Shown here: one piece after another, positions 1 through 54,312 of the stretch
Position numbering within the stretch: position 1 is the first letter of the stretch
How the letters are laid out: every line of letters begins with the position of its first letter
Source of the DNA: Alphaproteobacteria bacterium
GTDB taxonomy: Bacteria; Pseudomonadota; Alphaproteobacteria; CAAHEQ01; UBA3637
Reading direction: 5' to 3'
Assembly (NCBI GenBank): GCA_017467335.1
Contig: JAFTSJ010000041.1
Location: 1-54,312 of the forward strand
DNA length: 54,312 nt
The notes under the pieces: model-generated
Told to the model about the DNA's origin: nothing
Database searches by the model: none
The model's input: the letters and a program-made list of their open reading frames with translations, nothing else
Translations under genes and position numbers: made by a program

Positions 1-380
1 ATATCTTCTTTTGTTGCATTCGTAAAATCTTGATTGACCAAAATTTTATTCATATTGCTATAAGCATTGTTAATTTCTTCAGCTGTGGCATTACCTGCAG
101 ATGGTGCTGATGCTAATACGGCTATACCGCTTGCTGTTCCACTTACGGATTCAACAGCATTTTCATAATTTGCGGTTCTGCGTTGTGAATTGTTAACCGT
201 TTGAATGCTTGTCCCAGATTCTGGAACCGTTGAACCATCAGGTAAGGATGTAACAGGAATAGAAGAACCACCACCTCCATTACCAGAGACAAAAGAAGTT
301 CCGCCTCCGCTACTATCACTACTGCAAGCTGTTAATATTGTTGAAACTGCCAAAACGGCCATAAATGATAATTTTTTCAT
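1..380 (-). CDS. Partial lipoprotein (N-terminal part)
   Basis: Reading leftward from the ATG at 380, the frame stays open to the window edge, so the C-terminus is missing. The first 20 residues form a lipoprotein signal: a Lys-Lys start, a hydrophobic stretch, then the lipobox I-L-T-A-C. The mature protein would begin with Cys, a Ser/Gly-rich tether and a Ser/Thr/Asn-rich region. AGGAG at 386-390 sits at good spacing and decides the start. Anchoring in the inner or outer membrane is expected from the lipobox. No family is recognised. The overlapping plus-strand frame at 205-408 is a shadow of this gene. Confidence 0.75.
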   Translation of the reverse strand, partial: MKKLSFMAVLAVSTILTACSSDSSGGGTSFVSGNGGGGSSIPVTSLPDGSTVPESGTSIQTVNNSQRRTANYENAVESVSGTASGIAVLASAPSAGNATAEEINNAYSNMNKILVNQDFTNATKED

Positions 381-580
381 TTTTACTCCTTATAAGAAAT
401 TAAATTAAATGTACAAGAATCATTATGTACGTACACATCTATGCTGTACCACAAACCAACGTTTGTGGTCACCTTGCTTTTATTTAAGATAATAAAATGT
501 CTATACAGTTCTTGAAATGATAGATTTTCTTTGTTTTTCATATTCTTTTTTAAAAATATACAAAAAATACAAAAGTATGA

Positions 581-624
581 AAAAAGTGGTTGATTTAAAC
601 GTTCTATTAAATGAGCCACTTTTT
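581..624. promoter_or_regulatory. Long hairpin/palindrome upstream of the recombinase gene
   Basis: AAAAAGTGG (581-589) pairs with CCACTTTTT (616-624). After a short irregular stretch, ATTTAA pairs with TTAAAT inside it, leaving an 8-nt loop. It ends 26 bp before the recombinase ATG. It could be a terminator for rightward transcripts (T-run at its 3' side), an operator, or a binding site for the recombinase itself. The sequence does not decide between these. Confidence 0.45.
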
Positions 625-650
625 AAACTTTATTTATGAGGAGGTATAAC

Positions 651-1253
651 ATGGCAGTTATTGGCTACATCAGAGTTTCAACAGATAAACAAACCTGTGA
701 ACATCAAAAATATGAAATTAAACAATTCGCAAAAGCTCAAAAAGTCAAAATTACGCATTGGATTGAAGAAACTATTTCATCCAGAAAATCTTTAGATAAA
801 AGAAAATTAGGAAAATTACTTCAAAGTATGAAAGCCGGAGATATCCTGATTTCTTGTGAAATATCTCGTTTGGGACGTTCCATGTTAGAGGTTATGCGTA
901 TATTGGAGACTTGTTTAAACAAAGAATGTCAGGTCTGGACAATAAAAGAAAATTTTAGGCTAGGCGCAGATATTCAATCAAAAGTAATGGCATTTGCTTT
1001 TGGTATATCGGCTGAAATTGAACGCAGTTTAATATCTCAACGGACAAAATCATCTTTGGCAAACATAAAAGCCAGCGGTAAAAAACTGGGCCGTCCATTC
1101 TCAGCCACAAGCAAGAAATTAAAACTGTCAAAGAATTCAAAGCGAGTCAAAGATTTATTGGATAAAGGCGTTTCAAAAGCTCAAATTGCTAAAGTTATGG
1201 GTGTTGGACGCACAACGCTTCGGCGTTTTATCTCTCGTCAAGGGTGGGCTTAA
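651..1253 (+). CDS. Serine recombinase (DNA invertase/resolvase, Mpi-like)
   Basis: The 200-aa protein starts at 651, with GAGGAGG just upstream; the in-frame ATG at 636 lies in front of that site. The N-terminal catalytic domain begins G-Y-I-R-V-S-T-D-K-Q, with the nucleophilic Ser in the R-V-S-T motif. It continues through I-S-R-L-G-R-S (about 75-81) and A-E-I-E-R-S-L-I-S-Q-R-T (about 130-141). A C-terminal helix-turn-helix follows (about 168-195: L-L-D-K-G-V-S-K-A-Q-I-A-K-V-M-G-V). The closest family by eye is the Bacteroides master invertase (Mpi) type of small invertases, which act on promoters flanked by short palindromic sites. A candidate site pair (1368-1393, 6848-6873) lies immediately downstream. 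A terminator follows the stop. Confidence 0.93.
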   Translation: MAVIGYIRVSTDKQTCEHQKYEIKQFAKAQKVKITHWIEETISSRKSLDKRKLGKLLQSMKAGDILISCEISRLGRSMLEVMRILETCLNKECQVWTIKENFRLGADIQSKVMAFAFGISAEIERSLISQRTKSSLANIKASGKKLGRPFSATSKKLKLSKNSKRVKDLLDKGVSKAQIAKVMGVGRTTLRRFISRQGWA

Positions 1254-1272
1254 AATGTACTCACTTCTTTTT

Positions 1273-1305
1273 AACTTCTTGCCCTAAGGGCAGGAGGTTG
1301 TTTTT
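1273..1305 (+). terminator. Rho-independent terminator after the recombinase gene
   Basis: AACTTCTTGCCC (1273-1284), loop TAA and GGGCAGGAGGTT (1288-1299) form a 12-bp stem with two G-T wobble pairs. GTTTTT follows. It lies 20 bp after the recombinase stop. Confidence 0.85.
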
Positions 1306-1314
1306 GACAGATAT

Positions 1315-1517
1315 TTAACCTTTACCTACACGCATACAAAGGTTCAATAGATAAAATACTTTTTACGATTAACTGACATTGATGTCACTTAATGAAACAC
1401 AACTTCGGTTTTGATAAAATCGAGGTTCATCTTCTTAGCCTTTCAAAATAATAATAAAAAAATTTTATCAATTTAAAAACGGTTTTACATATCAAAAGAA
1501 GTGCGACAAAATTCTTT
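1315..1517 (+). repeat. Direct repeat copy 1 (~203 bp)
   Basis: This block recurs in the same orientation at 6796-6997. The 157-bp core (1361-1517 against 6841-6997) differs at only about six positions; the first ~45 bp are more diverged and include one indel. Within it are the 26-bp palindrome at 1368-1393 and a 12-bp hairpin with two G-T wobbles at 1401-1427 (AACTTCGGTTTT / AAAATCGAGGTT, loop GAT). The two copies bracket the nucleotide-metabolism operon. Confidence 0.95.
1368..1393. other. Candidate recombinase crossover site, copy 1
   Basis: Half-site ATTAACTGACAT (1368-1379), core TG (1380-1381) and half-site ATGTCACTTAAT (1382-1393) form a 12+2+12 palindrome. The two arms are complementary except for one C/C position. 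Serine invertases and resolvases of the Hin/Gin type act on 26-bp sites with exactly this 2-bp central core. The same site occurs in the same orientation at 6848-6873, which would favour excision over inversion. The role is inferred. Confidence 0.5.
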
Positions 1518-1543
1518 CATAACAAAAAGAAAGGATAAAATTG

Positions 1544-1711
1544 ATGCAAAATGTCAAAGAAGAAATATTACGTTTGTATCCCGATATATCAGAGCAAGAA
1601 GCAGGTGATTATGAATTAAATTTGATTAACTTTTTCAAATTGGGAATAGAGATCATGACACAAACGGAGGTTAGCAATGAAGAACATTATACAGAAGATA
1701 AAAGCCAATAA
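1544..1711 (+). CDS. Small acidic hypothetical protein
   Basis: A 55-aa frame begins MQNVKEEILRLYPD, with AAAGGA at a sensible distance upstream. The composition is acidic and helical, with an amphipathic middle (about 15-40). It starts 26 bp after direct repeat copy 1 and overlaps the following small frame by 35 nt. It resembles the small accessory proteins of mobile elements only in size and setting; no family is recognised. The ribosome-binding site and protein-like composition make it credible. Confidence 0.5.
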   Translation: MQNVKEEILRLYPDISEQEAGDYELNLINFFKLGIEIMTQTEVSNEEHYTEDKSQ

Positions 1712-1847
1712 AACCAAGGCTTTTTCAACCCTAATCCCGATGTTTTTTAGCGTACATTAAGTCCGTGTGGCGGTATATTTTAGTTTGATAGCGCTTGTTT
1801 GTTTCTTATTGGCATACATCTGTTATTTAATACGTTTGTTAGGATAA
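1677..1847 (+). pseudogene. Small membrane protein interrupted by an in-frame TAA
   Basis: The ATG at 1677 follows CGGAGG at ideal spacing and encodes 27 residues ending in a hydrophobic stretch before TAA (1758-1760). The same frame then continues open for 28 codons to TAA at 1845-1847, encoding V-R-V-A-V-Y-F-S-L-I-A-L-V-C-F-L-L-A-Y and a basic end: a clear transmembrane helix. Read through, it would be a 56-residue single-pass protein. A nonsense mutation in a short membrane protein is the simplest reading; a separate GTG start at the third codon after the stop has no visible ribosome-binding site. Confidence 0.45.
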
Positions 1848-2003
1848 GGTTGATATGTAGAATATCATTTCAATGAAGATCATTTTAACGTCAACTTGGT
1901 GTTTAAAAAAATAAAAAGCAGTATTTTTTTTGTTATATATCCCTTATTAAAAATATATTAATCAATATGTTGCAAAATAATTTGTGTTTTTTGTATTTTT
2001 TTA

Positions 2004-2033
2004 TTGACATCTGCTTTTTTTGTGTATTAACAT
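2004..2033 (+). promoter_or_regulatory. Promoter of the nucleotide-metabolism operon
   Basis: A perfect TTGACA (2004-2009) is followed after 18 bp by TAACAT (2028-2033), or after 15 bp by TATTAA. Transcription would start near 2040, leaving a structured leader of about 105 nt before the first gene. Confidence 0.55.
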
Positions 2034-2039
2034 AAACCT

Positions 2040-2146
2040 GTTCAGGCGTCCGAGGGCAATGGGCGGGGACAATAGACTTGGCCAGTCATCAATGTATAGG
2101 GTAATCCTAAGATGATGTGTTGGCCTTTCGAAAGAGAGGTTTTTTT
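2040..2146 (+). ncRNA. Structured 5' leader, riboswitch-like candidate
   Basis: The leader is far more G-rich than its surroundings. GTCC pairs with GGAC near its 5' end. Then GGCCA...TGGCC closes an arm containing CATCA/TGATG and TAGG/CCTA with a GTAAT loop. CTTTCGAAAG and the ribosome-binding site AAGAGAGG follow. The nested helices are seen in the sequence. No known riboswitch class was matched, and ligand control is inference from the neighbouring transport and nucleotide genes. Confidence 0.45.
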
Positions 2147-2680
2147 ATGACTTTTAAATATAAACACGGATTTTGTATTTTACGATGTCAACCGTTTCAT
2201 ATTGGTCATGATCGATTAATTAAGCAAATGATGCAAGAATGTGAACAGGGAACGGTTTTAATTGGCTCTGCTCAAGAGAGCGGGACTCATATGAATCCTC
2301 TGCCATATTTTATACGCAAAAAAATGATTCAAAATGTTTGGCGTAAAAGTTCAGATTATGCCAGATTGCAAATTATTCCTGTAAAGGATACAGAGAGGAT
2401 TCCTTGGAATTATCATGTTTTGGAAACAATCAATAAGGAATTGCCAGACAGACCTCGGCCAGATATTATGTATGTTGGGGACAATCGGGAATATTTATTT
2501 TTTGCATCTGATGTGCCAAATGTAGGGTTATGTTCCAGAACAACCCAAAGTTTTCCGTTTTTATCGGGAAATATGGTGCGTGATATGATCGCTCTTCAAG
2601 ATGAACGTTACAAAGAGTTTGTCCATCCGGAAAATCAGGAGTTAATTGAAAAGAATTTTTATGAAGATGGACTTGTTTAG
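2147..2680 (+). CDS. Nicotinamide-nucleotide adenylyltransferase-like protein
   Basis: The 177-aa cytidylyltransferase-fold protein has the nucleotide-binding motif Q-P-F-H-I-G-H (HxGH type) at about 16-22. A C-terminal L-S-G-N-M-V-R corresponds to the ISGTxxR signature of NMN and pantetheine adenylyltransferases. The family joins NMN or a related phosphate to ATP, releasing pyrophosphate; archaeal NadM is the closest pattern. The ATG at 2147 follows AAGAGAGG and is preferred over the upstream in-frame TTG at 2117, which lies inside the leader hairpin. It heads an operon that also contains PnuC, which fits NAD salvage. The exact substrate cannot be read from the sequence. Confidence 0.75.
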   Translation: MTFKYKHGFCILRCQPFHIGHDRLIKQMMQECEQGTVLIGSAQESGTHMNPLPYFIRKKMIQNVWRKSSDYARLQIIPVKDTERIPWNYHVLETINKELPDRPRPDIMYVGDNREYLFFASDVPNVGLCSRTTQSFPFLSGNMVRDMIALQDERYKEFVHPENQELIEKNFYEDGLV

Positions 2681-2703
2681 GAAAGGCTGAGATCAACTTT
2701 TCC

Positions 2704-2763
2704 ATTGATTTGGGTCTTGTAGGGACAGTCGAGACAAATCAATTAAAACCTACTGTCGAGGAG
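2704..2763 (+). promoter_or_regulatory. Intercistronic hairpin with loop-to-RBS pairing
   Basis: ATTGATTTG (2704-2712) pairs perfectly with CAAATCAAT (2735-2743), and GTCT/AGAC extends the stem. The loop contains GACAGT (2724-2729), complementary to ACTGTC (2752-2757). It also contains GTAGG (2719-2723), complementary to CCTAC (2749-2753). Both targets lie just before the GAGGAG ribosome-binding site of the next gene. This gives an H-type pseudoknot with two alternative registers, suggesting translational control of the downstream gene. Confidence 0.4.
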
Positions 2764-2771
2764 AAAATAAA

Positions 2772-3974
2772 ATGAATACAACTTATTCAACAAATCGTTA
2801 TGTCGGTGTTTCTGTTTATGGTGTAAGAATGCCGATTATAAAACAAGGTGATGATATCGTTAGCATTATTTCAGATAAACTGATTCAAGCATACAACACC
2901 TCTTACCAACCCATTACCTTAGATAATTGTGATATTGTCGGAATTACAGAATCCTTTTTAGCGAGAGCTCAAGGCAACTATGTAACTTTAGATGATATTG
3001 CTGATGATATCAGTCAAAAATTTCCAGAAGGGGACGTCGCTGTTGCTTTTCCGATTTTATCTCGTAACCGTTTTGCCAAAATATTAGAAGGTATTGCCCA
3101 AGGGGTCAAGGGAAAGGTCTATGTGTGTTTATCTTATCCGGTAGATGAAGTTGGAAATGCTATTATGGATGAAGATGCTTTATTTAATTCCGACATTAAT
3201 CCGTATTCAGATATTTTAAGTAAGCTACAATTTCGTGAAAAATTTGGTGTTTTTCATCATCCGATTACAGGATCTGATCATATTCAAATGTATGAAGAAA
3301 TTGCCCCGAACATTGAAATTGTTTTATTAAATAATCCAAAGGATATTTTGAAATATACCAATCAAATTATTGTTTCTAGCATTCATGCCCGATATCGTCA
3401 TAAAGCCATTTTACAACAGGCTGGTGGTATAGTCTATACATTGGATGATATTTGTAATACACCGACAAGTCAACATGGTTGGAGCGAATATGGTGTTCTT
3501 GGTTCTAATTATTCGGATGAAAATCGGTTAAAATTGTTTCCTAGAGATTCTCAAGCCTTTTGTAAAAAATTACAAGATAAGTTGAAACAAAAAACCGGTT
3601 TGGCCATTGAGGTGATGATTTACGGAGATGGTGGATTTAAATGTCCAAAAACACATATTTGGGAGTTTGCCGATCCGGTTGTTTCACCAGGATATACCGA
3701 TGGATTAAAGGGAATGCCCAATGAAATTAAAATCAAAGCAGTTGCCGATAATCATATAGATAATCCGGAAGAAGCCATTCAAAAAGCCATTACCGAAAAA
3801 AATACAGGAGATGATTTTTATACGCTGGGAACAACACCAAGGCAAATTACGGATTTAGTTGGATCGTTATGTGATTTAACTACAGGATCAGGTGATAAAG
3901 GGACTCCAGTTGTATTGGTAAAAGGATATTTTGATAACTATTTAACCGATATTCCCGAAAGAATTAGAGCTTAA
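2772..3974 (+). CDS. Coenzyme F420-0:L-glutamate ligase-like protein
   Basis: The 400-aa protein matches the long form of the F420-0:gamma-glutamyl ligase domain family. Recognisable stretches are R-Y-V-G-V-S-V-Y-G-V-R near the N-terminus, A-R-A-Q-G-N-Y-V-T (about 66-74), A-F-P-I-L-S-R-N-R-F (about 92-101), L-F-P-R-D, and A-D-P-V-V-S-P-G-Y-T-D-G (about 300). The founding enzyme adds glutamate to a phospho-lactyl-deazaflavin using GTP. Bacteria without F420 carry homologues of unknown substrate, so a different amide-bond-forming role is likely here. GAGGAG precedes the ATG. It sits between the adenylyltransferase and PnuC genes. Confidence 0.8.
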   Translation: MNTTYSTNRYVGVSVYGVRMPIIKQGDDIVSIISDKLIQAYNTSYQPITLDNCDIVGITESFLARAQGNYVTLDDIADDISQKFPEGDVAVAFPILSRNRFAKILEGIAQGVKGKVYVCLSYPVDEVGNAIMDEDALFNSDINPYSDILSKLQFREKFGVFHHPITGSDHIQMYEEIAPNIEIVLLNNPKDILKYTNQIIVSSIHARYRHKAILQQAGGIVYTLDDICNTPTSQHGWSEYGVLGSNYSDENRLKLFPRDSQAFCKKLQDKLKQKTGLAIEVMIYGDGGFKCPKTHIWEFADPVVSPGYTDGLKGMPNEIKIKAVADNHIDNPEEAIQKAITEKNTGDDFYTLGTTPRQITDLVGSLCDLTTGSGDKGTPVVLVKGYFDNYLTDIPERIRA

Positions 3975-3977
3975 ACC

Positions 3978-3999
3978 AAAGAGGGGATCTCCCCTCTTT
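3978..3999 (+). terminator. Intercistronic hairpin
   Basis: AAAGAGGGGA (3978-3987) and TCCCCTCTTT (3990-3999) are perfectly complementary. No long T-run follows, and the next gene starts 18 bp on. A partial terminator or an mRNA-processing/stability hairpin inside the operon is more likely than a full stop. Confidence 0.6.
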
Positions 4000-4017
4000 C
4001 CTTGAAAGGAAAAAGAA

Positions 4018-4410
4018 ATGTTCAAAGAAAAAATACAAAAAATATTTTATACGTTAAAGCATAAAAAAGCTTTTTTACAAGTGGAAAAACAATTGCGAGG
4101 TAAAAACACTTTAAGCGGTTACTTGCATGATGCCGAAAAGCCACTGATGTATTTATTTTGCTTTTGGATGAGTATTTCTGATGTTCATACATTTCATCGG
4201 ATTCACAACCGTCATCATGTTAAAAATAATCTTAAAAAATCGCCGGATGATTTATTGGACACAATTATTGATTGGGAATGTGCCAGAATGACAAAACCGG
4301 ATAAACCGCTTAATGCCTATGATACTTTAATGCGTTTTTATCCCGAATATAAGGCAACTTATTTGCCGGTTATAAAAAAATACTTACCGCATCAAATACG
4401 GGAAAAATAA
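4018..4410 (+). CDS. DUF5662-like small protein
   Basis: The 130-aa soluble protein has G-Y-L-H-D-A-E-K-P (about 38-46), H-R-I-H-N-R-H-H-V-K (about 61-70) and a later D-W-E-C-A-R-M pattern. A His-Asp pair followed by H-N-R-H-H and a downstream D-W recalls the DUF5662 family, whose clustered His/Asp residues suggest an HD-like metal site. The activity is not known. GAAAGGA lies upstream. It is the third gene of the operon, just before pnuC. The match to the family is by motif memory only. Confidence 0.5.
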   Translation: MFKEKIQKIFYTLKHKKAFLQVEKQLRGKNTLSGYLHDAEKPLMYLFCFWMSISDVHTFHRIHNRHHVKNNLKKSPDDLLDTIIDWECARMTKPDKPLNAYDTLMRFYPEYKATYLPVIKKYLPHQIREK

Positions 4411-4430
4411 CAGAATTTAGGAGAAAATAA

Positions 4431-4985
4431 ATGATTTTTGAAATCGGAGCAACAGTCTTTGGATTGTTGCAAGGGATTTTTGTGTTGTTTAATAACCGGA
4501 TTCATTGGTTTTTTTACATCGTGCAAATGTTGTGCTTAATACTGTTTTCGTTTGCCGGTAAATTATACGCAGATATGGGTAATGCATTCTTTTATTTAAT
4601 TGTTGGTATTGTGGGTTTCGTTTTGTGGAATCCTAAATGCGGAAAAAAAATGATTAGAGCCTGTTCTTTTGAGGAGAGAATAGGATATACACTATTTATT
4701 GTATTTGGAACAATTGGTTTGTATTTTTTATTGAAACAAACGGATGATTATCTTCCTGTGATAGATGCATTTACAACAATTTCCAGTTTTGTTGCAACTT
4801 ATTTTATGGTTTTACGTAAAATTGATACATGGGTTATTTGGTTTGTTAATAATATTTGTTATATCATTCAATATGCTTTGTTACCTCAACCGGCGTTTTA
4901 TCTGTTGTCATTAAATATTGTTTGGACTGTTTTGGCGGTTTTATCTTATCACGAGTGGCATAAAATTATGAAAGGAAAACAATAA
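4431..4985 (+). CDS. pnuC: Nicotinamide riboside/nicotinamide mononucleotide transporter PnuC
   Basis: The 184-aa inner-membrane protein has about seven hydrophobic helices. It carries the PnuC signature around 119-140: T-T-I-S-S-F-V-A-T-Y-F-M-V-L-R-K-I-D-T-W with V-N-N-I-C. PnuC proteins import nicotinamide riboside by facilitated diffusion, with intracellular phosphorylation trapping the substrate. GGAG lies upstream of the ATG. Its stop abuts the next start at 4985, so the two are translationally coupled. The adenylyltransferase-like first gene of the operon is a natural partner for NAD salvage, but no riboside kinase is visible in the cassette. Confidence 0.88.
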   Translation: MIFEIGATVFGLLQGIFVLFNNRIHWFFYIVQMLCLILFSFAGKLYADMGNAFFYLIVGIVGFVLWNPKCGKKMIRACSFEERIGYTLFIVFGTIGLYFLLKQTDDYLPVIDAFTTISSFVATYFMVLRKIDTWVIWFVNNICYIIQYALLPQPAFYLLSLNIVWTVLAVLSYHEWHKIMKGKQ

Positions 4986-5485
4986 TGAAAAAAGTATATT
5001 TTTCAGGAAAATTTAATAAGCTAAAAGATCCAAAACTTTCTTTGTCGGACTCGTTGAAAGATGATTATCGATCAAAAATATTGGGTGGGTCAGAAAAACT
5101 CACACACCCAATTGACACTCAAATTGTTTTTGGCAAATATATTTATACAGGTCCTTTTTACTGTGAACAAGCATCAAGCGGAGATTATACTTCAACCGAT
5201 TGTAATACTGTACTTAATGCTGAATTTAAAGCAGTTTCAGATGCTGATTTTTTTGTTTGTGTTTTATCGGAACATTTTTCTGTTGGCACGATTGTTGAGT
5301 TGGATTGGGCATTGTATCAAAATAAAGAAATTATTTTATTGTATCAAGAAGAAGAATCTTCCTACACAATAAAATCTGAATATTGGTTTGCAATCGCTAA
5401 TGCCATAAAAAACAGTCACCATATTAAAATTATACCATTTAAAAACACAAACGATATTTATCCATTAATTAAAAACTTATTATAA
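4985..5485 (+). CDS. Nucleoside 2-deoxyribosyltransferase-like protein
   Basis: The 166-aa protein starts K-K-V-Y-F-S-G-K-F, like the K-V-Y-L-A-G-P opening of the family. It has an acidic C-x(n)-D-C stretch near 72, then V-S-D-A-D-F-F-V-C-V-L and S-V-G-T-I-V-E-L-D-W-A-L at about 100-111. The Glu of G-T-x-x-E-L is the usual nucleophile. The family cleaves or exchanges N-glycosidic bonds of (deoxy)nucleosides; related folds also hydrolyse nucleotides. The start overlaps the pnuC stop. The region is very A-rich in codon choice compared with housekeeping genes in the window, consistent with transfer. Confidence 0.65.
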   Translation: MKKVYFSGKFNKLKDPKLSLSDSLKDDYRSKILGGSEKLTHPIDTQIVFGKYIYTGPFYCEQASSGDYTSTDCNTVLNAEFKAVSDADFFVCVLSEHFSVGTIVELDWALYQNKEIILLYQEEESSYTIKSEYWFAIANAIKNSHHIKIIPFKNTNDIYPLIKNLL

Positions 5486-5497
5486 AGGAGAAACTTT

Positions 5498-6331
5498 ATG
5501 AAATACAAAGAATTTGAACTTATTTTATCCTCATTTAAATGTAACAAAAATTGCCCATATTGCACAGCAAAAATCACAAAATGGCCAATTGTTGATGATA
5601 AAATTCACAAGCTGAAAACACAGTTAGAATATTTAAAAAAACAAGGTATTTCTTTTAGATATTTTATTTTTTGTGGGAATGGCGAACCGTCTTTACACTC
5701 TTATGAAACAATAAAAACCGTTGTCGATACTGTTAAAAAATCAGGTTTATTTGATGAGTTGAGGTTCCAATCATCAGGTAATATCTTTTTTGAAAAAGAT
5801 AAATTAGATTTGATCAAAAAAGATTTCATTGTTGAAATTACGCGAATTGATTTTGATTCTAAAAAAGATATGGAAATTTTAGGATATGATAAAGATTATA
5901 TTAACAGCCATTTGTTTAAAGAGGTTAATGTACGCTTAAACTATGTTATGTTAAAAAACAAAACTTTTGAAGAATATTTAACGGAAATAAAAAAATATCT
6001 CGATACTTATCCTAATATTAAAACAGTTAGTTTAAAAACACTCAATTTAAATACACACAATAATAATTTTGATAATCCATATTCACAATGGATTTTACAA
6101 AATGCTTTAACAAAAAAAGATACAGATAGAGTTATTCAACAAATGTCTGAAAATGCCGATTTTAGTGTTAAAGATGAAAAGTTTTTTGACAGATATGAAT
6201 GGATATATGCCTCAAAGCCTATCACATTTTATACTAAAAAATTAGATTACGGTTACTCAAATATTGTCTATTACGGCGGAGAATTGGTCGATTATCATTT
6301 GAATGAAATTCAACTTAAAAAGGATATCTAG
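5498..6331 (+). CDS. Radical SAM protein
   Basis: The 277-aa protein has the [4Fe-4S] Cys triad C15-x3-C19-x2-C22 (C-N-K-N-C-P-Y-C), with aromatic Tyr before the last Cys as usual. F-C-G-N-G-E-P-S-L (about 66-74) corresponds to the G-G-E SAM-binding motif. There is no extra Cys cluster for auxiliary Fe-S centres. It is short, covering most of a partial TIM barrel. The reaction is unknown. It ends the operon, 12 bp after the deoxyribosyltransferase-like gene, with AAAGGAG before the ATG. Base use is strongly A/T-biased. Confidence 0.85.
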   Translation: MKYKEFELILSSFKCNKNCPYCTAKITKWPIVDDKIHKLKTQLEYLKKQGISFRYFIFCGNGEPSLHSYETIKTVVDTVKKSGLFDELRFQSSGNIFFEKDKLDLIKKDFIVEITRIDFDSKKDMEILGYDKDYINSHLFKEVNVRLNYVMLKNKTFEEYLTEIKKYLDTYPNIKTVSLKTLNLNTHNNNFDNPYSQWILQNALTKKDTDRVIQQMSENADFSVKDEKFFDRYEWIYASKPITFYTKKLDYGYSNIVYYGGELVDYHLNEIQLKKDI

Positions 6332-6470
6332 ATAGGAGTAAAATTTTATTATCAATTGTGATCATCTTTTGTCCCATCGGTGCCGAGGCAAAAATATTTT
6401 TAATAAAACTGTTGATTTTAAAAATAATCTCAACACTTAATACAGAATTAATTATGGTGAACCTCACTGA

Positions 6471-6496
6471 ACCACCGGCTTAGCCGGTGGTTTTCT
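6471..6496 (+). terminator. Strong terminator of the nucleotide-metabolism operon
   Basis: ACCACCGGC (6471-6479), loop TTA and GCCGGTGGT (6483-6491) are followed by TTTCT. It lies 140 bp after the radical SAM stop; no gene was seen in 6332-6470. The stretch 6497-6660 also holds nothing recognisable. Confidence 0.9.
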
Positions 6497-6678
6497 AATT
6501 ACAATAAAATTCTGCAGATGACAGAGGTTTAATAATTTATTTTCTGCAATAAAAACTTTTTTGTAACAAAGCACAAAGCAATGGAATGAATTATATATGA
6601 AAATTAATTGGGTATTAAAACCAATTAACCAAACAGTTAAAGGCTATTAGTTTCTTTTTAATATAAAGGGTGATTACT

Positions 6679-6750
6679 TTGCCTCATCGAAAAAATCTGA
6701 TTAAAATTGAACCAAAGGAAGAAAAAAACGAGAATGAAGAGGTGGCATAA
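6679..6750 (+). CDS. Possible 23-aa highly charged peptide
   Basis: A TTG start at 6679 lies 5 bp after AAAGGGTGA and opens a frame rich in Lys and Glu (P-H-R-K-N-L-I-K-I-E-P-K-E-E-K). Its TAA falls in the loop of the following terminator. The compact setting of ribosome-binding site, short frame and terminator is suggestive, but the frame is too short to be sure. Confidence 0.25.
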   Translation: MPHRKNLIKIEPKEEKNENEEVA

Positions 6751-6766
6751 GCCGCCTCTTTTTTTA
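6738..6766 (+). terminator. Terminator before direct repeat copy 2
   Basis: AGAGGTGGC (6738-6746), loop ATAA and GCCGCCTCT (6751-6759), with one T-G wobble, are followed by a run of seven T. Confidence 0.88.
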
Positions 6767-6795
6767 TTTAACTTCTGACTTAATGCATACAATGA

Positions 6796-6997
6796 TTAAC
6801 CTCTACCTACACATATACAAAGGTTAATTATATACATTTTCTTTACGATTAACTGACATTGATGTCACTTAATGAAACAAAACTTCGGTTTTGATAAAAT
6901 CGAGGTTCATCTTCTTAGCCACTTAAAATAATAATAAAAAAATTTTATCAATTTAAAAACGGTTTTACATATCAAAAGAAGTACGACAAAATTCTTT
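6796..6997 (+). repeat. Direct repeat copy 2 (~202 bp)
   Basis: Same orientation as 1315-1517, offset 5480 bp over the core. It ends abruptly at ATTCTTT, where homology to copy 1 stops and a headless coding fragment begins. This marks one boundary of the repeat-bracketed segment. Confidence 0.95.
6848..6873. other. Candidate recombinase crossover site, copy 2
   Basis: Identical to the 26-bp palindrome at 1368-1393, including the asymmetric TG core, and in the same orientation. Recombination between the two would remove a 5480-bp circle carrying the small genes and the whole nucleotide operon. It would leave the recombinase gene and one repeat behind. Confidence 0.5.
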
Positions 6998-7002
6998 TTT
7001 TT

Positions 7003-7156
7003 ACTAAACCTAAAGATATCTATGGCTTATCAAGAGATTTTTTGGATTTAAGTAAAAAATATTATATGGAGTATAATCAAGAAAAACAACCACAAATAAT
7101 ATCTCAAAGACGACACTTTCCACTTTCATTTACAAAGGGTAATATCCATGAAATTG
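7003..7156 (+). pseudogene. C-terminal fragment of a truncated gene
   Basis: Directly after repeat copy 2, an open frame encodes about 50 residues (T-K-P-K-D-I-Y-G-L-S-R-D-F-L-D-L, later R-R-H-F-P-L-S-F-T-K-G) and stops at 7154-7156, overlapping the decarboxylase start by 9 nt. There is no start codon with a ribosome-binding site. The 5' part appears to have been replaced by the repeat. The overlap suggests it was once the upstream partner of the decarboxylase in an operon. No family is recognised. Confidence 0.5.
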
Positions 7157-8824
7157 AATAAGTATTTTGGCTCTTATAAAAAATCTAATGTTAGTTATTT
7201 GTTAAAACTGATCAAGCAATATGAGGCATCTATAGCCGAATACACGAATTATGAATATCCTTTTTTTAAAGGTATACAAGATTTTCACTATATTGATTAT
7301 ATCAAAAATTGTGAATTGAACTATGAACAAATGGAACCCAATGAAGTGTTTAAGTACATTTCTCCGTTATATCAAAATATTCCGAATTGGATAAATCCGG
7401 GGACAATGATTAACGTTATTCCTCCTGTAAATCTTGCCTCGCTGGCGGGTGTCTGTTTTACAAATATTTTTAATCCCAATTTTGCAGAGGATCATTACTG
7501 TGGTAAGCTTTTAACAGCCGAATTAGAGGTTACAAAATATCTGAGTGATTTGCTTCAATGGGAGTGGGAAAAAGCTCATGGCATATTTACTTTTGGTGGT
7601 AAGGGAACAAACTTATACGCTACGAAAATCGCATTAAACAAGGCTGATCCAGACAATATGAATAATGGTGTGACAGCAGATAAATATTTTATGATTACCA
7701 GTGCAAAAGCACATCCATGCCATTATGAAGTTTGTAATTGGTTGGGTATAGGAATTTCAAACTGTATAGAGGCACCTTGCGATGAGAATGATTGTATTAT
7801 CATGGATTCATTAGAAAAAATAATTTGTGAAAATATAGAAAAAGGAAGGACCTTTTTGGGCTATAATATCAATGGTTGCAGTACGGTGGAGTATGCGATT
7901 GATCCTATCAAAAAAATCTATGACTTAAATAAGAAAATTGTGAATAAGTATGAATTAAAGTATGTACCTCACATACATGTAGATGCCGTTTTAGGTTGGG
8001 TTTGGTTATTTTTTAATAAGTATGATTTTAAAGCTAATCCTTCCGCTTTTTCAAAGAGTGATTTAATTAAAATAAAAAGTCTGGCTGAAAAGGTTTCTGA
8101 AATGAAATATGCAGATTCTGTCGGAATAGATTTCCATAAAACAGGTTTTTGTCCATATACATCAAGTATATTTTTAGTTAAAAACAGGCATGATTATTTT
8201 ACACTGAATCCCAAAAAATATATTGAATACGCAGATTATTATTGGGGGAATTATGCACCATTTGAAACTTCCTTAGAATTAACACGGGCGTCATCCGGAG
8301 CCATTGCCGCACTTATTAGTTTAAAAACTTTAGGTATTAAAGGATATTGTGAAATTATAGGAACTCTTTTTTCCTCTTCTGAATATTTCAGAAAACAATT
8401 GGCACGTAATCCTTTTGTTGAAGTTATAAACAAAGATACAGAAGGACTAGCTACGCTTTTTATAATAAAACCGCCTAAATATAAAGATAAAAATTTGGAT
8501 GATATAAAAACGTTAAATGAATCACAGATAAGTGAAATTAAAAATTATAATATAAAATATGGGGAGTATATCAAGAAGCTAGGGCTTGAAAATAAAGTTA
8601 GTTTCACCTACACATCATCCCGTAGTTATGTCTTAAAAGGAACGAATATAAAAATTGGAGCCTTAAAAATATATCCTCTTTCGGTTTTCCTGACAAGAAA
8701 CGTTGCGAAAAGACTCCTAAAAGAAATGGTTAAAAGTATAGATAATTTTATACAAGAAGAAACTCAAATAAAATTCTCTGAAAATAAATATTTGCCAGAT
8801 GATATGGTTTACAAAGAAAAATAA
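7148..8824 (+). CDS. PLP-dependent group II decarboxylase-like protein
   Basis: The 558-aa fold-type I PLP enzyme of the glutamate/aromatic amino acid decarboxylase group has F-G-G-K-G-T-N-L near 150 for phosphate binding. H-I-H-V-D-A-V-L-G-W (about 276-285) contains the Asp that pairs with the pyridine nitrogen. G-I-D-F-H-K-T-G-F contains the Schiff-base Lys331. The family decarboxylates amino acids; this member's substrate cannot be read. GGGT lies just before the ATG, inside the truncated fragment. It lies immediately outside the repeat-bracketed segment and may originally have been co-transcribed with the lost gene. Confidence 0.82.
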   Translation: MKLNKYFGSYKKSNVSYLLKLIKQYEASIAEYTNYEYPFFKGIQDFHYIDYIKNCELNYEQMEPNEVFKYISPLYQNIPNWINPGTMINVIPPVNLASLAGVCFTNIFNPNFAEDHYCGKLLTAELEVTKYLSDLLQWEWEKAHGIFTFGGKGTNLYATKIALNKADPDNMNNGVTADKYFMITSAKAHPCHYEVCNWLGIGISNCIEAPCDENDCIIMDSLEKIICENIEKGRTFLGYNINGCSTVEYAIDPIKKIYDLNKKIVNKYELKYVPHIHVDAVLGWVWLFFNKYDFKANPSAFSKSDLIKIKSLAEKVSEMKYADSVGIDFHKTGFCPYTSSIFLVKNRHDYFTLNPKKYIEYADYYWGNYAPFETSLELTRASSGAIAALISLKTLGIKGYCEIIGTLFSSSEYFRKQLARNPFVEVINKDTEGLATLFIIKPPKYKDKNLDDIKTLNESQISEIKNYNIKYGEYIKKLGLENKVSFTYTSSRSYVLKGTNIKIGALKIYPLSVFLTRNVAKRLLKEMVKSIDNFIQEETQIKFSENKYLPDDMVYKEK

Positions 8825-8866
8825 TATTTTATTTATCCTTAGGTAAACAAATAAAGAAAAGATATT

Positions 8867-9127
8867 TTGTATTTATCATTATATTGCTGTTTTTTTGTTC
8901 TAACGATAACATTCAATAATGGTATTTTTATTCTTTTAGCGGCCATTTTAGGGTTATTGCCATATTGGTTATATAAATTAAAAGTAAATCGATTTATAAA
9001 ACAAGTTCATGTTGCGGTTTTTCCTCTTATTTTTAATTTTTTAGATAAGGTAAAAATAACTAATCCTGTTATCTCAAAAAAAATGATATTGAAAAGCCAT
9101 TTATTTCATTATGCTGATTACAACTAA
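8867..9127 (+). pseudogene. Membrane-protein fragment
   Basis: An 86-codon frame with a TTG start and no convincing ribosome-binding site encodes two hydrophobic segments (about 2-30 and 45-60) joined by L-P-Y-W-L-Y-K-L-K-V-N-R. It looks like the C-terminal end of a larger transporter-like protein rather than a complete gene, and lies 42 bp after the decarboxylase stop. No family is assigned. The rest of 8825-9323 holds only terminators. Confidence 0.35.
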
Positions 9128-9193
9128 ACCATTAGAGTAATAAAATCATACTATTTTAGTTCGTGTATTATGAGAGTTGACTAACCTAAACCG

Positions 9194-9220
9194 AAAAGTC
9201 GCTTTTAAAGATGACTTTTT
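9194..9220 (+). terminator. Probable terminator downstream of the decarboxylase region
   Basis: AAAAGTC (9194-9200) pairs with GACTTTT (9213-9219) and a short T-run is included. The internal sequence CTTTTAAAG can fold further. Confidence 0.55.
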
Positions 9221-9272
9221 CTGAATTTTCATAAAATCAAAGTTTCTTATAGAAAACAAAGATAAAAAATAA

Positions 9273-9301
9273 AATGCCCATCTCGACAGAAATAGGGCAT
9301 T
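9273..9301 (-). terminator. Terminator of the HD-domain gene
   Basis: On the minus strand AATGCCC and GGGCATT are separated by 15 nt and followed by a T-rich stretch. It lies 22 bp beyond the stop at 9324. Confidence 0.75.
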
Positions 9302-9323
9302 AAACTTTCATGAGAAAAATTTA

Positions 9324-9929
9324 TTAGCTAGCTCGGCCACCGTTAGACAGTGTTTGTTGCATGGCTATAATTTTTCGTAACCCTTCCTCTTTTGTTTGAA
9401 CCGCAATCTTATAAAGTTCCGGATTTACATCTTTTAAAGCATCAACCATTATCATTCGTGTTTGAAAATATTCTTGATGCCAAGATAACGGTTTTTTAGG
9501 ATTAGGTTTATCCCTGGAAGTTTGAAAATTCATAATTTTTTCAGCCAGTAAAATTTCTTGTGCCTGAGGAGACAATGTCTTTGCCCATTCAGCTTTTTCT
9601 TTCCATTGTTCTGTTTTTGTTTTATTTTCATCTTCCGGTTCAGTCATTAACTCTTGAATGACAGACAAAACCTTTGAACCTGCAATTTGTTCAATTTGTT
9701 CCGCTGTTAAAGGAGCAACACCTTCTGCAATTCGCTTTGTTTCAAAACATTTATGTAAAAGAGAAGCACATACAACAATATCTTTTTCTTCACCCTTCAA
9801 TGTGGAATGTTCTTTTACTAACTTAGTTGTACCTTTAACCTGATCTAACATAACCATCCCACCACCATAGATAACTCCTTCATGTAAACGAGTGGCATAG
9901 TATAAAGCTTTATTTTCCAGTTCCGTCAT
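9324..9929 (-). CDS. RelA/SpoT-type HD-domain protein with degenerate metal site
   Basis: The 201-aa protein follows the layout of small ppGpp hydrolases (Mesh1-like/SpoT N-terminal HD domain). It has an early Y-A-T-R-L-H-E-G (about 10-18), the helix C-A-S-L-L-H-K-C-F-E-T (54-64), and L-A-E-K-I-M-N-F-Q-T near 130, matching the usual L-A-D-K-x-x-N. In active enzymes the HD pair reads H-D-x-x-E-D; here it is H59-K60, and the E-D pair is reduced to E63-T64, so the metal site is probably lost. It may be a ligand-binding remnant or regulator. Purine-rich AAGGAAA precedes the ATG. It stands alone; 9930-10205 contains no gene that I can see. Confidence 0.7.
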   Translation of the reverse strand: MTELENKALYYATRLHEGVIYGGGMVMLDQVKGTTKLVKEHSTLKGEEKDIVVCASLLHKCFETKRIAEGVAPLTAEQIEQIAGSKVLSVIQELMTEPEDENKTKTEQWKEKAEWAKTLSPQAQEILLAEKIMNFQTSRDKPNPKKPLSWHQEYFQTRMIMVDALKDVNPELYKIAVQTKEEGLRKIIAMQQTLSNGGRAS

Positions 9930-10205
9930 TTTATTTTCCTTTCAATGTTATCAAAACAATATCAGTCTATGATGAAAAAATAAATTTGTCAAGACTTTTT
10001 AATTGGGGGCGTTTTTTCCTGCTCCGGTAAGTTTGAAAAAAAACGGGTCTTTTATTTTCTATTCAAGTATAATCGGATAAATTTTGCATTGTACCATTAT
10101 AAACAATTTAGAACCGAAATTATCTGTCAGACTAGAATAGAGACGGTATCATTTCTATCTCGTTAAGTATTCATCTTTTGTTTTAGGTAAAATCAACGCT
10201 TGAAA

Positions 10206-11009
10206 TTATTGATTGGAATCAATAACCATTTGTTCAAATTGTTCTCCTATCAAAGCACCACGATGTAATTTGCCGTTTATAATTAATATAGGAACACCTT
10301 CCAACTTTAATTTGTTAACCAACTGTTCTGCAATATCCATTTGTTTTTGAATTTTTGGAGTGTTGGCATCGGCTTGTAATTGTTGTGTGTTGATACCTAA
10401 TTTTTCAGCAAGGGTCAATACTTTTTGCGTTGTTGTTTTTCCGGGGGTACGAAGAACAGCATTATATAATTGTGAAAACATACCTTGTTCTTGAGCCGCC
10501 ATTATTAACCAAGTTGGTGCTAAACTTTCTGGAAATATCGGTGTATGGACTAAAACTAATCGGACATTAGGAATGGAATTATTTTCAAACGCTTCTTGGA
10601 AAAGACGGGCTGTTTTCATACACCAACTGCAATTATAGTCAAAAAATTTAATAATCACAAATTTGCCTTCCGGATTACCTTCTGAATAAATAACGTCATT
10701 TTGAAGTATTTGATCGATAATAGCCGAATCAACTTGAGTGTCTTCATTTAAATTTAAAGAAACATGAGCCGGTTTTTGAATATCTTTATAAGGTAATTTA
10801 CCCCCATCAACGATTTCATAAGAATTATGAGTATCATCGGATGAAATCGGTGAAACACGATTTGTTGTTGATAATCTGAATGATATAATACCTATGCAAC
10901 ATAAACAGAAAATAAAGAAAACCAATATATGTTTTTTATGTGATGGCAGTTGTTTCGAAAGCGATTCATTGTTTGATATGGGTTTTTGTGTGTGTTGATT
11001 GTGGTTCAT
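10206..11009 (-). CDS. Membrane-anchored DsbA-like thiol-disulfide protein
   Basis: The 267-aa protein has a cytoplasmic basic N-terminus and one transmembrane segment (about 28-46), followed by a periplasmic thioredoxin-like domain. The active site N-C-S-W-C lies at about 126-130, in F-F-D-Y-N-C-S-W-C, and G-V-P-I-L-I-I-N-G near 240 holds the cis-Pro. This layout resembles the DsbA-like (BdbD/Com1) oxidases that introduce disulfides into exported proteins. The Cys-rich surface proteins at 47897-50806 and 53076 onward are plausible clients. AAGGAAAA lies before the ATG. Confidence 0.85.
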   Translation of the reverse strand: MNHNQHTQKPISNNESLSKQLPSHKKHILVFFIFCLCCIGIISFRLSTTNRVSPISSDDTHNSYEIVDGGKLPYKDIQKPAHVSLNLNEDTQVDSAIIDQILQNDVIYSEGNPEGKFVIIKFFDYNCSWCMKTARLFQEAFENNSIPNVRLVLVHTPIFPESLAPTWLIMAAQEQGMFSQLYNAVLRTPGKTTTQKVLTLAEKLGINTQQLQADANTPKIQKQMDIAEQLVNKLKLEGVPILIINGKLHRGALIGEQFEQMVIDSNQ

Positions 11010-11083
11010 TTTATTTTTCCTTACAAAATGGTTAGATTATCTTTCAACTTTACATTTTGATAATTAAAAGTCAAGAAGAACAA

Positions 11084-11680
11084 TTATTTTGAGTTCATTT
11101 TTTCTTTTAAAGTCCATTGGCGATTATCCCAAATTAAATGCAAAACGGTTCCATTTTCAATATGAGGTATGTCATGTCCTAATGCTAATAACATTTGAGA
11201 TAATAAAATACCATGACCGCTAACAGCGATATGTGTATAATTTGTTTTTTCAGCGTAATCGTTTAAGGCTTCAAACAGACGTGTGCGAACGTCTGTTTTG
11301 CTTTCTCCGCCAACGAAACGCATATCTTGAAAATCAGGGTGAGATGACCGCCATTGTTGGTATTTTTCTTGAAATTTTTCTTGAACAACCGTGTAATGAA
11401 GACCTTCAATTTCTCCGACATTGACCTCCGTTAAACGATTATCTGTTTTAAACGGTAAATTAGGAAAGTGTTTTAAAACTTGTTCAGATGTTTGTAAAGC
11501 CCGTTTCAAAGGAGAAGAAATTAAAATATCCAACGGATATTGACGTAATACGTTACCAATATGAAATGCTTGGACTATCCCTGTTTCTGTTAAAACGGAA
11601 TCATTGGTTTGTCCTTGAATAAACCCGTTGATATTATAAGTTGTTTGTCCATGTCGAAATAAAAAGAAATGTTTTTCCAT
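11084..11680 (-). CDS. Histidine phosphatase family protein
   Basis: The 198-aa protein has the R-H-G motif at 9-11 (F-R-H-G-Q-T), whose His is phosphorylated during catalysis. S-S-P-L-K-R-A-L-Q-T is at about 56-65, E-V-N-V-G-E-I-E-G near 87, and the second His motif S-G-H-G near 154. This is the phosphoglycerate mutase/alpha-ribazole phosphatase branch of small-molecule phosphatases. The substrate is not decided by sequence. It is divergent from the glycosyltransferase gene at 11775 and probably separately transcribed. Confidence 0.9.
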   Translation of the reverse strand: MEKHFFLFRHGQTTYNINGFIQGQTNDSVLTETGIVQAFHIGNVLRQYPLDILISSPLKRALQTSEQVLKHFPNLPFKTDNRLTEVNVGEIEGLHYTVVQEKFQEKYQQWRSSHPDFQDMRFVGGESKTDVRTRLFEALNDYAEKTNYTHIAVSGHGILLSQMLLALGHDIPHIENGTVLHLIWDNRQWTLKEKMNSK

Positions 11681-11774
11681 AAAAAGTATATATCATCAAT
11701 AACAATAAAAATCAATTGATTTTTATATGCGTTTAATTTACAATCTTATGTTAAGGATAAATGGGGGAGAGAGA

Positions 11775-12869
11775 ATGGGACAATATATCAATCGGTTTGT
11801 ATGGGCATTTATTGTATTTTGCTTGTCAGGATTGTGTTCTTTTTTTTGTTTATCTGTTTATGATACATCTCATAATAACGAAATACCGATTGTTTTAGCA
11901 TTTAACAATCAATATGCGTTGGGAGCAGGGGTTACAATCGCCAGTATTATAGAACACGCTGATAAAGATGATAAATTGGTTTTTTATATTTTGGAAAAAA
12001 ACGTGTCCTCTTTTTATAAGGAAAAAATTGAACAATTAAAAAAATTCAGACCGTTTGAAATTCATTGGATAACAGTTCATCATTTAATACCGTCTCATTT
12101 GAATTATCCCACATATTATCGTTATTTGTTAGGAGAGCTTTTTCCACAATATAAAAAAGTGATTTATATGGATGTTGATGTGTATGTTTTTTCTTCTCTT
12201 AAATCTTTTTACAATCAAAATATAGACGGTTATTATATTGCCGGTGTTGAAGATATGCACGGGGCACAACATACGACATCATGTCATACCAGAACGTTTA
12301 ATGCCGGTGTTATGCTTGTCAATATTGATATGTGGCGAAAAAATCACATTTTTGAAAAAGCAACGGATAAAGAATATCAAAAATACGATCGTTTTCAGAA
12401 AGACCAAACCGTCTTAAACTGTCTTTTTAATAACAGCGTATTATGGTTATCTCCTATGTATAATTTTCACCATTCCTGTCAAGTAAAAAGACCGGTTTTT
12501 TGTGCTTACGGTTATAATCGGTATTCTATGGAAGAAATACAAAACGCACAAAAAAACATGCTTATTTTTCATTATATTATAGAAGGAAAACCATGGAATA
12601 TAGGCCCGAATTATATGAAAACAAATGATTTTTTTAAAACATTGGAACGGTATTTGAACGGATATTGGGTGGATAACCATACGATTTTACTGAAACAGGA
12701 TAATCAGGAAGTGTATCAATTTCCCGGTAAATTAAAGGGAAAAATTGTTTACCAAAAAAACGGTCTTGAAAAAATAATATTTGAAGATGGTACCATTCAG
12801 TATTTGAAGCAGCAAAATAATCAGGGTGTGATTGAATATAAAAGAGTTTCTAAATCTGTCGTACAATAA
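11775..12869 (+). CDS. Membrane-anchored family 8 glycosyltransferase
   Basis: The 364-aa protein starts at 11775 behind GGGGGAGAGAG; upstream in-frame starts lack such a site. An N-terminal helix (about 7-29) anchors it. The GT8 domain shows the nucleotide-sugar motif Y-M-D-V-D-V-Y-V with DxD at about 132-134, then F-N-A-G-V-M-L-V-N-I-D-M-W and the late H-Y-I-I-E-G-K-P-W. GT8 enzymes are retaining galactosyl- or glucosyltransferases, often for lipopolysaccharide or stress-associated glycans. The last ~70 residues are a hydrophilic tail. The N-terminal anchor is unusual for LPS-core GT8 enzymes. Confidence 0.87.
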   Translation: MGQYINRFVWAFIVFCLSGLCSFFCLSVYDTSHNNEIPIVLAFNNQYALGAGVTIASIIEHADKDDKLVFYILEKNVSSFYKEKIEQLKKFRPFEIHWITVHHLIPSHLNYPTYYRYLLGELFPQYKKVIYMDVDVYVFSSLKSFYNQNIDGYYIAGVEDMHGAQHTTSCHTRTFNAGVMLVNIDMWRKNHIFEKATDKEYQKYDRFQKDQTVLNCLFNNSVLWLSPMYNFHHSCQVKRPVFCAYGYNRYSMEEIQNAQKNMLIFHYIIEGKPWNIGPNYMKTNDFFKTLERYLNGYWVDNHTILLKQDNQEVYQFPGKLKGKIVYQKNGLEKIIFEDGTIQYLKQQNNQGVIEYKRVSKSVVQ

Positions 12870-12880
12870 AATATGTACAG

Positions 12881-12912
12881 TGTTATTCGAATAACAGCCC
12901 CCCCTTTTTTAT
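12881..12912 (+). terminator. Possible terminator after the GT8 gene
   Basis: TGTTAT (12881-12886), loop TCGA and ATAACA (12891-12896) are followed by a C-run and six T. The stem is short. Confidence 0.45.
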
Positions 12913-12964
12913 TTGTTCGGTTTTTTGTATCGCTATATTATTTATTTGTTTGTGTTTAAAATGA

Positions 12965-12993
12965 TTGACAAAAATAAAATATGATGATACAAT
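12965..12993 (+). promoter_or_regulatory. Sigma70-type promoter of the seven-module gene
   Basis: TTGACA (12965-12970) and TACAAT (12988-12993) are separated by 17 bp. The start codon at 13027 follows about 26 nt after the expected start site. Confidence 0.8.
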
Positions 12994-13026
12994 GAAACGT
13001 CTTTTGTGTTATTTAGAGAGGGAAAA

Positions 13027-15231
13027 ATGCCGTCAATCCAGTATAATCGAAAACATTTATTGATTCCGCTTGTTCATAATCCGGATGAATTTTACACAGT
13101 ATCCGAATTAACTCTTTTACTGGGGGAAAAGAAAAACTTTAAAACGGTTTTGTATAATTGGGTCGTACCTGATTATTTACATGAACGGTTTGAAACAATC
13201 AGAAACGGTGAACAAGTTCAAGAACCGATTATTTATCAAGGGGCAACCGGTTTAGGTACAAAATCATGTTATATTTTGAAAGAAGCCGTTCCGTCATTTG
13301 TCAAGGCTCATCGAACTGAATTAGAACAAATGGGTATTTCTCCCGATATTTTATACATTGTTGAAAATGATTTTGAACGGATTTCAAAATATTCCAAAAA
13401 TGACTATGTCCGTTTGTGGAATCTTGCTATGAAATTTACAAGAAACAGTAAATCAATACAACCGATTATTGATTTTATTTATCAAAACTTGTTAACGGCT
13501 ACCTATACAACCCAAAATAATGCAGGACAGCAAGAAACACAAAAAATGTTTGTAACATGGGTTCCGACTGTTGGCACGCCTCGTTTCTTTTTAAAACGAG
13601 AGGCTTTATCTGCTTTTACGAAACAATTCGGCTCTGTTTTAAAAGAAATCGGACGACAGGCAGATAAAGAATCAGAAATTGTTTCTCTGCGTTATTTATC
13701 TCGTCAGTTAAGCACGCAATGCAGTGTTTCGGATACCGATTTAAAACAGTTTATTATGGAACATTGTTTAGATGATACCTATATTGAAACTGATGAGAAT
13801 GGAAATAAACACGTTCAAAAAATCTTTGAAGTTGGTAAGATTAACGAATTACATATTCGAAAAAAAGGCATACAAACATTTGTTCAAAAACATCGGTCTG
13901 TTTTGGATGAATTGGGTTTAAATTGTGTTTCTCATATTGCAGATGGTGTTCAAAAAATTGATAAACCCAAAGATATGCTAACCATTCAACAATTAGCAAC
14001 CAGATTGGGATGTGCTAAAAATTATGATATGTTTTATAATTGGCTGATGGAACATTTAATGAATGCCGTGATTGAGAAAGTAAATGCTAATGGTGAAATA
14101 ACAACTCGGCGATTATTTGTTCCGTACTTATGGAATGGAGAAAAACGGTATTATATTACAAAGAAAGACTTAAAACAGGTCGTTTTTCGATATAAAGATG
14201 AATTTTTGAAAATGGGTGTTGCTCCGGAATTGTTGGATGAATTAGCCGGTATCAGTAAAGTACGTAAAAAAACAAAACAAATGATTTCTTTTTATTATTT
14301 TTACCCTATGCTATCGCAGCAAACACGTCAACACGGTGAAACAACTCAAATGATTTTAGAACGCTTTGGTAATGAAACATATCCGGAAGTTGACAAAAAT
14401 GGTCAATCATACGATGCCTTTATTTTTGAACGTGTTCAGTCTAAATCGGCATATAGAACAGTTTTCAGAAATGAAAAAGCAATGCGTTCCTTTGTTTCCA
14501 AACACCGTGATTTTTTAATTGAACGGGGTTTTAATCGTTTTGTTATCATGGATTTTTTAGGTGAAAAAGCCATCGAACCGTTGACAGATGATTTAATGCC
14601 ATTGGCTCAAATGGGACAAGTGTTACATTGTGCTGATTATGATATTATTCATTGTATTCGAGAAAAATATTTAGATGAAACATATCCGGCTACGGATGAA
14701 ACGGGGCAAGCAGTTGAAAGGGATATGTTTGTATGGGCCGGTGTTAGAAATAAAGGTGTTGGCTGTATTTGCATTCGCAAAGAAGCGATACCTTATTTGG
14801 TTGAACGTCATCAGGAAGAATTAAAAGTTCGTCCGATTATTGTTGATGAGTTGTGCGGTCGTGTTCAAATTGTGCCAAAAACACCTGATTTATTCAGTAT
14901 TCCTGAAATCTGTACATTGTTAGGTAAAAAATCAGCCGTTTCTATACGAAAATTTGAAAAATTTATCAATGAATCATGTGTAGATACTCTTTTTATCCCC
15001 GATACAGATAATAAACAAGAACAACAACCGCTTTTTACATATGCCCGCCGACCGGATAACGGTCAGGTTGTTATGTGTATCAGACAAGAAGGCTTGTTTT
15101 CATTTTTAAAACAATATGCAAGTCAGTTAGATATAACGGATTTAAATTTAAAGAAGGCCCGTCAACATCTGAGACACGTATTAACGCATAAAGAAATTAA
15201 AAGCATTATAAACAATCAGCATACATTATAA
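13027..15231 (+). CDS. Seven-module repeat protein of unknown function
   Basis: The 734-aa cytoplasmic protein starts at 13027 behind GAGAGGGA; the GTG at 13006 lies upstream of that site. It is built of about seven diverged copies of a ~95-residue module. Each module opens with a short helical, HTH-like segment (T-V-S-E-L-T-L-L-L-G; T-I-Q-Q-L-A-T-R-L-G; S-I-P-E-I-C-T-L-L-G). Next comes a link like D-x-T-Y-x-x-T-D-E-x-G, a beta strand containing F-x-x, and a basic end like R-K-E-A-I-P-Y-L-V-x-R-H. There is no signal peptide or membrane helix. The modules resemble DNA-binding or scaffold repeats, but no family is recognised. It has its own strong promoter. Confidence 0.8.
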   Translation: MPSIQYNRKHLLIPLVHNPDEFYTVSELTLLLGEKKNFKTVLYNWVVPDYLHERFETIRNGEQVQEPIIYQGATGLGTKSCYILKEAVPSFVKAHRTELEQMGISPDILYIVENDFERISKYSKNDYVRLWNLAMKFTRNSKSIQPIIDFIYQNLLTATYTTQNNAGQQETQKMFVTWVPTVGTPRFFLKREALSAFTKQFGSVLKEIGRQADKESEIVSLRYLSRQLSTQCSVSDTDLKQFIMEHCLDDTYIETDENGNKHVQKIFEVGKINELHIRKKGIQTFVQKHRSVLDELGLNCVSHIADGVQKIDKPKDMLTIQQLATRLGCAKNYDMFYNWLMEHLMNAVIEKVNANGEITTRRLFVPYLWNGEKRYYITKKDLKQVVFRYKDEFLKMGVAPELLDELAGISKVRKKTKQMISFYYFYPMLSQQTRQHGETTQMILERFGNETYPEVDKNGQSYDAFIFERVQSKSAYRTVFRNEKAMRSFVSKHRDFLIERGFNRFVIMDFLGEKAIEPLTDDLMPLAQMGQVLHCADYDIIHCIREKYLDETYPATDETGQAVERDMFVWAGVRNKGVGCICIRKEAIPYLVERHQEELKVRPIIVDELCGRVQIVPKTPDLFSIPEICTLLGKKSAVSIRKFEKFINESCVDTLFIPDTDNKQEQQPLFTYARRPDNGQVVMCIRQEGLFSFLKQYASQLDITDLNLKKARQHLRHVLTHKEIKSIINNQHTL

Positions 15232-15326
15232 TTTGATAAAGATACCACATGGGGGTATTTGTATGCTGTTGACAAGGGATTGATGTATTTTATGCAATCG
15301 GTTTTGTGATGAATAAAGATATGCCG

Positions 15327-15527
15327 TTATTCATACGTTTTTATATGTGCCGGATGTTTAGGTGCGTTTTGTTTAAGAGGGACTTTTTGCATTTGAGCTG
15401 TTTGATAGGACGTAACAGCTCCACCGATAAGAGCCCCGAACAAACCGGCAATACAGACCCAATGCCATATATCGTGTTTTGTATTTTCTTGTTTTTTTAA
15501 AAATTCAGTAAAATCTTTATCAGTCAT
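15327..15527 (-). CDS. Small single-pass membrane protein
   Basis: The 66-aa protein has a charged N-terminal half (D-K-D-F-T-E-F-L-K-K-Q), then one transmembrane segment (about 21-41: W-H-W-V-C-I-A-G-L-F-G-A-L-I-G-G-A-V) and a basic tail. AAAAGGAAAC sits correctly before the ATG, which favours this strand over the overlapping plus-strand frame. It is convergent with the seven-module gene and divergent from the flavodiiron gene. No family is recognised. Confidence 0.65.
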   Translation of the reverse strand: MTDKDFTEFLKKQENTKHDIWHWVCIAGLFGALIGGAVTSYQTAQMQKVPLKQNAPKHPAHIKTYE

Positions 15528-15674
15528 TTGTTTCCTTTTGTTTATATTTTATTGATACCATATTGAATGAGATTTGTCAAACGATATTAAATCAGTTGAA
15601 AGGTGGTACTTTTTATGATACCATTTATTTTGTTCAAAAATAACTCATTTGTATAAAAAAGGGGATATACAATC

Positions 15675-16847
15675 ATGAATACATGTTTAGGAAATCAGAT
15701 TTACTATGTAGGCGTTAACGATAAAGAAATCGATTTATTTGAAGGACAATATATCGTTCCGAACGGTATTTCGTATAATTCATACGTTATTGTTGATAAT
15801 AAAACAGCTGTTATGGATACGGTTGATGTTCATAAAGCAAATGAATGGCTCTCACATTTAAAGCAGGTTTTAGGTCATAAAAAACCGGATTATTTAGTCG
15901 TTTCTCACATGGAACCGGATCATGCCGGTAGTATTGATTTATTTTTGAAACAATATCCCTCTGTTCAAATTGTTACCAATCAAAAAGCAATTCAAATGTT
16001 GGGTCAGTTTTTCCCTCACTTAGATTTAACAAATAAAATAATCACTGTGACACAAGGAGATACCTTATCTCTGGGGGAACATAAATTGATGTTTATATTA
16101 GCTCCGATGGTTCATTGGCCTGAAGTTATGGTCACTTATGAAGAAACGGAAAAAATTCTTTTTTCGGCAGATGGTTTTGGTAAATTTGGTGCTTTGGATA
16201 CAGAGGAAGAATGGGATTGTGAAGCTCGCCGTTACTATATCAATATTGTCGGGAAATACGGCCAAGCCGTTCAAACTTTGCTAAAAAAGGCATCAGCTTT
16301 GGATATTCAGAAAATTTTTCCGCTACATGGTCCGATGTTAACGGATAATTTGGCATACTATCTTCATAAATACGATATATGGAGTTCTTATCAGCCGGAA
16401 GATAAGGGCATTTTTATTGCTTATACATCTATATATGGAAACACACAAAAAGCTGTTTTTAAATTAAGAGATTTATTACTTGAAAAAGGTGAAACAACGG
16501 TTGTCGTTTCTGATTTGGCTCGTTCTGATATGGCGGAATGTGTTGAAGATGCGTTTCGGTATAATCGATTGGTTTTGGCGTGTCCGACATATGATGGGGG
16601 GTTGTTTCCATATATGAGCCAGTTTATTGCTCGATTGAAAAGTAAAAATTTTCAAAATAGGACGGTTGGTTTTATTGAAAATGGCTCATGGGCTCCTCTT
16701 GCCGGTCAGTTAATGGTTAAAGAAATGTCTGCATTAAAAAATATGCGTTTAATTGAACATGTTGTCACAATTCAATCGGCTCTCAAAGAACAAGATATTG
16801 TTTCTCTTTCAAAATTAGCCGATGATTTATTATTTTATAACAGGTAG
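15675..16847 (+). CDS. Flavodiiron protein (A-type flavoprotein)
   Basis: The 390-aa protein has an N-terminal metallo-beta-lactamase-like domain with diiron ligands in H78-M-E80-P-D82-H83, then further His at about 147 and in P-L-H-G-P near 226. The C-terminal flavodoxin domain has Y-T-S-I-Y-G-N-T-Q-K at about 254-263 for FMN phosphate. Flavodiiron proteins reduce oxygen to water or NO to N2O in the cytoplasm of anaerobes and microaerophiles, usually fed by rubredoxin. GGGG precedes the ATG. The HD gene follows 6 bp later, so the two form an operon. Confidence 0.93.
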   Translation: MNTCLGNQIYYVGVNDKEIDLFEGQYIVPNGISYNSYVIVDNKTAVMDTVDVHKANEWLSHLKQVLGHKKPDYLVVSHMEPDHAGSIDLFLKQYPSVQIVTNQKAIQMLGQFFPHLDLTNKIITVTQGDTLSLGEHKLMFILAPMVHWPEVMVTYEETEKILFSADGFGKFGALDTEEEWDCEARRYYINIVGKYGQAVQTLLKKASALDIQKIFPLHGPMLTDNLAYYLHKYDIWSSYQPEDKGIFIAYTSIYGNTQKAVFKLRDLLLEKGETTVVVSDLARSDMAECVEDAFRYNRLVLACPTYDGGLFPYMSQFIARLKSKNFQNRTVGFIENGSWAPLAGQLMVKEMSALKNMRLIEHVVTIQSALKEQDIVSLSKLADDLLFYNR

Positions 16848-16853
16848 CATAAT

Positions 16854-17582
16854 ATGGATAAATTTGTTGTCGATAATGCACATGATATCTTGGAAAAAGT
16901 AAAAAAAGAAGTGGCTTTACTTATGAGCCATTTTTCAGGGCATGGATACGATCATATTGAACGTGTGTATGAAAAAGCTTGTATGATTGCTCGTCAGGAA
17001 GGAAGTAATGAATTTTTGGTTGCTTTAGCGGCTCTTTTACATGATTGCGATGATTATAAATTTGTGGGAAAAGAAAAAGCCCCTTATCTGTATAATGCTC
17101 GTAAAATTATGAACGAAGCCGGTGTGTCAACGGATATTCAAGAGCAAGTATGTGATATTATTTTGAAAATGGGATTTTCTAATGCATTACAAGGTATTGT
17201 TCCCACGACAAAGGAAGGTCAAATTGTTTCGGATTCGGATATGTTGGATGCGATGGGGGCAACTGCTGTTGTACGAACACTTGAATATGCTATTCGTAAA
17301 AACGGTATTGTTTTTGATAAAACGATTTTTCCCGACACTGATTTGACGGTTTTAAAATATCAAGAAAAAGCCGATGCCCGTGATACGGCTATCAATCATT
17401 TTTTTGACAAATTACTTAAATTACCTCGATTTATTATAACACCAATGGCACATGCAGAAGCATTACAACGTCAAGATATGATGATTACGTTTTTGAAACA
17501 TTTTTTTCAAGAAAATAACTGTCCGGAATGGGTGGATTATTTAGAACAATATGTACTTCAAATCAATCTTGATAATCAATAA
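16854..17582 (+). CDS. HD-domain phosphohydrolase
   Basis: The 242-aa protein has the HD superfamily pattern H-G-Y-D-H-I-E-R-V (about 30-38), L-L-H-D-C-D-D (about 62-68) and a later S-D-S-D-M-L-D-A-M-G-A at about 125-135. These supply the H...HD...D metal ligands. It resembles the YedJ/uncharacterised HD hydrolase group; the substrate is unknown but is probably a nucleotide or phosphate ester. It is tightly linked behind the flavodiiron gene, which may imply a shared stress role. Confidence 0.85.
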   Translation: MDKFVVDNAHDILEKVKKEVALLMSHFSGHGYDHIERVYEKACMIARQEGSNEFLVALAALLHDCDDYKFVGKEKAPYLYNARKIMNEAGVSTDIQEQVCDIILKMGFSNALQGIVPTTKEGQIVSDSDMLDAMGATAVVRTLEYAIRKNGIVFDKTIFPDTDLTVLKYQEKADARDTAINHFFDKLLKLPRFIITPMAHAEALQRQDMMITFLKHFFQENNCPEWVDYLEQYVLQINLDNQ

Positions 17583-17586
17583 TATA

Positions 17587-17619
17587 AAAATGCGTTATCT
17601 GGTAAAGATAACGCATTTT
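17587..17619. terminator. Bidirectional terminator between HD gene and cysS
   Basis: A perfect 14-bp stem, AAAATGCGTTATCT / AGATAACGCATTTT with loop GGTAA, lies between two convergent genes. A/T-rich flanks serve both directions. Confidence 0.93.
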
Positions 17620-17630
17620 GGGAAGATGAT

Positions 17631-19052
17631 TTATAATTTTATCAATTCGATTTCTTTGTTGGGTAAATCTTTGACCCCAACGCCTAACTTGGCCAGCATA
17701 TCCCGAATTTCATCGGACTTAGCCCAGTTTTTATTGGTTCGGGCTTCTTTTCGTTGTTCCAGTAAATCTGCAATTTCAGGCGTTATTTCAACAGATTGTA
17801 TTTTTTTGGCTTCAACATTTTTCAGTTGTAAGTTGAAAACAGTGTCAACATGCATTAAATAAGCTAATCGAACAGAATCGGATTTTTGATTATCTTTAAT
17901 AACACCCCACATATGTGATAAGGCCAACGGTGTTTTAATGTCATCAAATAAATAGGCATTAAATTCAGCTGTTAAGTTGTCCAATTCTGTTTTTTCATCC
18001 GATAAAAGTTCTTTTCCTTTAACAGAGGCTTTCAGTTCAGCAACACAATCACATAAATTTTCATAGGCTTTTTTAGCTCCATCCATGGCTTGTTCAGAAA
18101 AAACAGCCGAACTGCGATAGTGTGATGTTAATGTAAAATACTTATAGTGCATGGGTTGATACCCCAATTCTTTAAGTGTATCAATCGTGGTTGTTCCACC
18201 GGTTGATTTACTCATTTTACCGGATTTTGTATTTAAAAATTCCATATGAATCCAGTAATTAACCCAATCGTGTCCTAATCGAGCTTCACTTTGGGCAATT
18301 TCGTTTTCATGATGAACCGGAATATGGTCAATTCCCCCACAGTGTATATCAATACGCTCACCTAAATATTTCATAGACATTGCCGAACATTCAATATGCC
18401 AACCGGGGTATCCTTTTCCCCAAGGACTATCCCATTGTAAAATTTGATTTTCAAATTTTGATGAGGTAAACCATAACACAAAATCGGAAGGATTGCGTTT
18501 ATTCGTATCTTGTTGTGTTCGAGCCCCGTGTTTTAAATCATCTCGACATTGACCGGATAAACAGCCGTATTTAGGGAATTTTTTTGTATCAAAATAAACA
18601 TTGCCATTTGAAAAATAAGCAAATCCCTTGTTTTCTAAATCTTGAACAAAGTGAATCATATCATCAATATGTTCCGTTGCCCGACAAACAATTGTTGGTC
18701 GTTTTAAACCTAATTCTGATGTGTGCCGGAAGAATGTATCTTCGTAATGACGAGCAATTTCCATAACGCTTTTTTGTTCTCTTTTAGAAGCAATCATCAT
18801 TTTGTCTTCACCGTTATCTCCGTCATCCGTTAAGTGCCCGACATCCGTTACGTTCATGACATGTTTGACGTTATATCCGGCTAAGCGAAGTGTATTGGCA
18901 ATTAAATCTTCAAAAATATATGTTCGTAAATTACCGATATGAGCATATGAATAAACCGTTGGTCCGCAACAATACATTGTTACCGTTTTTTCGTTTAACG
19001 GTTTAAATTCTTCTTTACTTCTGGTTTTGGTATTGTATAAATAAAGACTCAT
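17631..19052 (-). CDS. cysS: Cysteinyl-tRNA synthetase
   Basis: The 473-aa class I synthetase charges tRNA-Cys with cysteine. It starts at 19052 (MSLYLYNTKT) behind AAGGAAC; the longer in-frame extension runs through the attenuator and is not translated as part of the enzyme. It has M-Y-C-C-G-P-T-V-Y-S-Y-A-H-I-G-N (zinc Cys and the HIGH-type motif, about 25-38), W-H-I-E-C-S-A-M-S-M with zinc-ligand Cys, H-H-E-N-E-I-A-Q-S-E, and K-M-S-K-S near 280. The length is normal for the family. Expression appears controlled by a Cys-codon attenuator immediately upstream. Confidence 0.97.
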   Translation of the reverse strand: MSLYLYNTKTRSKEEFKPLNEKTVTMYCCGPTVYSYAHIGNLRTYIFEDLIANTLRLAGYNVKHVMNVTDVGHLTDDGDNGEDKMMIASKREQKSVMEIARHYEDTFFRHTSELGLKRPTIVCRATEHIDDMIHFVQDLENKGFAYFSNGNVYFDTKKFPKYGCLSGQCRDDLKHGARTQQDTNKRNPSDFVLWFTSSKFENQILQWDSPWGKGYPGWHIECSAMSMKYLGERIDIHCGGIDHIPVHHENEIAQSEARLGHDWVNYWIHMEFLNTKSGKMSKSTGGTTTIDTLKELGYQPMHYKYFTLTSHYRSSAVFSEQAMDGAKKAYENLCDCVAELKASVKGKELLSDEKTELDNLTAEFNAYLFDDIKTPLALSHMWGVIKDNQKSDSVRLAYLMHVDTVFNLQLKNVEAKKIQSVEITPEIADLLEQRKEARTNKNWAKSDEIRDMLAKLGVGVKDLPNKEIELIKL

Positions 19053-19072
19053 AGTATGTTCCTTTTTGATAA

Positions 19073-19133
19073 TAAAAAAACAGCGTTTCCGCTGCCTTTT
19101 GTTTTGATAATGTAAAAACACCCCTCGGCAGCG
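19073..19133 (-). promoter_or_regulatory. Transcription attenuator of cysS
   Basis: On the minus strand GGCAGCG (19096-19090) can pair upstream with CGCTGCC (19133-19127) as an antiterminator. Alternatively it can form CAGCG-GAAA-CGCTG followed by seven T (to 19074) as a terminator. The two are mutually exclusive. The upstream arm starts 5 nt after the stop codon of the Cys-rich leader peptide, so a ribosome that finishes the peptide would cover it. Confidence 0.82.
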
Positions 19134-19137
19134 TGGT

Positions 19138-19176
19138 TTAAGAACTTCGACAACAACAGATGTTTTTGTTTTGCAT
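19138..19176 (-). CDS. Cysteine-sensing leader peptide MQNKNICCCRSS
   Basis: A 12-codon frame starts at 19176, with AAGGAAA spaced 5-6 nt before it. It contains three consecutive Cys codons, all TGT, and stops at 19138-19140. Shortage of charged tRNA-Cys would stall the ribosome on those codons, leave the antiterminator free to form and allow cysS transcription. This is the classical amino-acid attenuation design applied to a synthetase. Confidence 0.82.
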   Translation of the reverse strand: MQNKNICCCRSS

Positions 19177-19208
19177 ATAATTTCCTTATTGATAATCAAT
19201 ATGGTAAT

Positions 19209-19237
19209 ATTGTGAACACTTTTGATTCGAATGTCAA
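19209..19237 (-). promoter_or_regulatory. Promoter of the cysS leader
   Basis: On the minus strand TTGACA (19237-19232) and CACAAT (19214-19209) are spaced by 17 bp. This places the transcription start about 25 nt before the leader-peptide ATG. Confidence 0.65.
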
Positions 19238-19277
19238 GTATAAATGCAATAATTTACAAATAATTTAACAGGTTTTT

Positions 19278-19574
19278 TTATACAGTTGGTTTTTGTTCAA
19301 AAAAACCTTCCTGTACGGGTGGTAAAACTGTGTCAGGAATTGTAACTGCTTGAAGTTGTCGAACTCGGCTCCAAGCAGGACCTGTCAAGCACATATTTTG
19401 AAATAATTCAATAGATTGAGCTGAACCTTGTGCTAAAATTTCAACGTGACCGTTTATCCGATTACGTACCCAACCGGATAGGTGGAGTTGTCGTGCCGTC
19501 CGAACGGTCCAAACACGATAACCCACACCTTGAACTCTGCCTAAAACGTAAAAATGTACCGTTTGCGTTGTCAT
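19278..19574 (-). CDS. acyP: Acylphosphatase
   Basis: The 98-aa protein has the family signature G-R-V-Q-G-V-G-Y-R at about 12-20, whose Arg binds the phosphate, and G-W-V-R-N at about 34-38 with the catalytic Asn. It hydrolyses carboxyl-phosphate bonds in the cytoplasm. The ATG directly follows the TAA of the asmA-like gene, so it is translationally coupled as the last gene of the operon. Confidence 0.93.
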   Translation of the reverse strand: MTTQTVHFYVLGRVQGVGYRVWTVRTARQLHLSGWVRNRINGHVEILAQGSAQSIELFQNMCLTGPAWSRVRQLQAVTIPDTVLPPVQEGFFEQKPTV

Positions 19575-21869
19575 TTACTGGGCTGTTGACGTCAAAGATT
19601 GAATCAATTGTTTTTTGAGTAATTCTTCCGGTGACAATTGTTCTTCTTTTTTATCTTCTTTTTCTTTTTTGACTTGTACAGTCGGTTTGACAGGTGCTTT
19701 CGGTAATGTAACGGTTACTTTACCACGCAGTTTGTGACCGAGAGCCGTTTCACATAAAGATAACGGTTGTACCTGTTCGGAAACAGATGTTGTTAATTCT
19801 TCCAATGGAATATTTAATCCCATTTTTTCAGAAAGTTTATCTAATCCTTTTTCAATCCCTTTATCAATACCGGCTTGAACAACTTTTTTTGTATCTAATG
19901 TTATTTTTGGCTTTTGGAAGGGACCTTCGATTTTGATTAACCGAGCCGCATTTAACAAGTTGCTGTTTGCATTACTTGGTAAAGAAGGAGCCATTGATAA
20001 AGACATCGTTTGAGACGGTAAATTAACCTGACCGCTTAATACCACATTCAATGCTGATGTTTCAAGGGCGATATTTTTATCCATTTTAATAACACCATTT
20101 TGAATATTTAAGTTAACGGCAGCACAGTATAAGGTATTTTCTCGGTCTGTTTGAGAATAAGAAAATGATTTATTCTTTTGTACTAATTTAATGGTTTCCG
20201 GTAAATCATTAAACCACTTATTGACAATTTTTCCCTGTGTTGCTTCAAATTCCACATGACCTGTTAAATGAGCTAACATTTCAGCCATATTTTTACCGGT
20301 TGCGGTTACTTTTCCACTCAAATTGGCTGTTGAACCACTTAAATAAGATTTAAGGGTTTTTATTTTATCTAAATTCACATTTTCGCCGTTAAATGTAACT
20401 TGTACCATAGGTGTTGATAAGATATTTTGAACACGAACAGCCGCATTGATAGGACCGGCAATTGTACGAATTTGAACGGGATTTGCCGTTAAAATGCCAT
20501 CATTTAATGTTGTACGAGCAATAACACCAAAATATTCATCTTTATCGGTAAACGGTTTGACGTTTTGTAATGTCCAATCAACTTGAGCTGAAATTTTGTT
20601 CAAAGGAAGTTCAGCTGATTGTTCTTTTGATTTTTGTTTTTGTATTCCTTGTTTTTTATCTTTCGCTTTATCTTCCTGATAGGGTTCTGCCAATAAATCT
20701 TGCGGTTCTAAATAGCTGGAAAATACTTTACCGATGACTTTAATCAAACCATCTTTCCATGTGATTTTGAAAACAGATTCAACATCTGATTTATTGGCTG
20801 TAAACGAAAGTTTTGTAATATCAACATAATCTTTATGGATATTAGAAGCTACGTTAATAGTCATCGGTTTGATACCTGTTTGAGCAATAAACGGTGTATT
20901 TTTAATAACAATTGAACCGTTCATTTTGCCTTGCGGAGCCGATAACAACTGTTTCAACGATCCTTTTAAATTCAAATCAAAGCCTTCCTGTAAAGAAACT
21001 TTGAATGCTTCAATGTTGACAGAATCGGTATCACCTTTTAAAATTGCAGAGAACGAAGCTTCTGTTAACGGTAAACTTTCCGATACGCCTAACTGATTGA
21101 GTGTATCAGATAAATTTGAAACTTTTGTATCCACATTTAATAAAATATTTTTTAAATTTTTCAAATTACCAACATTGGCGGATATCCGTGTTTGTGTGCC
21201 CAAAACCGTAATGTTGGCATTAAAGATTAAACTGTTATGTCCTAAAATCAAGTTCATCAAATCCATTGTAACCGAAACGTGAGCATTGATATTTTTATAT
21301 GTAATATTGGCTGACACGGCACGTAATTGGCGAACTTGCAGGTCTTTTAATAAAACAGTCTGCTTTTCTTTTTTATCTTGATAATTAACTTCTAATAAAT
21401 CAACAAAAACAGTATCCACTTTCATTTGTGATAAATACGGATTCGAATTTATTGAGGCGGTTGGAGCTGATGAGGCTTTTCCACCCTTGGCTTTATCGTT
21501 GTTTTTATCAATTGTTTCTTGATTGATGTTGAGTTGAATTTTCTTGGCTGCAACATTTTTAATTTGTAATTCTTGGCTCAATAAAGGCGGTAATGCAATC
21601 GTCAATTCAACATCATCGGCTTTTGCAAAAGGATTTTTGGTGTTAAGACCCGTTTCATCCCCAATGAATATATGAGATATTTTAATCGTTGGGATAAGTG
21701 ACATTTTTAGCGACATTTGACCAATTTCCACCGGACGGGAAATAGCTTCACTTAACTTACCTGTAATTGTTCCCCGATATTTATTGATATCAAAGAAAAA
21801 CAAAAAAATACTACCGGCAACAAGACCGAGTATTATGACAAACAAAATAAGTTTAATTAAAAATTTCAT
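19575..21869 (-). CDS. AsmA family envelope protein
   Basis: The 764-aa protein has an N-terminal membrane anchor (about 4-27). It is followed by the AsmA-type start I-N-K-Y-R-G-T-I-T-G-K-L-S-E-A-I-S-R-P-V and a long periplasmic beta-rich body. The AsmA C-terminal domain (about 520-700) ends with G-P-F-Q-K-P-K-I-T-L-D. A Lys/Glu/Pro-rich tail closes it. AsmA-like proteins are bridge-type lipid-transport or outer-membrane assembly factors. The start lies 2 bp after the rluC stop. A Lys/Gln-rich low-complexity insert is at about 395-415. Confidence 0.88.
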   Translation of the reverse strand: MKFLIKLILFVIILGLVAGSIFLFFFDINKYRGTITGKLSEAISRPVEIGQMSLKMSLIPTIKISHIFIGDETGLNTKNPFAKADDVELTIALPPLLSQELQIKNVAAKKIQLNINQETIDKNNDKAKGGKASSAPTASINSNPYLSQMKVDTVFVDLLEVNYQDKKEKQTVLLKDLQVRQLRAVSANITYKNINAHVSVTMDLMNLILGHNSLIFNANITVLGTQTRISANVGNLKNLKNILLNVDTKVSNLSDTLNQLGVSESLPLTEASFSAILKGDTDSVNIEAFKVSLQEGFDLNLKGSLKQLLSAPQGKMNGSIVIKNTPFIAQTGIKPMTINVASNIHKDYVDITKLSFTANKSDVESVFKITWKDGLIKVIGKVFSSYLEPQDLLAEPYQEDKAKDKKQGIQKQKSKEQSAELPLNKISAQVDWTLQNVKPFTDKDEYFGVIARTTLNDGILTANPVQIRTIAGPINAAVRVQNILSTPMVQVTFNGENVNLDKIKTLKSYLSGSTANLSGKVTATGKNMAEMLAHLTGHVEFEATQGKIVNKWFNDLPETIKLVQKNKSFSYSQTDRENTLYCAAVNLNIQNGVIKMDKNIALETSALNVVLSGQVNLPSQTMSLSMAPSLPSNANSNLLNAARLIKIEGPFQKPKITLDTKKVVQAGIDKGIEKGLDKLSEKMGLNIPLEELTTSVSEQVQPLSLCETALGHKLRGKVTVTLPKAPVKPTVQVKKEKEDKKEEQLSPEELLKKQLIQSLTSTAQ

Positions 21870-21871
21870 TT

Positions 21872-22858
21872 TTATTCATCCTTCTTAAAATAATCAAAAG
21901 CGTTTGTTGATGCCGTTTCATCAAAGCCGAGAAAGTCAAATGTTTCTTTCATGTGTTTAGGCAATTCAGCCGTTACACACAATGTTCCCTTAACGGGATG
22001 AGGTAAAGAAATAGCACGAGCGTGTAAGTGCATTTTTCGTTCATGTTCAAGCCCTAACGAAACGGATTGTTCCCCTCCGTATTTAGCATCACCGACAATC
22101 GGCGTATTCATGGTTGCACAATGCACACGTAATTGGTGTGTTCGACCCGTTAACGGAGCCATTTCCAACCAACTGGCTTTTTTTGATAATGAATCAATCG
22201 TACGATATAACGTTTGTGCCCGTTGACCATTATCATAATCAACTTTCATTTGTTCGCCCCCTTGTACATTACTTAATTTTGATAATGGAGCGTTAATTTT
22301 TCCGGATAATAATTTGGGTTTTCCCACAACAACCGCCCAATAAATTTTTTGGGCTGAACGTGATTTAAAACATTCTGCCAATCGGGCGGCGGCGTTGGCT
22401 GTTCGACCGATAACCAAAACACCGGATGTGTCTTTATCCAAACGGTGTACCAAATGCGGTTTTTCATCTTTTCCGAAACGCAGGGCATCCAACATACCGT
22501 CAATATGGCGTTGTGTTTTGGAACCACCCTGTACGGCAATACCCGCCGGTTTATTTAAGACAATAACCGATTCGTCTTTGTATATAACCAGCGATTGCAT
22601 AAATTCAATATCTGCCTTCGATAATTGACTGGGCAGGTTATCTTTTGCTCCGATATTCATCGGCGGAATGCGAATAACATCGCCTTCTTTTAACCGATAA
22701 TCAGCCGATGTTCGAGCTTGATTAACACGAATGTTTTTACCCCGGATTAACCGTTGCAACTGTCCGTTTTTAAGTGCCGGGTAATGTCGAGCAAACCATC
22801 TGTCTAAACGGATGGCTTCATCATCTTTACCAACGGTAACATTTTTGATTTCAGACAT
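21872..22858 (-). CDS. rluC: 23S rRNA pseudouridine synthase, RluC/RluD type
   Basis: The 328-aa protein has an N-terminal S4 RNA-binding domain (about 14-65: R-L-D-R-W-F-A-R...). The catalytic domain has H-R-L-D-K-D-T-S-G at 138-146, whose Asp141 is the nucleophile, and later G-R-T-H-Q-L-R-V-H. It isomerises uridines in 23S rRNA. RluC and RluD are hard to separate by eye; the S4 domain and motif form favour RluC. The gene sits mid-operon between rarA and the asmA-like gene. AAAGGGGAAA precedes the ATG. Confidence 0.9.
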   Translation of the reverse strand: MSEIKNVTVGKDDEAIRLDRWFARHYPALKNGQLQRLIRGKNIRVNQARTSADYRLKEGDVIRIPPMNIGAKDNLPSQLSKADIEFMQSLVIYKDESVIVLNKPAGIAVQGGSKTQRHIDGMLDALRFGKDEKPHLVHRLDKDTSGVLVIGRTANAAARLAECFKSRSAQKIYWAVVVGKPKLLSGKINAPLSKLSNVQGGEQMKVDYDNGQRAQTLYRTIDSLSKKASWLEMAPLTGRTHQLRVHCATMNTPIVGDAKYGGEQSVSLGLEHERKMHLHARAISLPHPVKGTLCVTAELPKHMKETFDFLGFDETASTNAFDYFKKDE

Positions 22859-22906
22859 AATTTCCCCTTTTTTATTGTTTATAGGATAATTTTATTTCTT
22901 TTGCAA

Positions 22907-24205
22907 TTACTTTTTTTGTTTTTTACGGCGTAATTCATTCCAATAGTCAAGCCGTTTTTTTATATCTCGTTCAAAACCCCGTTCAAGTGGTTCATAAAAT
23001 GTTTGACGGGGCATTCCGTCCGGAAAATAATTTTGACCGGAAAAACCGTCTTTTGTATCCGGATCATATTGATAATTTTGATGATAACCTAAATCAGACA
23101 TCAATTTTGTCGGTGCGTTTAAAATATGTTTGGGAGGCATGAGTGTTCCTGTTTCCATGGCAACTTGACGCACACGATTCCAAGCTCGATAAACCCCGAT
23201 TGATTTTGGGGCAGTTGCTAAATAAACAACCAATCCGGCAACGGCTAAATCTCCCTCTGGTGAACCCAACCGTTCATATGAATCCCAAGCACAATGAGCC
23301 TGTACCAATGCTAATGGGTCAGCTAAACCGACATCTTCTGAAGCAAAACGAGTTAGTCTTCGTAAAATATACTTTATATCTTCGCCCGCCGTTATCATAC
23401 GAGCACACCAATACAGAGCAGCATCCGGATCTGAACCACGCAAAGATTTATGAAGGGCTGAAATTAAATTATAATGACTGTCTTGTCCTTTGTCATAATT
23501 CGGTAGGCGTTTTTGTAATAACAGTTCCAAACTTTCTTTATCTAAAATTTCATTCGGTTCGGCATAGGTTAAAACAGTTTCAAGCAAATTTAAAAAATAA
23601 CGTCCGTCTCCGTCAGCAAGTTGTTTGATATAGTTTTTACCGATTTCGTCCAGTGGTAACGGATGTTCATAAAGGGTTTCGACTCGTTCAATTAAACAGT
23701 CAAAAGCCGATTCATCAAGTCGGTTTAACACAAATACTTTGCAACGGGATAATAAAGCACTATTAAGTTCGAATGATGGATTTTCCGTTGTTGCTCCGAC
23801 TAAAATAATCGTTCCGTCTTCAACATAAGGTAAGAAGGCGTCTTGTTGAGACCGATTGAAACGATGAATTTCATCGACAAATAATAATGTTCCTTGTCCC
23901 ATTCGGCGTCTGTTTTGTGCTGTTTCAAATACTTTTCTTAAATCAGATACACCCGAAAAAACAGCAGATAACGCTTCAAAATGTAAATGCGTTTCATGAG
24001 CCAAAATACGGGCGATGGTCGTTTTCCCACATCCCGGAGGACCCCAAAGAATAAATGAGGTCAATTTTTTAGCCTTAATCATTCGCATGAGTGGGGCTTT
24101 TTCGGATAAAAGATGGTCTTGTCCGACAACGTCATTTAAATTTTGAGGTCTTAACCTATCTGCCAGTGGTTTTATCGTTGTACCGGAAAAAAGAGTGTCA
24201 TTCAT
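22907..24205 (-). CDS. rarA: Replication-associated recombination protein A (AAA+ ATPase)
   Basis: The 432-aa protein has Walker A G-P-P-G-C-G-K-T-T at 55-63 and Walker B F-V-D-E-I-H-R-F at about 109-116. The RarA/MgsA/WRNIP1 pattern continues with N-R-S-Q-Q-D-A-F-L-P-Y-V-E-D-G, G-A-T-T-E-N-P-S-F and the C-terminal tetramerisation region A-P-K-S-I-G-V-Y-R-A. It acts at stalled replication forks with SSB and RecA. The start overlaps the end of the small upstream gene by 8 nt. Confidence 0.96.
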   Translation of the reverse strand: MNDTLFSGTTIKPLADRLRPQNLNDVVGQDHLLSEKAPLMRMIKAKKLTSFILWGPPGCGKTTIARILAHETHLHFEALSAVFSGVSDLRKVFETAQNRRRMGQGTLLFVDEIHRFNRSQQDAFLPYVEDGTIILVGATTENPSFELNSALLSRCKVFVLNRLDESAFDCLIERVETLYEHPLPLDEIGKNYIKQLADGDGRYFLNLLETVLTYAEPNEILDKESLELLLQKRLPNYDKGQDSHYNLISALHKSLRGSDPDAALYWCARMITAGEDIKYILRRLTRFASEDVGLADPLALVQAHCAWDSYERLGSPEGDLAVAGLVVYLATAPKSIGVYRAWNRVRQVAMETGTLMPPKHILNAPTKLMSDLGYHQNYQYDPDTKDGFSGQNYFPDGMPRQTFYEPLERGFERDIKKRLDYWNELRRKKQKK

Positions 24206-24401
24206 CTACACGAGCCTCATTATCTGCTTGGGATAGATATGTTTGGCTTTGGTTTAAACGAGAACGGTAATCCGAACAGCCATAAAGTGAAAAAAGCAAA
24301 ACAATGCTAATTGCCAAAACAACTTCAAATACTAATAAAAGAACAGGTTGTTGCTTAACGCCGTTGTTAAAACGGGCATGAAATTTCTGAAAAAAATCCA
24401 T
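24198..24401 (-). CDS. Small membrane protein upstream of rarA
   Basis: The 67-aa protein has a basic N-terminal 17 residues, one transmembrane helix (about 18-38: Q-P-V-L-L-L-V-F-E-V-V-L-A-I-S-I) ending L-Y-G-C-S, and a polar tail. AAGGAA lies before the ATG, and its end overlaps rarA by 8 nt, so the two are translated in series. No family is recognised; the Cys after the helix is not in a standard lipobox position. Confidence 0.65.
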   Translation of the reverse strand: MDFFQKFHARFNNGVKQQPVLLLVFEVVLAISIVLLFSLYGCSDYRSRLNQSQTYLSQADNEARVDE

Positions 24402-24491
24402 TATGTATTCCTTTTTTGTTTTTAATATAACACTAAAATAGCACGTTTACATTAAAACGCAACAAAAAAGTATTTTCTGAAGTAATAAGAG

Positions 24492-24890
24492 TTATTTTAT
24501 CTTGAAATGTTGTTTGATTCCTTCGATAAACGGTAAATCAGCAGGACAGAACGTGTAATTATCCATTTCCGCCGGAGAAACCCATTTCACATCTTCATGT
24601 TCATATAAATTCAAAATAGTATCATCAGCACATGTTGCCCAAAAAGCGTTTAAATGGAAATCGCCTTTATCGGCATAGTGAAATGTTTTATCCATAAAAA
24701 AGTCCCCAACGGTAATTTCTTTTTCAAATTCTTCCATAAATTCTCGAGCAACACATTCTTGTAATGTTTCGCCTTTTTCCAGTTTCCCACCGGGGAATTC
24801 CCACATAAATTCCTGATGCTTTCCTTTTTTACGTTGTGCAATTAAGATTTTTCCTTGATGTACAACGACAGCCATAGATATTTCAATCAT
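24492..24890 (-). CDS. Nudix hydrolase, MutT-like
   Basis: The 132-aa protein starts at 24890 behind GGAGG; the longer frame upstream lacks such a site. The Nudix box G-G-K-L-E-K-G-E-T-L with R-E-F-M-E-E-F-E lies at about 36-57, following W-E-F-P-G-G. The N-terminal A-V-V-V-H-Q-G-K-I-L-I-A-Q-R fits the 8-oxo-dGTP diphosphatase MutT group, which sanitises the nucleotide pool. The overall length is typical. Single-gene unit, divergent from pyrG. Confidence 0.87.
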   Translation of the reverse strand: MIEISMAVVVHQGKILIAQRKKGKHQEFMWEFPGGKLEKGETLQECVAREFMEEFEKEITVGDFFMDKTFHYADKGDFHLNAFWATCADDTILNLYEHEDVKWVSPAEMDNYTFCPADLPFIEGIKQHFKIK

Positions 24891-24975
24891 TTTTTCCTCC
24901 ATAAACGATACATTGAGGATACGCCTGTATAGATAGAAAGTCAATAATCAGATATGATTTTTTTTATTTTATCGG

Positions 24976-25004
24976 TTGCAAAATGAAAATCTTTTATGTA
25001 GTAT
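24976..25004 (+). promoter_or_regulatory. Promoter of pyrG
   Basis: TTGCAA (24976-24981) and TAGTAT (24999-25004) are spaced 17 bp apart. This gives a ~190-nt leader before pyrG. No strong terminator hairpin was recognised inside the leader. Confidence 0.55.
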
Positions 25005-25200
25005 ATGAACAATTATTTTTAGAGAATCGTATGCAAATGATACAAAATAAAACCGATTCAATATGTTGTAACTGTCATAATTGGTTTATCAATTTTGCTT
25101 TTGGTTTTCTTTCCCCCAAAACATATTATCAAGAATATACGTTTTCGTTGACGAGGGGTTATTTTTATTATCACATTTGGCACAAAAAGGAACTTTGAAC

Positions 25201-26841
25201 ATGACAAAATACATTTTTATTTTAGGTGGCGTTGTATCTTCTTTGGGAAAGGGGATTGCTTCTGCTTCAATCGGGTGTTTATTAAAGTCACGAGGATATT
25301 CCGTTCGTATGCGAAAAATGGATCCGTATTTGAATGTGGATCCGGGTACGATGTCGCCTTATCAGCATGGAGAAGTTTTTGTAACGGATGATGGAGCCGA
25401 AACAGATTTAGATTTAGGACATTATGAACGATTTGCCGATTTAAATTGTCACAAAACGGATAGTATTTCCGGTGGTCGTATTTATTATAATGTGATTCAA
25501 AAAGAAAGACGGGGCGATTATTTAGGGGCGACTGTTCAAGCTATTCCGCATGTGACTAATGAAATTAAGGATTTTATTCGTTCGGATTTGCATGGAGAAG
25601 ATTTTGTTTTATATGAAGTCGGAGGTACGGTTGGTGATATTGAAGGAACGTTAATGTTGGAAGCAATTCGTCAATTTGCCAATGATGTTGGTCGGGAAAA
25701 CGTTTGTTTTTTATTTTTAACATTATTACCGTACATTGATACAGCCGGTGAATTAAAAACGAAACCGACACAACATGCTGTAAAAACATTGTTGGAAGCC
25801 GGTATTCAAGCTGATATTTTACTATGTCGTTCGAAAATACGATTAGGGGCGGAAGAAAGACGGAAACTTGGTTTATTTTGTAATATTCCGGCAGAAGATG
25901 TTGTTGTTGCATTAGATGTTGATAATATTTATAAAGTGCCGTTAGCTTATCATGCCGAAGGATTAGATGTTCAGGTTTTGAAACATTTCCGTATGAACGA
26001 ATCGGCTCCTGAACCGAATTTGTCTAAATGGAAAGATATTGTGCATATTGCCTCTAATTATGAAAAAGAAGTTAAAATAGCCGTTGTCGGTAAATATTGC
26101 GGATTACTGGAAGCCTATAAATCGCTTCATGAAGCTTTAATTCATGCCGGTATTGCTAATCGGGCAAAAGTACGTATTTCATGGATTGAATCAGAGCAAT
26201 TAGAAGAATTAAGTGATGAAAAACTGGCAGAAACGTTGAAACCGTATGATGGTATTTTAGTTCCCGGCGGATTTGGTGTTCGGGGCATTCAAGGGAAAAT
26301 CAGAGCCGTTCAATATGCCCGTGAACATCATGTTCCCTTTTTTGGTATTTGTTTAGGTATGCAAATGGCTGTTATTGAAGCGGCTCGGCATTTGCTCGGT
26401 ATTGAAAATGCGTCATCGGCTGAATTTGGTACAAAATGTGAAGCTGTTATTTCAAAAATGAAAGTGTGGGAAAAAGACGGTGTTCAATATATTCGACAAG
26501 ATAATGGCGATTTAGGCGGAACAATGCGTTTAGGGGCTTATCCGTGTGATTTAAAAGCAGGCTCGTTGGCTGAAAAAATATATGGGTGTGCTCATATACA
26601 AGAACGTCATCGTCATCGTTACGAAATGGATATTGCATATGAAAAAGCGTTAGCTGAAAAAGGCTTTGTTGTTTCTGGTAAATCACCGGACGGATTATTG
26701 CCTGAAATTGTGGAAATTCCTGAACATCCGTTCTTTATTGCCGTTCAATTTCATCCGGAATTTACATCACGCCCCGGTCAACCTAATCCGATATTTAAGG
26801 CGTTTATCGAAGCCTCATTGAAAAATGAATATATTGTTTGA
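25201..26841 (+). CDS. pyrG: CTP synthase
   Basis: The 546-aa enzyme makes CTP from UTP, ATP and glutamine. The N-terminal synthetase domain starts [16 protein letters not shown] (P-loop) and includes [14 protein letters not shown] and I-S-G-G-R-I-Y. The glutaminase domain carries F-G-I-C-L-G-M-Q-M, with the nucleophilic Cys near 383, and a C-terminal H-P-E-F dyad. The ATG at 25201 behind AAGGAAC is chosen over an upstream frame lacking homology. The usual neighbours eno and secG are absent. Confidence 0.97.
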
Positions 26842-26875
26842 ATACGGTAAACGGTTTCTGATTATTGAGATTGTT

Positions 26876-27574
26876 TTATTCAAATAGTCTGAATTGCCAA
26901 GCACTGATAACGGCTAAGGCAGCCGTTTCGGCTCGGAGAATTGTTTTTCCCAAATGAATCTGACACAAATTTTCCGTTCGAGATAATAAATCATTTTCTC
27001 GTTCGGAAAAACCACCTTCCGGTCCGATGAAAAAAGCAGGAATCATGGTTGGTAATAATTTATCTGATTGTAGCTTTCTTTCGGCCAAATGAACAAGTGT
27101 AACAGTGTTATCAAATTGATTGATAACATTTTGAATGGATTGTGGTTGATGTAATATGGGTATATGAGTGCGTTCACATTGTTCGCATGCTTCATATATA
27201 ATACTTTGAGCTCGTTCAAAATTAAAAGCCCGTACAACCGTTCTATCGGTTATAAGCGGAAAAATTTCCGTTACCCCCAGTTCTGTTGCTTTTTGTAAAA
27301 TTAAATCCATGTTTTCTTTTTTAATCAGAGCCGGACATAAAATACAAGAGGGTAATTTTTCTTGTACGGAGATTTGTTCTTGTACCTGTAAAGCAATTGC
27401 TTTTTTACCTGTATATTGAATACGGGCAGACCATTCCCCATCTATGCCGTTAAATACCAAAATTGTGTCTTCGTCTTTTAAACGCATAACATGAATTAGA
27501 TAGTGTGTTTGTTTTTCATCCGGATTGAAAACAATATTTTCATTTAATGATTCTGGTGTATATAAACGTATCAT
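26876..27574 (-). CDS. rsmE: 16S rRNA m3U1498 methyltransferase
   Basis: The 232-aa SPOUT-fold methyltransferase starts at 27574 (MIRLYTPES) behind AAGGAAG; the longer frame is inside the upstream gene. RsmE features are H-Y-L-I-H-V-M-R-L near 30, A-T-E-L-G-V-T-E-I-F-P-L, E-A-C-E-Q-C-E-R, and the SAM-knot I-G-P-E-G-G-F-S-E at about 180, ending L-G-x-x-I-L-R-A-E-T-A-A. It methylates N3 of U1498 in the 30S subunit. Its ATG overlaps the stop of the preceding regulator gene. Confidence 0.94.
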   Translation of the reverse strand: MIRLYTPESLNENIVFNPDEKQTHYLIHVMRLKDEDTILVFNGIDGEWSARIQYTGKKAIALQVQEQISVQEKLPSCILCPALIKKENMDLILQKATELGVTEIFPLITDRTVVRAFNFERAQSIIYEACEQCERTHIPILHQPQSIQNVINQFDNTVTLVHLAERKLQSDKLLPTMIPAFFIGPEGGFSERENDLLSRTENLCQIHLGKTILRAETAALAVISAWQFRLFE

Positions 27575-29568
27575 TTTTCTTCCTTTTGTTCCGAAAAAGG
27601 TAAACATTCCAATAAAACAGCTGATACGTCATCTTGCGGAGGAGGGGGAGCAAAATGAAAGAAATCTTGTACAATTAAACGCATTGTTTCTTTTAAATCA
27701 GATTGTTTTAAAGCTTGTTTAACGATTGTTGCCAATCCTTTTTGACCCAACCGGTCTTCTTTTACGTTGAGTGTTTCTGTAAAAGCATCACTATACATAA
27801 ACAAACAATGACCTGTTTTAAAAGAAACGGTATGATTTGTATAAACCGCTTTTTCTGATATACCAAGCGGTAATCCTTTGGTATTGAGAGCTGTCAAACG
27901 TTTTTGGTTCCAGATAAACGGAGGCGGACTGCCGGCTCCGGCATATGTTAATGTTTGATTTTGAGGATCTAAAATACCGAAAAAGAATGTAGCGAACTGA
28001 CCTCTTTGTAATAACTTACATAATTGAATATTCAAAATATCCAAAAAGTCGGACGGCTTTTCAACGTTAATCTGCATCTGAAAAATCAAGGTATGTAATC
28101 GAAAAGTATTCAAAGCTGTAGCTAATCCGTGACCGGAAAAATCACACAAATAAATACCCAATTTATTTTGAGGTAATTGAATAACTTGCCAAAAATCACC
28201 ACCTAATTTGTCAGACGGTTCAAAAAACGGGACAATATTAAATCCGTATCGTTTGCGAATATCTTGAATGGTTGCCGGACAAGGTAATAAGCCTAACTGC
28301 ATGTTTTGAGCCGTTGTTAGTTCCGTTTGGATTTGTTTTAAACGCATTTCTAATCGTTTAACAAGTAACCGATGTTCTAAATGTGTGCGGACACGGGCAA
28401 AAAATTCCAACGGATTAACCGGCTTTGTAATAAAGTCAGAAGCTCCGGCTTTGAATGTTTTGTCCCGAGCTTCACGTGTATCGGAAGCTGTTTGAATTAA
28501 AACAGGAATTGAACGGGTACTGCTGACTGATTTTAATCGATTCAGAACTTCAAATCCATCCAATTTAGGCATTGTGATATCTAAAATAATTAAGTCGGGT
28601 TCAAATGATAAGACTTTGTTTAATCCTTCAATACCGTCTTTGGCAACAGATATTTGAATAATGCCCAGTTGTGCCAATAATCCGGCAATTAAGGCTTGAT
28701 TGCTTTCGTCATCTTCAATAATCAGAACTTTACAGCCGGATAGATTTTCTTTTCCAATGGCTGAAACTTGATTTTCAACAGCGGTAAACAAAGAAACCTT
28801 ATCCGGTTTTTTTATGCTTTCTTTTAAAAATGAGAGTGAAATTTCCCGACCATAATTATCAATCGTGCATGAATCGGCAACACTGGCAATGATGCGTAGC
28901 CCGCGTCCGGTTTTGGCTTCAATACTGGATGGTTGTTTTAAAATATCGGATAATGAATAACCCATACCTTCATCATGAATGACAATTTTCATTTTTAAAT
29001 TATCCCATTGAGCCGATATACCGATTGCTTTTTTGGCAAAAGACGGCGTATTGAGTCGTTTACGCAATAAGTTTGTGTATAAACGGTATTTGTCGGGCGA
29101 TTGACGCAAATTGCTGGATAATTTTAAATTACCGTGAATAAGACCGTTGACCAATGCTTCATGTAAAGCTAAATGAATTGAATCAAAATGAAAAGACGAT
29201 AAATGGAAGCGTTCTTTTAAGGCTGTTGTAAATACCATAGATACATCAAATCGATAAATAATCGGACCGGTCAATAAAAATCCCAATCCGTTGCGACTGG
29301 TATTATATTGATGGCGATGAACGAAATCCTGAATGCTTTTAAGTGAAGCATTTCCGTCAATTAAGGCCGTAATTGGTAATTGAAACAGTGTTTGCAGGCG
29401 TGTATCGGTAAAATCATCGGAAATAACGCAAACAGCCGGTGGTATTTTGGTATAATCAGACTGACGAATAAACGGGTTATCATCAGATGGCCATAACGGT
29501 AATTGACATTTTTTGGCAATTTTAAGTAATTTTTCTTTGGCGATTCCGTCTCCGGTTAAGTAGAGCAT
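27571..29568 (-). CDS. Three-domain signalling protein: HATPase, receiver, PP2C phosphatase
   Basis: The 665-aa protein starts with a less clear ~110-residue region. It continues with a histidine-kinase-like ATPase domain (about 135-250; H-E-A-L-V-N-G-L-I-H-G-N, D-E-G-M-G-Y, G-R-G-L). A response-regulator receiver follows (about 278-395; phospho-acceptor Asp in L-I-I-L-D-I-T-M-P-K). A C-terminal SpoIIE-type PP2C phosphatase covers about 430-655 (G-G-D-F-W, D-F-S-G-H-G, D-D-V-S-A). These are the parts of a partner-switching pathway, in which kinase and phosphatase act on an STAS antagonist. No STAS or sigma gene lies nearby. It overlaps rsmE by 4 nt. Confidence 0.88.
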   Translation of the reverse strand: MLYLTGDGIAKEKLLKIAKKCQLPLWPSDDNPFIRQSDYTKIPPAVCVISDDFTDTRLQTLFQLPITALIDGNASLKSIQDFVHRHQYNTSRNGLGFLLTGPIIYRFDVSMVFTTALKERFHLSSFHFDSIHLALHEALVNGLIHGNLKLSSNLRQSPDKYRLYTNLLRKRLNTPSFAKKAIGISAQWDNLKMKIVIHDEGMGYSLSDILKQPSSIEAKTGRGLRIIASVADSCTIDNYGREISLSFLKESIKKPDKVSLFTAVENQVSAIGKENLSGCKVLIIEDDESNQALIAGLLAQLGIIQISVAKDGIEGLNKVLSFEPDLIILDITMPKLDGFEVLNRLKSVSSTRSIPVLIQTASDTREARDKTFKAGASDFITKPVNPLEFFARVRTHLEHRLLVKRLEMRLKQIQTELTTAQNMQLGLLPCPATIQDIRKRYGFNIVPFFEPSDKLGGDFWQVIQLPQNKLGIYLCDFSGHGLATALNTFRLHTLIFQMQINVEKPSDFLDILNIQLCKLLQRGQFATFFFGILDPQNQTLTYAGAGSPPPFIWNQKRLTALNTKGLPLGISEKAVYTNHTVSFKTGHCLFMYSDAFTETLNVKEDRLGQKGLATIVKQALKQSDLKETMRLIVQDFFHFAPPPPQDDVSAVLLECLPFSEQKEEK

Positions 29569-29732
29569 ATTTATCCTCGTTTATACGTTGTACATTGTTA
29601 TTATCATCTTATTTTTTTTTAGAAAAAACAAGTGGACATGTTTATTTTTGTAAAAAAAATGTTTTTTGTTGCTTTTTTGATAAAAAGACGATAGACTCAC
29701 GACAAGTATTATTTTTTTTGAAAGAGGTGCCT

Positions 29733-31289
29733 ATGAAAAATTTGAATCCGATTATGATTTCCGGAAAAGAAGTTATTCCTTTGATTGAAGGGGGAAAAGG
29801 GATTGCCGTTTCAGACGGCCATTCATCGGGGGCATGGGCAAAAGCCGGTGCGGTAGGAACGATTTCCGGTGTTTTTGCTGATATTATTGATGAAAAAGGG
29901 CATATTGTTCCCAAAGTTTATACACGCCGTACACGACAAGAACGTCATAATGAATTGATTGAAATGTCGATTAAAGGAGGTATTTCTCAAGCTAAAATTG
30001 CTCATGAAATCGCAGGTGGTAACGGTCGAATCCATATGAACGTTTTATGGGAAATGGGGGGAAGTATTCCCATTTTGGAAGGCGTGATGGATTCATGTGA
30101 AAAAATAGTCGGCAATTTGAAATCCAAAGCCCCTGAAAAGTATCAGGAAAAATTGGAAGCTGTTGGTGAAAAAGTACAACAAACATTGGGAACGTTACGT
30201 TTTCAATATCAAAAACGGTTAGGGGAAGCTGTTCCCGTTGTTGAAAGTATGTTGGGTGAAGTTCATAAATTGGTTCATGGTATTACATGTGGAGCAGGGA
30301 TGCCGTATAAATTGGCTGAAATTGCTTCCAAATACGGTTTATACTATTATCCGATTGTTTCATCGGCTCGTGCTTTTCGTGCTTTATGGTTAAGAAGTTA
30401 TAAAAACTGTCCGGAATATTTGGGTGGGGTTGTTTATGAAGATCCGTGGTTGGCCGGTGGTCACAATGGTTTATCAAATTCCGAAGACCCGACAAAACCG
30501 GAAAAACCTTATGAACGATTGGTGGCATTACGTAAGCAGATGAATGAATATGGTTTGACACATGTTCCGATTGTGTTAGCCGGTGGTGTATGGAATTTAT
30601 CGGAATTTGATGATTATATTGATAATCCGGATATTGGTTTATTAGCATTTCAATTGGGAACACGTCCCTTATTGACACAGGAAAGTCCTGTTGCTAAGGC
30701 ATGGCAGGGGTGTTTGCGTGGTTTAAAACCGAATGATGTTGTTTTGCAACAATTTTCTCCGACCGGCTTTTATTCATCTGCCGTTCGTAATAAATTTATT
30801 CAAAAATTATTTGATCGGAAAGATACGGAAATGCCTTATACGGAAAAAGCCGAAGGTATTTTTGTGAAACCGTTTGCTGTTTCAGCGGCTCATACGGTTT
30901 ATTTAACGGAACACGACTTCAAACGAGCTCATTCGTATTTAGCGGGGGAACGACCGGTAGCTGTTCGCACACCGGATAATTCTTTAATTTTCTTAACAAA
31001 GGAAGAAGATGCTCAAATCAAAGAAGATCGTGTAAATTGTGTCGGTTGTTTATCAGCGTGTGCTTTTTCAGGATGGTCGCAAGCAACCGGGCATTTAGAT
31101 CGGTTACCTGATTCTCGTTCATTTTGTATCAACAAAACATTGACGGCTATTGCTCATGGCGAAAGCATTGATAATAATTTGATGTTTGCTGGTCATTTGG
31201 CTTATCGTTTTGGTCAGGACCCAATGTATAAAAACGGATATATTCCAACGGTTGAAGAATTGATTGATGCGTTGTTATCCGGTCGATAA
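29733..31289 (+). CDS. Nitronate monooxygenase-like FMN protein
   Basis: The 518-aa TIM-barrel protein is related to 2-nitropropane dioxygenase/nitronate monooxygenase. It starts at 29733 behind AAAGAGGTG, discarding a 46-codon upstream extension. Recognised parts are I-T-C-G-A-G-M-P (about 180), V-S-S-A-R-A-F-R-A, V-I-V-L-A-G-G-V-W-N for phosphate binding (about 281-290), and Q-L-G-T-R-P-L-L-T-Q-E-S. The C-terminal portion adds V-N-C-V-G-C-L-S-A-C, a Cys cluster not typical of plain nitronate monooxygenases. It is longer than most family members. The substrate is unknown. Confidence 0.75.
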   Translation: MKNLNPIMISGKEVIPLIEGGKGIAVSDGHSSGAWAKAGAVGTISGVFADIIDEKGHIVPKVYTRRTRQERHNELIEMSIKGGISQAKIAHEIAGGNGRIHMNVLWEMGGSIPILEGVMDSCEKIVGNLKSKAPEKYQEKLEAVGEKVQQTLGTLRFQYQKRLGEAVPVVESMLGEVHKLVHGITCGAGMPYKLAEIASKYGLYYYPIVSSARAFRALWLRSYKNCPEYLGGVVYEDPWLAGGHNGLSNSEDPTKPEKPYERLVALRKQMNEYGLTHVPIVLAGGVWNLSEFDDYIDNPDIGLLAFQLGTRPLLTQESPVAKAWQGCLRGLKPNDVVLQQFSPTGFYSSAVRNKFIQKLFDRKDTEMPYTEKAEGIFVKPFAVSAAHTVYLTEHDFKRAHSYLAGERPVAVRTPDNSLIFLTKEEDAQIKEDRVNCVGCLSACAFSGWSQATGHLDRLPDSRSFCINKTLTAIAHGESIDNNLMFAGHLAYRFGQDPMYKNGYIPTVEELIDALLSGR

Positions 31290-31302
31290 TATGATAATAA
31301 TG

Positions 31303-31336
31303 AAAACACCTTTCCTACAAGGAAAGGTGTTTTTTT
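31303..31336. terminator. Strong terminator after the FMN protein gene
   Basis: AAAACACCTTTCCT and AGGAAAGGTGTTTT (14 bp, loop ACA) are followed by a T-run; an A-run on the other side also serves the leftward gene. Confidence 0.93.
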
Positions 31337-31353
31337 GTATTTGAGGTTATACA

Positions 31354-31653
31354 TTATTTTTTTGATTTTTCGGTTGATTGTGTTCTATTTTTAGAGGAAT
31401 CAGGTGAGATTTCTTTTTCTTTTTCTTTTTCTTTAAACGGTTCTTTGGCTGCTTCCCAAGCATTTTTTGATGCTTCTTTTGTCGCTTCCCATGCCGTTGA
31501 TGTTCCTTCTTTTGTGGCTTCCCAAGCGTCACCTGCAACATCTTTTGTTTTTTCCCAAATTGTTTCCATGTCTTTATGGCAATTATTATAATTGACATGC
31601 GTATTGTTATTTTGAGTAGATTGTTTTTGTGTGTTTTGTTGTAAATGAGCCAT
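31354..31653 (-). CDS. LEA-like hydrophilic repeat protein
   Basis: The 99-aa protein has a Gln/Asn/Thr-rich N-terminus. A middle made of ~11-residue repeats follows (W-E-K-T-K-D-V-A-G-D-A / W-E-A-T-K-E-G-T-S-T-A / W-E-A-T-K-E-A-S-K-N-A / W-E-A-A-K-E), then a Lys/Glu/Ser-rich tail. The 11-mer periodicity with Ala, Lys and Glu is that of late-embryogenesis-abundant-type amphipathic helices, associated with desiccation or osmotic protection. AAGGAG precedes the ATG. No signal peptide. An overlapping frame at 31347-31598 is a shadow. Confidence 0.72.
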   Translation of the reverse strand: MAHLQQNTQKQSTQNNNTHVNYNNCHKDMETIWEKTKDVAGDAWEATKEGTSTAWEATKEASKNAWEAAKEPFKEKEKEKEISPDSSKNRTQSTEKSKK

Positions 31654-31745
31654 TTTTTTTCTCCTTTTTAAATAAGTTATAACAAAATTAAATTAAGATA
31701 AAATTCGGCTATTTCAATTAAACTTTCGATAATAAGATAAGTCTG

Positions 31746-31774
31746 TTGACAAAAGTGAGCCTTTTTTTTATAAT
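31746..31774 (+). promoter_or_regulatory. Consensus sigma70 promoter
   Basis: TTGACA (31746-31751), a 17-bp spacer and TATAAT (31769-31774) match consensus fully. It precedes the small kinase gene by 23 bp, so the leader is very short. Confidence 0.9.
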
Positions 31775-31797
31775 AAAAACGGTTTTAAGGAGGGTAT

Positions 31798-32271
31798 ATG
31801 AAAATTTTAATTATTGGTCCTTCCGGTAGTGGAAAAACAACTTTTGCTAAAAAATTAACTCAAAAAACAAAATTTCCTTACTTTGATTTAGACAATGTTT
31901 ATTGGAATAATGACGGTGACAAAAAATTTATTTTTAAACGAACGCCGGAAGAACGTGTTAACCTTATTCATCGAATTACACAACATTCTGATTGGATTGT
32001 TGACGGGATTTATACCAAAGATTGGGCTACGCCCGTTTATGAACAAGCTGACCATATTCTTTTTATTCATACAAATTTATGGCTTCGGGATTATCGTATT
32101 TTAAAACGATTTTTGAAACGGCTGTTCGGTATTGAAAAGAACGAGCCGAACGGTTCAATAAGAGCCTTGATTGCTTTATTATGTTTTAATCATCGTATTG
32201 AAAAAGATTACCGTCAAAAAATTGATACAAAAATAAAAGAGTGTGGTAAAACTTATATGATTATAAGATAA
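31798..32271 (+). CDS. P-loop nucleotide kinase-like protein
   Basis: The 157-aa protein starts I-L-I-I-G-P-S-G-S-G-K-T-T-F-A with Walker A at about 7-15. F-D-L-D-N-V-Y-W follows, then W-I-V-D-G-I-Y at about 64-70 and an Arg-rich lid (R-I-L-K-R-F-L-K-R-L). This matches the adenylate-kinase-like group annotated as DNA topology modulation protein (FlaR-like), whose true substrate is unsettled. AAGGAGGG lies before the ATG. A 12-bp inverted repeat spans its stop codon (TAAGATAATACC ... GGTATTATCTTA). Confidence 0.82.
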   Translation: MKILIIGPSGSGKTTFAKKLTQKTKFPYFDLDNVYWNNDGDKKFIFKRTPEERVNLIHRITQHSDWIVDGIYTKDWATPVYEQADHILFIHTNLWLRDYRILKRFLKRLFGIEKNEPNGSIRALIALLCFNHRIEKDYRQKIDTKIKECGKTYMIIR

Positions 32272-32347
32272 TACCCAAGTATATATAAAATGGTATTATC
32301 TTATCGTACAATGCTGTTTTTCAATTAAATAAAATATTAAAAACAAA

Positions 32348-32371
32348 AAAGCGGAGAAATATCTCCGCTTT
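32348..32371. terminator. Terminator between kinase gene and the VirB8 operon
   Basis: AAAGCGGAGA and TCTCCGCTTT pair with loop AATA. On the minus strand a T-run follows, so it mainly ends the leftward secretion operon. Confidence 0.88.
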
Positions 32372-32392
32372 CGCATTTATACAATATTAAAA

Positions 32393-33085
32393 TTAGTCTT
32401 GCTTACGTATCCCGAATGATAATACAACAAAGCCTAACGGATTTTTTAATCGCCGTTCCCACGTTAAACCACGGCGGATAGCCCGAAATGTTACATTTAA
32501 TGTAACAACATATCGTGAGCGGACAGGTTCAGTTTCTCCGTACTTCATATCGGTAAATTCAACTTCTGCACGCCATACATTCTGTCCTTTTGAATTTGTT
32601 CGATAAGGAACAATATTTAAAATGTTTACATTGCGTGTTAACCCGTCTGAACGTGCCTGCTTCAATGCCCGTTCGGCATATGAACCAAATTCTTTATAAA
32701 CAACGCTTTCACTCATCCAATAAACAATACCATCCGGTCCCCATCTGCGTTCCATTTCGGAAATATTGGAACCAATAGTTAATCGAGCAAGCAAATATTG
32801 ACGAATAAACGATTGTGTTAAAACTTTCATATCCAGTTGTTGAAAGTTCGGACGTACAACGTTAATAACCTGTTGTTGTTTGCTGAGTGATGTCAAATAA
32901 AACGGTTGAACACGAACGATTGGCAACAAAGAAAACAATGCGCCAATCAGCATAAACGTACTTAACAATGAAACAACGGCGATAAGAGCAAATGTACGAG
33001 CCATCCATAAATAACGGCGTTCACGCATTCCTTCTTCCGAAATATCATCATCCCTTGATTCAGCATCAAATTCTTGTTCAGCCAT
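32393..33085 (-). CDS. VirB8-like inner-membrane protein (second copy)
   Basis: The 230-aa protein has a short acidic cytoplasmic N-terminus and one transmembrane helix (about 30-55). The periplasmic domain has VirB8 features: an R-R-W-G-P-D-G-I-V-Y-W helix region, E-V-E-F-T-D, and the C-terminal N-P-L-G-F-V-V-L-S-F corresponding to the conserved N-P-x-G motif. VirB8 proteins nucleate type IV secretion machines. The ATG at 33085 follows a G-run. It ends the operon and lies 36 bp after the lipoprotein stop. Confidence 0.82.
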   Translation of the reverse strand: MAEQEFDAESRDDDISEEGMRERRYLWMARTFALIAVVSLLSTFMLIGALFSLLPIVRVQPFYLTSLSKQQQVINVVRPNFQQLDMKVLTQSFIRQYLLARLTIGSNISEMERRWGPDGIVYWMSESVVYKEFGSYAERALKQARSDGLTRNVNILNIVPYRTNSKGQNVWRAEVEFTDMKYGETEPVRSRYVVTLNVTFRAIRRGLTWERRLKNPLGFVVLSFGIRKQD

Positions 33086-33121
33086 CAATCCCCCCGTTTT
33101 TATGATACAGATATTTTGTAA

Positions 33122-33301
33122 TTATAAAAACCATTCAGGTACGGCAGGTGCTTTTTCCAATTGTAAACAGGCACATGGTGATTTTTTCAATTCTGAATAA
33201 TCTGCCCCGATACCAACCGGTTCTCTTTCATAAACAGAACCACAAGCGGCAACAAAAGCAATCAATCCTAAAAATGCCAACAACAATATTTTCTTTTTCA
33301 T
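33122..33301 (-). CDS. VirB7-like small lipoprotein
   Basis: The 59-aa protein has a signal (M-K-K-K-I-L-L-L-A-F-L-G-L-I-A-F) and lipobox V-A-A-C with Cys20. The mature part has two further Cys (S-P-C-A-C-L, 43-45) and a Pro/Trp end. GAGAGG lies 6 bp upstream of the ATG. Position between two VirB8-like genes and size match VirB7-type lipoproteins, which stabilise the outer-membrane ring of type IV secretion systems. The name rests on context and lipobox only. Confidence 0.7.
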   Translation of the reverse strand: MKKKILLLAFLGLIAFVAACGSVYEREPVGIGADYSELKKSPCACLQLEKAPAVPEWFL

Positions 33302-33376
33302 TTTTTACCTCTCTTGTTATAGTTAGTATCTTTACAATAGCATATAAAATAAAATAATCAAACAAAAAATGATAAA

Positions 33377-34003
33377 TTATTTCTTTTTCTCTGTTTCTTC
33401 GTAAGAGTCAATATACATCCCGAACGGATTTGAATAACTTTTCCTAAAAAAACGGCGTGCCGAATTAAATTTAACAGAAACGATGGCAACTCGCCGTTTT
33501 GATTGGATTGTTCCTCGACTGTAATGATAAAGATCAAATTCAATCGTAAATATATTATCCATGCGGGAAATAGATAAAATATCAACACTGGTTGTAGCAT
33601 TTGAACTGTTAATGGCTGTTATTTTATCTTTTAAGCCGTTTGAAAATCTTTTATAAACAGATGTGGAAGATAATTGAGCTACCGGTCCACGATTACCCCA
33701 ACGTCTGTACATTTCATCTTTATCTTGAAATGATGTGTGACGCATATCCATATAATAACGTATCAGCGTTTCATCAATCAGTTTTTTGTCTCCGGCATTT
33801 TTAGAAAACGGTTCCATTTGAAGCAAGTCTTTTGACTCACGGGGGTTTTCCGTTGCAATTTGAGCAATCACTTTTAATTTCGGAGCCATCTGAACAAGAG
33901 TTAAAATCAAAATTAAATTTACACCAACGATAATTGCTGTTATAATCATCCAAAATTTGGCAATTCCTTCGGCTGTACTGTAATCTTTATGTTCATTTGA
34001 CAT
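33377..34003 (-). CDS. VirB8-like inner-membrane protein (first copy)
   Basis: The 208-aa protein starts at 34003, 2 nt after the upstream stop, with GGGGGC as ribosome-binding site. A transmembrane helix is at about 19-41. The periplasmic domain holds R-Y-Y-M-D-M-R-H, Y-R-R-W-G, T-I-E-F-D-L-Y and the terminal S-N-P-F-G-M-Y-I-D-S-Y, which matches the VirB8 N-P-x-G ending. It shares the same layout with the second copy but is strongly diverged, suggesting two different VirB8 subunits rather than a recent duplication. Confidence 0.8.
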   Translation of the reverse strand: MSNEHKDYSTAEGIAKFWMIITAIIVGVNLILILTLVQMAPKLKVIAQIATENPRESKDLLQMEPFSKNAGDKKLIDETLIRYYMDMRHTSFQDKDEMYRRWGNRGPVAQLSSTSVYKRFSNGLKDKITAINSSNATTSVDILSISRMDNIFTIEFDLYHYSRGTIQSKRRVAIVSVKFNSARRFFRKSYSNPFGMYIDSYEETEKKK

Positions 34004-34005
34004 AA

Positions 34006-35562
34006 TTATAAGCCCCCATTCAAACAATCAGCATCAATTTTTTTCATACGTTCTTTTTCTAATAGTTTTTCTTGTTCTTGATAAACGGTATCAACCAATT
34101 CTTTTTGAGCTAATGCTCCCTTCATCAGCTGTTCAACATCTTTGGAATTTGTGTCTGTTAACATTGTTGTTCCGTTAATATCTTTTTCCATAGCGTTGAT
34201 AAATTGTTCATCAAGTTGCCGTTGGTTTGCGTTCATTAAAGATAGAGCCGTTGTATATTCCGGTGAATTTCTATCCAATTCATCAATGGCTTTAAGTTTA
34301 TCTTCCATGGTTAATGAACGAAACTTATTCAACTGATTAGATGTATTGGCAACTTCATATTGAGCCGTATCTTTCAATAATTCTCGTGCTTTTTGAATAG
34401 CTTGTCTTTTTTTCTGAATCAATTCTTGTTGCAGCGGTGTTAAATCATTTGGATTAAAGACACTGCTTATTCCTAAATTTGATAATTCAGACGCAATTTC
34501 AGCGCCAAAATCTTTTTCTGCTTCTTGGTGTATGCGTAACAATTCATTGGTTGTTTCAACATCCGTTCTTTTTTGTTGATAAACAGCAAATCGATTATCT
34601 AAATTTTTAGAACCGACACTCACCCTTAAACGAAGTGAATCAGGTTGATAATATTCATTCATTTCACCTGTGGCTAATCGTTTTACTTTTTTGTTTTTTA
34701 TATAGTATGCCCATGGCTCCGGCATAGAAGGAAACAATAAACCTTGCGATGATTCTTGGGTTAATTTGATAATTTCATTGGCCGGCGGTAATGGTTTGGG
34801 CGGCATCGGAAATTTTAACATATCTTCTGTCAAACGGTTGTAAATGTTTGGCTTTTCTTGCTTCATTTTGGTTAAAAAGGTTTGATATGCTTTTGAATTT
34901 TGTTCATAAGAATTATTGCGGGATATACCGTTAATGGCACCGGACACACCAAACATTTGAACAATACCGGTTAAAAAATCATTGACTTGTTCTGTATAAA
35001 TATAATCTTGATCCTTCCACCGTTTAAAACCACCGCTTTGTTCATACATTTCTCCGTATTTTTCCGGATTTTGATACACATCAATTAAAACATTTCGTCC
35101 TAATCGCCAGTACGGAAAAGCATTTTCAGATGCATTTTGTTGTTGAGTCGGAACAGCAGAGTTAACATATATTTTTAAATCTTGTTCCTGACGATTATAT
35201 TCATCTGTCATATTTTGCCAAGCTTGTCGGGGATTTTTATAAATGCCTTCCAATCGCTTGACATTGCATTCTGTTAAGGCATTCATTTGTTCTTCTGCCA
35301 AAACTTTTTTTCGTTCAGAAAACAGTTTGTTGACATGTTGTGTCGTCATATAATTATTTATCAAAAACTGCATTGAATGAATGCTCATCGCTTCGGCAAG
35401 ATAACGCCGATAATCTTGTGGTACTTTGCGTTCACTTTTAGGCGGAACAAACGGTTTAACCTGTTCTAATTGGGCGTAAGCCGGTAATCCGAGCAACATA
35501 AAACCCATGCACAAAAACGTGCCGAACAAGACACTTGATTTTAATCGATTGGTGTACTTCAT
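34006..35562 (-). CDS. Large exported protein of the secretion-like operon
   Basis: The 518-aa protein has a signal peptide (about 1-30, ending G-L-P-A-Y-A-Q). The body is almost entirely helical, Gln/Glu/Lys/Asn-rich, with likely coiled coils at about 60-110 and 370-510. A Cys occurs at about 99 and another in the last residues (D-C-L-N-G-G-L). No enzyme motif is visible. Its start overlaps the preceding gene by 4 nt and its stop lies 2 nt before the VirB8-like start, so it is translationally locked into the operon. Function unknown. Confidence 0.78.
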   Translation of the reverse strand: MKYTNRLKSSVLFGTFLCMGFMLLGLPAYAQLEQVKPFVPPKSERKVPQDYRRYLAEAMSIHSMQFLINNYMTTQHVNKLFSERKKVLAEEQMNALTECNVKRLEGIYKNPRQAWQNMTDEYNRQEQDLKIYVNSAVPTQQQNASENAFPYWRLGRNVLIDVYQNPEKYGEMYEQSGGFKRWKDQDYIYTEQVNDFLTGIVQMFGVSGAINGISRNNSYEQNSKAYQTFLTKMKQEKPNIYNRLTEDMLKFPMPPKPLPPANEIIKLTQESSQGLLFPSMPEPWAYYIKNKKVKRLATGEMNEYYQPDSLRLRVSVGSKNLDNRFAVYQQKRTDVETTNELLRIHQEAEKDFGAEIASELSNLGISSVFNPNDLTPLQQELIQKKRQAIQKARELLKDTAQYEVANTSNQLNKFRSLTMEDKLKAIDELDRNSPEYTTALSLMNANQRQLDEQFINAMEKDINGTTMLTDTNSKDVEQLMKGALAQKELVDTVYQEQEKLLEKERMKKIDADCLNGGL

Positions 35563-36440
35563 TTTTTATCCCCCATATTGACGGTCCCCCCGTCCCCTTT
35601 ATTAGCAGAAATTTTAGGTACTTTTTTAACAATTTTCATACTGGAAATTGCTTGATTAGCGGCAAATTCCAATTTAACGGCTTCAATCATTTTTTGATAA
35701 ACCAATAATTCAAACCATGCTAAACGTAATTGTTCATTTGAACGTAAAATAACCAATGTATTTTTATCAACTGACATTTTATCTCCGTCCGAAGCACCTG
35801 AATTTTTTTCATCTTCATCAACTTGTGCATCAATCTTTTCTAAAATATCTTTAATTGTTTCAAAGTTGGCTTTTAACGTGAGCATGCGAGCCATTAAAGT
35901 AATTGTTGCTTGTTGACGAATAAATTTACGCCGTTGAACAACAAAATATTCACTGGCATAATCGGCTCGTGTTTCATCATCATATGTTCCTAAATTACGT
36001 TCCATCCGTGTATGAACCGATATATCTTCACCGTGAGATTTATCTTGGGTAACACCTTCCGGATCATCATCTGTTTGAGCATTTTCGTCTTTGGTTAATC
36101 CTAAAACATTACCTAATTTTTTAAACGGCCATTGAATAGTAGAAACAACGGCGTTTTTGACTTTGTCAACCGCAGCCGTAACGGCTCGTCTGGTTTGAAC
36201 AATTTTTTGTCTGACGGTACGGTAAGCAGAGGCAACTTTTTCGTACCCCGATGTAACAGCTTGAATGAATTTGTTGCCTTGAGCCGCAGCAATATTACCC
36301 TTCATCTCCAAAGGACACGCCTGTGTCGGTATGCACTTGGGCGGATTGGGACAACATTCCATTACAGCCATCGCTGATAAGGAAAAACAGCAAATTATCA
36401 AAGAAACGATAAGAAATTTTGTCCATTTTATTATTTTCAT
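35559..36440 (-). CDS. Exported helical protein with N-terminal Cys cluster
   Basis: The 293-aa protein has a signal peptide (about 1-25, ending S-A-M-A). A Cys-rich segment M-E-C-C-P-N-P-P-K-C-I-P-T-Q-A-C-P follows at once. A basic helical region (about 60-115), an acidic linker and long C-terminal helices complete it. The C-terminal region (L-R-S-N-E-Q-L-R-L-A-W-F-E-L-L-V-Y-Q-K-M-I-E) resembles the equivalent regions of neighbouring exported proteins in style. No family is recognised. GGAGG lies upstream of the ATG. Confidence 0.75.
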   Translation of the reverse strand: MKIIKWTKFLIVSLIICCFSLSAMAVMECCPNPPKCIPTQACPLEMKGNIAAAQGNKFIQAVTSGYEKVASAYRTVRQKIVQTRRAVTAAVDKVKNAVVSTIQWPFKKLGNVLGLTKDENAQTDDDPEGVTQDKSHGEDISVHTRMERNLGTYDDETRADYASEYFVVQRRKFIRQQATITLMARMLTLKANFETIKDILEKIDAQVDEDEKNSGASDGDKMSVDKNTLVILRSNEQLRLAWFELLVYQKMIEAVKLEFAANQAISSMKIVKKVPKISANKGDGGTVNMGDKK

Positions 36441-36451
36441 ATTCGTTCCTC

Positions 36452-37249
36452 CTATTTCTTATTTGCATTGGGATTAACGGGGACTTTAATTAAACCGACA
36501 TCTTCTTTCATCAACATTTTTGCCCCGAGTGATTCAAGTGTTAAAATTTGAATGACAATATCTGCTGTCGTGCTTTTAATTAACGCAGTTGTATTTCTGT
36601 TTTCCATCAATAATCCGTGCAATTGATTACATCCTTTTGTTTCTGCATTTAAAACTGATTTTATATCTTCAATAATTTTCGGTCTTAAATCTAATGAAAT
36701 TTTTAAATTTTTAGCCGCTACAATACTGGCATATTCTTCTCGTTTTTCACGAACACGGCGAACTTCATCGGAGGATATACCTGATTGGCTCATATCAACC
36801 CCCGCCAATTTCGTGAATTCATTAACTTGTTCTCCCAAATCCGTTAAACCGGTATCTTCTTTAACAGCAGCAAAAAATGTTTCTTTAACCATTTGACGGT
36901 TAACTGCATATGATTTGTCCGGTTTAATAATATCATCGGCTTCATCTGTTCCATAATCTAATACGTCTTTATATATGTGCTCATATACTTGAGTTGTAAT
37001 AGCCCGATTTTGTTTTGTGTTAGCCGGATTAAGCGAGCAATCGGCGTTTCCATGTTCAGCTGTTTGAGAATTTGCCTGTTGTTGTTGTCGTGCTTCGGCT
37101 AAAATGCCTTCGGCATGTGATTCAACTTGTCCGGCCGTTGAAGCGTTATCCCGTCCTGCGTCACTGATTACTTCTCCGGCTCCAAAAACACTTGAAGTAA
37201 TAAAAAAAACAGCAACGAAACAAGATAAGCCTAAACTAATTTTTTTCAT
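36452..37249 (-). CDS. Exported helical protein of the secretion-like operon
   Basis: The 265-aa protein has a cleavable signal (about 1-23, ending V-F-G-A). A Gln/Ala-rich stretch (about 45-65) and a helical body with Cys at about 71 and 207 follow. The C-terminal helix N-T-T-A-L-I-K-S-T-T-A-D-I-V-I-Q-I-L-T-L parallels those in sister proteins. It starts 1 nt from the end of the upstream gene. Role unknown; periplasmic or surface location is inferred from the signal peptide. Confidence 0.75.
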   Translation of the reverse strand: MKKISLGLSCFVAVFFITSSVFGAGEVISDAGRDNASTAGQVESHAEGILAEARQQQQANSQTAEHGNADCSLNPANTKQNRAITTQVYEHIYKDVLDYGTDEADDIIKPDKSYAVNRQMVKETFFAAVKEDTGLTDLGEQVNEFTKLAGVDMSQSGISSDEVRRVREKREEYASIVAAKNLKISLDLRPKIIEDIKSVLNAETKGCNQLHGLLMENRNTTALIKSTTADIVIQILTLESLGAKMLMKEDVGLIKVPVNPNANKK

Positions 37250-37250
37250 A

Positions 37251-38024
37251 TCAGCCTCCCGTAAAATTATTTAAGATACCTTCTAACATACCTTCTTTTT
37301 GTGGGGCTTCAACGCCCTGAATGGTATTGATGGCATTGATTTCGATATAACTGTTGCGAATGGTTGCAATTTCGTTCAGCATCATGTGGGTTCTGAAAAT
37401 AATCGATGAAGCCATTCCCTTTTGAATTGAACCAGTTGTTGTCCGATTATGTGTTTCTGTTTCCATGTCATCACGGTCTTCGTGCGATTTTTCCATTAAA
37501 TCTAACGAACGAACAGCTAAAGCACGAGCATTTTCAAACGTAATGAATGTTTGAATTTGCATTTTTTCCAAAGTGCCATCTTGTGTTTCTGCAGCGACAT
37601 CTTCTTCCGAACGTGTGTCAACCGGTTGATCGTTTTTTGAATTAAGTGTTTTTGAATTATAAATAAATGTGCTTTTTATAACGGCTTCAACTTCCGGAAT
37701 CGATGGATTTTCTTTTGATAAAGCTTGTCGTAATTTGGCATCGCCATATGGTGGAAATTCTGAACCATCTGGATTTCCTTTGTTTTCGATAACTTCTGCT
37801 TTATCTGCCTTCGGATCACGCATTTTTCGTTTTTTTTCAGATGCTTCTAAAGCGTCCTTATCTGCTTCGTTTGAAAGTTCTGATTGAGCAGTTTGTAAAA
37901 TACGTTCCGCAACGGAAACCGTTTCCGTTATGGGATAAGGCGTCATTACTTGGGGGATCTGGGCCATCACAACCGGTGGGACAAAAATAAGACCGATAGA
38001 TAAAAATCTGAACACGCTTTTCAT
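37251..38024 (-). CDS. Exported helical protein of the secretion-like operon
   Basis: The 257-aa protein has a signal peptide (about 1-21, ending V-V-M-A-Q). A highly charged middle (E-K-K-R-K-M-R-D-P-K-A-D-K) and a C-terminal half of helices follow (F-E-N-A-R-A-L-A-V-R-S-L-D-L-M-E-K-S and a final hydrophobic-rich helix). AGGAGG precedes the ATG. No Cys is present in the mature part. No family is recognised. The helical C-terminal layout matches the flanking genes and suggests diverged paralogues. Confidence 0.75.
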   Translation of the reverse strand: MKSVFRFLSIGLIFVPPVVMAQIPQVMTPYPITETVSVAERILQTAQSELSNEADKDALEASEKKRKMRDPKADKAEVIENKGNPDGSEFPPYGDAKLRQALSKENPSIPEVEAVIKSTFIYNSKTLNSKNDQPVDTRSEEDVAAETQDGTLEKMQIQTFITFENARALAVRSLDLMEKSHEDRDDMETETHNRTTTGSIQKGMASSIIFRTHMMLNEIATIRNSYIEINAINTIQGVEAPQKEGMLEGILNNFTGG

Positions 38025-38033
38025 TTGTCCTCC

Positions 38034-38825
38034 TTATTTTCCGTTTAACAAATCAAATGTTGGCTTTGATTCAATATCATCCATTGCTGCGAAAGCATTC
38101 AGTCCGTTTGCTGCTGCTTGGGACATCAATAGTCGGTTATACGTTTCAGCCATCCGCATATTACCATATGTTTTTGATTCGTGCGTTTTACGAATTGTTG
38201 TTGTTTCATCGGCTTTGTCTTGAGTTTTTTCTTTGGTTTCGTGCAATGTACGGTAAGCCAATGTTCGATGGACAAGTGCCGTTGCCAAAGCAAAACGAGC
38301 AAAAGCTTGTTTAGATTGTGTTAAACGGGCATGTCGCCGTGTAATTTCTTCTGTTTTTATGCCATTTTGACCGCCGGTTACAAGATTAACAACTTGTCCG
38401 GTAACGTCATCTTCCGCCGGTTCATCACGCACTTGCATATTATCTATAACAGATTGTTTAGACGTTGTATGATTGGGAAATTTTTCATCGCCTGAATTAC
38501 CACCTGCTGTTATCGTACTGCTTACATCAGATTGCTTGTTTTTGGGAACAGCATCAACAACATCTGATGACAAAGTTGGTTTAGGTGTCAAAAAATCCAA
38601 ACTAAAAGCAATATCCAGGTAATCACCTAAATCAATTGCTTCTAATACTGAATTTTGAAGTGTTTTAGAGGCTGTTGCCAACTCCTTCACTTCATTTGAA
38701 ACAGCTTTCGCCAATTTAATCAAATCTTTGGCATCATTAACAATAACAGCCGCAGAGGCAACGTGACTATACGATAATATTATGGCACAGAAACAGATAA
38801 AAAATCGACTTACTTGTTTTATCAT
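38034..38825 (-). CDS. Exported VirB5/TrbJ-like candidate
   Basis: The 263-aa protein starts at 38825 behind GGAGGG; the longer frame extends into the upstream gene. The signal peptide covers about 1-24 (ending V-A-S-A). The mature start A-V-I-V-N-D-A-K-D-L-I-K-L-A-K-A-V with K-E-L-A-T-A-S-K-T-L-Q-N has the heptad pattern and position of VirB5/TrbJ-type pilus-tip proteins, which open with a short hydrophobic turn and a long helix. The C-terminal half is Ala/Arg-rich helices. The assignment is inference. Confidence 0.65.
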   Translation of the reverse strand: MIKQVSRFFICFCAIILSYSHVASAAVIVNDAKDLIKLAKAVSNEVKELATASKTLQNSVLEAIDLGDYLDIAFSLDFLTPKPTLSSDVVDAVPKNKQSDVSSTITAGGNSGDEKFPNHTTSKQSVIDNMQVRDEPAEDDVTGQVVNLVTGGQNGIKTEEITRRHARLTQSKQAFARFALATALVHRTLAYRTLHETKEKTQDKADETTTIRKTHESKTYGNMRMAETYNRLLMSQAAANGLNAFAAMDDIESKPTFDLLNGK

Positions 38826-38835
38826 ATTGCCCTCC

Positions 38836-39711
38836 TTAATTCGCCGGACCAATGGATGTGTTTCCGGAGATAATGTTAATATTATCATAAATCGTTGCAC
38901 TTTGAATGGATAATTCCGTAATATCCAAAGACAATAACGTATTTGTCATCACATTCAAAGCCACCGCCGAACCATTGCTGGTATCAATATCTTCTCGTAA
39001 ATTAGTCGGTTTCATTGACTCTTCACTAGCTTTTTGCACCTTTTTAAATTGCGAAGTTCCGTTCATAACCTGTGTTGCATCAGCAACGATAACCGCTGTT
39101 GCATCTTGTATGAATTTTTTAAGATTACGAACAGCACTATCAGCCGTGTACATCGATAATTTATCTTCTTCAACAGCTTTGGTGTAAAGACTGTCCCGAA
39201 TGCTAGCAGCCGCCCCCAAATAATTACCTTGTGCCAATTGGACAGCCGGAGCAATGTATTCACCATATTCAGCGTAGGCTTCCTTTATTGATTTGGCCGT
39301 TTCTGATAAAGAAAAACCTTCCCCCGGCTTATCATCAGAAGCAAATTGATCAGATATATAATCTTTGGCTGCGGACGCTTTATCCATTACTGCATTACCG
39401 GCAGCTTCAATTTTGCCGTCAACATAGCCGGTTGCACTATTGTAAGCATCAGAAACACTTTGTTGAACAGAACCAATCATATCCCCAACGACAGCTGTGT
39501 ATCCGTTTACTTTGGCTTGTAGTGTTGCTTTGACCAAATCACTATTTTCTGTTATGACTTTATTATATCGGTTAACTTTAACGGTTATTTCCTGTAAGGC
39601 TCCAACCGGATCAACAGTCATTGTTATCGCTTGTGTTTCCGATGAAAAACACACACACAGACTGCTGAACGTAATACAAAAATACTTGAAGCAATTAAAA
39701 AATCGTTTCAT
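38836..39711 (-). CDS. Exported VirB5-like candidate, first gene of the operon
   Basis: The 291-aa protein starts at 39711 behind GGAGG; the GTG at 39723 lies before that site. The signal peptide is about 1-27 (ending E-T-Q-A). The mature protein begins I-T-M-T-V-D-P-V-G-A-L-Q-E-I-T-V-K-V-N-R-Y-N, with long Ala/Ser-rich amphipathic helices after it (D-A-Y-N-S-A-T-G-Y-V-D-G). The C-terminal V-A-L-N-V-M-T-N-T-L-L-S-L-D-I resembles a minor pilin or coiled-coil tip subunit. It is the promoter-proximal gene. VirB5 kinship is a guess from layout. Confidence 0.65.
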   Translation of the reverse strand: MKRFFNCFKYFCITFSSLCVCFSSETQAITMTVDPVGALQEITVKVNRYNKVITENSDLVKATLQAKVNGYTAVVGDMIGSVQQSVSDAYNSATGYVDGKIEAAGNAVMDKASAAKDYISDQFASDDKPGEGFSLSETAKSIKEAYAEYGEYIAPAVQLAQGNYLGAAASIRDSLYTKAVEEDKLSMYTADSAVRNLKKFIQDATAVIVADATQVMNGTSQFKKVQKASEESMKPTNLREDIDTSNGSAVALNVMTNTLLSLDITELSIQSATIYDNINIISGNTSIGPAN

Positions 39712-39745
39712 TAGAGCCTCCACTTTTCGATAACCTCTTATTTCT

Positions 39746-39773
39746 ATTTTACTCTTTTTTCATAACATTGCAA
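39746..39773 (-). promoter_or_regulatory. Promoter of the secretion-like operon
   Basis: On the minus strand TTGCAA (39773-39768), a 16-bp spacer and TAAAAT (39751-39746) stand 35 bp before the first start codon. All genes down to 32393 are close or overlapping. Confidence 0.65.
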
Positions 39774-39825
39774 GAACTTTTTGTATATCATTTTGCGGAC
39801 AGGCTGATTTTAATGTATCAACGAT

Positions 39826-39862
39826 TCAAAAAAACGGTTTTAAATAAAAATAAAACCGTTTT
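39826..39862 (-). terminator. Terminator of the LOG-like gene
   Basis: AAAACGGTTTTA (39831-39842) pairs perfectly with TAAAACCGTTTT (39851-39862). On the minus strand the stem is followed by a T-run. It separates the LOG-like gene from the secretion-like operon. Confidence 0.88.
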
Positions 39863-39900
39863 CTAGTTTTTTATTTAAATCTCAATCATAACATTTCGAT

Positions 39901-40554
39901 TTAAGGTGTTTTTTCCTTGTTAATTGTTTTTTGTATTTTTAAAGCCGCCGGTAACACATCTCGTGGTTTTTCAACAAATGCAATATAATTTGATTGTTTT
40001 TCCGTTAGAATGTGTTGGCGTTTCATTTCGTCAGTTTGATATTGGAAATCATCCCAATAGTGATTGGTATTTAAAAAAATGACCGGTTTTTTAGGTTGTT
40101 CTTTTTGTTCTACAAGAGAAGTAAAATCAGCAAAAACAGATAATGTTTCCCAACTGCCGGCCATAATAACAATGACATCGGCTGTTTCAAACATTTTTAA
40201 TTTTTGTTCATTCGAAGTTGCTGTCAAAACAGAAATTCCTTGCCGACATTCATGATTCAACGGACAAGTTTCATCAGATATCGGTTGTGTTGTAACCCCG
40301 ATAACACGAGCTTTTTCTTTGACAACTCCTTTTAAAACAGAAGCCGGTAAACCGTTTGTTGAACCATCATAAACCAATGTTTTCTTTTCTTTACCCAAAA
40401 TTGTACCGAATTGGTAAGCCGCTTTTTTAAAATTATCGGATATGTCAGACATCGGTGACCCGAAAACAGCCACATTTTCCATTTGTGCCATGCCCGTTTT
40501 TGCCATCAATAAACATAACATTAAAAAAGAAGCAAATATCGGATAAATTTTCAT
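39901..40554 (-). CDS. Exported LOG-family-like protein
   Basis: The 217-aa protein follows the LOG (cytokinin riboside monophosphate phosphoribohydrolase/lysine-decarboxylase-like) Rossmann layout: V-A-V-F-G-S-P near 30, L-V-Y-D-G-S-T-N-G-L, R-V-I-G-V-T-T, then the glycine loop. In the family that loop reads P-G-G-x-G-T-x-x-E; here it is M-A-G-S-W-E-T-L-S-V-F, so the signature is degraded. It also has an apparent signal peptide (1-23, ending T-G-M-A-Q), unusual for a cytoplasmic nucleotide enzyme family. It may be periplasmic and catalytically altered. It lies downstream of trpS. Confidence 0.6.
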   Translation of the reverse strand: MKIYPIFASFLMLCLLMAKTGMAQMENVAVFGSPMSDISDNFKKAAYQFGTILGKEKKTLVYDGSTNGLPASVLKGVVKEKARVIGVTTQPISDETCPLNHECRQGISVLTATSNEQKLKMFETADVIVIMAGSWETLSVFADFTSLVEQKEQPKKPVIFLNTNHYWDDFQYQTDEMKRQHILTEKQSNYIAFVEKPRDVLPAALKIQKTINKEKTP

Positions 40555-40568
40555 TGAACCAACCTTTG

Positions 40569-41585
40569 TTAACGGTTAAATATGACATCCTTAACACGAT
40601 TTAAAACCGGTGTTGCCAGTTGACGGGCTTTTGTTGCTCCTCGAGCCAGCATATGTTCCACTTCGTCAAAATGTGACATGTAGTACATGTATTTTTCTCG
40701 CTTTTCTGCTAATTCATCTATTAAAACCTGCAATAACATTTTTTTAATTGTTCCATACCCCATACCCCCATTTTTCAGACCGGCTTCAATTTCTTGAACA
40801 ACACAGTCCGGAGCAATCCCTTTGGCAATATGGTACAGTAAAATATCATCAGGGTTTTTCTTATCATTGATATCCTGACAATCCGTTTTAATTCCCATCA
40901 CGGCTTTTTTCAATTCAGCATCCGTGCCGAATAACGGAATAACGTTGTTATAGCTTTTACTCATCTTTTGTCCGTCTGTTCCGGGAAGAATTTGGGCTGT
41001 TTCACTTAATGAGGCTTTGGGAATTTTTAAAACATTTTGTTCATATAACGCATTGATTGAACCGGCAATGTCTGCTGCAATTTCAACATGCTGAACTTGG
41101 TCTTTCCCAACGGGAACAATATCGGTATCGTAAGCTAAAATATCAGCTGCCATTAAAACCGGATAGGTATATAAACCCATATTGATTCCGGCATCTGCCG
41201 GTTCATTTCGAGCTGTGTTTTTATCAACGGCTGCTTTGTAAGCATGAGCTTTATTCATAAAACCTTTTGGTGTGTAAGCCATTAAAATTGTTGTTAACTC
41301 AAATAATTCCGGTATATCTGATTGTTTGTAAAATAAAGATTTTTCCGGATTTAAACCGCATGCCAAATAAGCACAGGCTATTTCTTTGGTTAGTTGATTT
41401 AACAACGGGGCATTTTTAATGGCATTAACAGCGTGATAATCAGCAACAAACATAATGTGATTGTCATTTTCGTTAACGTTGTTTGCAAATTCAATCGCCG
41501 GTTTAACGGCTCCGACATAATTACCGATATGTAATGTGCCGGTTGGCTTAACGCCTGTTAAAATTGTTTGAGATTGATGTTCCAT
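40569..41585 (-). CDS. trpS: Tryptophanyl-tRNA synthetase
   Basis: The 338-aa class I synthetase starts at 41585 behind AAGGAA. It has G-V-K-P-T-G-T-L-H-I-G-N-Y (HIGH-type motif at 19-22), Y-T-Y-P-V-L-M-A-A-D-I-L, G-K-D-Q-V-Q-H-V-E, and D-G-Q-K-M-S-K-S-Y near 205. The length is normal. It charges tRNA-Trp. No Trp-codon leader was seen upstream, in contrast to cysS. Confidence 0.97.
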   Translation of the reverse strand: MEHQSQTILTGVKPTGTLHIGNYVGAVKPAIEFANNVNENDNHIMFVADYHAVNAIKNAPLLNQLTKEIACAYLACGLNPEKSLFYKQSDIPELFELTTILMAYTPKGFMNKAHAYKAAVDKNTARNEPADAGINMGLYTYPVLMAADILAYDTDIVPVGKDQVQHVEIAADIAGSINALYEQNVLKIPKASLSETAQILPGTDGQKMSKSYNNVIPLFGTDAELKKAVMGIKTDCQDINDKKNPDDILLYHIAKGIAPDCVVQEIEAGLKNGGMGYGTIKKMLLQVLIDELAEKREKYMYYMSHFDEVEHMLARGATKARQLATPVLNRVKDVIFNR

Positions 41586-41670
41586 TTTATATTCCTTGGT
41601 TTTATTACGAGATAAGAAACAAATAAAAACAAATACGACCAAAGTCAAGAATTGTTTTCACAACAAGTAA

Positions 41671-42984
41671 TCAAGATATTTTTTCCGGTGATAAATTCAA
41701 TTGAAAGTTCGTATCATGTTTTTTATTATAGTCAGTTAATTTTGTTCCGGCTGTTTCCAAAATAGAACGGCGAACAGCTTGAGCTACATTTTCTGTATTG
41801 CTTTTTAATCCTTCTGTTGAAATGGATTGCAAGGCAGCTAAACGGGTTGCATTTTGTATTTCCTTTGGTAATTGAGCAATAATTTCAGAATTAAAAATTT
41901 CTTCAAATACCAATTGATGAGCTTGTTGTTGAGCCTGTTTCATTTCTTCCGGTGTTAGCGGAGCCCCTTTAATATTTTCCATACACTGCATACCGACAAT
42001 AGTCATAAAATGTTCCATTAAAGCCTTTTTATGACCGTAATTACTTTTAATATCACTGGAAAATTCTTCTGTAAAAGCTTGTAAGGCTTCAATGTAAAAA
42101 ACAGCTTGGCTTTCCGGTGTTGCTCGGGTTCCTTTGCGATTTTGTTTATCAACATGTGTTTTATATGCCATTTTACATAACAATTGACGCATTTTTGAAC
42201 GGTCATCTGTTTTACCGCCAAAATTCAAAGAAGATGATGTTTTGTTTTCGTCTCGGGCTAATTTATAAAATCTGTTCTCTTGTATCCCTGTCATTCCGTC
42301 TTGAAAAGCAAAATCAGTCGCCAACGCTTTTAGAAACAAAGATTCGCCGAAATGGGGAACTTTTGCCACTAATCTGTTTAATTTATCATTATATTCAAAA
42401 TGAATTGCATCCAACGCACTTTCTCGATCAATAACAGGAACAGGACAATCGTGTAAGATAACCGATTGTGCTTCCGGCGTCATGTTCCTTGTGTATGAGT
42501 TTTGGGGAATTTTGTTCCCGTTAGGAGCTGTTAATTTGGGAGCTTTTTTCCCTTTGTTAATTAAAGCATCTCGTTTATTTCTTCTTTTAAAACAATCTTT
42601 AACAACCTCCTCCTTTTCGGCCTCGGTTAATTCTCGTCCGTTTCGTGTTAAGCGAATGTGTTGTAGAAGTTCTCTACCCTCCGGAGCCAATTCACCGTCT
42701 TTAAATTCTATTTTTGAACCAAAGCCAATGGTTAAGCCGTTGCTGGTGCAAAAATAAAAATTCGGAATGTGCTTGACAGAACAACTGCCGTCCTCATTCC
42801 GAACGGGTGTTGTGCTTTCAATGGCACATGTTACCATCATTAAATGTTTTGATTCTTCACTTTGGCGTAATTCTTCGGCTTTTTTGATATATTCGGAAAA
42901 TGATTGAAAATGTTTCAAAATAAACGATGAAAACATTTCCGGCATTTGTTCGTCTGAAAGGGTGTGGAGTGTTGGTTTGTTCAT
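41671..42984 (-). CDS. Hypothetical protein with lysozyme-like motif
   Basis: The 437-aa protein has no signal peptide. Around 68-90, F-Y-F-C-T-S-N-G-L-T-I-G-F-G-S resembles the Y-x-D-x-x-G-x-x-T-I-G-x-G stretch of GH24 phage lysozymes, but the canonical Asp is Cys and the expected catalytic Glu is not at the usual spacing. The rest is helical, with a Gln/Ala-rich region near 340-370. GGAG lies before the ATG. It may be a diverged muramidase or effector. Close to a secretion-like operon, but a functional link is speculative. Confidence 0.6.
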   Translation of the reverse strand: MNKPTLHTLSDEQMPEMFSSFILKHFQSFSEYIKKAEELRQSEESKHLMMVTCAIESTTPVRNEDGSCSVKHIPNFYFCTSNGLTIGFGSKIEFKDGELAPEGRELLQHIRLTRNGRELTEAEKEEVVKDCFKRRNKRDALINKGKKAPKLTAPNGNKIPQNSYTRNMTPEAQSVILHDCPVPVIDRESALDAIHFEYNDKLNRLVAKVPHFGESLFLKALATDFAFQDGMTGIQENRFYKLARDENKTSSSLNFGGKTDDRSKMRQLLCKMAYKTHVDKQNRKGTRATPESQAVFYIEALQAFTEEFSSDIKSNYGHKKALMEHFMTIVGMQCMENIKGAPLTPEEMKQAQQQAHQLVFEEIFNSEIIAQLPKEIQNATRLAALQSISTEGLKSNTENVAQAVRRSILETAGTKLTDYNKKHDTNFQLNLSPEKIS

Positions 42985-43076
42985 ATAATCTCCTTATTGA
43001 TAATATTACCATGTACATAAATGATACACGATTTTTAAATCTTTTCAAGTTTTTTATTTTTTTGTATCAAAATGTC

Positions 43077-43105
43077 TTGCAAAAAACATGAAACACTTTT
43101 AAACT
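43077..43105 (+). promoter_or_regulatory. Promoter of the oadGAB operon
   Basis: TTGCAA (43077-43082), a 17-bp spacer and TAAACT (43100-43105) lie 25 bp before the oadG start codon. Confidence 0.5.
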
Positions 43106-43130
43106 TATCCTGATAAGGGGGACTTTATTT

Positions 43131-43310
43131 ATGTTGACGCAAAGTTTAATAATTACGTTGTTAGGAATGGGTGGCGTATTTTTCTTTTTGTTTCTGATGG
43201 TATGTAGTATGCATGTATTGCAAGGTATTGTTTGTACCCGACAAAAAGAAATATTGGATAAAATTGCATTGGCAATTATTATTGCTCAAAATAATCGCTT
43301 CAAAAAATAA
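43131..43310 (+). CDS. oadG: Sodium-pumping decarboxylase gamma subunit
   Basis: The 59-aa protein has one N-terminal transmembrane helix (about 5-33: L-I-I-T-L-L-G-M-G-G-V-F-F-F-L-F-L-M-V) with the G-M-G-x-V-F-x-F-L pattern of OadG. A short polar tail follows. AAGGGGG stands before the ATG. OadG assembles the alpha and beta subunits at the inner membrane. Its tail is shorter than in enterobacterial OadG and lacks the His/Pro-rich end. It is called mainly from sequence pattern plus position directly before oadA. Confidence 0.82.
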   Translation: MLTQSLIITLLGMGGVFFFLFLMVCSMHVLQGIVCTRQKEILDKIALAIIIAQNNRFKK

Positions 43311-43334
43311 TTATATTGACAAAGGGACGAACGT

Positions 43335-45143
43335 ATGAAAAAGAAAAAAATTTCGTTTATGTGTACGGCTTTTAGAGATGGATTCCAATCTGTTTTCGGA
43401 GCACGTGTTTTATCAAAAGATTATCTGCCGGTCGTTAAAGAAGCTGTTGATGCCGGTATAACCAATATTGAAGCCGGTGGTGGGGCATCGTTTCAGGCAG
43501 CTTTTTTCTACAACAACGAAAATGCGTTTGACGTTATGGATAAATTTCGGCAAATTTGCGGTCCCGATGTTAATTTGCAAACGTTATCTCGGGGTGTTAA
43601 CGTTGTCGCATTGGATTCGCAAAGTTCGGATATGATTAAATTACATGCTGATTTATTTAAAAAGCATGGTATGACAACCATTCGTAATTTTGATGCGTTA
43701 AATGATCCTGAAAATTTGCTTTACAGTGCTCAATGCATTGTTAATGCCGGGTTAAAACATCAATTATGTGTTGCCATGATGTCACTCCCGCCTGCGTGTA
43801 AAGGAGCTCATACCCCTGATTTTTATATTGAACGGTTACAAAATTTTATCAAAGCCGGTATTCCGTTTGATTCTTTGTGTTTTAAAGATGCTTCGGGCAC
43901 GTCATTACCGGCTGTTGTTCAAGAAACAATTGCACGGGCTCGTAAAATTGTTGGAAAAAAAGTTCCCATTCAATTTCATTCACACGAAACAGCCGGTACC
44001 GGTTTAGCTTGTTATTTAGCGGCAATAGAAGGGGGAGCCGATACGGTTGATTTGTCATTGGCTCCTGTGTCCGGCGGAACATGTCAACCGGATGTAGCGA
44101 CTTTATGGCACGCATTACGGGGAAGTAATTATGAATTGGATTGTGATATTGATGCTGTCATGAAGGTAGAAGGGCATTTAAAAGATGCTTTACAAGACTA
44201 TTTTATGCCACCGGAAGCATTACATGTTGAACCGCAAATTCCGTGGTCACCTATGCCGGGCGGGGCTTTAACCGCTAATACACAAATGTTACGAGATAAC
44301 GGCTTAATGGATAAATATGCTGAAATTATTAAAGCTATGGAAGAAGTCGTTTTAAAAGGTGGTTTCGGAACATCGGTTACACCTGTTTCACAATTTTATT
44401 TTCAGCAAGCATTTAATAATGTTTTGTATGGTCCTTGGCAAAAAATTGCTGAAGGGTATGGCAAAATGGTATTGGGATATTTTGGTAAAACACCGGTTAA
44501 ACCTGATGCCAAAGTGGTTAAAATTGCGTCCGAGCAGTTGAATTTAAAGCCTACCAAAGAACCTGTTTTGCAAATCAATGATAAAAATCCGTCAAAATCA
44601 CGGTCATTCTATGAAGAAAAATTAACACAAGCTCGGTTGCCATTATCGGATGAAAATGTGTTTATTTGTGCTTCTTGCGGCGATAAAGGGATAGCCTTTT
44701 TGCAAGGAAAAGGAAAAATCGGTGTTCGTTACAAAGAAAAACAAACGCAGACAACCGGTACGCCCAATAATGTACAAGACATCAAAATCGGTGAAGAAAT
44801 TTTCCATGTTGTTTTAAACGGGGATACAGCTACCGTTAATGGAAAAACATACCCGATATCTTTGGTTCATACAACTGATACGGCACATAAGGTACAACCT
44901 GTCCCATCAACAGGTGAAAATAAACAAACAACTCAAATTACAGCCGGTACGCCCGGAACGGTTACAAAAATTTTGGTACAAAAAGGACAAACGGTAACGC
45001 CGGAAACGGATGTTTGTATTATTGAGGTAATGAAAATGGAAGTGTTTGTCAAAGCCGGTACAAACGGTCAAATTCACGATATTGTCGTTCACGAAGGGAC
45101 GGCTGTTGTTACCGGTCAGCCTTTGATGACAATTCAAGGCTAA
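43335..45143 (+). CDS. oadA: Sodium-pumping oxaloacetate decarboxylase alpha subunit
   Basis: The 602-aa biotin-dependent carboxyltransferase has an N-terminal TIM barrel with T-A-F-R-D-G-F-Q-S at about 11-19, F-K-D-A-S-G near 183 and metal-site H-S-H-E-T-A-G-T-G. A linker region follows, then a C-terminal biotinyl domain with E-V-M-K-M-E, biotin on Lys568. It transfers CO2 from the substrate to biotin, for decarboxylation by OadB with sodium export. The R-D-G-F-Q opening differs from the common R-D-A-x-Q-S, so a related 2-oxo- or acyl-CoA substrate is possible. Confidence 0.92.
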   Translation: MKKKKISFMCTAFRDGFQSVFGARVLSKDYLPVVKEAVDAGITNIEAGGGASFQAAFFYNNENAFDVMDKFRQICGPDVNLQTLSRGVNVVALDSQSSDMIKLHADLFKKHGMTTIRNFDALNDPENLLYSAQCIVNAGLKHQLCVAMMSLPPACKGAHTPDFYIERLQNFIKAGIPFDSLCFKDASGTSLPAVVQETIARARKIVGKKVPIQFHSHETAGTGLACYLAAIEGGADTVDLSLAPVSGGTCQPDVATLWHALRGSNYELDCDIDAVMKVEGHLKDALQDYFMPPEALHVEPQIPWSPMPGGALTANTQMLRDNGLMDKYAEIIKAMEEVVLKGGFGTSVTPVSQFYFQQAFNNVLYGPWQKIAEGYGKMVLGYFGKTPVKPDAKVVKIASEQLNLKPTKEPVLQINDKNPSKSRSFYEEKLTQARLPLSDENVFICASCGDKGIAFLQGKGKIGVRYKEKQTQTTGTPNNVQDIKIGEEIFHVVLNGDTATVNGKTYPISLVHTTDTAHKVQPVPSTGENKQTTQITAGTPGTVTKILVQKGQTVTPETDVCIIEVMKMEVFVKAGTNGQIHDIVVHEGTAVVTGQPLMTIQG

Positions 45144-45158
45144 GGTAAAGGAGGCTTC

Positions 45159-46403
45159 ATGCAATCAAAATTTTACATATGGCTTTGTGCGTTTGTTGTT
45201 GCAACGGTGTTGTTTTTTGTTGCCGCATGTTATATTCCGTCCGTTGGTTTGATTTATGAACAAACAGGTGTGTTTAAATTATTTACGCAGGAAGGTCATT
45301 CCTCACTTTTTTTACCATTCGGACTTTCTCAGGTTATTATGATAAGCATTTGTTGTGTTTTATTGTATTTGGGGATAGCCCGTCAATTTGAGCCGTTGTT
45401 GTTGATTCCGATTGCCGTTGGGGGATTATTGGCAAATATGCCGGGGGCGGATATGACGTCAGAAGGCGGATTATTACATATTTTATATATAATCGGTATT
45501 GATAACGGTCTTTTCCCGTTGCTGATTTTTTTAGGCGTTGGTGCTATGACGGATTTTGGTCCGCTTCTTTCCAATCCGAAAACAGCCCTTTTGGGTGGAG
45601 CAGCACAATTTGCTATTTTTGGTACATTTTTGGGGGGAATTTTATTAACCAAGTATCTTCCGTCATTTGATTTGACCATACAAGAAGCTGCTTCGATTGC
45701 TATAATCGGTGGAGCAGATGGTCCGACATCTATTTATTTGGCTGGAAAATTGGCTCCTCAGATGTTGGGTGCAATTGCCGTTGCCGCTTATTCGTATATG
45801 GCATTAGTTCCTGTTATACAACCACCGGTTATGCGTGCTTTAACAACGAAAGATGAACGACAAATTGTTATGACACAATTGCGGAATGTTTCTAAAACGG
45901 AAAAAATATTATTTCCGATTATGACAATTATTTTAACGGGTTTATTTATACCAATGGCTTTACCGTTAATCGGTATGTTAATGTTTGGTAATTTATTGAA
46001 AGAATGCGGGGTTACAGAACGGTTATCTAAAACGGCCTCTAATGATTTAATGAATATTGTTACAATTATGTTGGGTTTGTCTGTCGGTTCAAAAATGGCT
46101 GCTGAATTATTTCTTGTTCCGCAAACATTGATTGTTTTGTTTTTAGGTGTTATTGCTTTTATTGTTGGTACCGGTTCGGGTGTGATTATGGCTAAAATCA
46201 TGAACTTGTTTTTAAAACAAAAAATCAATCCGTTGATTGGGTCTGCCGGTGTATCGGCAATACCGATGGCTGCTCGTGTCAGTGAAAAATTGGGATTAGA
46301 AGCCAATCCAAACAACCATTTGGTTATGCACGCTATGGGAGCAAATGTTTCCGGTGCAATAGGGTCCGCCATCGCTGCCGGTATTTTGTTGGCTCTATGC
46401 TAA
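45159..46403 (+). CDS. oadB: Sodium-pumping decarboxylase beta subunit
   Basis: The 414-aa polytopic inner-membrane protein has family signatures [12 protein letters not shown] (about 126-137), [10 protein letters not shown] (about 184-193), [11 protein letters not shown] and the late [13 protein letters not shown] with H-A-M-G-A-N-V-S-G. It decarboxylates carboxybiotin and exports sodium. AAAGGAGG precedes the ATG, 15 bp after oadA. Confidence 0.95.
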
Positions 46404-46416
46404 TTAAAGAATGTAC

Positions 46417-46445
46417 TTGCTTTTTGTGTTAATTTATTATATACT
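46417..46445 (+). promoter_or_regulatory. Promoter of the HAD gene pair
   Basis: TTGCTT (46417-46422), a 17-bp spacer and TATACT (46440-46445). The start codon follows at 46470. Confidence 0.6.
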
Positions 46446-46465
46446 CCTTCCCATGTGGAAGGAGT
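46443..46465 (+). promoter_or_regulatory. Hairpin overlapping the HAD gene ribosome-binding site
   Basis: ACTCCTTCC (46443-46451) and GGAAGGAGT (46457-46465) form a perfect 9-bp stem with loop CATGT. The 3' arm is the ribosome-binding site of the gene at 46470. It overlaps the -10 element, so only RNAs started further upstream, such as oadB read-through, would carry the whole hairpin. Confidence 0.5.
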
Positions 46466-46469
46466 TGTT

Positions 46470-47108
46470 ATGACACAAAAAGCAATTTTATGGGATTGGG
46501 ATAATACGCTTGTTGATACGTTTGGGGCTATTTTATCGGCTCAAAACGTTATGCGGCGATTTTATGGTTTACCGGCATGGACGAAAGAAGAAGCCAAAAC
46601 GGCTATGAATACATCCGGTCGGAATTTGATTAGGGATTTAGTCGGTGAAGAAAAAGCCCAAGAAGCCCGTCAAATTTATCTAAAAGCTTATACGCAAAAT
46701 GCAACAGCTATCAATTTAAAAGCCGGTGCCATTGATGCTTTGGAAAAATCAAAAGCACTTGGATATATCAATATATTGGCCAGTAATAAAGCCGGCAGTA
46801 TTTTGCGAAATGAAGCCCGTACGTTAAATGTCGATCATTATTTTGATCGCATTATCGGAGCTGAAGATACTGCGAATGATAAACCATCTAAATCTTTTAC
46901 GGATGCTGCGTTGGATGGATTTAATTATGAACGGGTTTATAGCATTGGTGACGGTAAATCAGATATCAAAATGGGGCATAATTACGATAACGGTTGTGGT
47001 GTTTTGGTTTGGACGGATCCGACCACATCTGAATTTAATGAAATTAAGCCGGATTATGCTTTTGCGGATTTGTTATCCGTATCGATTTTTTTGGAAAAGG
47101 ATGAATAA
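46470..47108 (+). CDS. HAD-superfamily phosphatase
   Basis: The 212-aa protein starts at 46470 behind GGAAGGAG. HAD motif I is L-W-D-W-D-N-T-L-V-D with nucleophile Asp9 and acid Asp11. A cap domain follows, then motif II (L-A-S-N-K), the Lys motif N-D-K-P-S-K, and motif IV I-G-D-G-K-S-D-I-K. The layout is that of phosphoglycolate phosphatase-like small-molecule phosphatases. The stop overlaps the next start (TAATG), coupling it to a degenerate HAD paralogue. Confidence 0.88.
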   Translation: MTQKAILWDWDNTLVDTFGAILSAQNVMRRFYGLPAWTKEEAKTAMNTSGRNLIRDLVGEEKAQEARQIYLKAYTQNATAINLKAGAIDALEKSKALGYINILASNKAGSILRNEARTLNVDHYFDRIIGAEDTANDKPSKSFTDAALDGFNYERVYSIGDGKSDIKMGHNYDNGCGVLVWTDPTTSEFNEIKPDYAFADLLSVSIFLEKDE

Positions 47109-47797
47109 TGGATAAATTGGAAAATTTAAAATGTTTAATTGTTAATTGGGATGGTGTTTGTGTGAGCACGTTTGATGCTCGTCATGCGGCTTATCAAGCT
47201 GCATTTTCGGCTATTGGACAATGCAATCGTAACTGGACAGAAGCTGATACACAAGCTCAAACGGGACGTAATCCGGATACGATATGGGCAGATACCTCTC
47301 TTTGGGGAGAACAGGCGAAAAAAGCCAAAGAAGTTTTTTATCAAACGTACATTGATTTATTACCGACTCATTTGCGTATTAACGCTGTTGCCGCTGCTTT
47401 TTTGACGGTTTTTCGTGTTCAACATCCGGATATACCGGTTGTTGCTTTTGGTGCTAAAAATCAAATTCTGATGGAAAAGGAAATTAAACGTTTATTACCG
47501 GAAGGTTCGTTTGATGATGTTTACGGGTCGATAACCGGTTCTGAAACAAATAAGCATTTAGATTCAAATGTAGCGTTAGGCAAAATTATGACAGATAAGT
47601 TATTAACACCTGCTGATAACATTGTTTATTTAGGATATAAAAAATCAGATATGTATGCAGCCATGAATGCAGGGATTCGTTTTGAAGAAGGTCAGTCCTT
47701 CATGATTGAATATCTGTATGAAAACAGCCGTATTGATACGTCAAGATTATCTGATTTATTATTGCAACAAGCACACTGTCAACGGGAAAATCGCTAA
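47108..47797 (+). CDS. HAD-like protein lacking the catalytic nucleophile
   Basis: The 229-aa protein has the same general layout as the preceding gene. Motif I reads I-V-N-W-D-G-V-C-V: the nucleophilic Asp is replaced by Asn13, while Asp15 is kept. Motif II becomes F-G-A-K-N and motif IV L-G-Y-K-K-S-D, again losing the acidic pair. Phosphatase activity is therefore unlikely. Translational coupling to the intact HAD gene (overlap TAATG) suggests a heteromeric regulatory or structural partner. Confidence 0.75.
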   Translation: MDKLENLKCLIVNWDGVCVSTFDARHAAYQAAFSAIGQCNRNWTEADTQAQTGRNPDTIWADTSLWGEQAKKAKEVFYQTYIDLLPTHLRINAVAAAFLTVFRVQHPDIPVVAFGAKNQILMEKEIKRLLPEGSFDDVYGSITGSETNKHLDSNVALGKIMTDKLLTPADNIVYLGYKKSDMYAAMNAGIRFEEGQSFMIEYLYENSRIDTSRLSDLLLQQAHCQRENR

Positions 47798-47855
47798 TCA
47801 ATATATTTTATTAAAACGGATGTTTTGATAAAGATATGTATTATAGGATAATTTA

Positions 47856-47884
47856 AAAAGAAGGTGGAAAATCCACCTTCTTTT
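47856..47884. terminator. Bidirectional terminator
   Basis: AAAAGAAGGTGG (47856-47867) and CCACCTTCTTTT (47873-47884) pair perfectly with loop AAAAT, between convergent HAD and pilin-like genes. Confidence 0.93.
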
Positions 47885-47896
47885 ATTTTGTTAATT

Positions 47897-50806
47897 TTAT
47901 TTCGGTGAGGGTGTGGCAGATGAAGCAGATGTTGAACAGGTTCTTTCTCCATCAGAGCAATGGCATGATTGCGTTCCGATAATTATACCGTTGTTTGATA
48001 CGGATGGACAATATGATAATGTTGTTGTTTCAATTCGTCCGGCGGAATTATTTACAACAGCATATCCGGCTCCGTCACCATCCAGTCCCTTGCTTTCTGT
48101 ATAAACACTATCAGCAATCATGCTGTTTGCGTAAATAGTACCTGTATTGGATAATCCTATTCCACTATTTGACATAGATGCTTCCCCCATAATTTGAATA
48201 ACATTTGCCGTGATTGAGCCAGTGTTATATAAAGCATTCCCACGTCCGGTTGTATCAATGGTTTGAGCTGTTATTGTCCCACTATTTGTAATACCATCCC
48301 CGCCTTCGACCGTTAATTTGTTATTCACGGTTAGGGTTCCTTGATTGACAAATCCAATATAAAGTCCGGGGGATGAATTTTTAGATACAATGTTATCAGC
48401 AACAATGGTACCTATATTTTTAATTCCGTTATCACCATCTTCAACCATGTTAATATTTTGAACGGTTAATACAACATCTTGATTAACGGTTAATTTGCCA
48501 TCAACTGTTAAATCACATTGTCCGATATTTAAATCGGAAACAATCGTTAAATCTTCATTAACTGTGATATCTGTTCCGGCTGTATCAGCATTTGTATAAG
48601 AAGACATCGCTTGGGCACAGGTAATACAGACATTGTTGCTGTTTGCCGCTTGCTGACATTGTTCAACACACGTTGTCCCGTCAAAATAAGGGGCGTTGTC
48701 TGAACAAGGATTTGGACAATCGCATCCGTCAGCACATGCAACAATGACATCGCCGTCAATCGTTGTATTTTCTAATGATGGACAATAATACAATATGCCA
48801 TTATTGAAAAATGAACCGTTTTCACTGGCAATTCCGTTCGGACTGAACAAAGTTGTTTCACCGTACATATTAGAAGTTGTATCACGTGCGGCTGTTATTT
48901 CACCTTGCATTGTAACGTGACCGTAAGAAGTTGAATCAACATCAATTGTAGAACTAACTGCTCCTATTCCTATTTTGGAAACAATGCTGATATCAGCTTC
49001 AACGTGACCGACAACAGCAAAGTTTTCAGCTCCGACAGCATCGGCAGTTATTGATATTGTTCCCTGAGCATTATGAATACTTGTACCTTTAATGCCAATA
49101 CCGTTTTCTTTAGGATTATTGATTATCAAAGACCCATTCAGGTTGCTGATTTGGTAGCCTTCCGATGAAAGCATAGCCTTGATAACACAATGAGATATTT
49201 CATTATTCATATCAACATCTCCTAATAAAACAACATCTTCTATAATGGCTACACCATCTGAATCTATCGCCATGTTAACAACTAAATCTTCTTCTGTTAT
49301 TTCATCTAAATTTTTTGTTTCCAAAACCCGTGCGGCAATCAAGTTATTCCACAATGGTTGGCAACCACTGGCTTCAACACATTCTCCTTGCTGATTAAGT
49401 GCTTCAAAACGACCGCATGTCGGACTATTTGACGTTGAATTATCATCTTCAGTGCTTGTTCCACCTTTGTCATAACATGTATTTTCATCGCTGTTGTAAG
49501 TTAAGCCTTCGGCACAGGCACATCGGGTGTTGTTATCAAATACCTGACGAGGAGATTCGCATTTTACACAATTATTACCCGAAGAATAATAATTGCCGGA
49601 GCATTGGCATTCTTGCGTAGAACTATTCCATACTTTTCCTGTTCCGCTACAATATGTTTGACATTTGTTCCCATAGTATCCGGTAGAACATTGGCATATT
49701 TGCATACTGTCATTCCAAGTCCCGTTTGAACCACAATCTTGTGTTTCAATGATTGAATCATCATCTTCTAACCCATCATCAGTTGTATTATCATCCGGAT
49801 TAGGTGTTGTTCCGCCGGTGTTTCCGTTTGTTTCAGTGTTATCATCTGTAACATCATCATCGTTAGAATTGTCTTTGTTATCTTCCGGATTAGTATTTGT
49901 GTTTGAATCATCGGTCGAATCGGAACTATTATCAGCATTTTCGCCAGAAGAATCTGTTGTTCCTGAACCTGTATTTGATGAACCTGTATTACCATTGTTA
50001 CCGGTTGTTCCTCCGGTTGTTCCTCCGGTTGTACCACTACCGGTATTTCCTCCTGTGTTACCATTGCCACCGGTATTACTTCCTGATGAACCACTATTAC
50101 CACCGGAACCACTGTTTCCGCTTCCTGAACTACTATTTCCGCCTCCGGATGGATTCGAATTGTTACCGTTGTTTTCGGTATTATTCGAGTTGTTATTTTC
50201 TCCTGTTTCGTTATCAATATAGCCCACATCTGTGTTTGTATAGGCAAAAACAAAACGGAAACGGACACTTATGTCATCTGCATCTGTTTCAATATCACAA
50301 GGATGACTTGTATCAGCTGAAAGTGTTGCATTAACAGCAACAACATCTGTATCAGAACCACCACCGGTAGAAGTACTATCGACAATCATTTCATCCGGCA
50401 AAGCCCAGTTGCTGTTTACAATAATCTGACATTGACGTTTACTTAAATCATGAACAACAATATCAAATGCTTGGCATGTATCTTCGGAGGTGCATTTATC
50501 AGTATAAACGTTCCAATCAAAATCTTCGGGATGAGGATAAATTTTAATTGTTTTTCCAGAACCGGTTAGTTCATTGTAATTTTGAATTTCTGTAACATAA
50601 GGGAGTTCTTTATCACTAAAATTGGTTAAAATATCATAACCTCGAATGTTTGTTTCATTGAGTATGTCATTCGCAATATATTTATCCATGGCATAGCTAT
50701 AACCTTCAATGCCGGCAATTGAAAGTACACCAATAACAGCCAAAACACCCAACATTTCAACCATGCTTCGACCATCATCAGATTGCTTGAAAAAATGTTT
50801 AATCAT
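47897..50806 (-). CDS. Giant pilin-like adhesin with Cys-rich and repeat domains
   Basis: The 969-aa protein begins with a prepilin-type leader: Gly12 followed by R-S-M-V-E, with Glu17 at +5, and a hydrophobic helix (L-G-V-L-A-V-I-G-V-L-S-I-A-G). Residues ~40-200 form a small pilin-like globular part with Cys pairs. About 205-355 is a Gly/Asn/Ser/Thr-rich, later Asp-rich, linker. About 360-460 holds EGF-like Cys modules (C-x-C-S-x-G-Y-Y-G-N-K-C). From about 500 on, short repeats such as N-x-G-T-I-x-A-N predict a right-handed beta-helix, interrupted by a second Cys cluster near 690. Normal pilins are ~150 aa. A surface fibre-tip adhesin is likely. Start behind GGGGGG. Confidence 0.82.
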   Translation of the reverse strand: MIKHFFKQSDDGRSMVEMLGVLAVIGVLSIAGIEGYSYAMDKYIANDILNETNIRGYDILTNFSDKELPYVTEIQNYNELTGSGKTIKIYPHPEDFDWNVYTDKCTSEDTCQAFDIVVHDLSKRQCQIIVNSNWALPDEMIVDSTSTGGGSDTDVVAVNATLSADTSHPCDIETDADDISVRFRFVFAYTNTDVGYIDNETGENNNSNNTENNGNNSNPSGGGNSSSGSGNSGSGGNSGSSGSNTGGNGNTGGNTGSGTTGGTTGGTTGNNGNTGSSNTGSGTTDSSGENADNSSDSTDDSNTNTNPEDNKDNSNDDDVTDDNTETNGNTGGTTPNPDDNTTDDGLEDDDSIIETQDCGSNGTWNDSMQICQCSTGYYGNKCQTYCSGTGKVWNSSTQECQCSGNYYSSGNNCVKCESPRQVFDNNTRCACAEGLTYNSDENTCYDKGGTSTEDDNSTSNSPTCGRFEALNQQGECVEASGCQPLWNNLIAARVLETKNLDEITEEDLVVNMAIDSDGVAIIEDVVLLGDVDMNNEISHCVIKAMLSSEGYQISNLNGSLIINNPKENGIGIKGTSIHNAQGTISITADAVGAENFAVVGHVEADISIVSKIGIGAVSSTIDVDSTSYGHVTMQGEITAARDTTSNMYGETTLFSPNGIASENGSFFNNGILYYCPSLENTTIDGDVIVACADGCDCPNPCSDNAPYFDGTTCVEQCQQAANSNNVCITCAQAMSSYTNADTAGTDITVNEDLTIVSDLNIGQCDLTVDGKLTVNQDVVLTVQNINMVEDGDNGIKNIGTIVADNIVSKNSSPGLYIGFVNQGTLTVNNKLTVEGGDGITNSGTITAQTIDTTGRGNALYNTGSITANVIQIMGEASMSNSGIGLSNTGTIYANSMIADSVYTESKGLDGDGAGYAVVNNSAGRIETTTLSYCPSVSNNGIIIGTQSCHCSDGERTCSTSASSATPSPK
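50001..50036. repeat. 12-bp tandem repeats in the adhesin linker
   Basis: CCGGTTGTTCCT occurs twice in tandem (50001-50024), followed by a near copy (50025-50036). On the coding strand it encodes Gly-Gly-Thr-Thr-type steps in the low-complexity linker. Copy-number change would alter linker length in frame. Confidence 0.75.
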
Positions 50807-50885
50807 GATATCCCCCCTTTTTTATGTTTCCCCAACAATACATAAAAGGAACTTTTTCCCAAGATGCTTCCCCCTACCTATATGC

Positions 50886-50913
50886 ATTATACCACATAAA
50901 AGTAAAAAAACAA
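50886..50913 (-). promoter_or_regulatory. Promoter of the adhesin gene
   Basis: On the minus strand TTGTTT (50913-50908), a 16-bp spacer and a perfect TATAAT (50891-50886). It gives a leader of about 70 nt. Confidence 0.7.
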
Positions 50914-50937
50914 ATAGACTAAATATATTTTTTCGGT

Positions 50938-52634
50938 TTATTCGTTTGGGGTATCTGTTTCGCCTCGTAAATAACGATGACCGCCCCATTTGGGATCAGA
51001 TTTATTTTGAATATATAATTTGTATGAGCCATCAAATTCAAAATGTGTGTGGTATGAGCCGACTTGTGTTGAAGGATATCCGTATGACGGCGGTAATATT
51101 AACGGATTTTTATCATGTAAATATTTATTTAAATGCGATTCATCATGCCAAAGAGCCATTACACCGTTTTTTTCATCCGTTATTACATTTAATGCAATCG
51201 TATCAATCAGTTTTTTAAATGCTTTTGCTGTACCGCCATTAAACCCACCCATGTAATAGTATTCCTGTTTCTGCATTGACGCATGCGGGGGGGGGTATGT
51301 TGAATGTATGCTGTTGAACGTGGATTCCGATCATAAGGGAAGGGTGGTTTTGTTTTATAATATCCCGGATGTAATGTTGCCATAATTCCTTGCTTATTTG
51401 TTGGAAAAATTTCATGACCAACCGGACGTATCGCTAGCATATTCGCATTTAAAAAATACATATAGTCAAAATCTTTTAATTGCTCCCATGCTTGTTGAAA
51501 TAAATTATAGCGGTAAAGCGTTGCTTTGGGAAAACCTAAATTAGGCGTGTCAATTCTAACAACATTGTCAGGGAACTTTCGTTTGCTGTCTGTCCATACA
51601 AAATATGTTTTATCGTCATATGGTAAAAAGTTTTTTTCCATCGATTGATAAAATTCATCAAAAAAGACAATATAGCGACCTGTTGCAATGTGCAAAATTG
51701 CAACTTTTGCCGGACGTGTCGGTAACTTAACCCAATCTTCAGATACAATCTGATTGACAAATTCAGGTCGATGTTTTAGCCAAATATCAGGAGCAACAAC
51801 AATTTTGTGCGGATTTTCATTCAGCCATGCTCCCCACCATGAAAACGTTGAATTAGCAATAATATTATGTTTGCAAAGGCTCATTAAACGCATATCATTG
51901 TAACTGTAATTTCCTTGGTTATGTTCAACAAATGTATGCGGATACGGGATTTTAAGATTTTCTTTAACCCATGCCATATCATCTGAAAAAATATAAAAAT
52001 GAGGATTTTCAACACGTTCAGCCATATATTCAGTTGCTATTTTATAATAATATAAGGGTAATACGTGTTGTGCATTTTTTGAATATAAATAATCGCCTCT
52101 CCGAATATGTACAGATATGGAATTATGACTTTGAATTTGTTTAATCAGTTTTTTATTCGTATCTGATAATCCCTTTTTAAAACGAAAGGCTTTTAAAATT
52201 TCCGAACGATATTTTTTAAAATATTTTTCATTCTGAAAATGACCGAAAAAATAAATATATTTATCGTTATCGTAAAAAGTTCCTTTGTTATCATCAGAAA
52301 AATGAATCCCTTTGAAAGGAACTTTTTTATTTTTTAAATTTGTCCAAACTGGGATGTCTTCATGTTCGGGTGTATTTAATTGAATATCAAAAGCATTTGT
52401 TAACTTAAACGTATCCCCCTCAACATATAATTTTTTATTATATTCCAAAGAATAAGCCAAAGCTGTTGCATACTGAAACATATTATTTCCTAAGCCGTAA
52501 AAAATGCCGACTTGAACAACTCTTTGTTCGGGGGGGCGTTTATCCGGTTCAGGCATACAAAAATACATTCCCCCAAATCCGATAAGCACGCTAAAAATAA
52601 AAACAATAATACCGATAATAAACTTTAATTTCAT
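50938..52634 (-). pseudogene. Phase-variable GT11-GT6 fusion glycosyltransferase (frame broken at C9)
   Basis: From ATG 52634 (behind AGGGGAAA) the frame encodes a membrane anchor (about 4-27). A family 11 fucosyltransferase domain follows (G-L-G-N-N-M-F-Q-Y-A-T-A; H-I-R-R-G-D-Y near 172; N-S-T-F-S-W-W-G-A-W). The start of a family 6 domain comes next (T-L-Y-R-Y-N-L-F; F-L-N-A-N-M near 396). At the coding-strand C9 run (51295-51287) the frame shifts and ends at 51207. The rest of the GT6 domain (Y-Y-M-G-G-F-N-G-G; A-L-W-H-D-E-S-H-L-N-K-Y) lies in another frame to 50938. With ten or seven C the whole reads as one ~565-aa protein. GT11 makes alpha-1,2-fucosides; GT6 adds alpha-1,3 Gal or GalNAc. 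Confidence 0.85.
51287..51295. repeat. Homopolymeric G9/C9 tract
   Basis: Nine G on the plus strand, that is nine C in the coding strand of the glycosyltransferase gene, exactly at the point where the two parts of the GT6 domain change frame. Such tracts change length by slipped-strand replication errors. A second run of seven (52530-52536) lies near codon 33 of the same gene and is currently in frame. Confidence 0.9.
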
Positions 52635-52656
52635 GATATTTCCCCTACCGGAGGTT

Positions 52657-52684
52657 ATTATAGGAAAAATAAAATAATAGTCAA
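52657..52684 (-). promoter_or_regulatory. Proximal promoter of the GT11-GT6 gene
   Basis: On the minus strand TTGACT (52684-52679), a 16-bp spacer and TATAAT (52662-52657), 22 bp before the start codon. The gene therefore does not depend solely on the invertible segment upstream. Confidence 0.75.
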
Positions 52685-52859
52685 TAATAAAAATATGTGC
52701 TTGATAAAACAATTGGTTATTTTTGTTATCTTTTCAAACGAATCGGTTTAAATGCTTATTTTTCATCAAATAATCATTTTAAAACACATCAAAAAAATCG
52801 TTTAAAAATTTTCCAAACAGCAAAAATAAAAAGACAGTTAAATCAATGTATTATCTTTT

Positions 52860-52889
52860 AAAAATGTGTCAAAAAAACGTCCCTTTTTT
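52860..52889. repeat. Left inverted repeat of a putative invertible element
   Basis: This 30-bp sequence is the exact reverse complement of 53001-53030. Inside and just beyond it, TGTCAAAAAAA, CGTCCC and TTTTTTTGACA (52867-52894) form an 11-6-11 palindrome. That is the layout of Xer/dif-type tyrosine-recombinase core sites, with an asymmetric 6-bp centre. Confidence 0.9.
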
Positions 52890-52893
52890 TGAC

Positions 52894-52922
52894 ATAATAT
52901 TTTAGATTTATTTCATTGTCAA
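52894..52922 (-). promoter_or_regulatory. Near-consensus promoter inside the inverted-repeat segment
   Basis: On the minus strand TTGACA (52922-52917), a 17-bp spacer and TATTAT (52899-52894). It now points left, toward the GT11-GT6 gene. If 52860-53030 were flipped, it would occupy about 52968-52996 and point right, with the pilin-like start codon about 75 nt downstream of the expected start site. Confidence 0.8.
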
Positions 52923-53000
52923 CTAAAATTTGTAATTATTTGATTTTTCATTATTTTTTTGTTTTTAAAAAAGTGTAACCCCTGCCAAAAAAAAGCGTTC

Positions 53001-53030
53001 AAAAAAGGGACGTTTTTTTGACACATTTTT
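53001..53030. repeat. Right inverted repeat of a putative invertible element
   Basis: Exact 30-bp partner of 52860-52889, with 111 bp between them. The central hexamer reads GGGACG here and CGTCCC on the left, so the sites are in head-to-head orientation, as inversion requires. The palindromic arms are slightly shorter on the inner side (one T fewer). Confidence 0.9.
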
Positions 53031-53075
53031 GAAAAATAACTGTCTGATTTTGTTAATTTTTGTTATGAGGGCTTT

Positions 53076-54312
53076 ATGAAAATTTTAAACACTTTTTTAA
53101 ACGGATATTTTAAACAAAAAACAGCTGAAACCGGACGCAGTATGGTGGAAATCTTGGGCGTTTTGGCGATTATCGGGGTATTGAGTATCGGTGGGATTTA
53201 TGGTTACACCTTTGCGATGGACAAATATCGGGCAAACGATATTATCTATGAAGTCAATTTACGGAATCGAGATACATGGAATAAATATCAAGATAAAGAT
53301 TTACCTGAAGCCGAAGAACTCGATGAATGGGCTGATACAACGCAAACAGGCTTTCCGATTGGAGTTTATCCTCGTTCAAACATTGTGTTTGATGTGCAGG
53401 TAGATGATGTCCCTTCACGGGTTTGTAAACAAGTACTGAATATGAACATTGACGGTCCACTGTTTATTTGGACACCGTCCGAAGACGGTAAAAAACAAAT
53501 CTTTACCGGTAATGCGTCCGAACTATGCGGTGAAGATATTGAAACATCGATTGTTTTTACAACATCGCTTGATTCTTACGGACAAGATGAAGGATTGCGA
53601 CAAGGGGCAACCGATGAAAACGGGCGTCCGTTACGGTATTGTTTAGATGATGAAGATTGTTTTTCTTGTCAAACATGTGATGTGGGAACATATACGTGTC
53701 AATCCACATGCCCAGATGCAACACCGATTTGCCATAGCACATTGCAACAATGCGTTGCCTGTGAAGATAACAGTGATTGTGCCAATAATCAAATTTGTTC
53801 GGAATACAATGAAGAAACAGGGGAAAGTCAGGTTTGTGTAACGGTTGAAGAAACATGTGCCGAAGGCGAATTTCGTTCCCAAAACGGGGCGTGTATTCCA
53901 TGTGATTATCCGGCTAATGTCTTGATTAAGCCGGATGAAACATTTATGAATGATACAGGCACGGGAAAAGAGTTATGTTTAGCTTGTCCGAATAGCAGAC
54001 GAGTTGAAGGGAATGGCGAAAAAATGTATTGTTCACAATATTGTACGAATGGATTTAGTTTCGCTGATACAAGCACAACGTGTCATGCCTGTTCGGATAC
54101 AGCCAAAGGTGTTTGGTCTCTTATGGGTGGAGATGAAAATGCTCAAAAATGTCTTGATTGTTCAGATAAACATTATTGGTTTCATACAGGTAATGGCGGG
54201 CAAAACAATTGTTCTACCATAAAATCTTGTTCGGAGGGGGAATATTATTATCCGACAAGAACAAAAATTTGTCATCAATGTAATCATAGTTCCGGAACGG
54301 CTTCTAATCCGG
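53076..54312 (+). CDS. Cys-rich pilin-like surface protein (partial)
   Basis: From ATG 53076 (GAGGG upstream) the frame is open for 412 codons to the window edge. A prepilin-type leader has Gly20 followed by R-S-M-V-E with Glu25 at +5, and a helix L-G-V-L-A-I-I-G-V-L-S-I. The pilin part A-M-D-K-Y-R-A-N-D-I-I-Y-E-V-N-L-R closely matches the adhesin at 47897-50806. From about 190 the protein is packed with Cys pairs (C-x2-C, C-x-C-x) like granulin or EGF modules, implying many disulfides. It probably needs periplasmic oxidation, for example by the DsbA-like protein. The only rightward promoter in the present orientation is weak (TTGAAA-17-GTTAAT at 53029). Confidence 0.83.
   Translation, partial: MKILNTFLNGYFKQKTAETGRSMVEILGVLAIIGVLSIGGIYGYTFAMDKYRANDIIYEVNLRNRDTWNKYQDKDLPEAEELDEWADTTQTGFPIGVYPRSNIVFDVQVDDVPSRVCKQVLNMNIDGPLFIWTPSEDGKKQIFTGNASELCGEDIETSIVFTTSLDSYGQDEGLRQGATDENGRPLRYCLDDEDCFSCQTCDVGTYTCQSTCPDATPICHSTLQQCVACEDNSDCANNQICSEYNEETGESQVCVTVEETCAEGEFRSQNGACIPCDYPANVLIKPDETFMNDTGTGKELCLACPNSRRVEGNGEKMYCSQYCTNGFSFADTSTTCHACSDTAKGVWSLMGGDENAQKCLDCSDKHYWFHTGNGGQNNCSTIKSCSEGEYYYPTRTKICHQCNHSSGTASNP

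Follow-up and report, generated by a model that had tools for sequence, protein, structure and literature searches.

Most known cases of programmed promoter inversion come from Bacteroidota, Verrucomicrobiota and some Firmicutes. The Mpi invertase of Bacteroides fragilis inverts 13 regions, seven of which are promoters of capsular polysaccharides (PMC4747536). Akkermansia muciniphila has a phase-variable capsule (PMC13343947), and 32 invertons of one inverted-repeat group were reported from a single strain; one gut strain contained 181 invertons of all kinds (PMC11892184). Inverton number alone is therefore not unprecedented. In Alphaproteobacteria, a survey recorded no inversion signal in the four samples that it included (PMC5903667).

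The locus described here lies at positions 52860–53030 of a 54,312-nucleotide stretch of alphaproteobacterial DNA (hereafter, the window). With a probability of roughly 0.87, it represents one of at least 36 near-identical invertible promoter cassettes (invertons) in its genome, and its promoter is turned ON or OFF by an invertase, most likely of the Mpi family. As in B. fragilis, many dispersed invertible promoters precede surface genes, and the candidate enzyme, a serine invertase, belongs to the same NCBIfam family (NF009949) and lies at a distance from most of its putative targets. Unlike the B. fragilis system, this one occurs in Alphaproteobacteria, with at least 36 cassettes here and as many as about 100 in a sister species; in place of capsule loci, its targets form a single family of pilin-like paralogues, the promoter is split in some species, and the link between enzyme and site is putative. 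The invertons of Akkermansia resemble it in that dozens share one repeat motif within one gut genome, but the phylum, the motif and the targets are different. Hin and Gin (e.g., the Salmonella flagellar switch) are likewise small serine invertases acting on head-to-head sites with an asymmetric center, although they serve one site pair, whereas here one site family is found at dozens of loci. Phase variation of a pilus-type surface protein by DNA inversion is shared with Moraxella pilin inversion and Escherichia coli fim; however, each of those is a single-locus system, fim uses tyrosine recombinases, and in Moraxella the pilin genes themselves are inverted. No earlier description of a system such as this one was found in the openly licensed literature. 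As far as that literature shows, its occurrence in Alphaproteobacteria, its devotion to one pilin-like family, and the change of site and promoter design from species to species are new.

Anatomy of the Cassette

The features of the window that bear on the cassette were as follows.

651–1253, plus strand: Mpi-family serine DNA invertase, candidate switch enzyme (one of four intact; NF009949 score 275.5 bits, cut-off 272)
52767–52866, minus strand: far-side flank, conserved
52791–52822, minus strand: hairpin and T7, a candidate intrinsic terminator of the OFF-direction transcript
52860–52889, plus strand: left inverted-repeat arm, holding the promoter-side recombination site TGTCAAAAAAACGTCCCTTTTTTTGACA (52867–52894)
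52890–53000, no strand assigned: invertible interior, 111 bp, with about 8% mean pairwise difference between loci outside the promoter and sites
52894–52922, minus strand: promoter TTGACA-17-TATTAT, OFF, directed away from the pilin-like gene
53001–53030, minus strand: right inverted-repeat arm and second, gene-proximal site with a degenerate inner half
53031–53075, plus strand: gene-side flank, conserved, with the ribosome-binding site GAGGG at 53067–53071
53076–54311, plus strand: gene for a pilin-like, Cys-rich surface protein, the switch target (412 aa seen, open at the contig end)

The initial annotation had described two perfect 30-bp inverted repeats around 111 bp, a leftward TTGACA-17-TATTAT promoter, and a pilin-like gene starting at 53076, and each of these was recovered. 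The promoter hexamers were TTGACA (52922–52917) and TATTAT (52899–52894) on the minus strand, matching the consensus at 11 of 12 positions, and the open reading frame that begins at 53076 leaves the contig at its end. A promoter is thereby enclosed by head-to-head inverted repeats. The further claim that each repeat carries an 11-6-11 palindrome was borne out for the promoter-side site and failed for the second. The exact palindrome, TGTCAAAAAAA-CGTCCC-TTTTTTTGACA, was confined to the 28-nt promoter-side site, which extends 5 nt beyond the 30-bp arm. The gene-proximal site kept the outer half and the center, and its inner half was degenerate (TTTTTTGAACG). This degeneracy was found in 22 of 23 complete cassettes, which accordingly lacked the 11-6-11 palindromic core in both sites that would mark a Xer/dif system.

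The far side of the cassette was occupied by different, unrelated genes at almost every locus, usually running towards the cassette; at C45 the far-side gene was another pilin-like gene. Since the far-side genes are unrelated across loci, the switch has one target. A two-way switch between the pilin-like gene and the adjoining GT11-GT6 glycosyltransferase gene was rejected for this reason, and the earlier suggestion that the switch might add to the expression of the GT11-GT6 gene was not upheld. The glycosyltransferase gene itself (50941–52634, minus strand) contained a frame change at a G9 tract (51287–51295), with the GT6 domain split over two frames (profile positions 77–218 and 222–286), making this tract a candidate slipped-strand contingency locus beside the inverton.

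Read outwards from the cassette, the far flank contained a hairpin followed by T6 to T8. This hairpin was strong in many copies and weak in the window copy, with folding energies of −16 kcal/mol (z −4.9) for the copy on C35 and −3.7 kcal/mol (z −1.0) for the window. Covariation in the far-flank hairpin was not above that of shuffled alignments. The hairpin is suggestive of a terminator that would stop the OFF-direction transcript.

Copies and Orientation in the Genome

The genome containing the window (G000) comprises 46 contigs and 1,323,233 bases and is 93% complete; the window is contig 28. A search for other copies of the site, as the initial annotation had proposed, found 61 exact copies of its 23-nt form and 68 with up to three mismatches, compared with none for a reversed control pattern and zero chance matches expected from shuffles of the window. 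Most copies formed inverted pairs 134 nt apart. The exact site was absent from GTDB r220 outside its own genome and from IMG/VR.

The cassette (157 bp; 156–158 bp among complete copies) was present at no fewer than 36 loci, so that one site family occupies many dispersed positions, as in an Mpi-type system. This number, 36 distinct main-type loci derived from 39 far flanks, is a lower bound, as many contigs end inside cassettes and the genome is 93% complete; it leaves out two variant-site loci (C16 and C36:64810) and the mirrored artefact in which contig 46 ends. Gene-side flanks were found at 24 loci, with a GAGGG or GGGGG ribosome-binding site and the ATG always 24 nt past the flank motif. 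The promoter-side 28-nt site, the −35 and −10 hexamers and their 17-bp spacing were identical in all 23 complete cassettes. Mean pairwise differences between copies were 8% in the interior, 11% in the gene-side flank and 20% in the far flank. Sites and promoter that are invariant amid diverging surroundings have therefore been kept by selection. Mantel tests for shuffling of interiors and flanks gave values near zero, as did most adjacent-segment controls.

The two variant loci (G000:C16:31241 and C36:64854) had the site center CGTACC/GGTACG, the promoter TTGACA-TATCAT and a far-type flank, and both were cut by contig ends. At another locus (C46:364; L093), the cassette lay between two different pilin-like genes facing away from it, with gene flanks on both sides, which may reflect inter-locus recombination or misassembly. 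A single 10.7-kb inversion joining C46:364 with C46:11080 was considered and rejected, because C46:11080 has far flanks on both sides that are identical up to the contig end and is a mirrored assembly artefact.

Promoter direction could be read at 32 loci, 30 of them OFF (including the window) and two ON. Among complete cassettes with recognizable far and gene flanks, 18 of 19 were OFF and one (C39:6982) was ON; the 30:2 count adds C44:8, C8:318 and contig-end copies with a visible promoter. The copy at C7:339 was OFF, a second promoter match there being spurious. The ON copies faced a pilin-like gene (C39:6982) and a gene for a 435-aa Cys-rich protein with a signal-like N-terminus (C8:318). 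In the C39 copy, the end of the −10 hexamer was 79 nt from the ATG, close to the roughly 75 nt that had been predicted for a flipped window cassette. With a contig end no more than 300 bp away and arms of 30 bp, this copy could owe its ON call to a choice made by the assembler. Arms of 30 bp could let a short-read assembler pick the wrong orientation, and an independent case was therefore sought in sister species.

Orientation and Promoter Design in Congeneric Species

Two genomes of the same genus, G001 and G008, contained a diverged site, AAAAAAAGGGACGTATNAATGCAACA, in 101 and 26 copies, respectively. Across GTDB r220 this sister-type site was confined to the MAGs SIG53 and RGIG7750, of which RGIG7750 came from the rectum of a water buffalo, and it had no match in IMG/VR. 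In a G001 or G008 cassette, the sequence common to the two sites is limited to about 10 bp around AAAAGGGAC. The position of the pilin-like gene made 69 of the 88 copies read callable; 61 lay one way and eight had the opposite orientation, their segments being exchanged at the core. Because the shared core is so short, misassembly cannot explain this 61:8 distribution.

In these two species the −10 hexamer was fixed (TACACT, TATAAT or TATACT). In the majority state, the hexamer 17 bp upstream of it was CGGGAA or AGGGAA in 59 of 61 copies. A computed flip placed TTGCAT or TTGCAA exactly 17 bp from the fixed −10 in all 61 majority copies, and TTGCA(A/T) already stood at this distance in the eight minority copies, giving 69 of 69 overall. 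Given this exact 17-bp joining, inversion in G001 and G008 unites a moving −35 with a fixed −10 to form a split promoter, in contrast to the window's species, in which the whole promoter moves.

A third site, TTGCAWWAAWSGTACGTTTAATTTATRC, was found in four other congeners (135, 108, 54 and 21 copies in G004, G006, G007 and G009, respectively). Its copies (loci L325–L354) were inverted pairs about 140 bp apart, ahead of pilin-like genes, with a palindromic center, CGTACG, and a TTGCA −35-like hexamer in both arms. The inner arms were exchanged in a minority of third-type copies (L348, L350 and L352), with minority copies in G006 and G007. Inversion of this type may alter promoter strength or regulation rather than switch expression ON or OFF.

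Both orientations relative to fixed flanks thus occur, each at different paralogous loci, in the window's genome and in related genomes, which answers the initial proposal that orientation be compared among relatives (61:8 in G001 and G008, minority copies in G006 and G007). With opposite orientations in several congeners and promoter and sites invariant, the central claim of an invertible promoter for the pilin-like gene, presently OFF, is well supported.

Pilin-Like Target Genes

The genes downstream of the cassettes shared a prepilin-like N-terminus (GRSMVEILGVLAVIGVLSIGGIYGYTFAMDKY), with GR..VE and a hydrophobic helix, and diverged thereafter. Among seven complete long targets, six had 656–1008 aa and 7–8% Cys, and the seventh had 452 aa and 3% Cys. 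The switch-controlled proteins had no match among the pilin models of Pfam and NCBIfam. Residues 1–210 of the window protein, modelled with AlphaFold at low to moderate confidence (mean pLDDT 63), aligned best with type IVb pilins (Z 10.3, 2.6 Å over 109 residues); the minor pilins TcpB and CofB scored lower (Z 5.3–5.6). With moderate confidence, the N-terminal region of the switch target is predicted to adopt a type IVb pilin-like fold. Genome G000 also encodes a prepilin peptidase and secretion/assembly ATPases. A further pilin-like protein in the window (47897–50806, minus strand; 969 aa) contained a long linker rich in Ser, Asn, Gly and Thr, and its gene was not preceded by an invertible cassette.

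Candidate Recombinases

XerC and XerD have a single chromosomal role in most bacteria. Only two tyrosine recombinases were found in G000, one XerD-type (C2) and one XerC-type adjoining priA (C25), and G008 likewise had only two, of XerC/XerD type. G000 had no dedicated tyrosine recombinase besides XerC/XerD, of the kind that a fim-like switch would use. The NCBIfam “master DNA invertase Mpi family” of small serine enzymes was represented by more genes, with four intact members in G000, located at 651–1253 of the window and on C18, C27 and C38, three of them above the NF009949 cut-off and one just below; a truncated fifth member and one large phage-type serine enzyme were also present. The window invertase aligned with the Gin invertase (4m6f) and kept the catalytic Ser and the RLGRS motif. 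Within the taxonomic family, Mpi-family invertases occurred in 36 of 43 genomes (E ≤ 0.001), in 28 of them above the cut-off. The initial annotation had favored tyrosine (Xer/dif-like) recombination. As only XerC/XerD-type tyrosine recombinases stand against four intact Mpi-family invertases, which are widespread in the family, this assignment was not supported, and an Mpi-family serine invertase, one of four candidates, most likely flips the cassettes.

No cassette site adjoined any invertase gene. The window invertase was 98% identical to an enzyme of G008, and G001 lacked that enzyme though it has the same site type as G008. The one intact Mpi-family member of G001 (C26) lay at a conserved position following a small heat-shock-like gene, with 74–76% identity to members in G004, G006 and G007. 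G001, with the most second-type cassettes, also encoded two small (~200 aa) tyrosine recombinases (G001:C12:71129 and C12:131571).

The part of the window containing the Mpi-family invertase and a nucleotidyltransferase-like gene (458–2850) had 92–98% DNA identity to G008:C193, and the best pilin-like homologues between the window's species and G008 were about 66–75% identical. A further copy of the window invertase (98% amino acid identity) was located on contig 18. These identities suggest that the 458–2850 unit may have been recently transferred or may be mobile.

Discussion

We conclude that a master-invertase-type, multi-locus promoter-inversion system probably controls a pilin-like surface repertoire in Alphaproteobacteria. 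Each cassette stands before its own surface-type gene, which is nearly always pilin-like. A site-specific invertase would recombine the two head-to-head sites within one cassette and leave the complete promoter either facing the gene (ON) or facing away (OFF). With most cassettes OFF in the assembled genome, a cell would be expected to express few of its many variants at once. Flipping is probably frequent and reversible, transcription would follow cassette orientation, and the predicted outcome is phase or antigenic variation of the surface.

The cassettes could instead be flipped by XerC/XerD or another tyrosine recombinase acting on dif-like 11-6-11 sites. The promoter-side site has that palindromic layout with an asymmetric center, XerC- and XerD-type enzymes are encoded, and G001, the genome richest in cassettes, has further small tyrosine recombinases. 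We nevertheless regard a tyrosine recombinase as unlikely, in that the second site is without its inner palindromic half in almost every cassette, XerC/XerD usually have their one chromosomal role, and Mpi-family invertases are present throughout most of the family. The core shared across species, AAAAGG-GA-C, would fit a serine invertase with an asymmetric 2-bp core equally well.

It is less probable still that the orientation differences are old, rare inversions around fixed operators, the palindromes binding a regulator or forming terminators. The site arms do extend into the −10 region and would form part of the 5′ leader, and one orientation predominates in both data sets (30:2 and 61:8). 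Yet the sites are paired in all three diverged versions and mutually inverted around an asymmetric core in two of the three, minority copies keep the exact promoter spacing, and the system occurs together with invertase genes. A MITE or REP/BIME-like transposable element, non-coding and dispersed, with an incidental promoter and no programmed inversion, was raised by the more than 60 site copies: these are short, near-identical, bounded by inverted ends, and break the assembly at many contig ends. This reading was rejected as very improbable because the copies have their flanks and target genes in common, homology passing beyond the repeats into about 90 bp of far flank, the gene-side flank and the gene start. 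Moreover, nearly all copies occupy the same position upstream of a single gene family, the repeat ends are without a target-site pattern, and a minority orientation exists relative to fixed flanks.

Beyond the invertible cassette itself, we consider it somewhat more probable than not that the genus as a whole uses combinatorial surface variation, in which one invertase species would act on dozens to about 100 promoters, each before a different pilin-like gene and mostly OFF. Site and promoter architecture would have changed between species as the arrangement stayed, and Alphaproteobacteria would thereby gain their first known example of such a repertoire. In a reduced genome of 1.3–1.8 Mb, from uncultured gut-type alphaproteobacteria, between dozens and about 100 loci seem to be given over to switchable pilin-like genes. 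Three site families and two promoter designs that share one layout within a single genus make a clean natural experiment, in which existing metagenome reads would allow tests of the co-evolution of invertase and site and of what governs sparse surface expression (immune escape, phage escape, adhesion).
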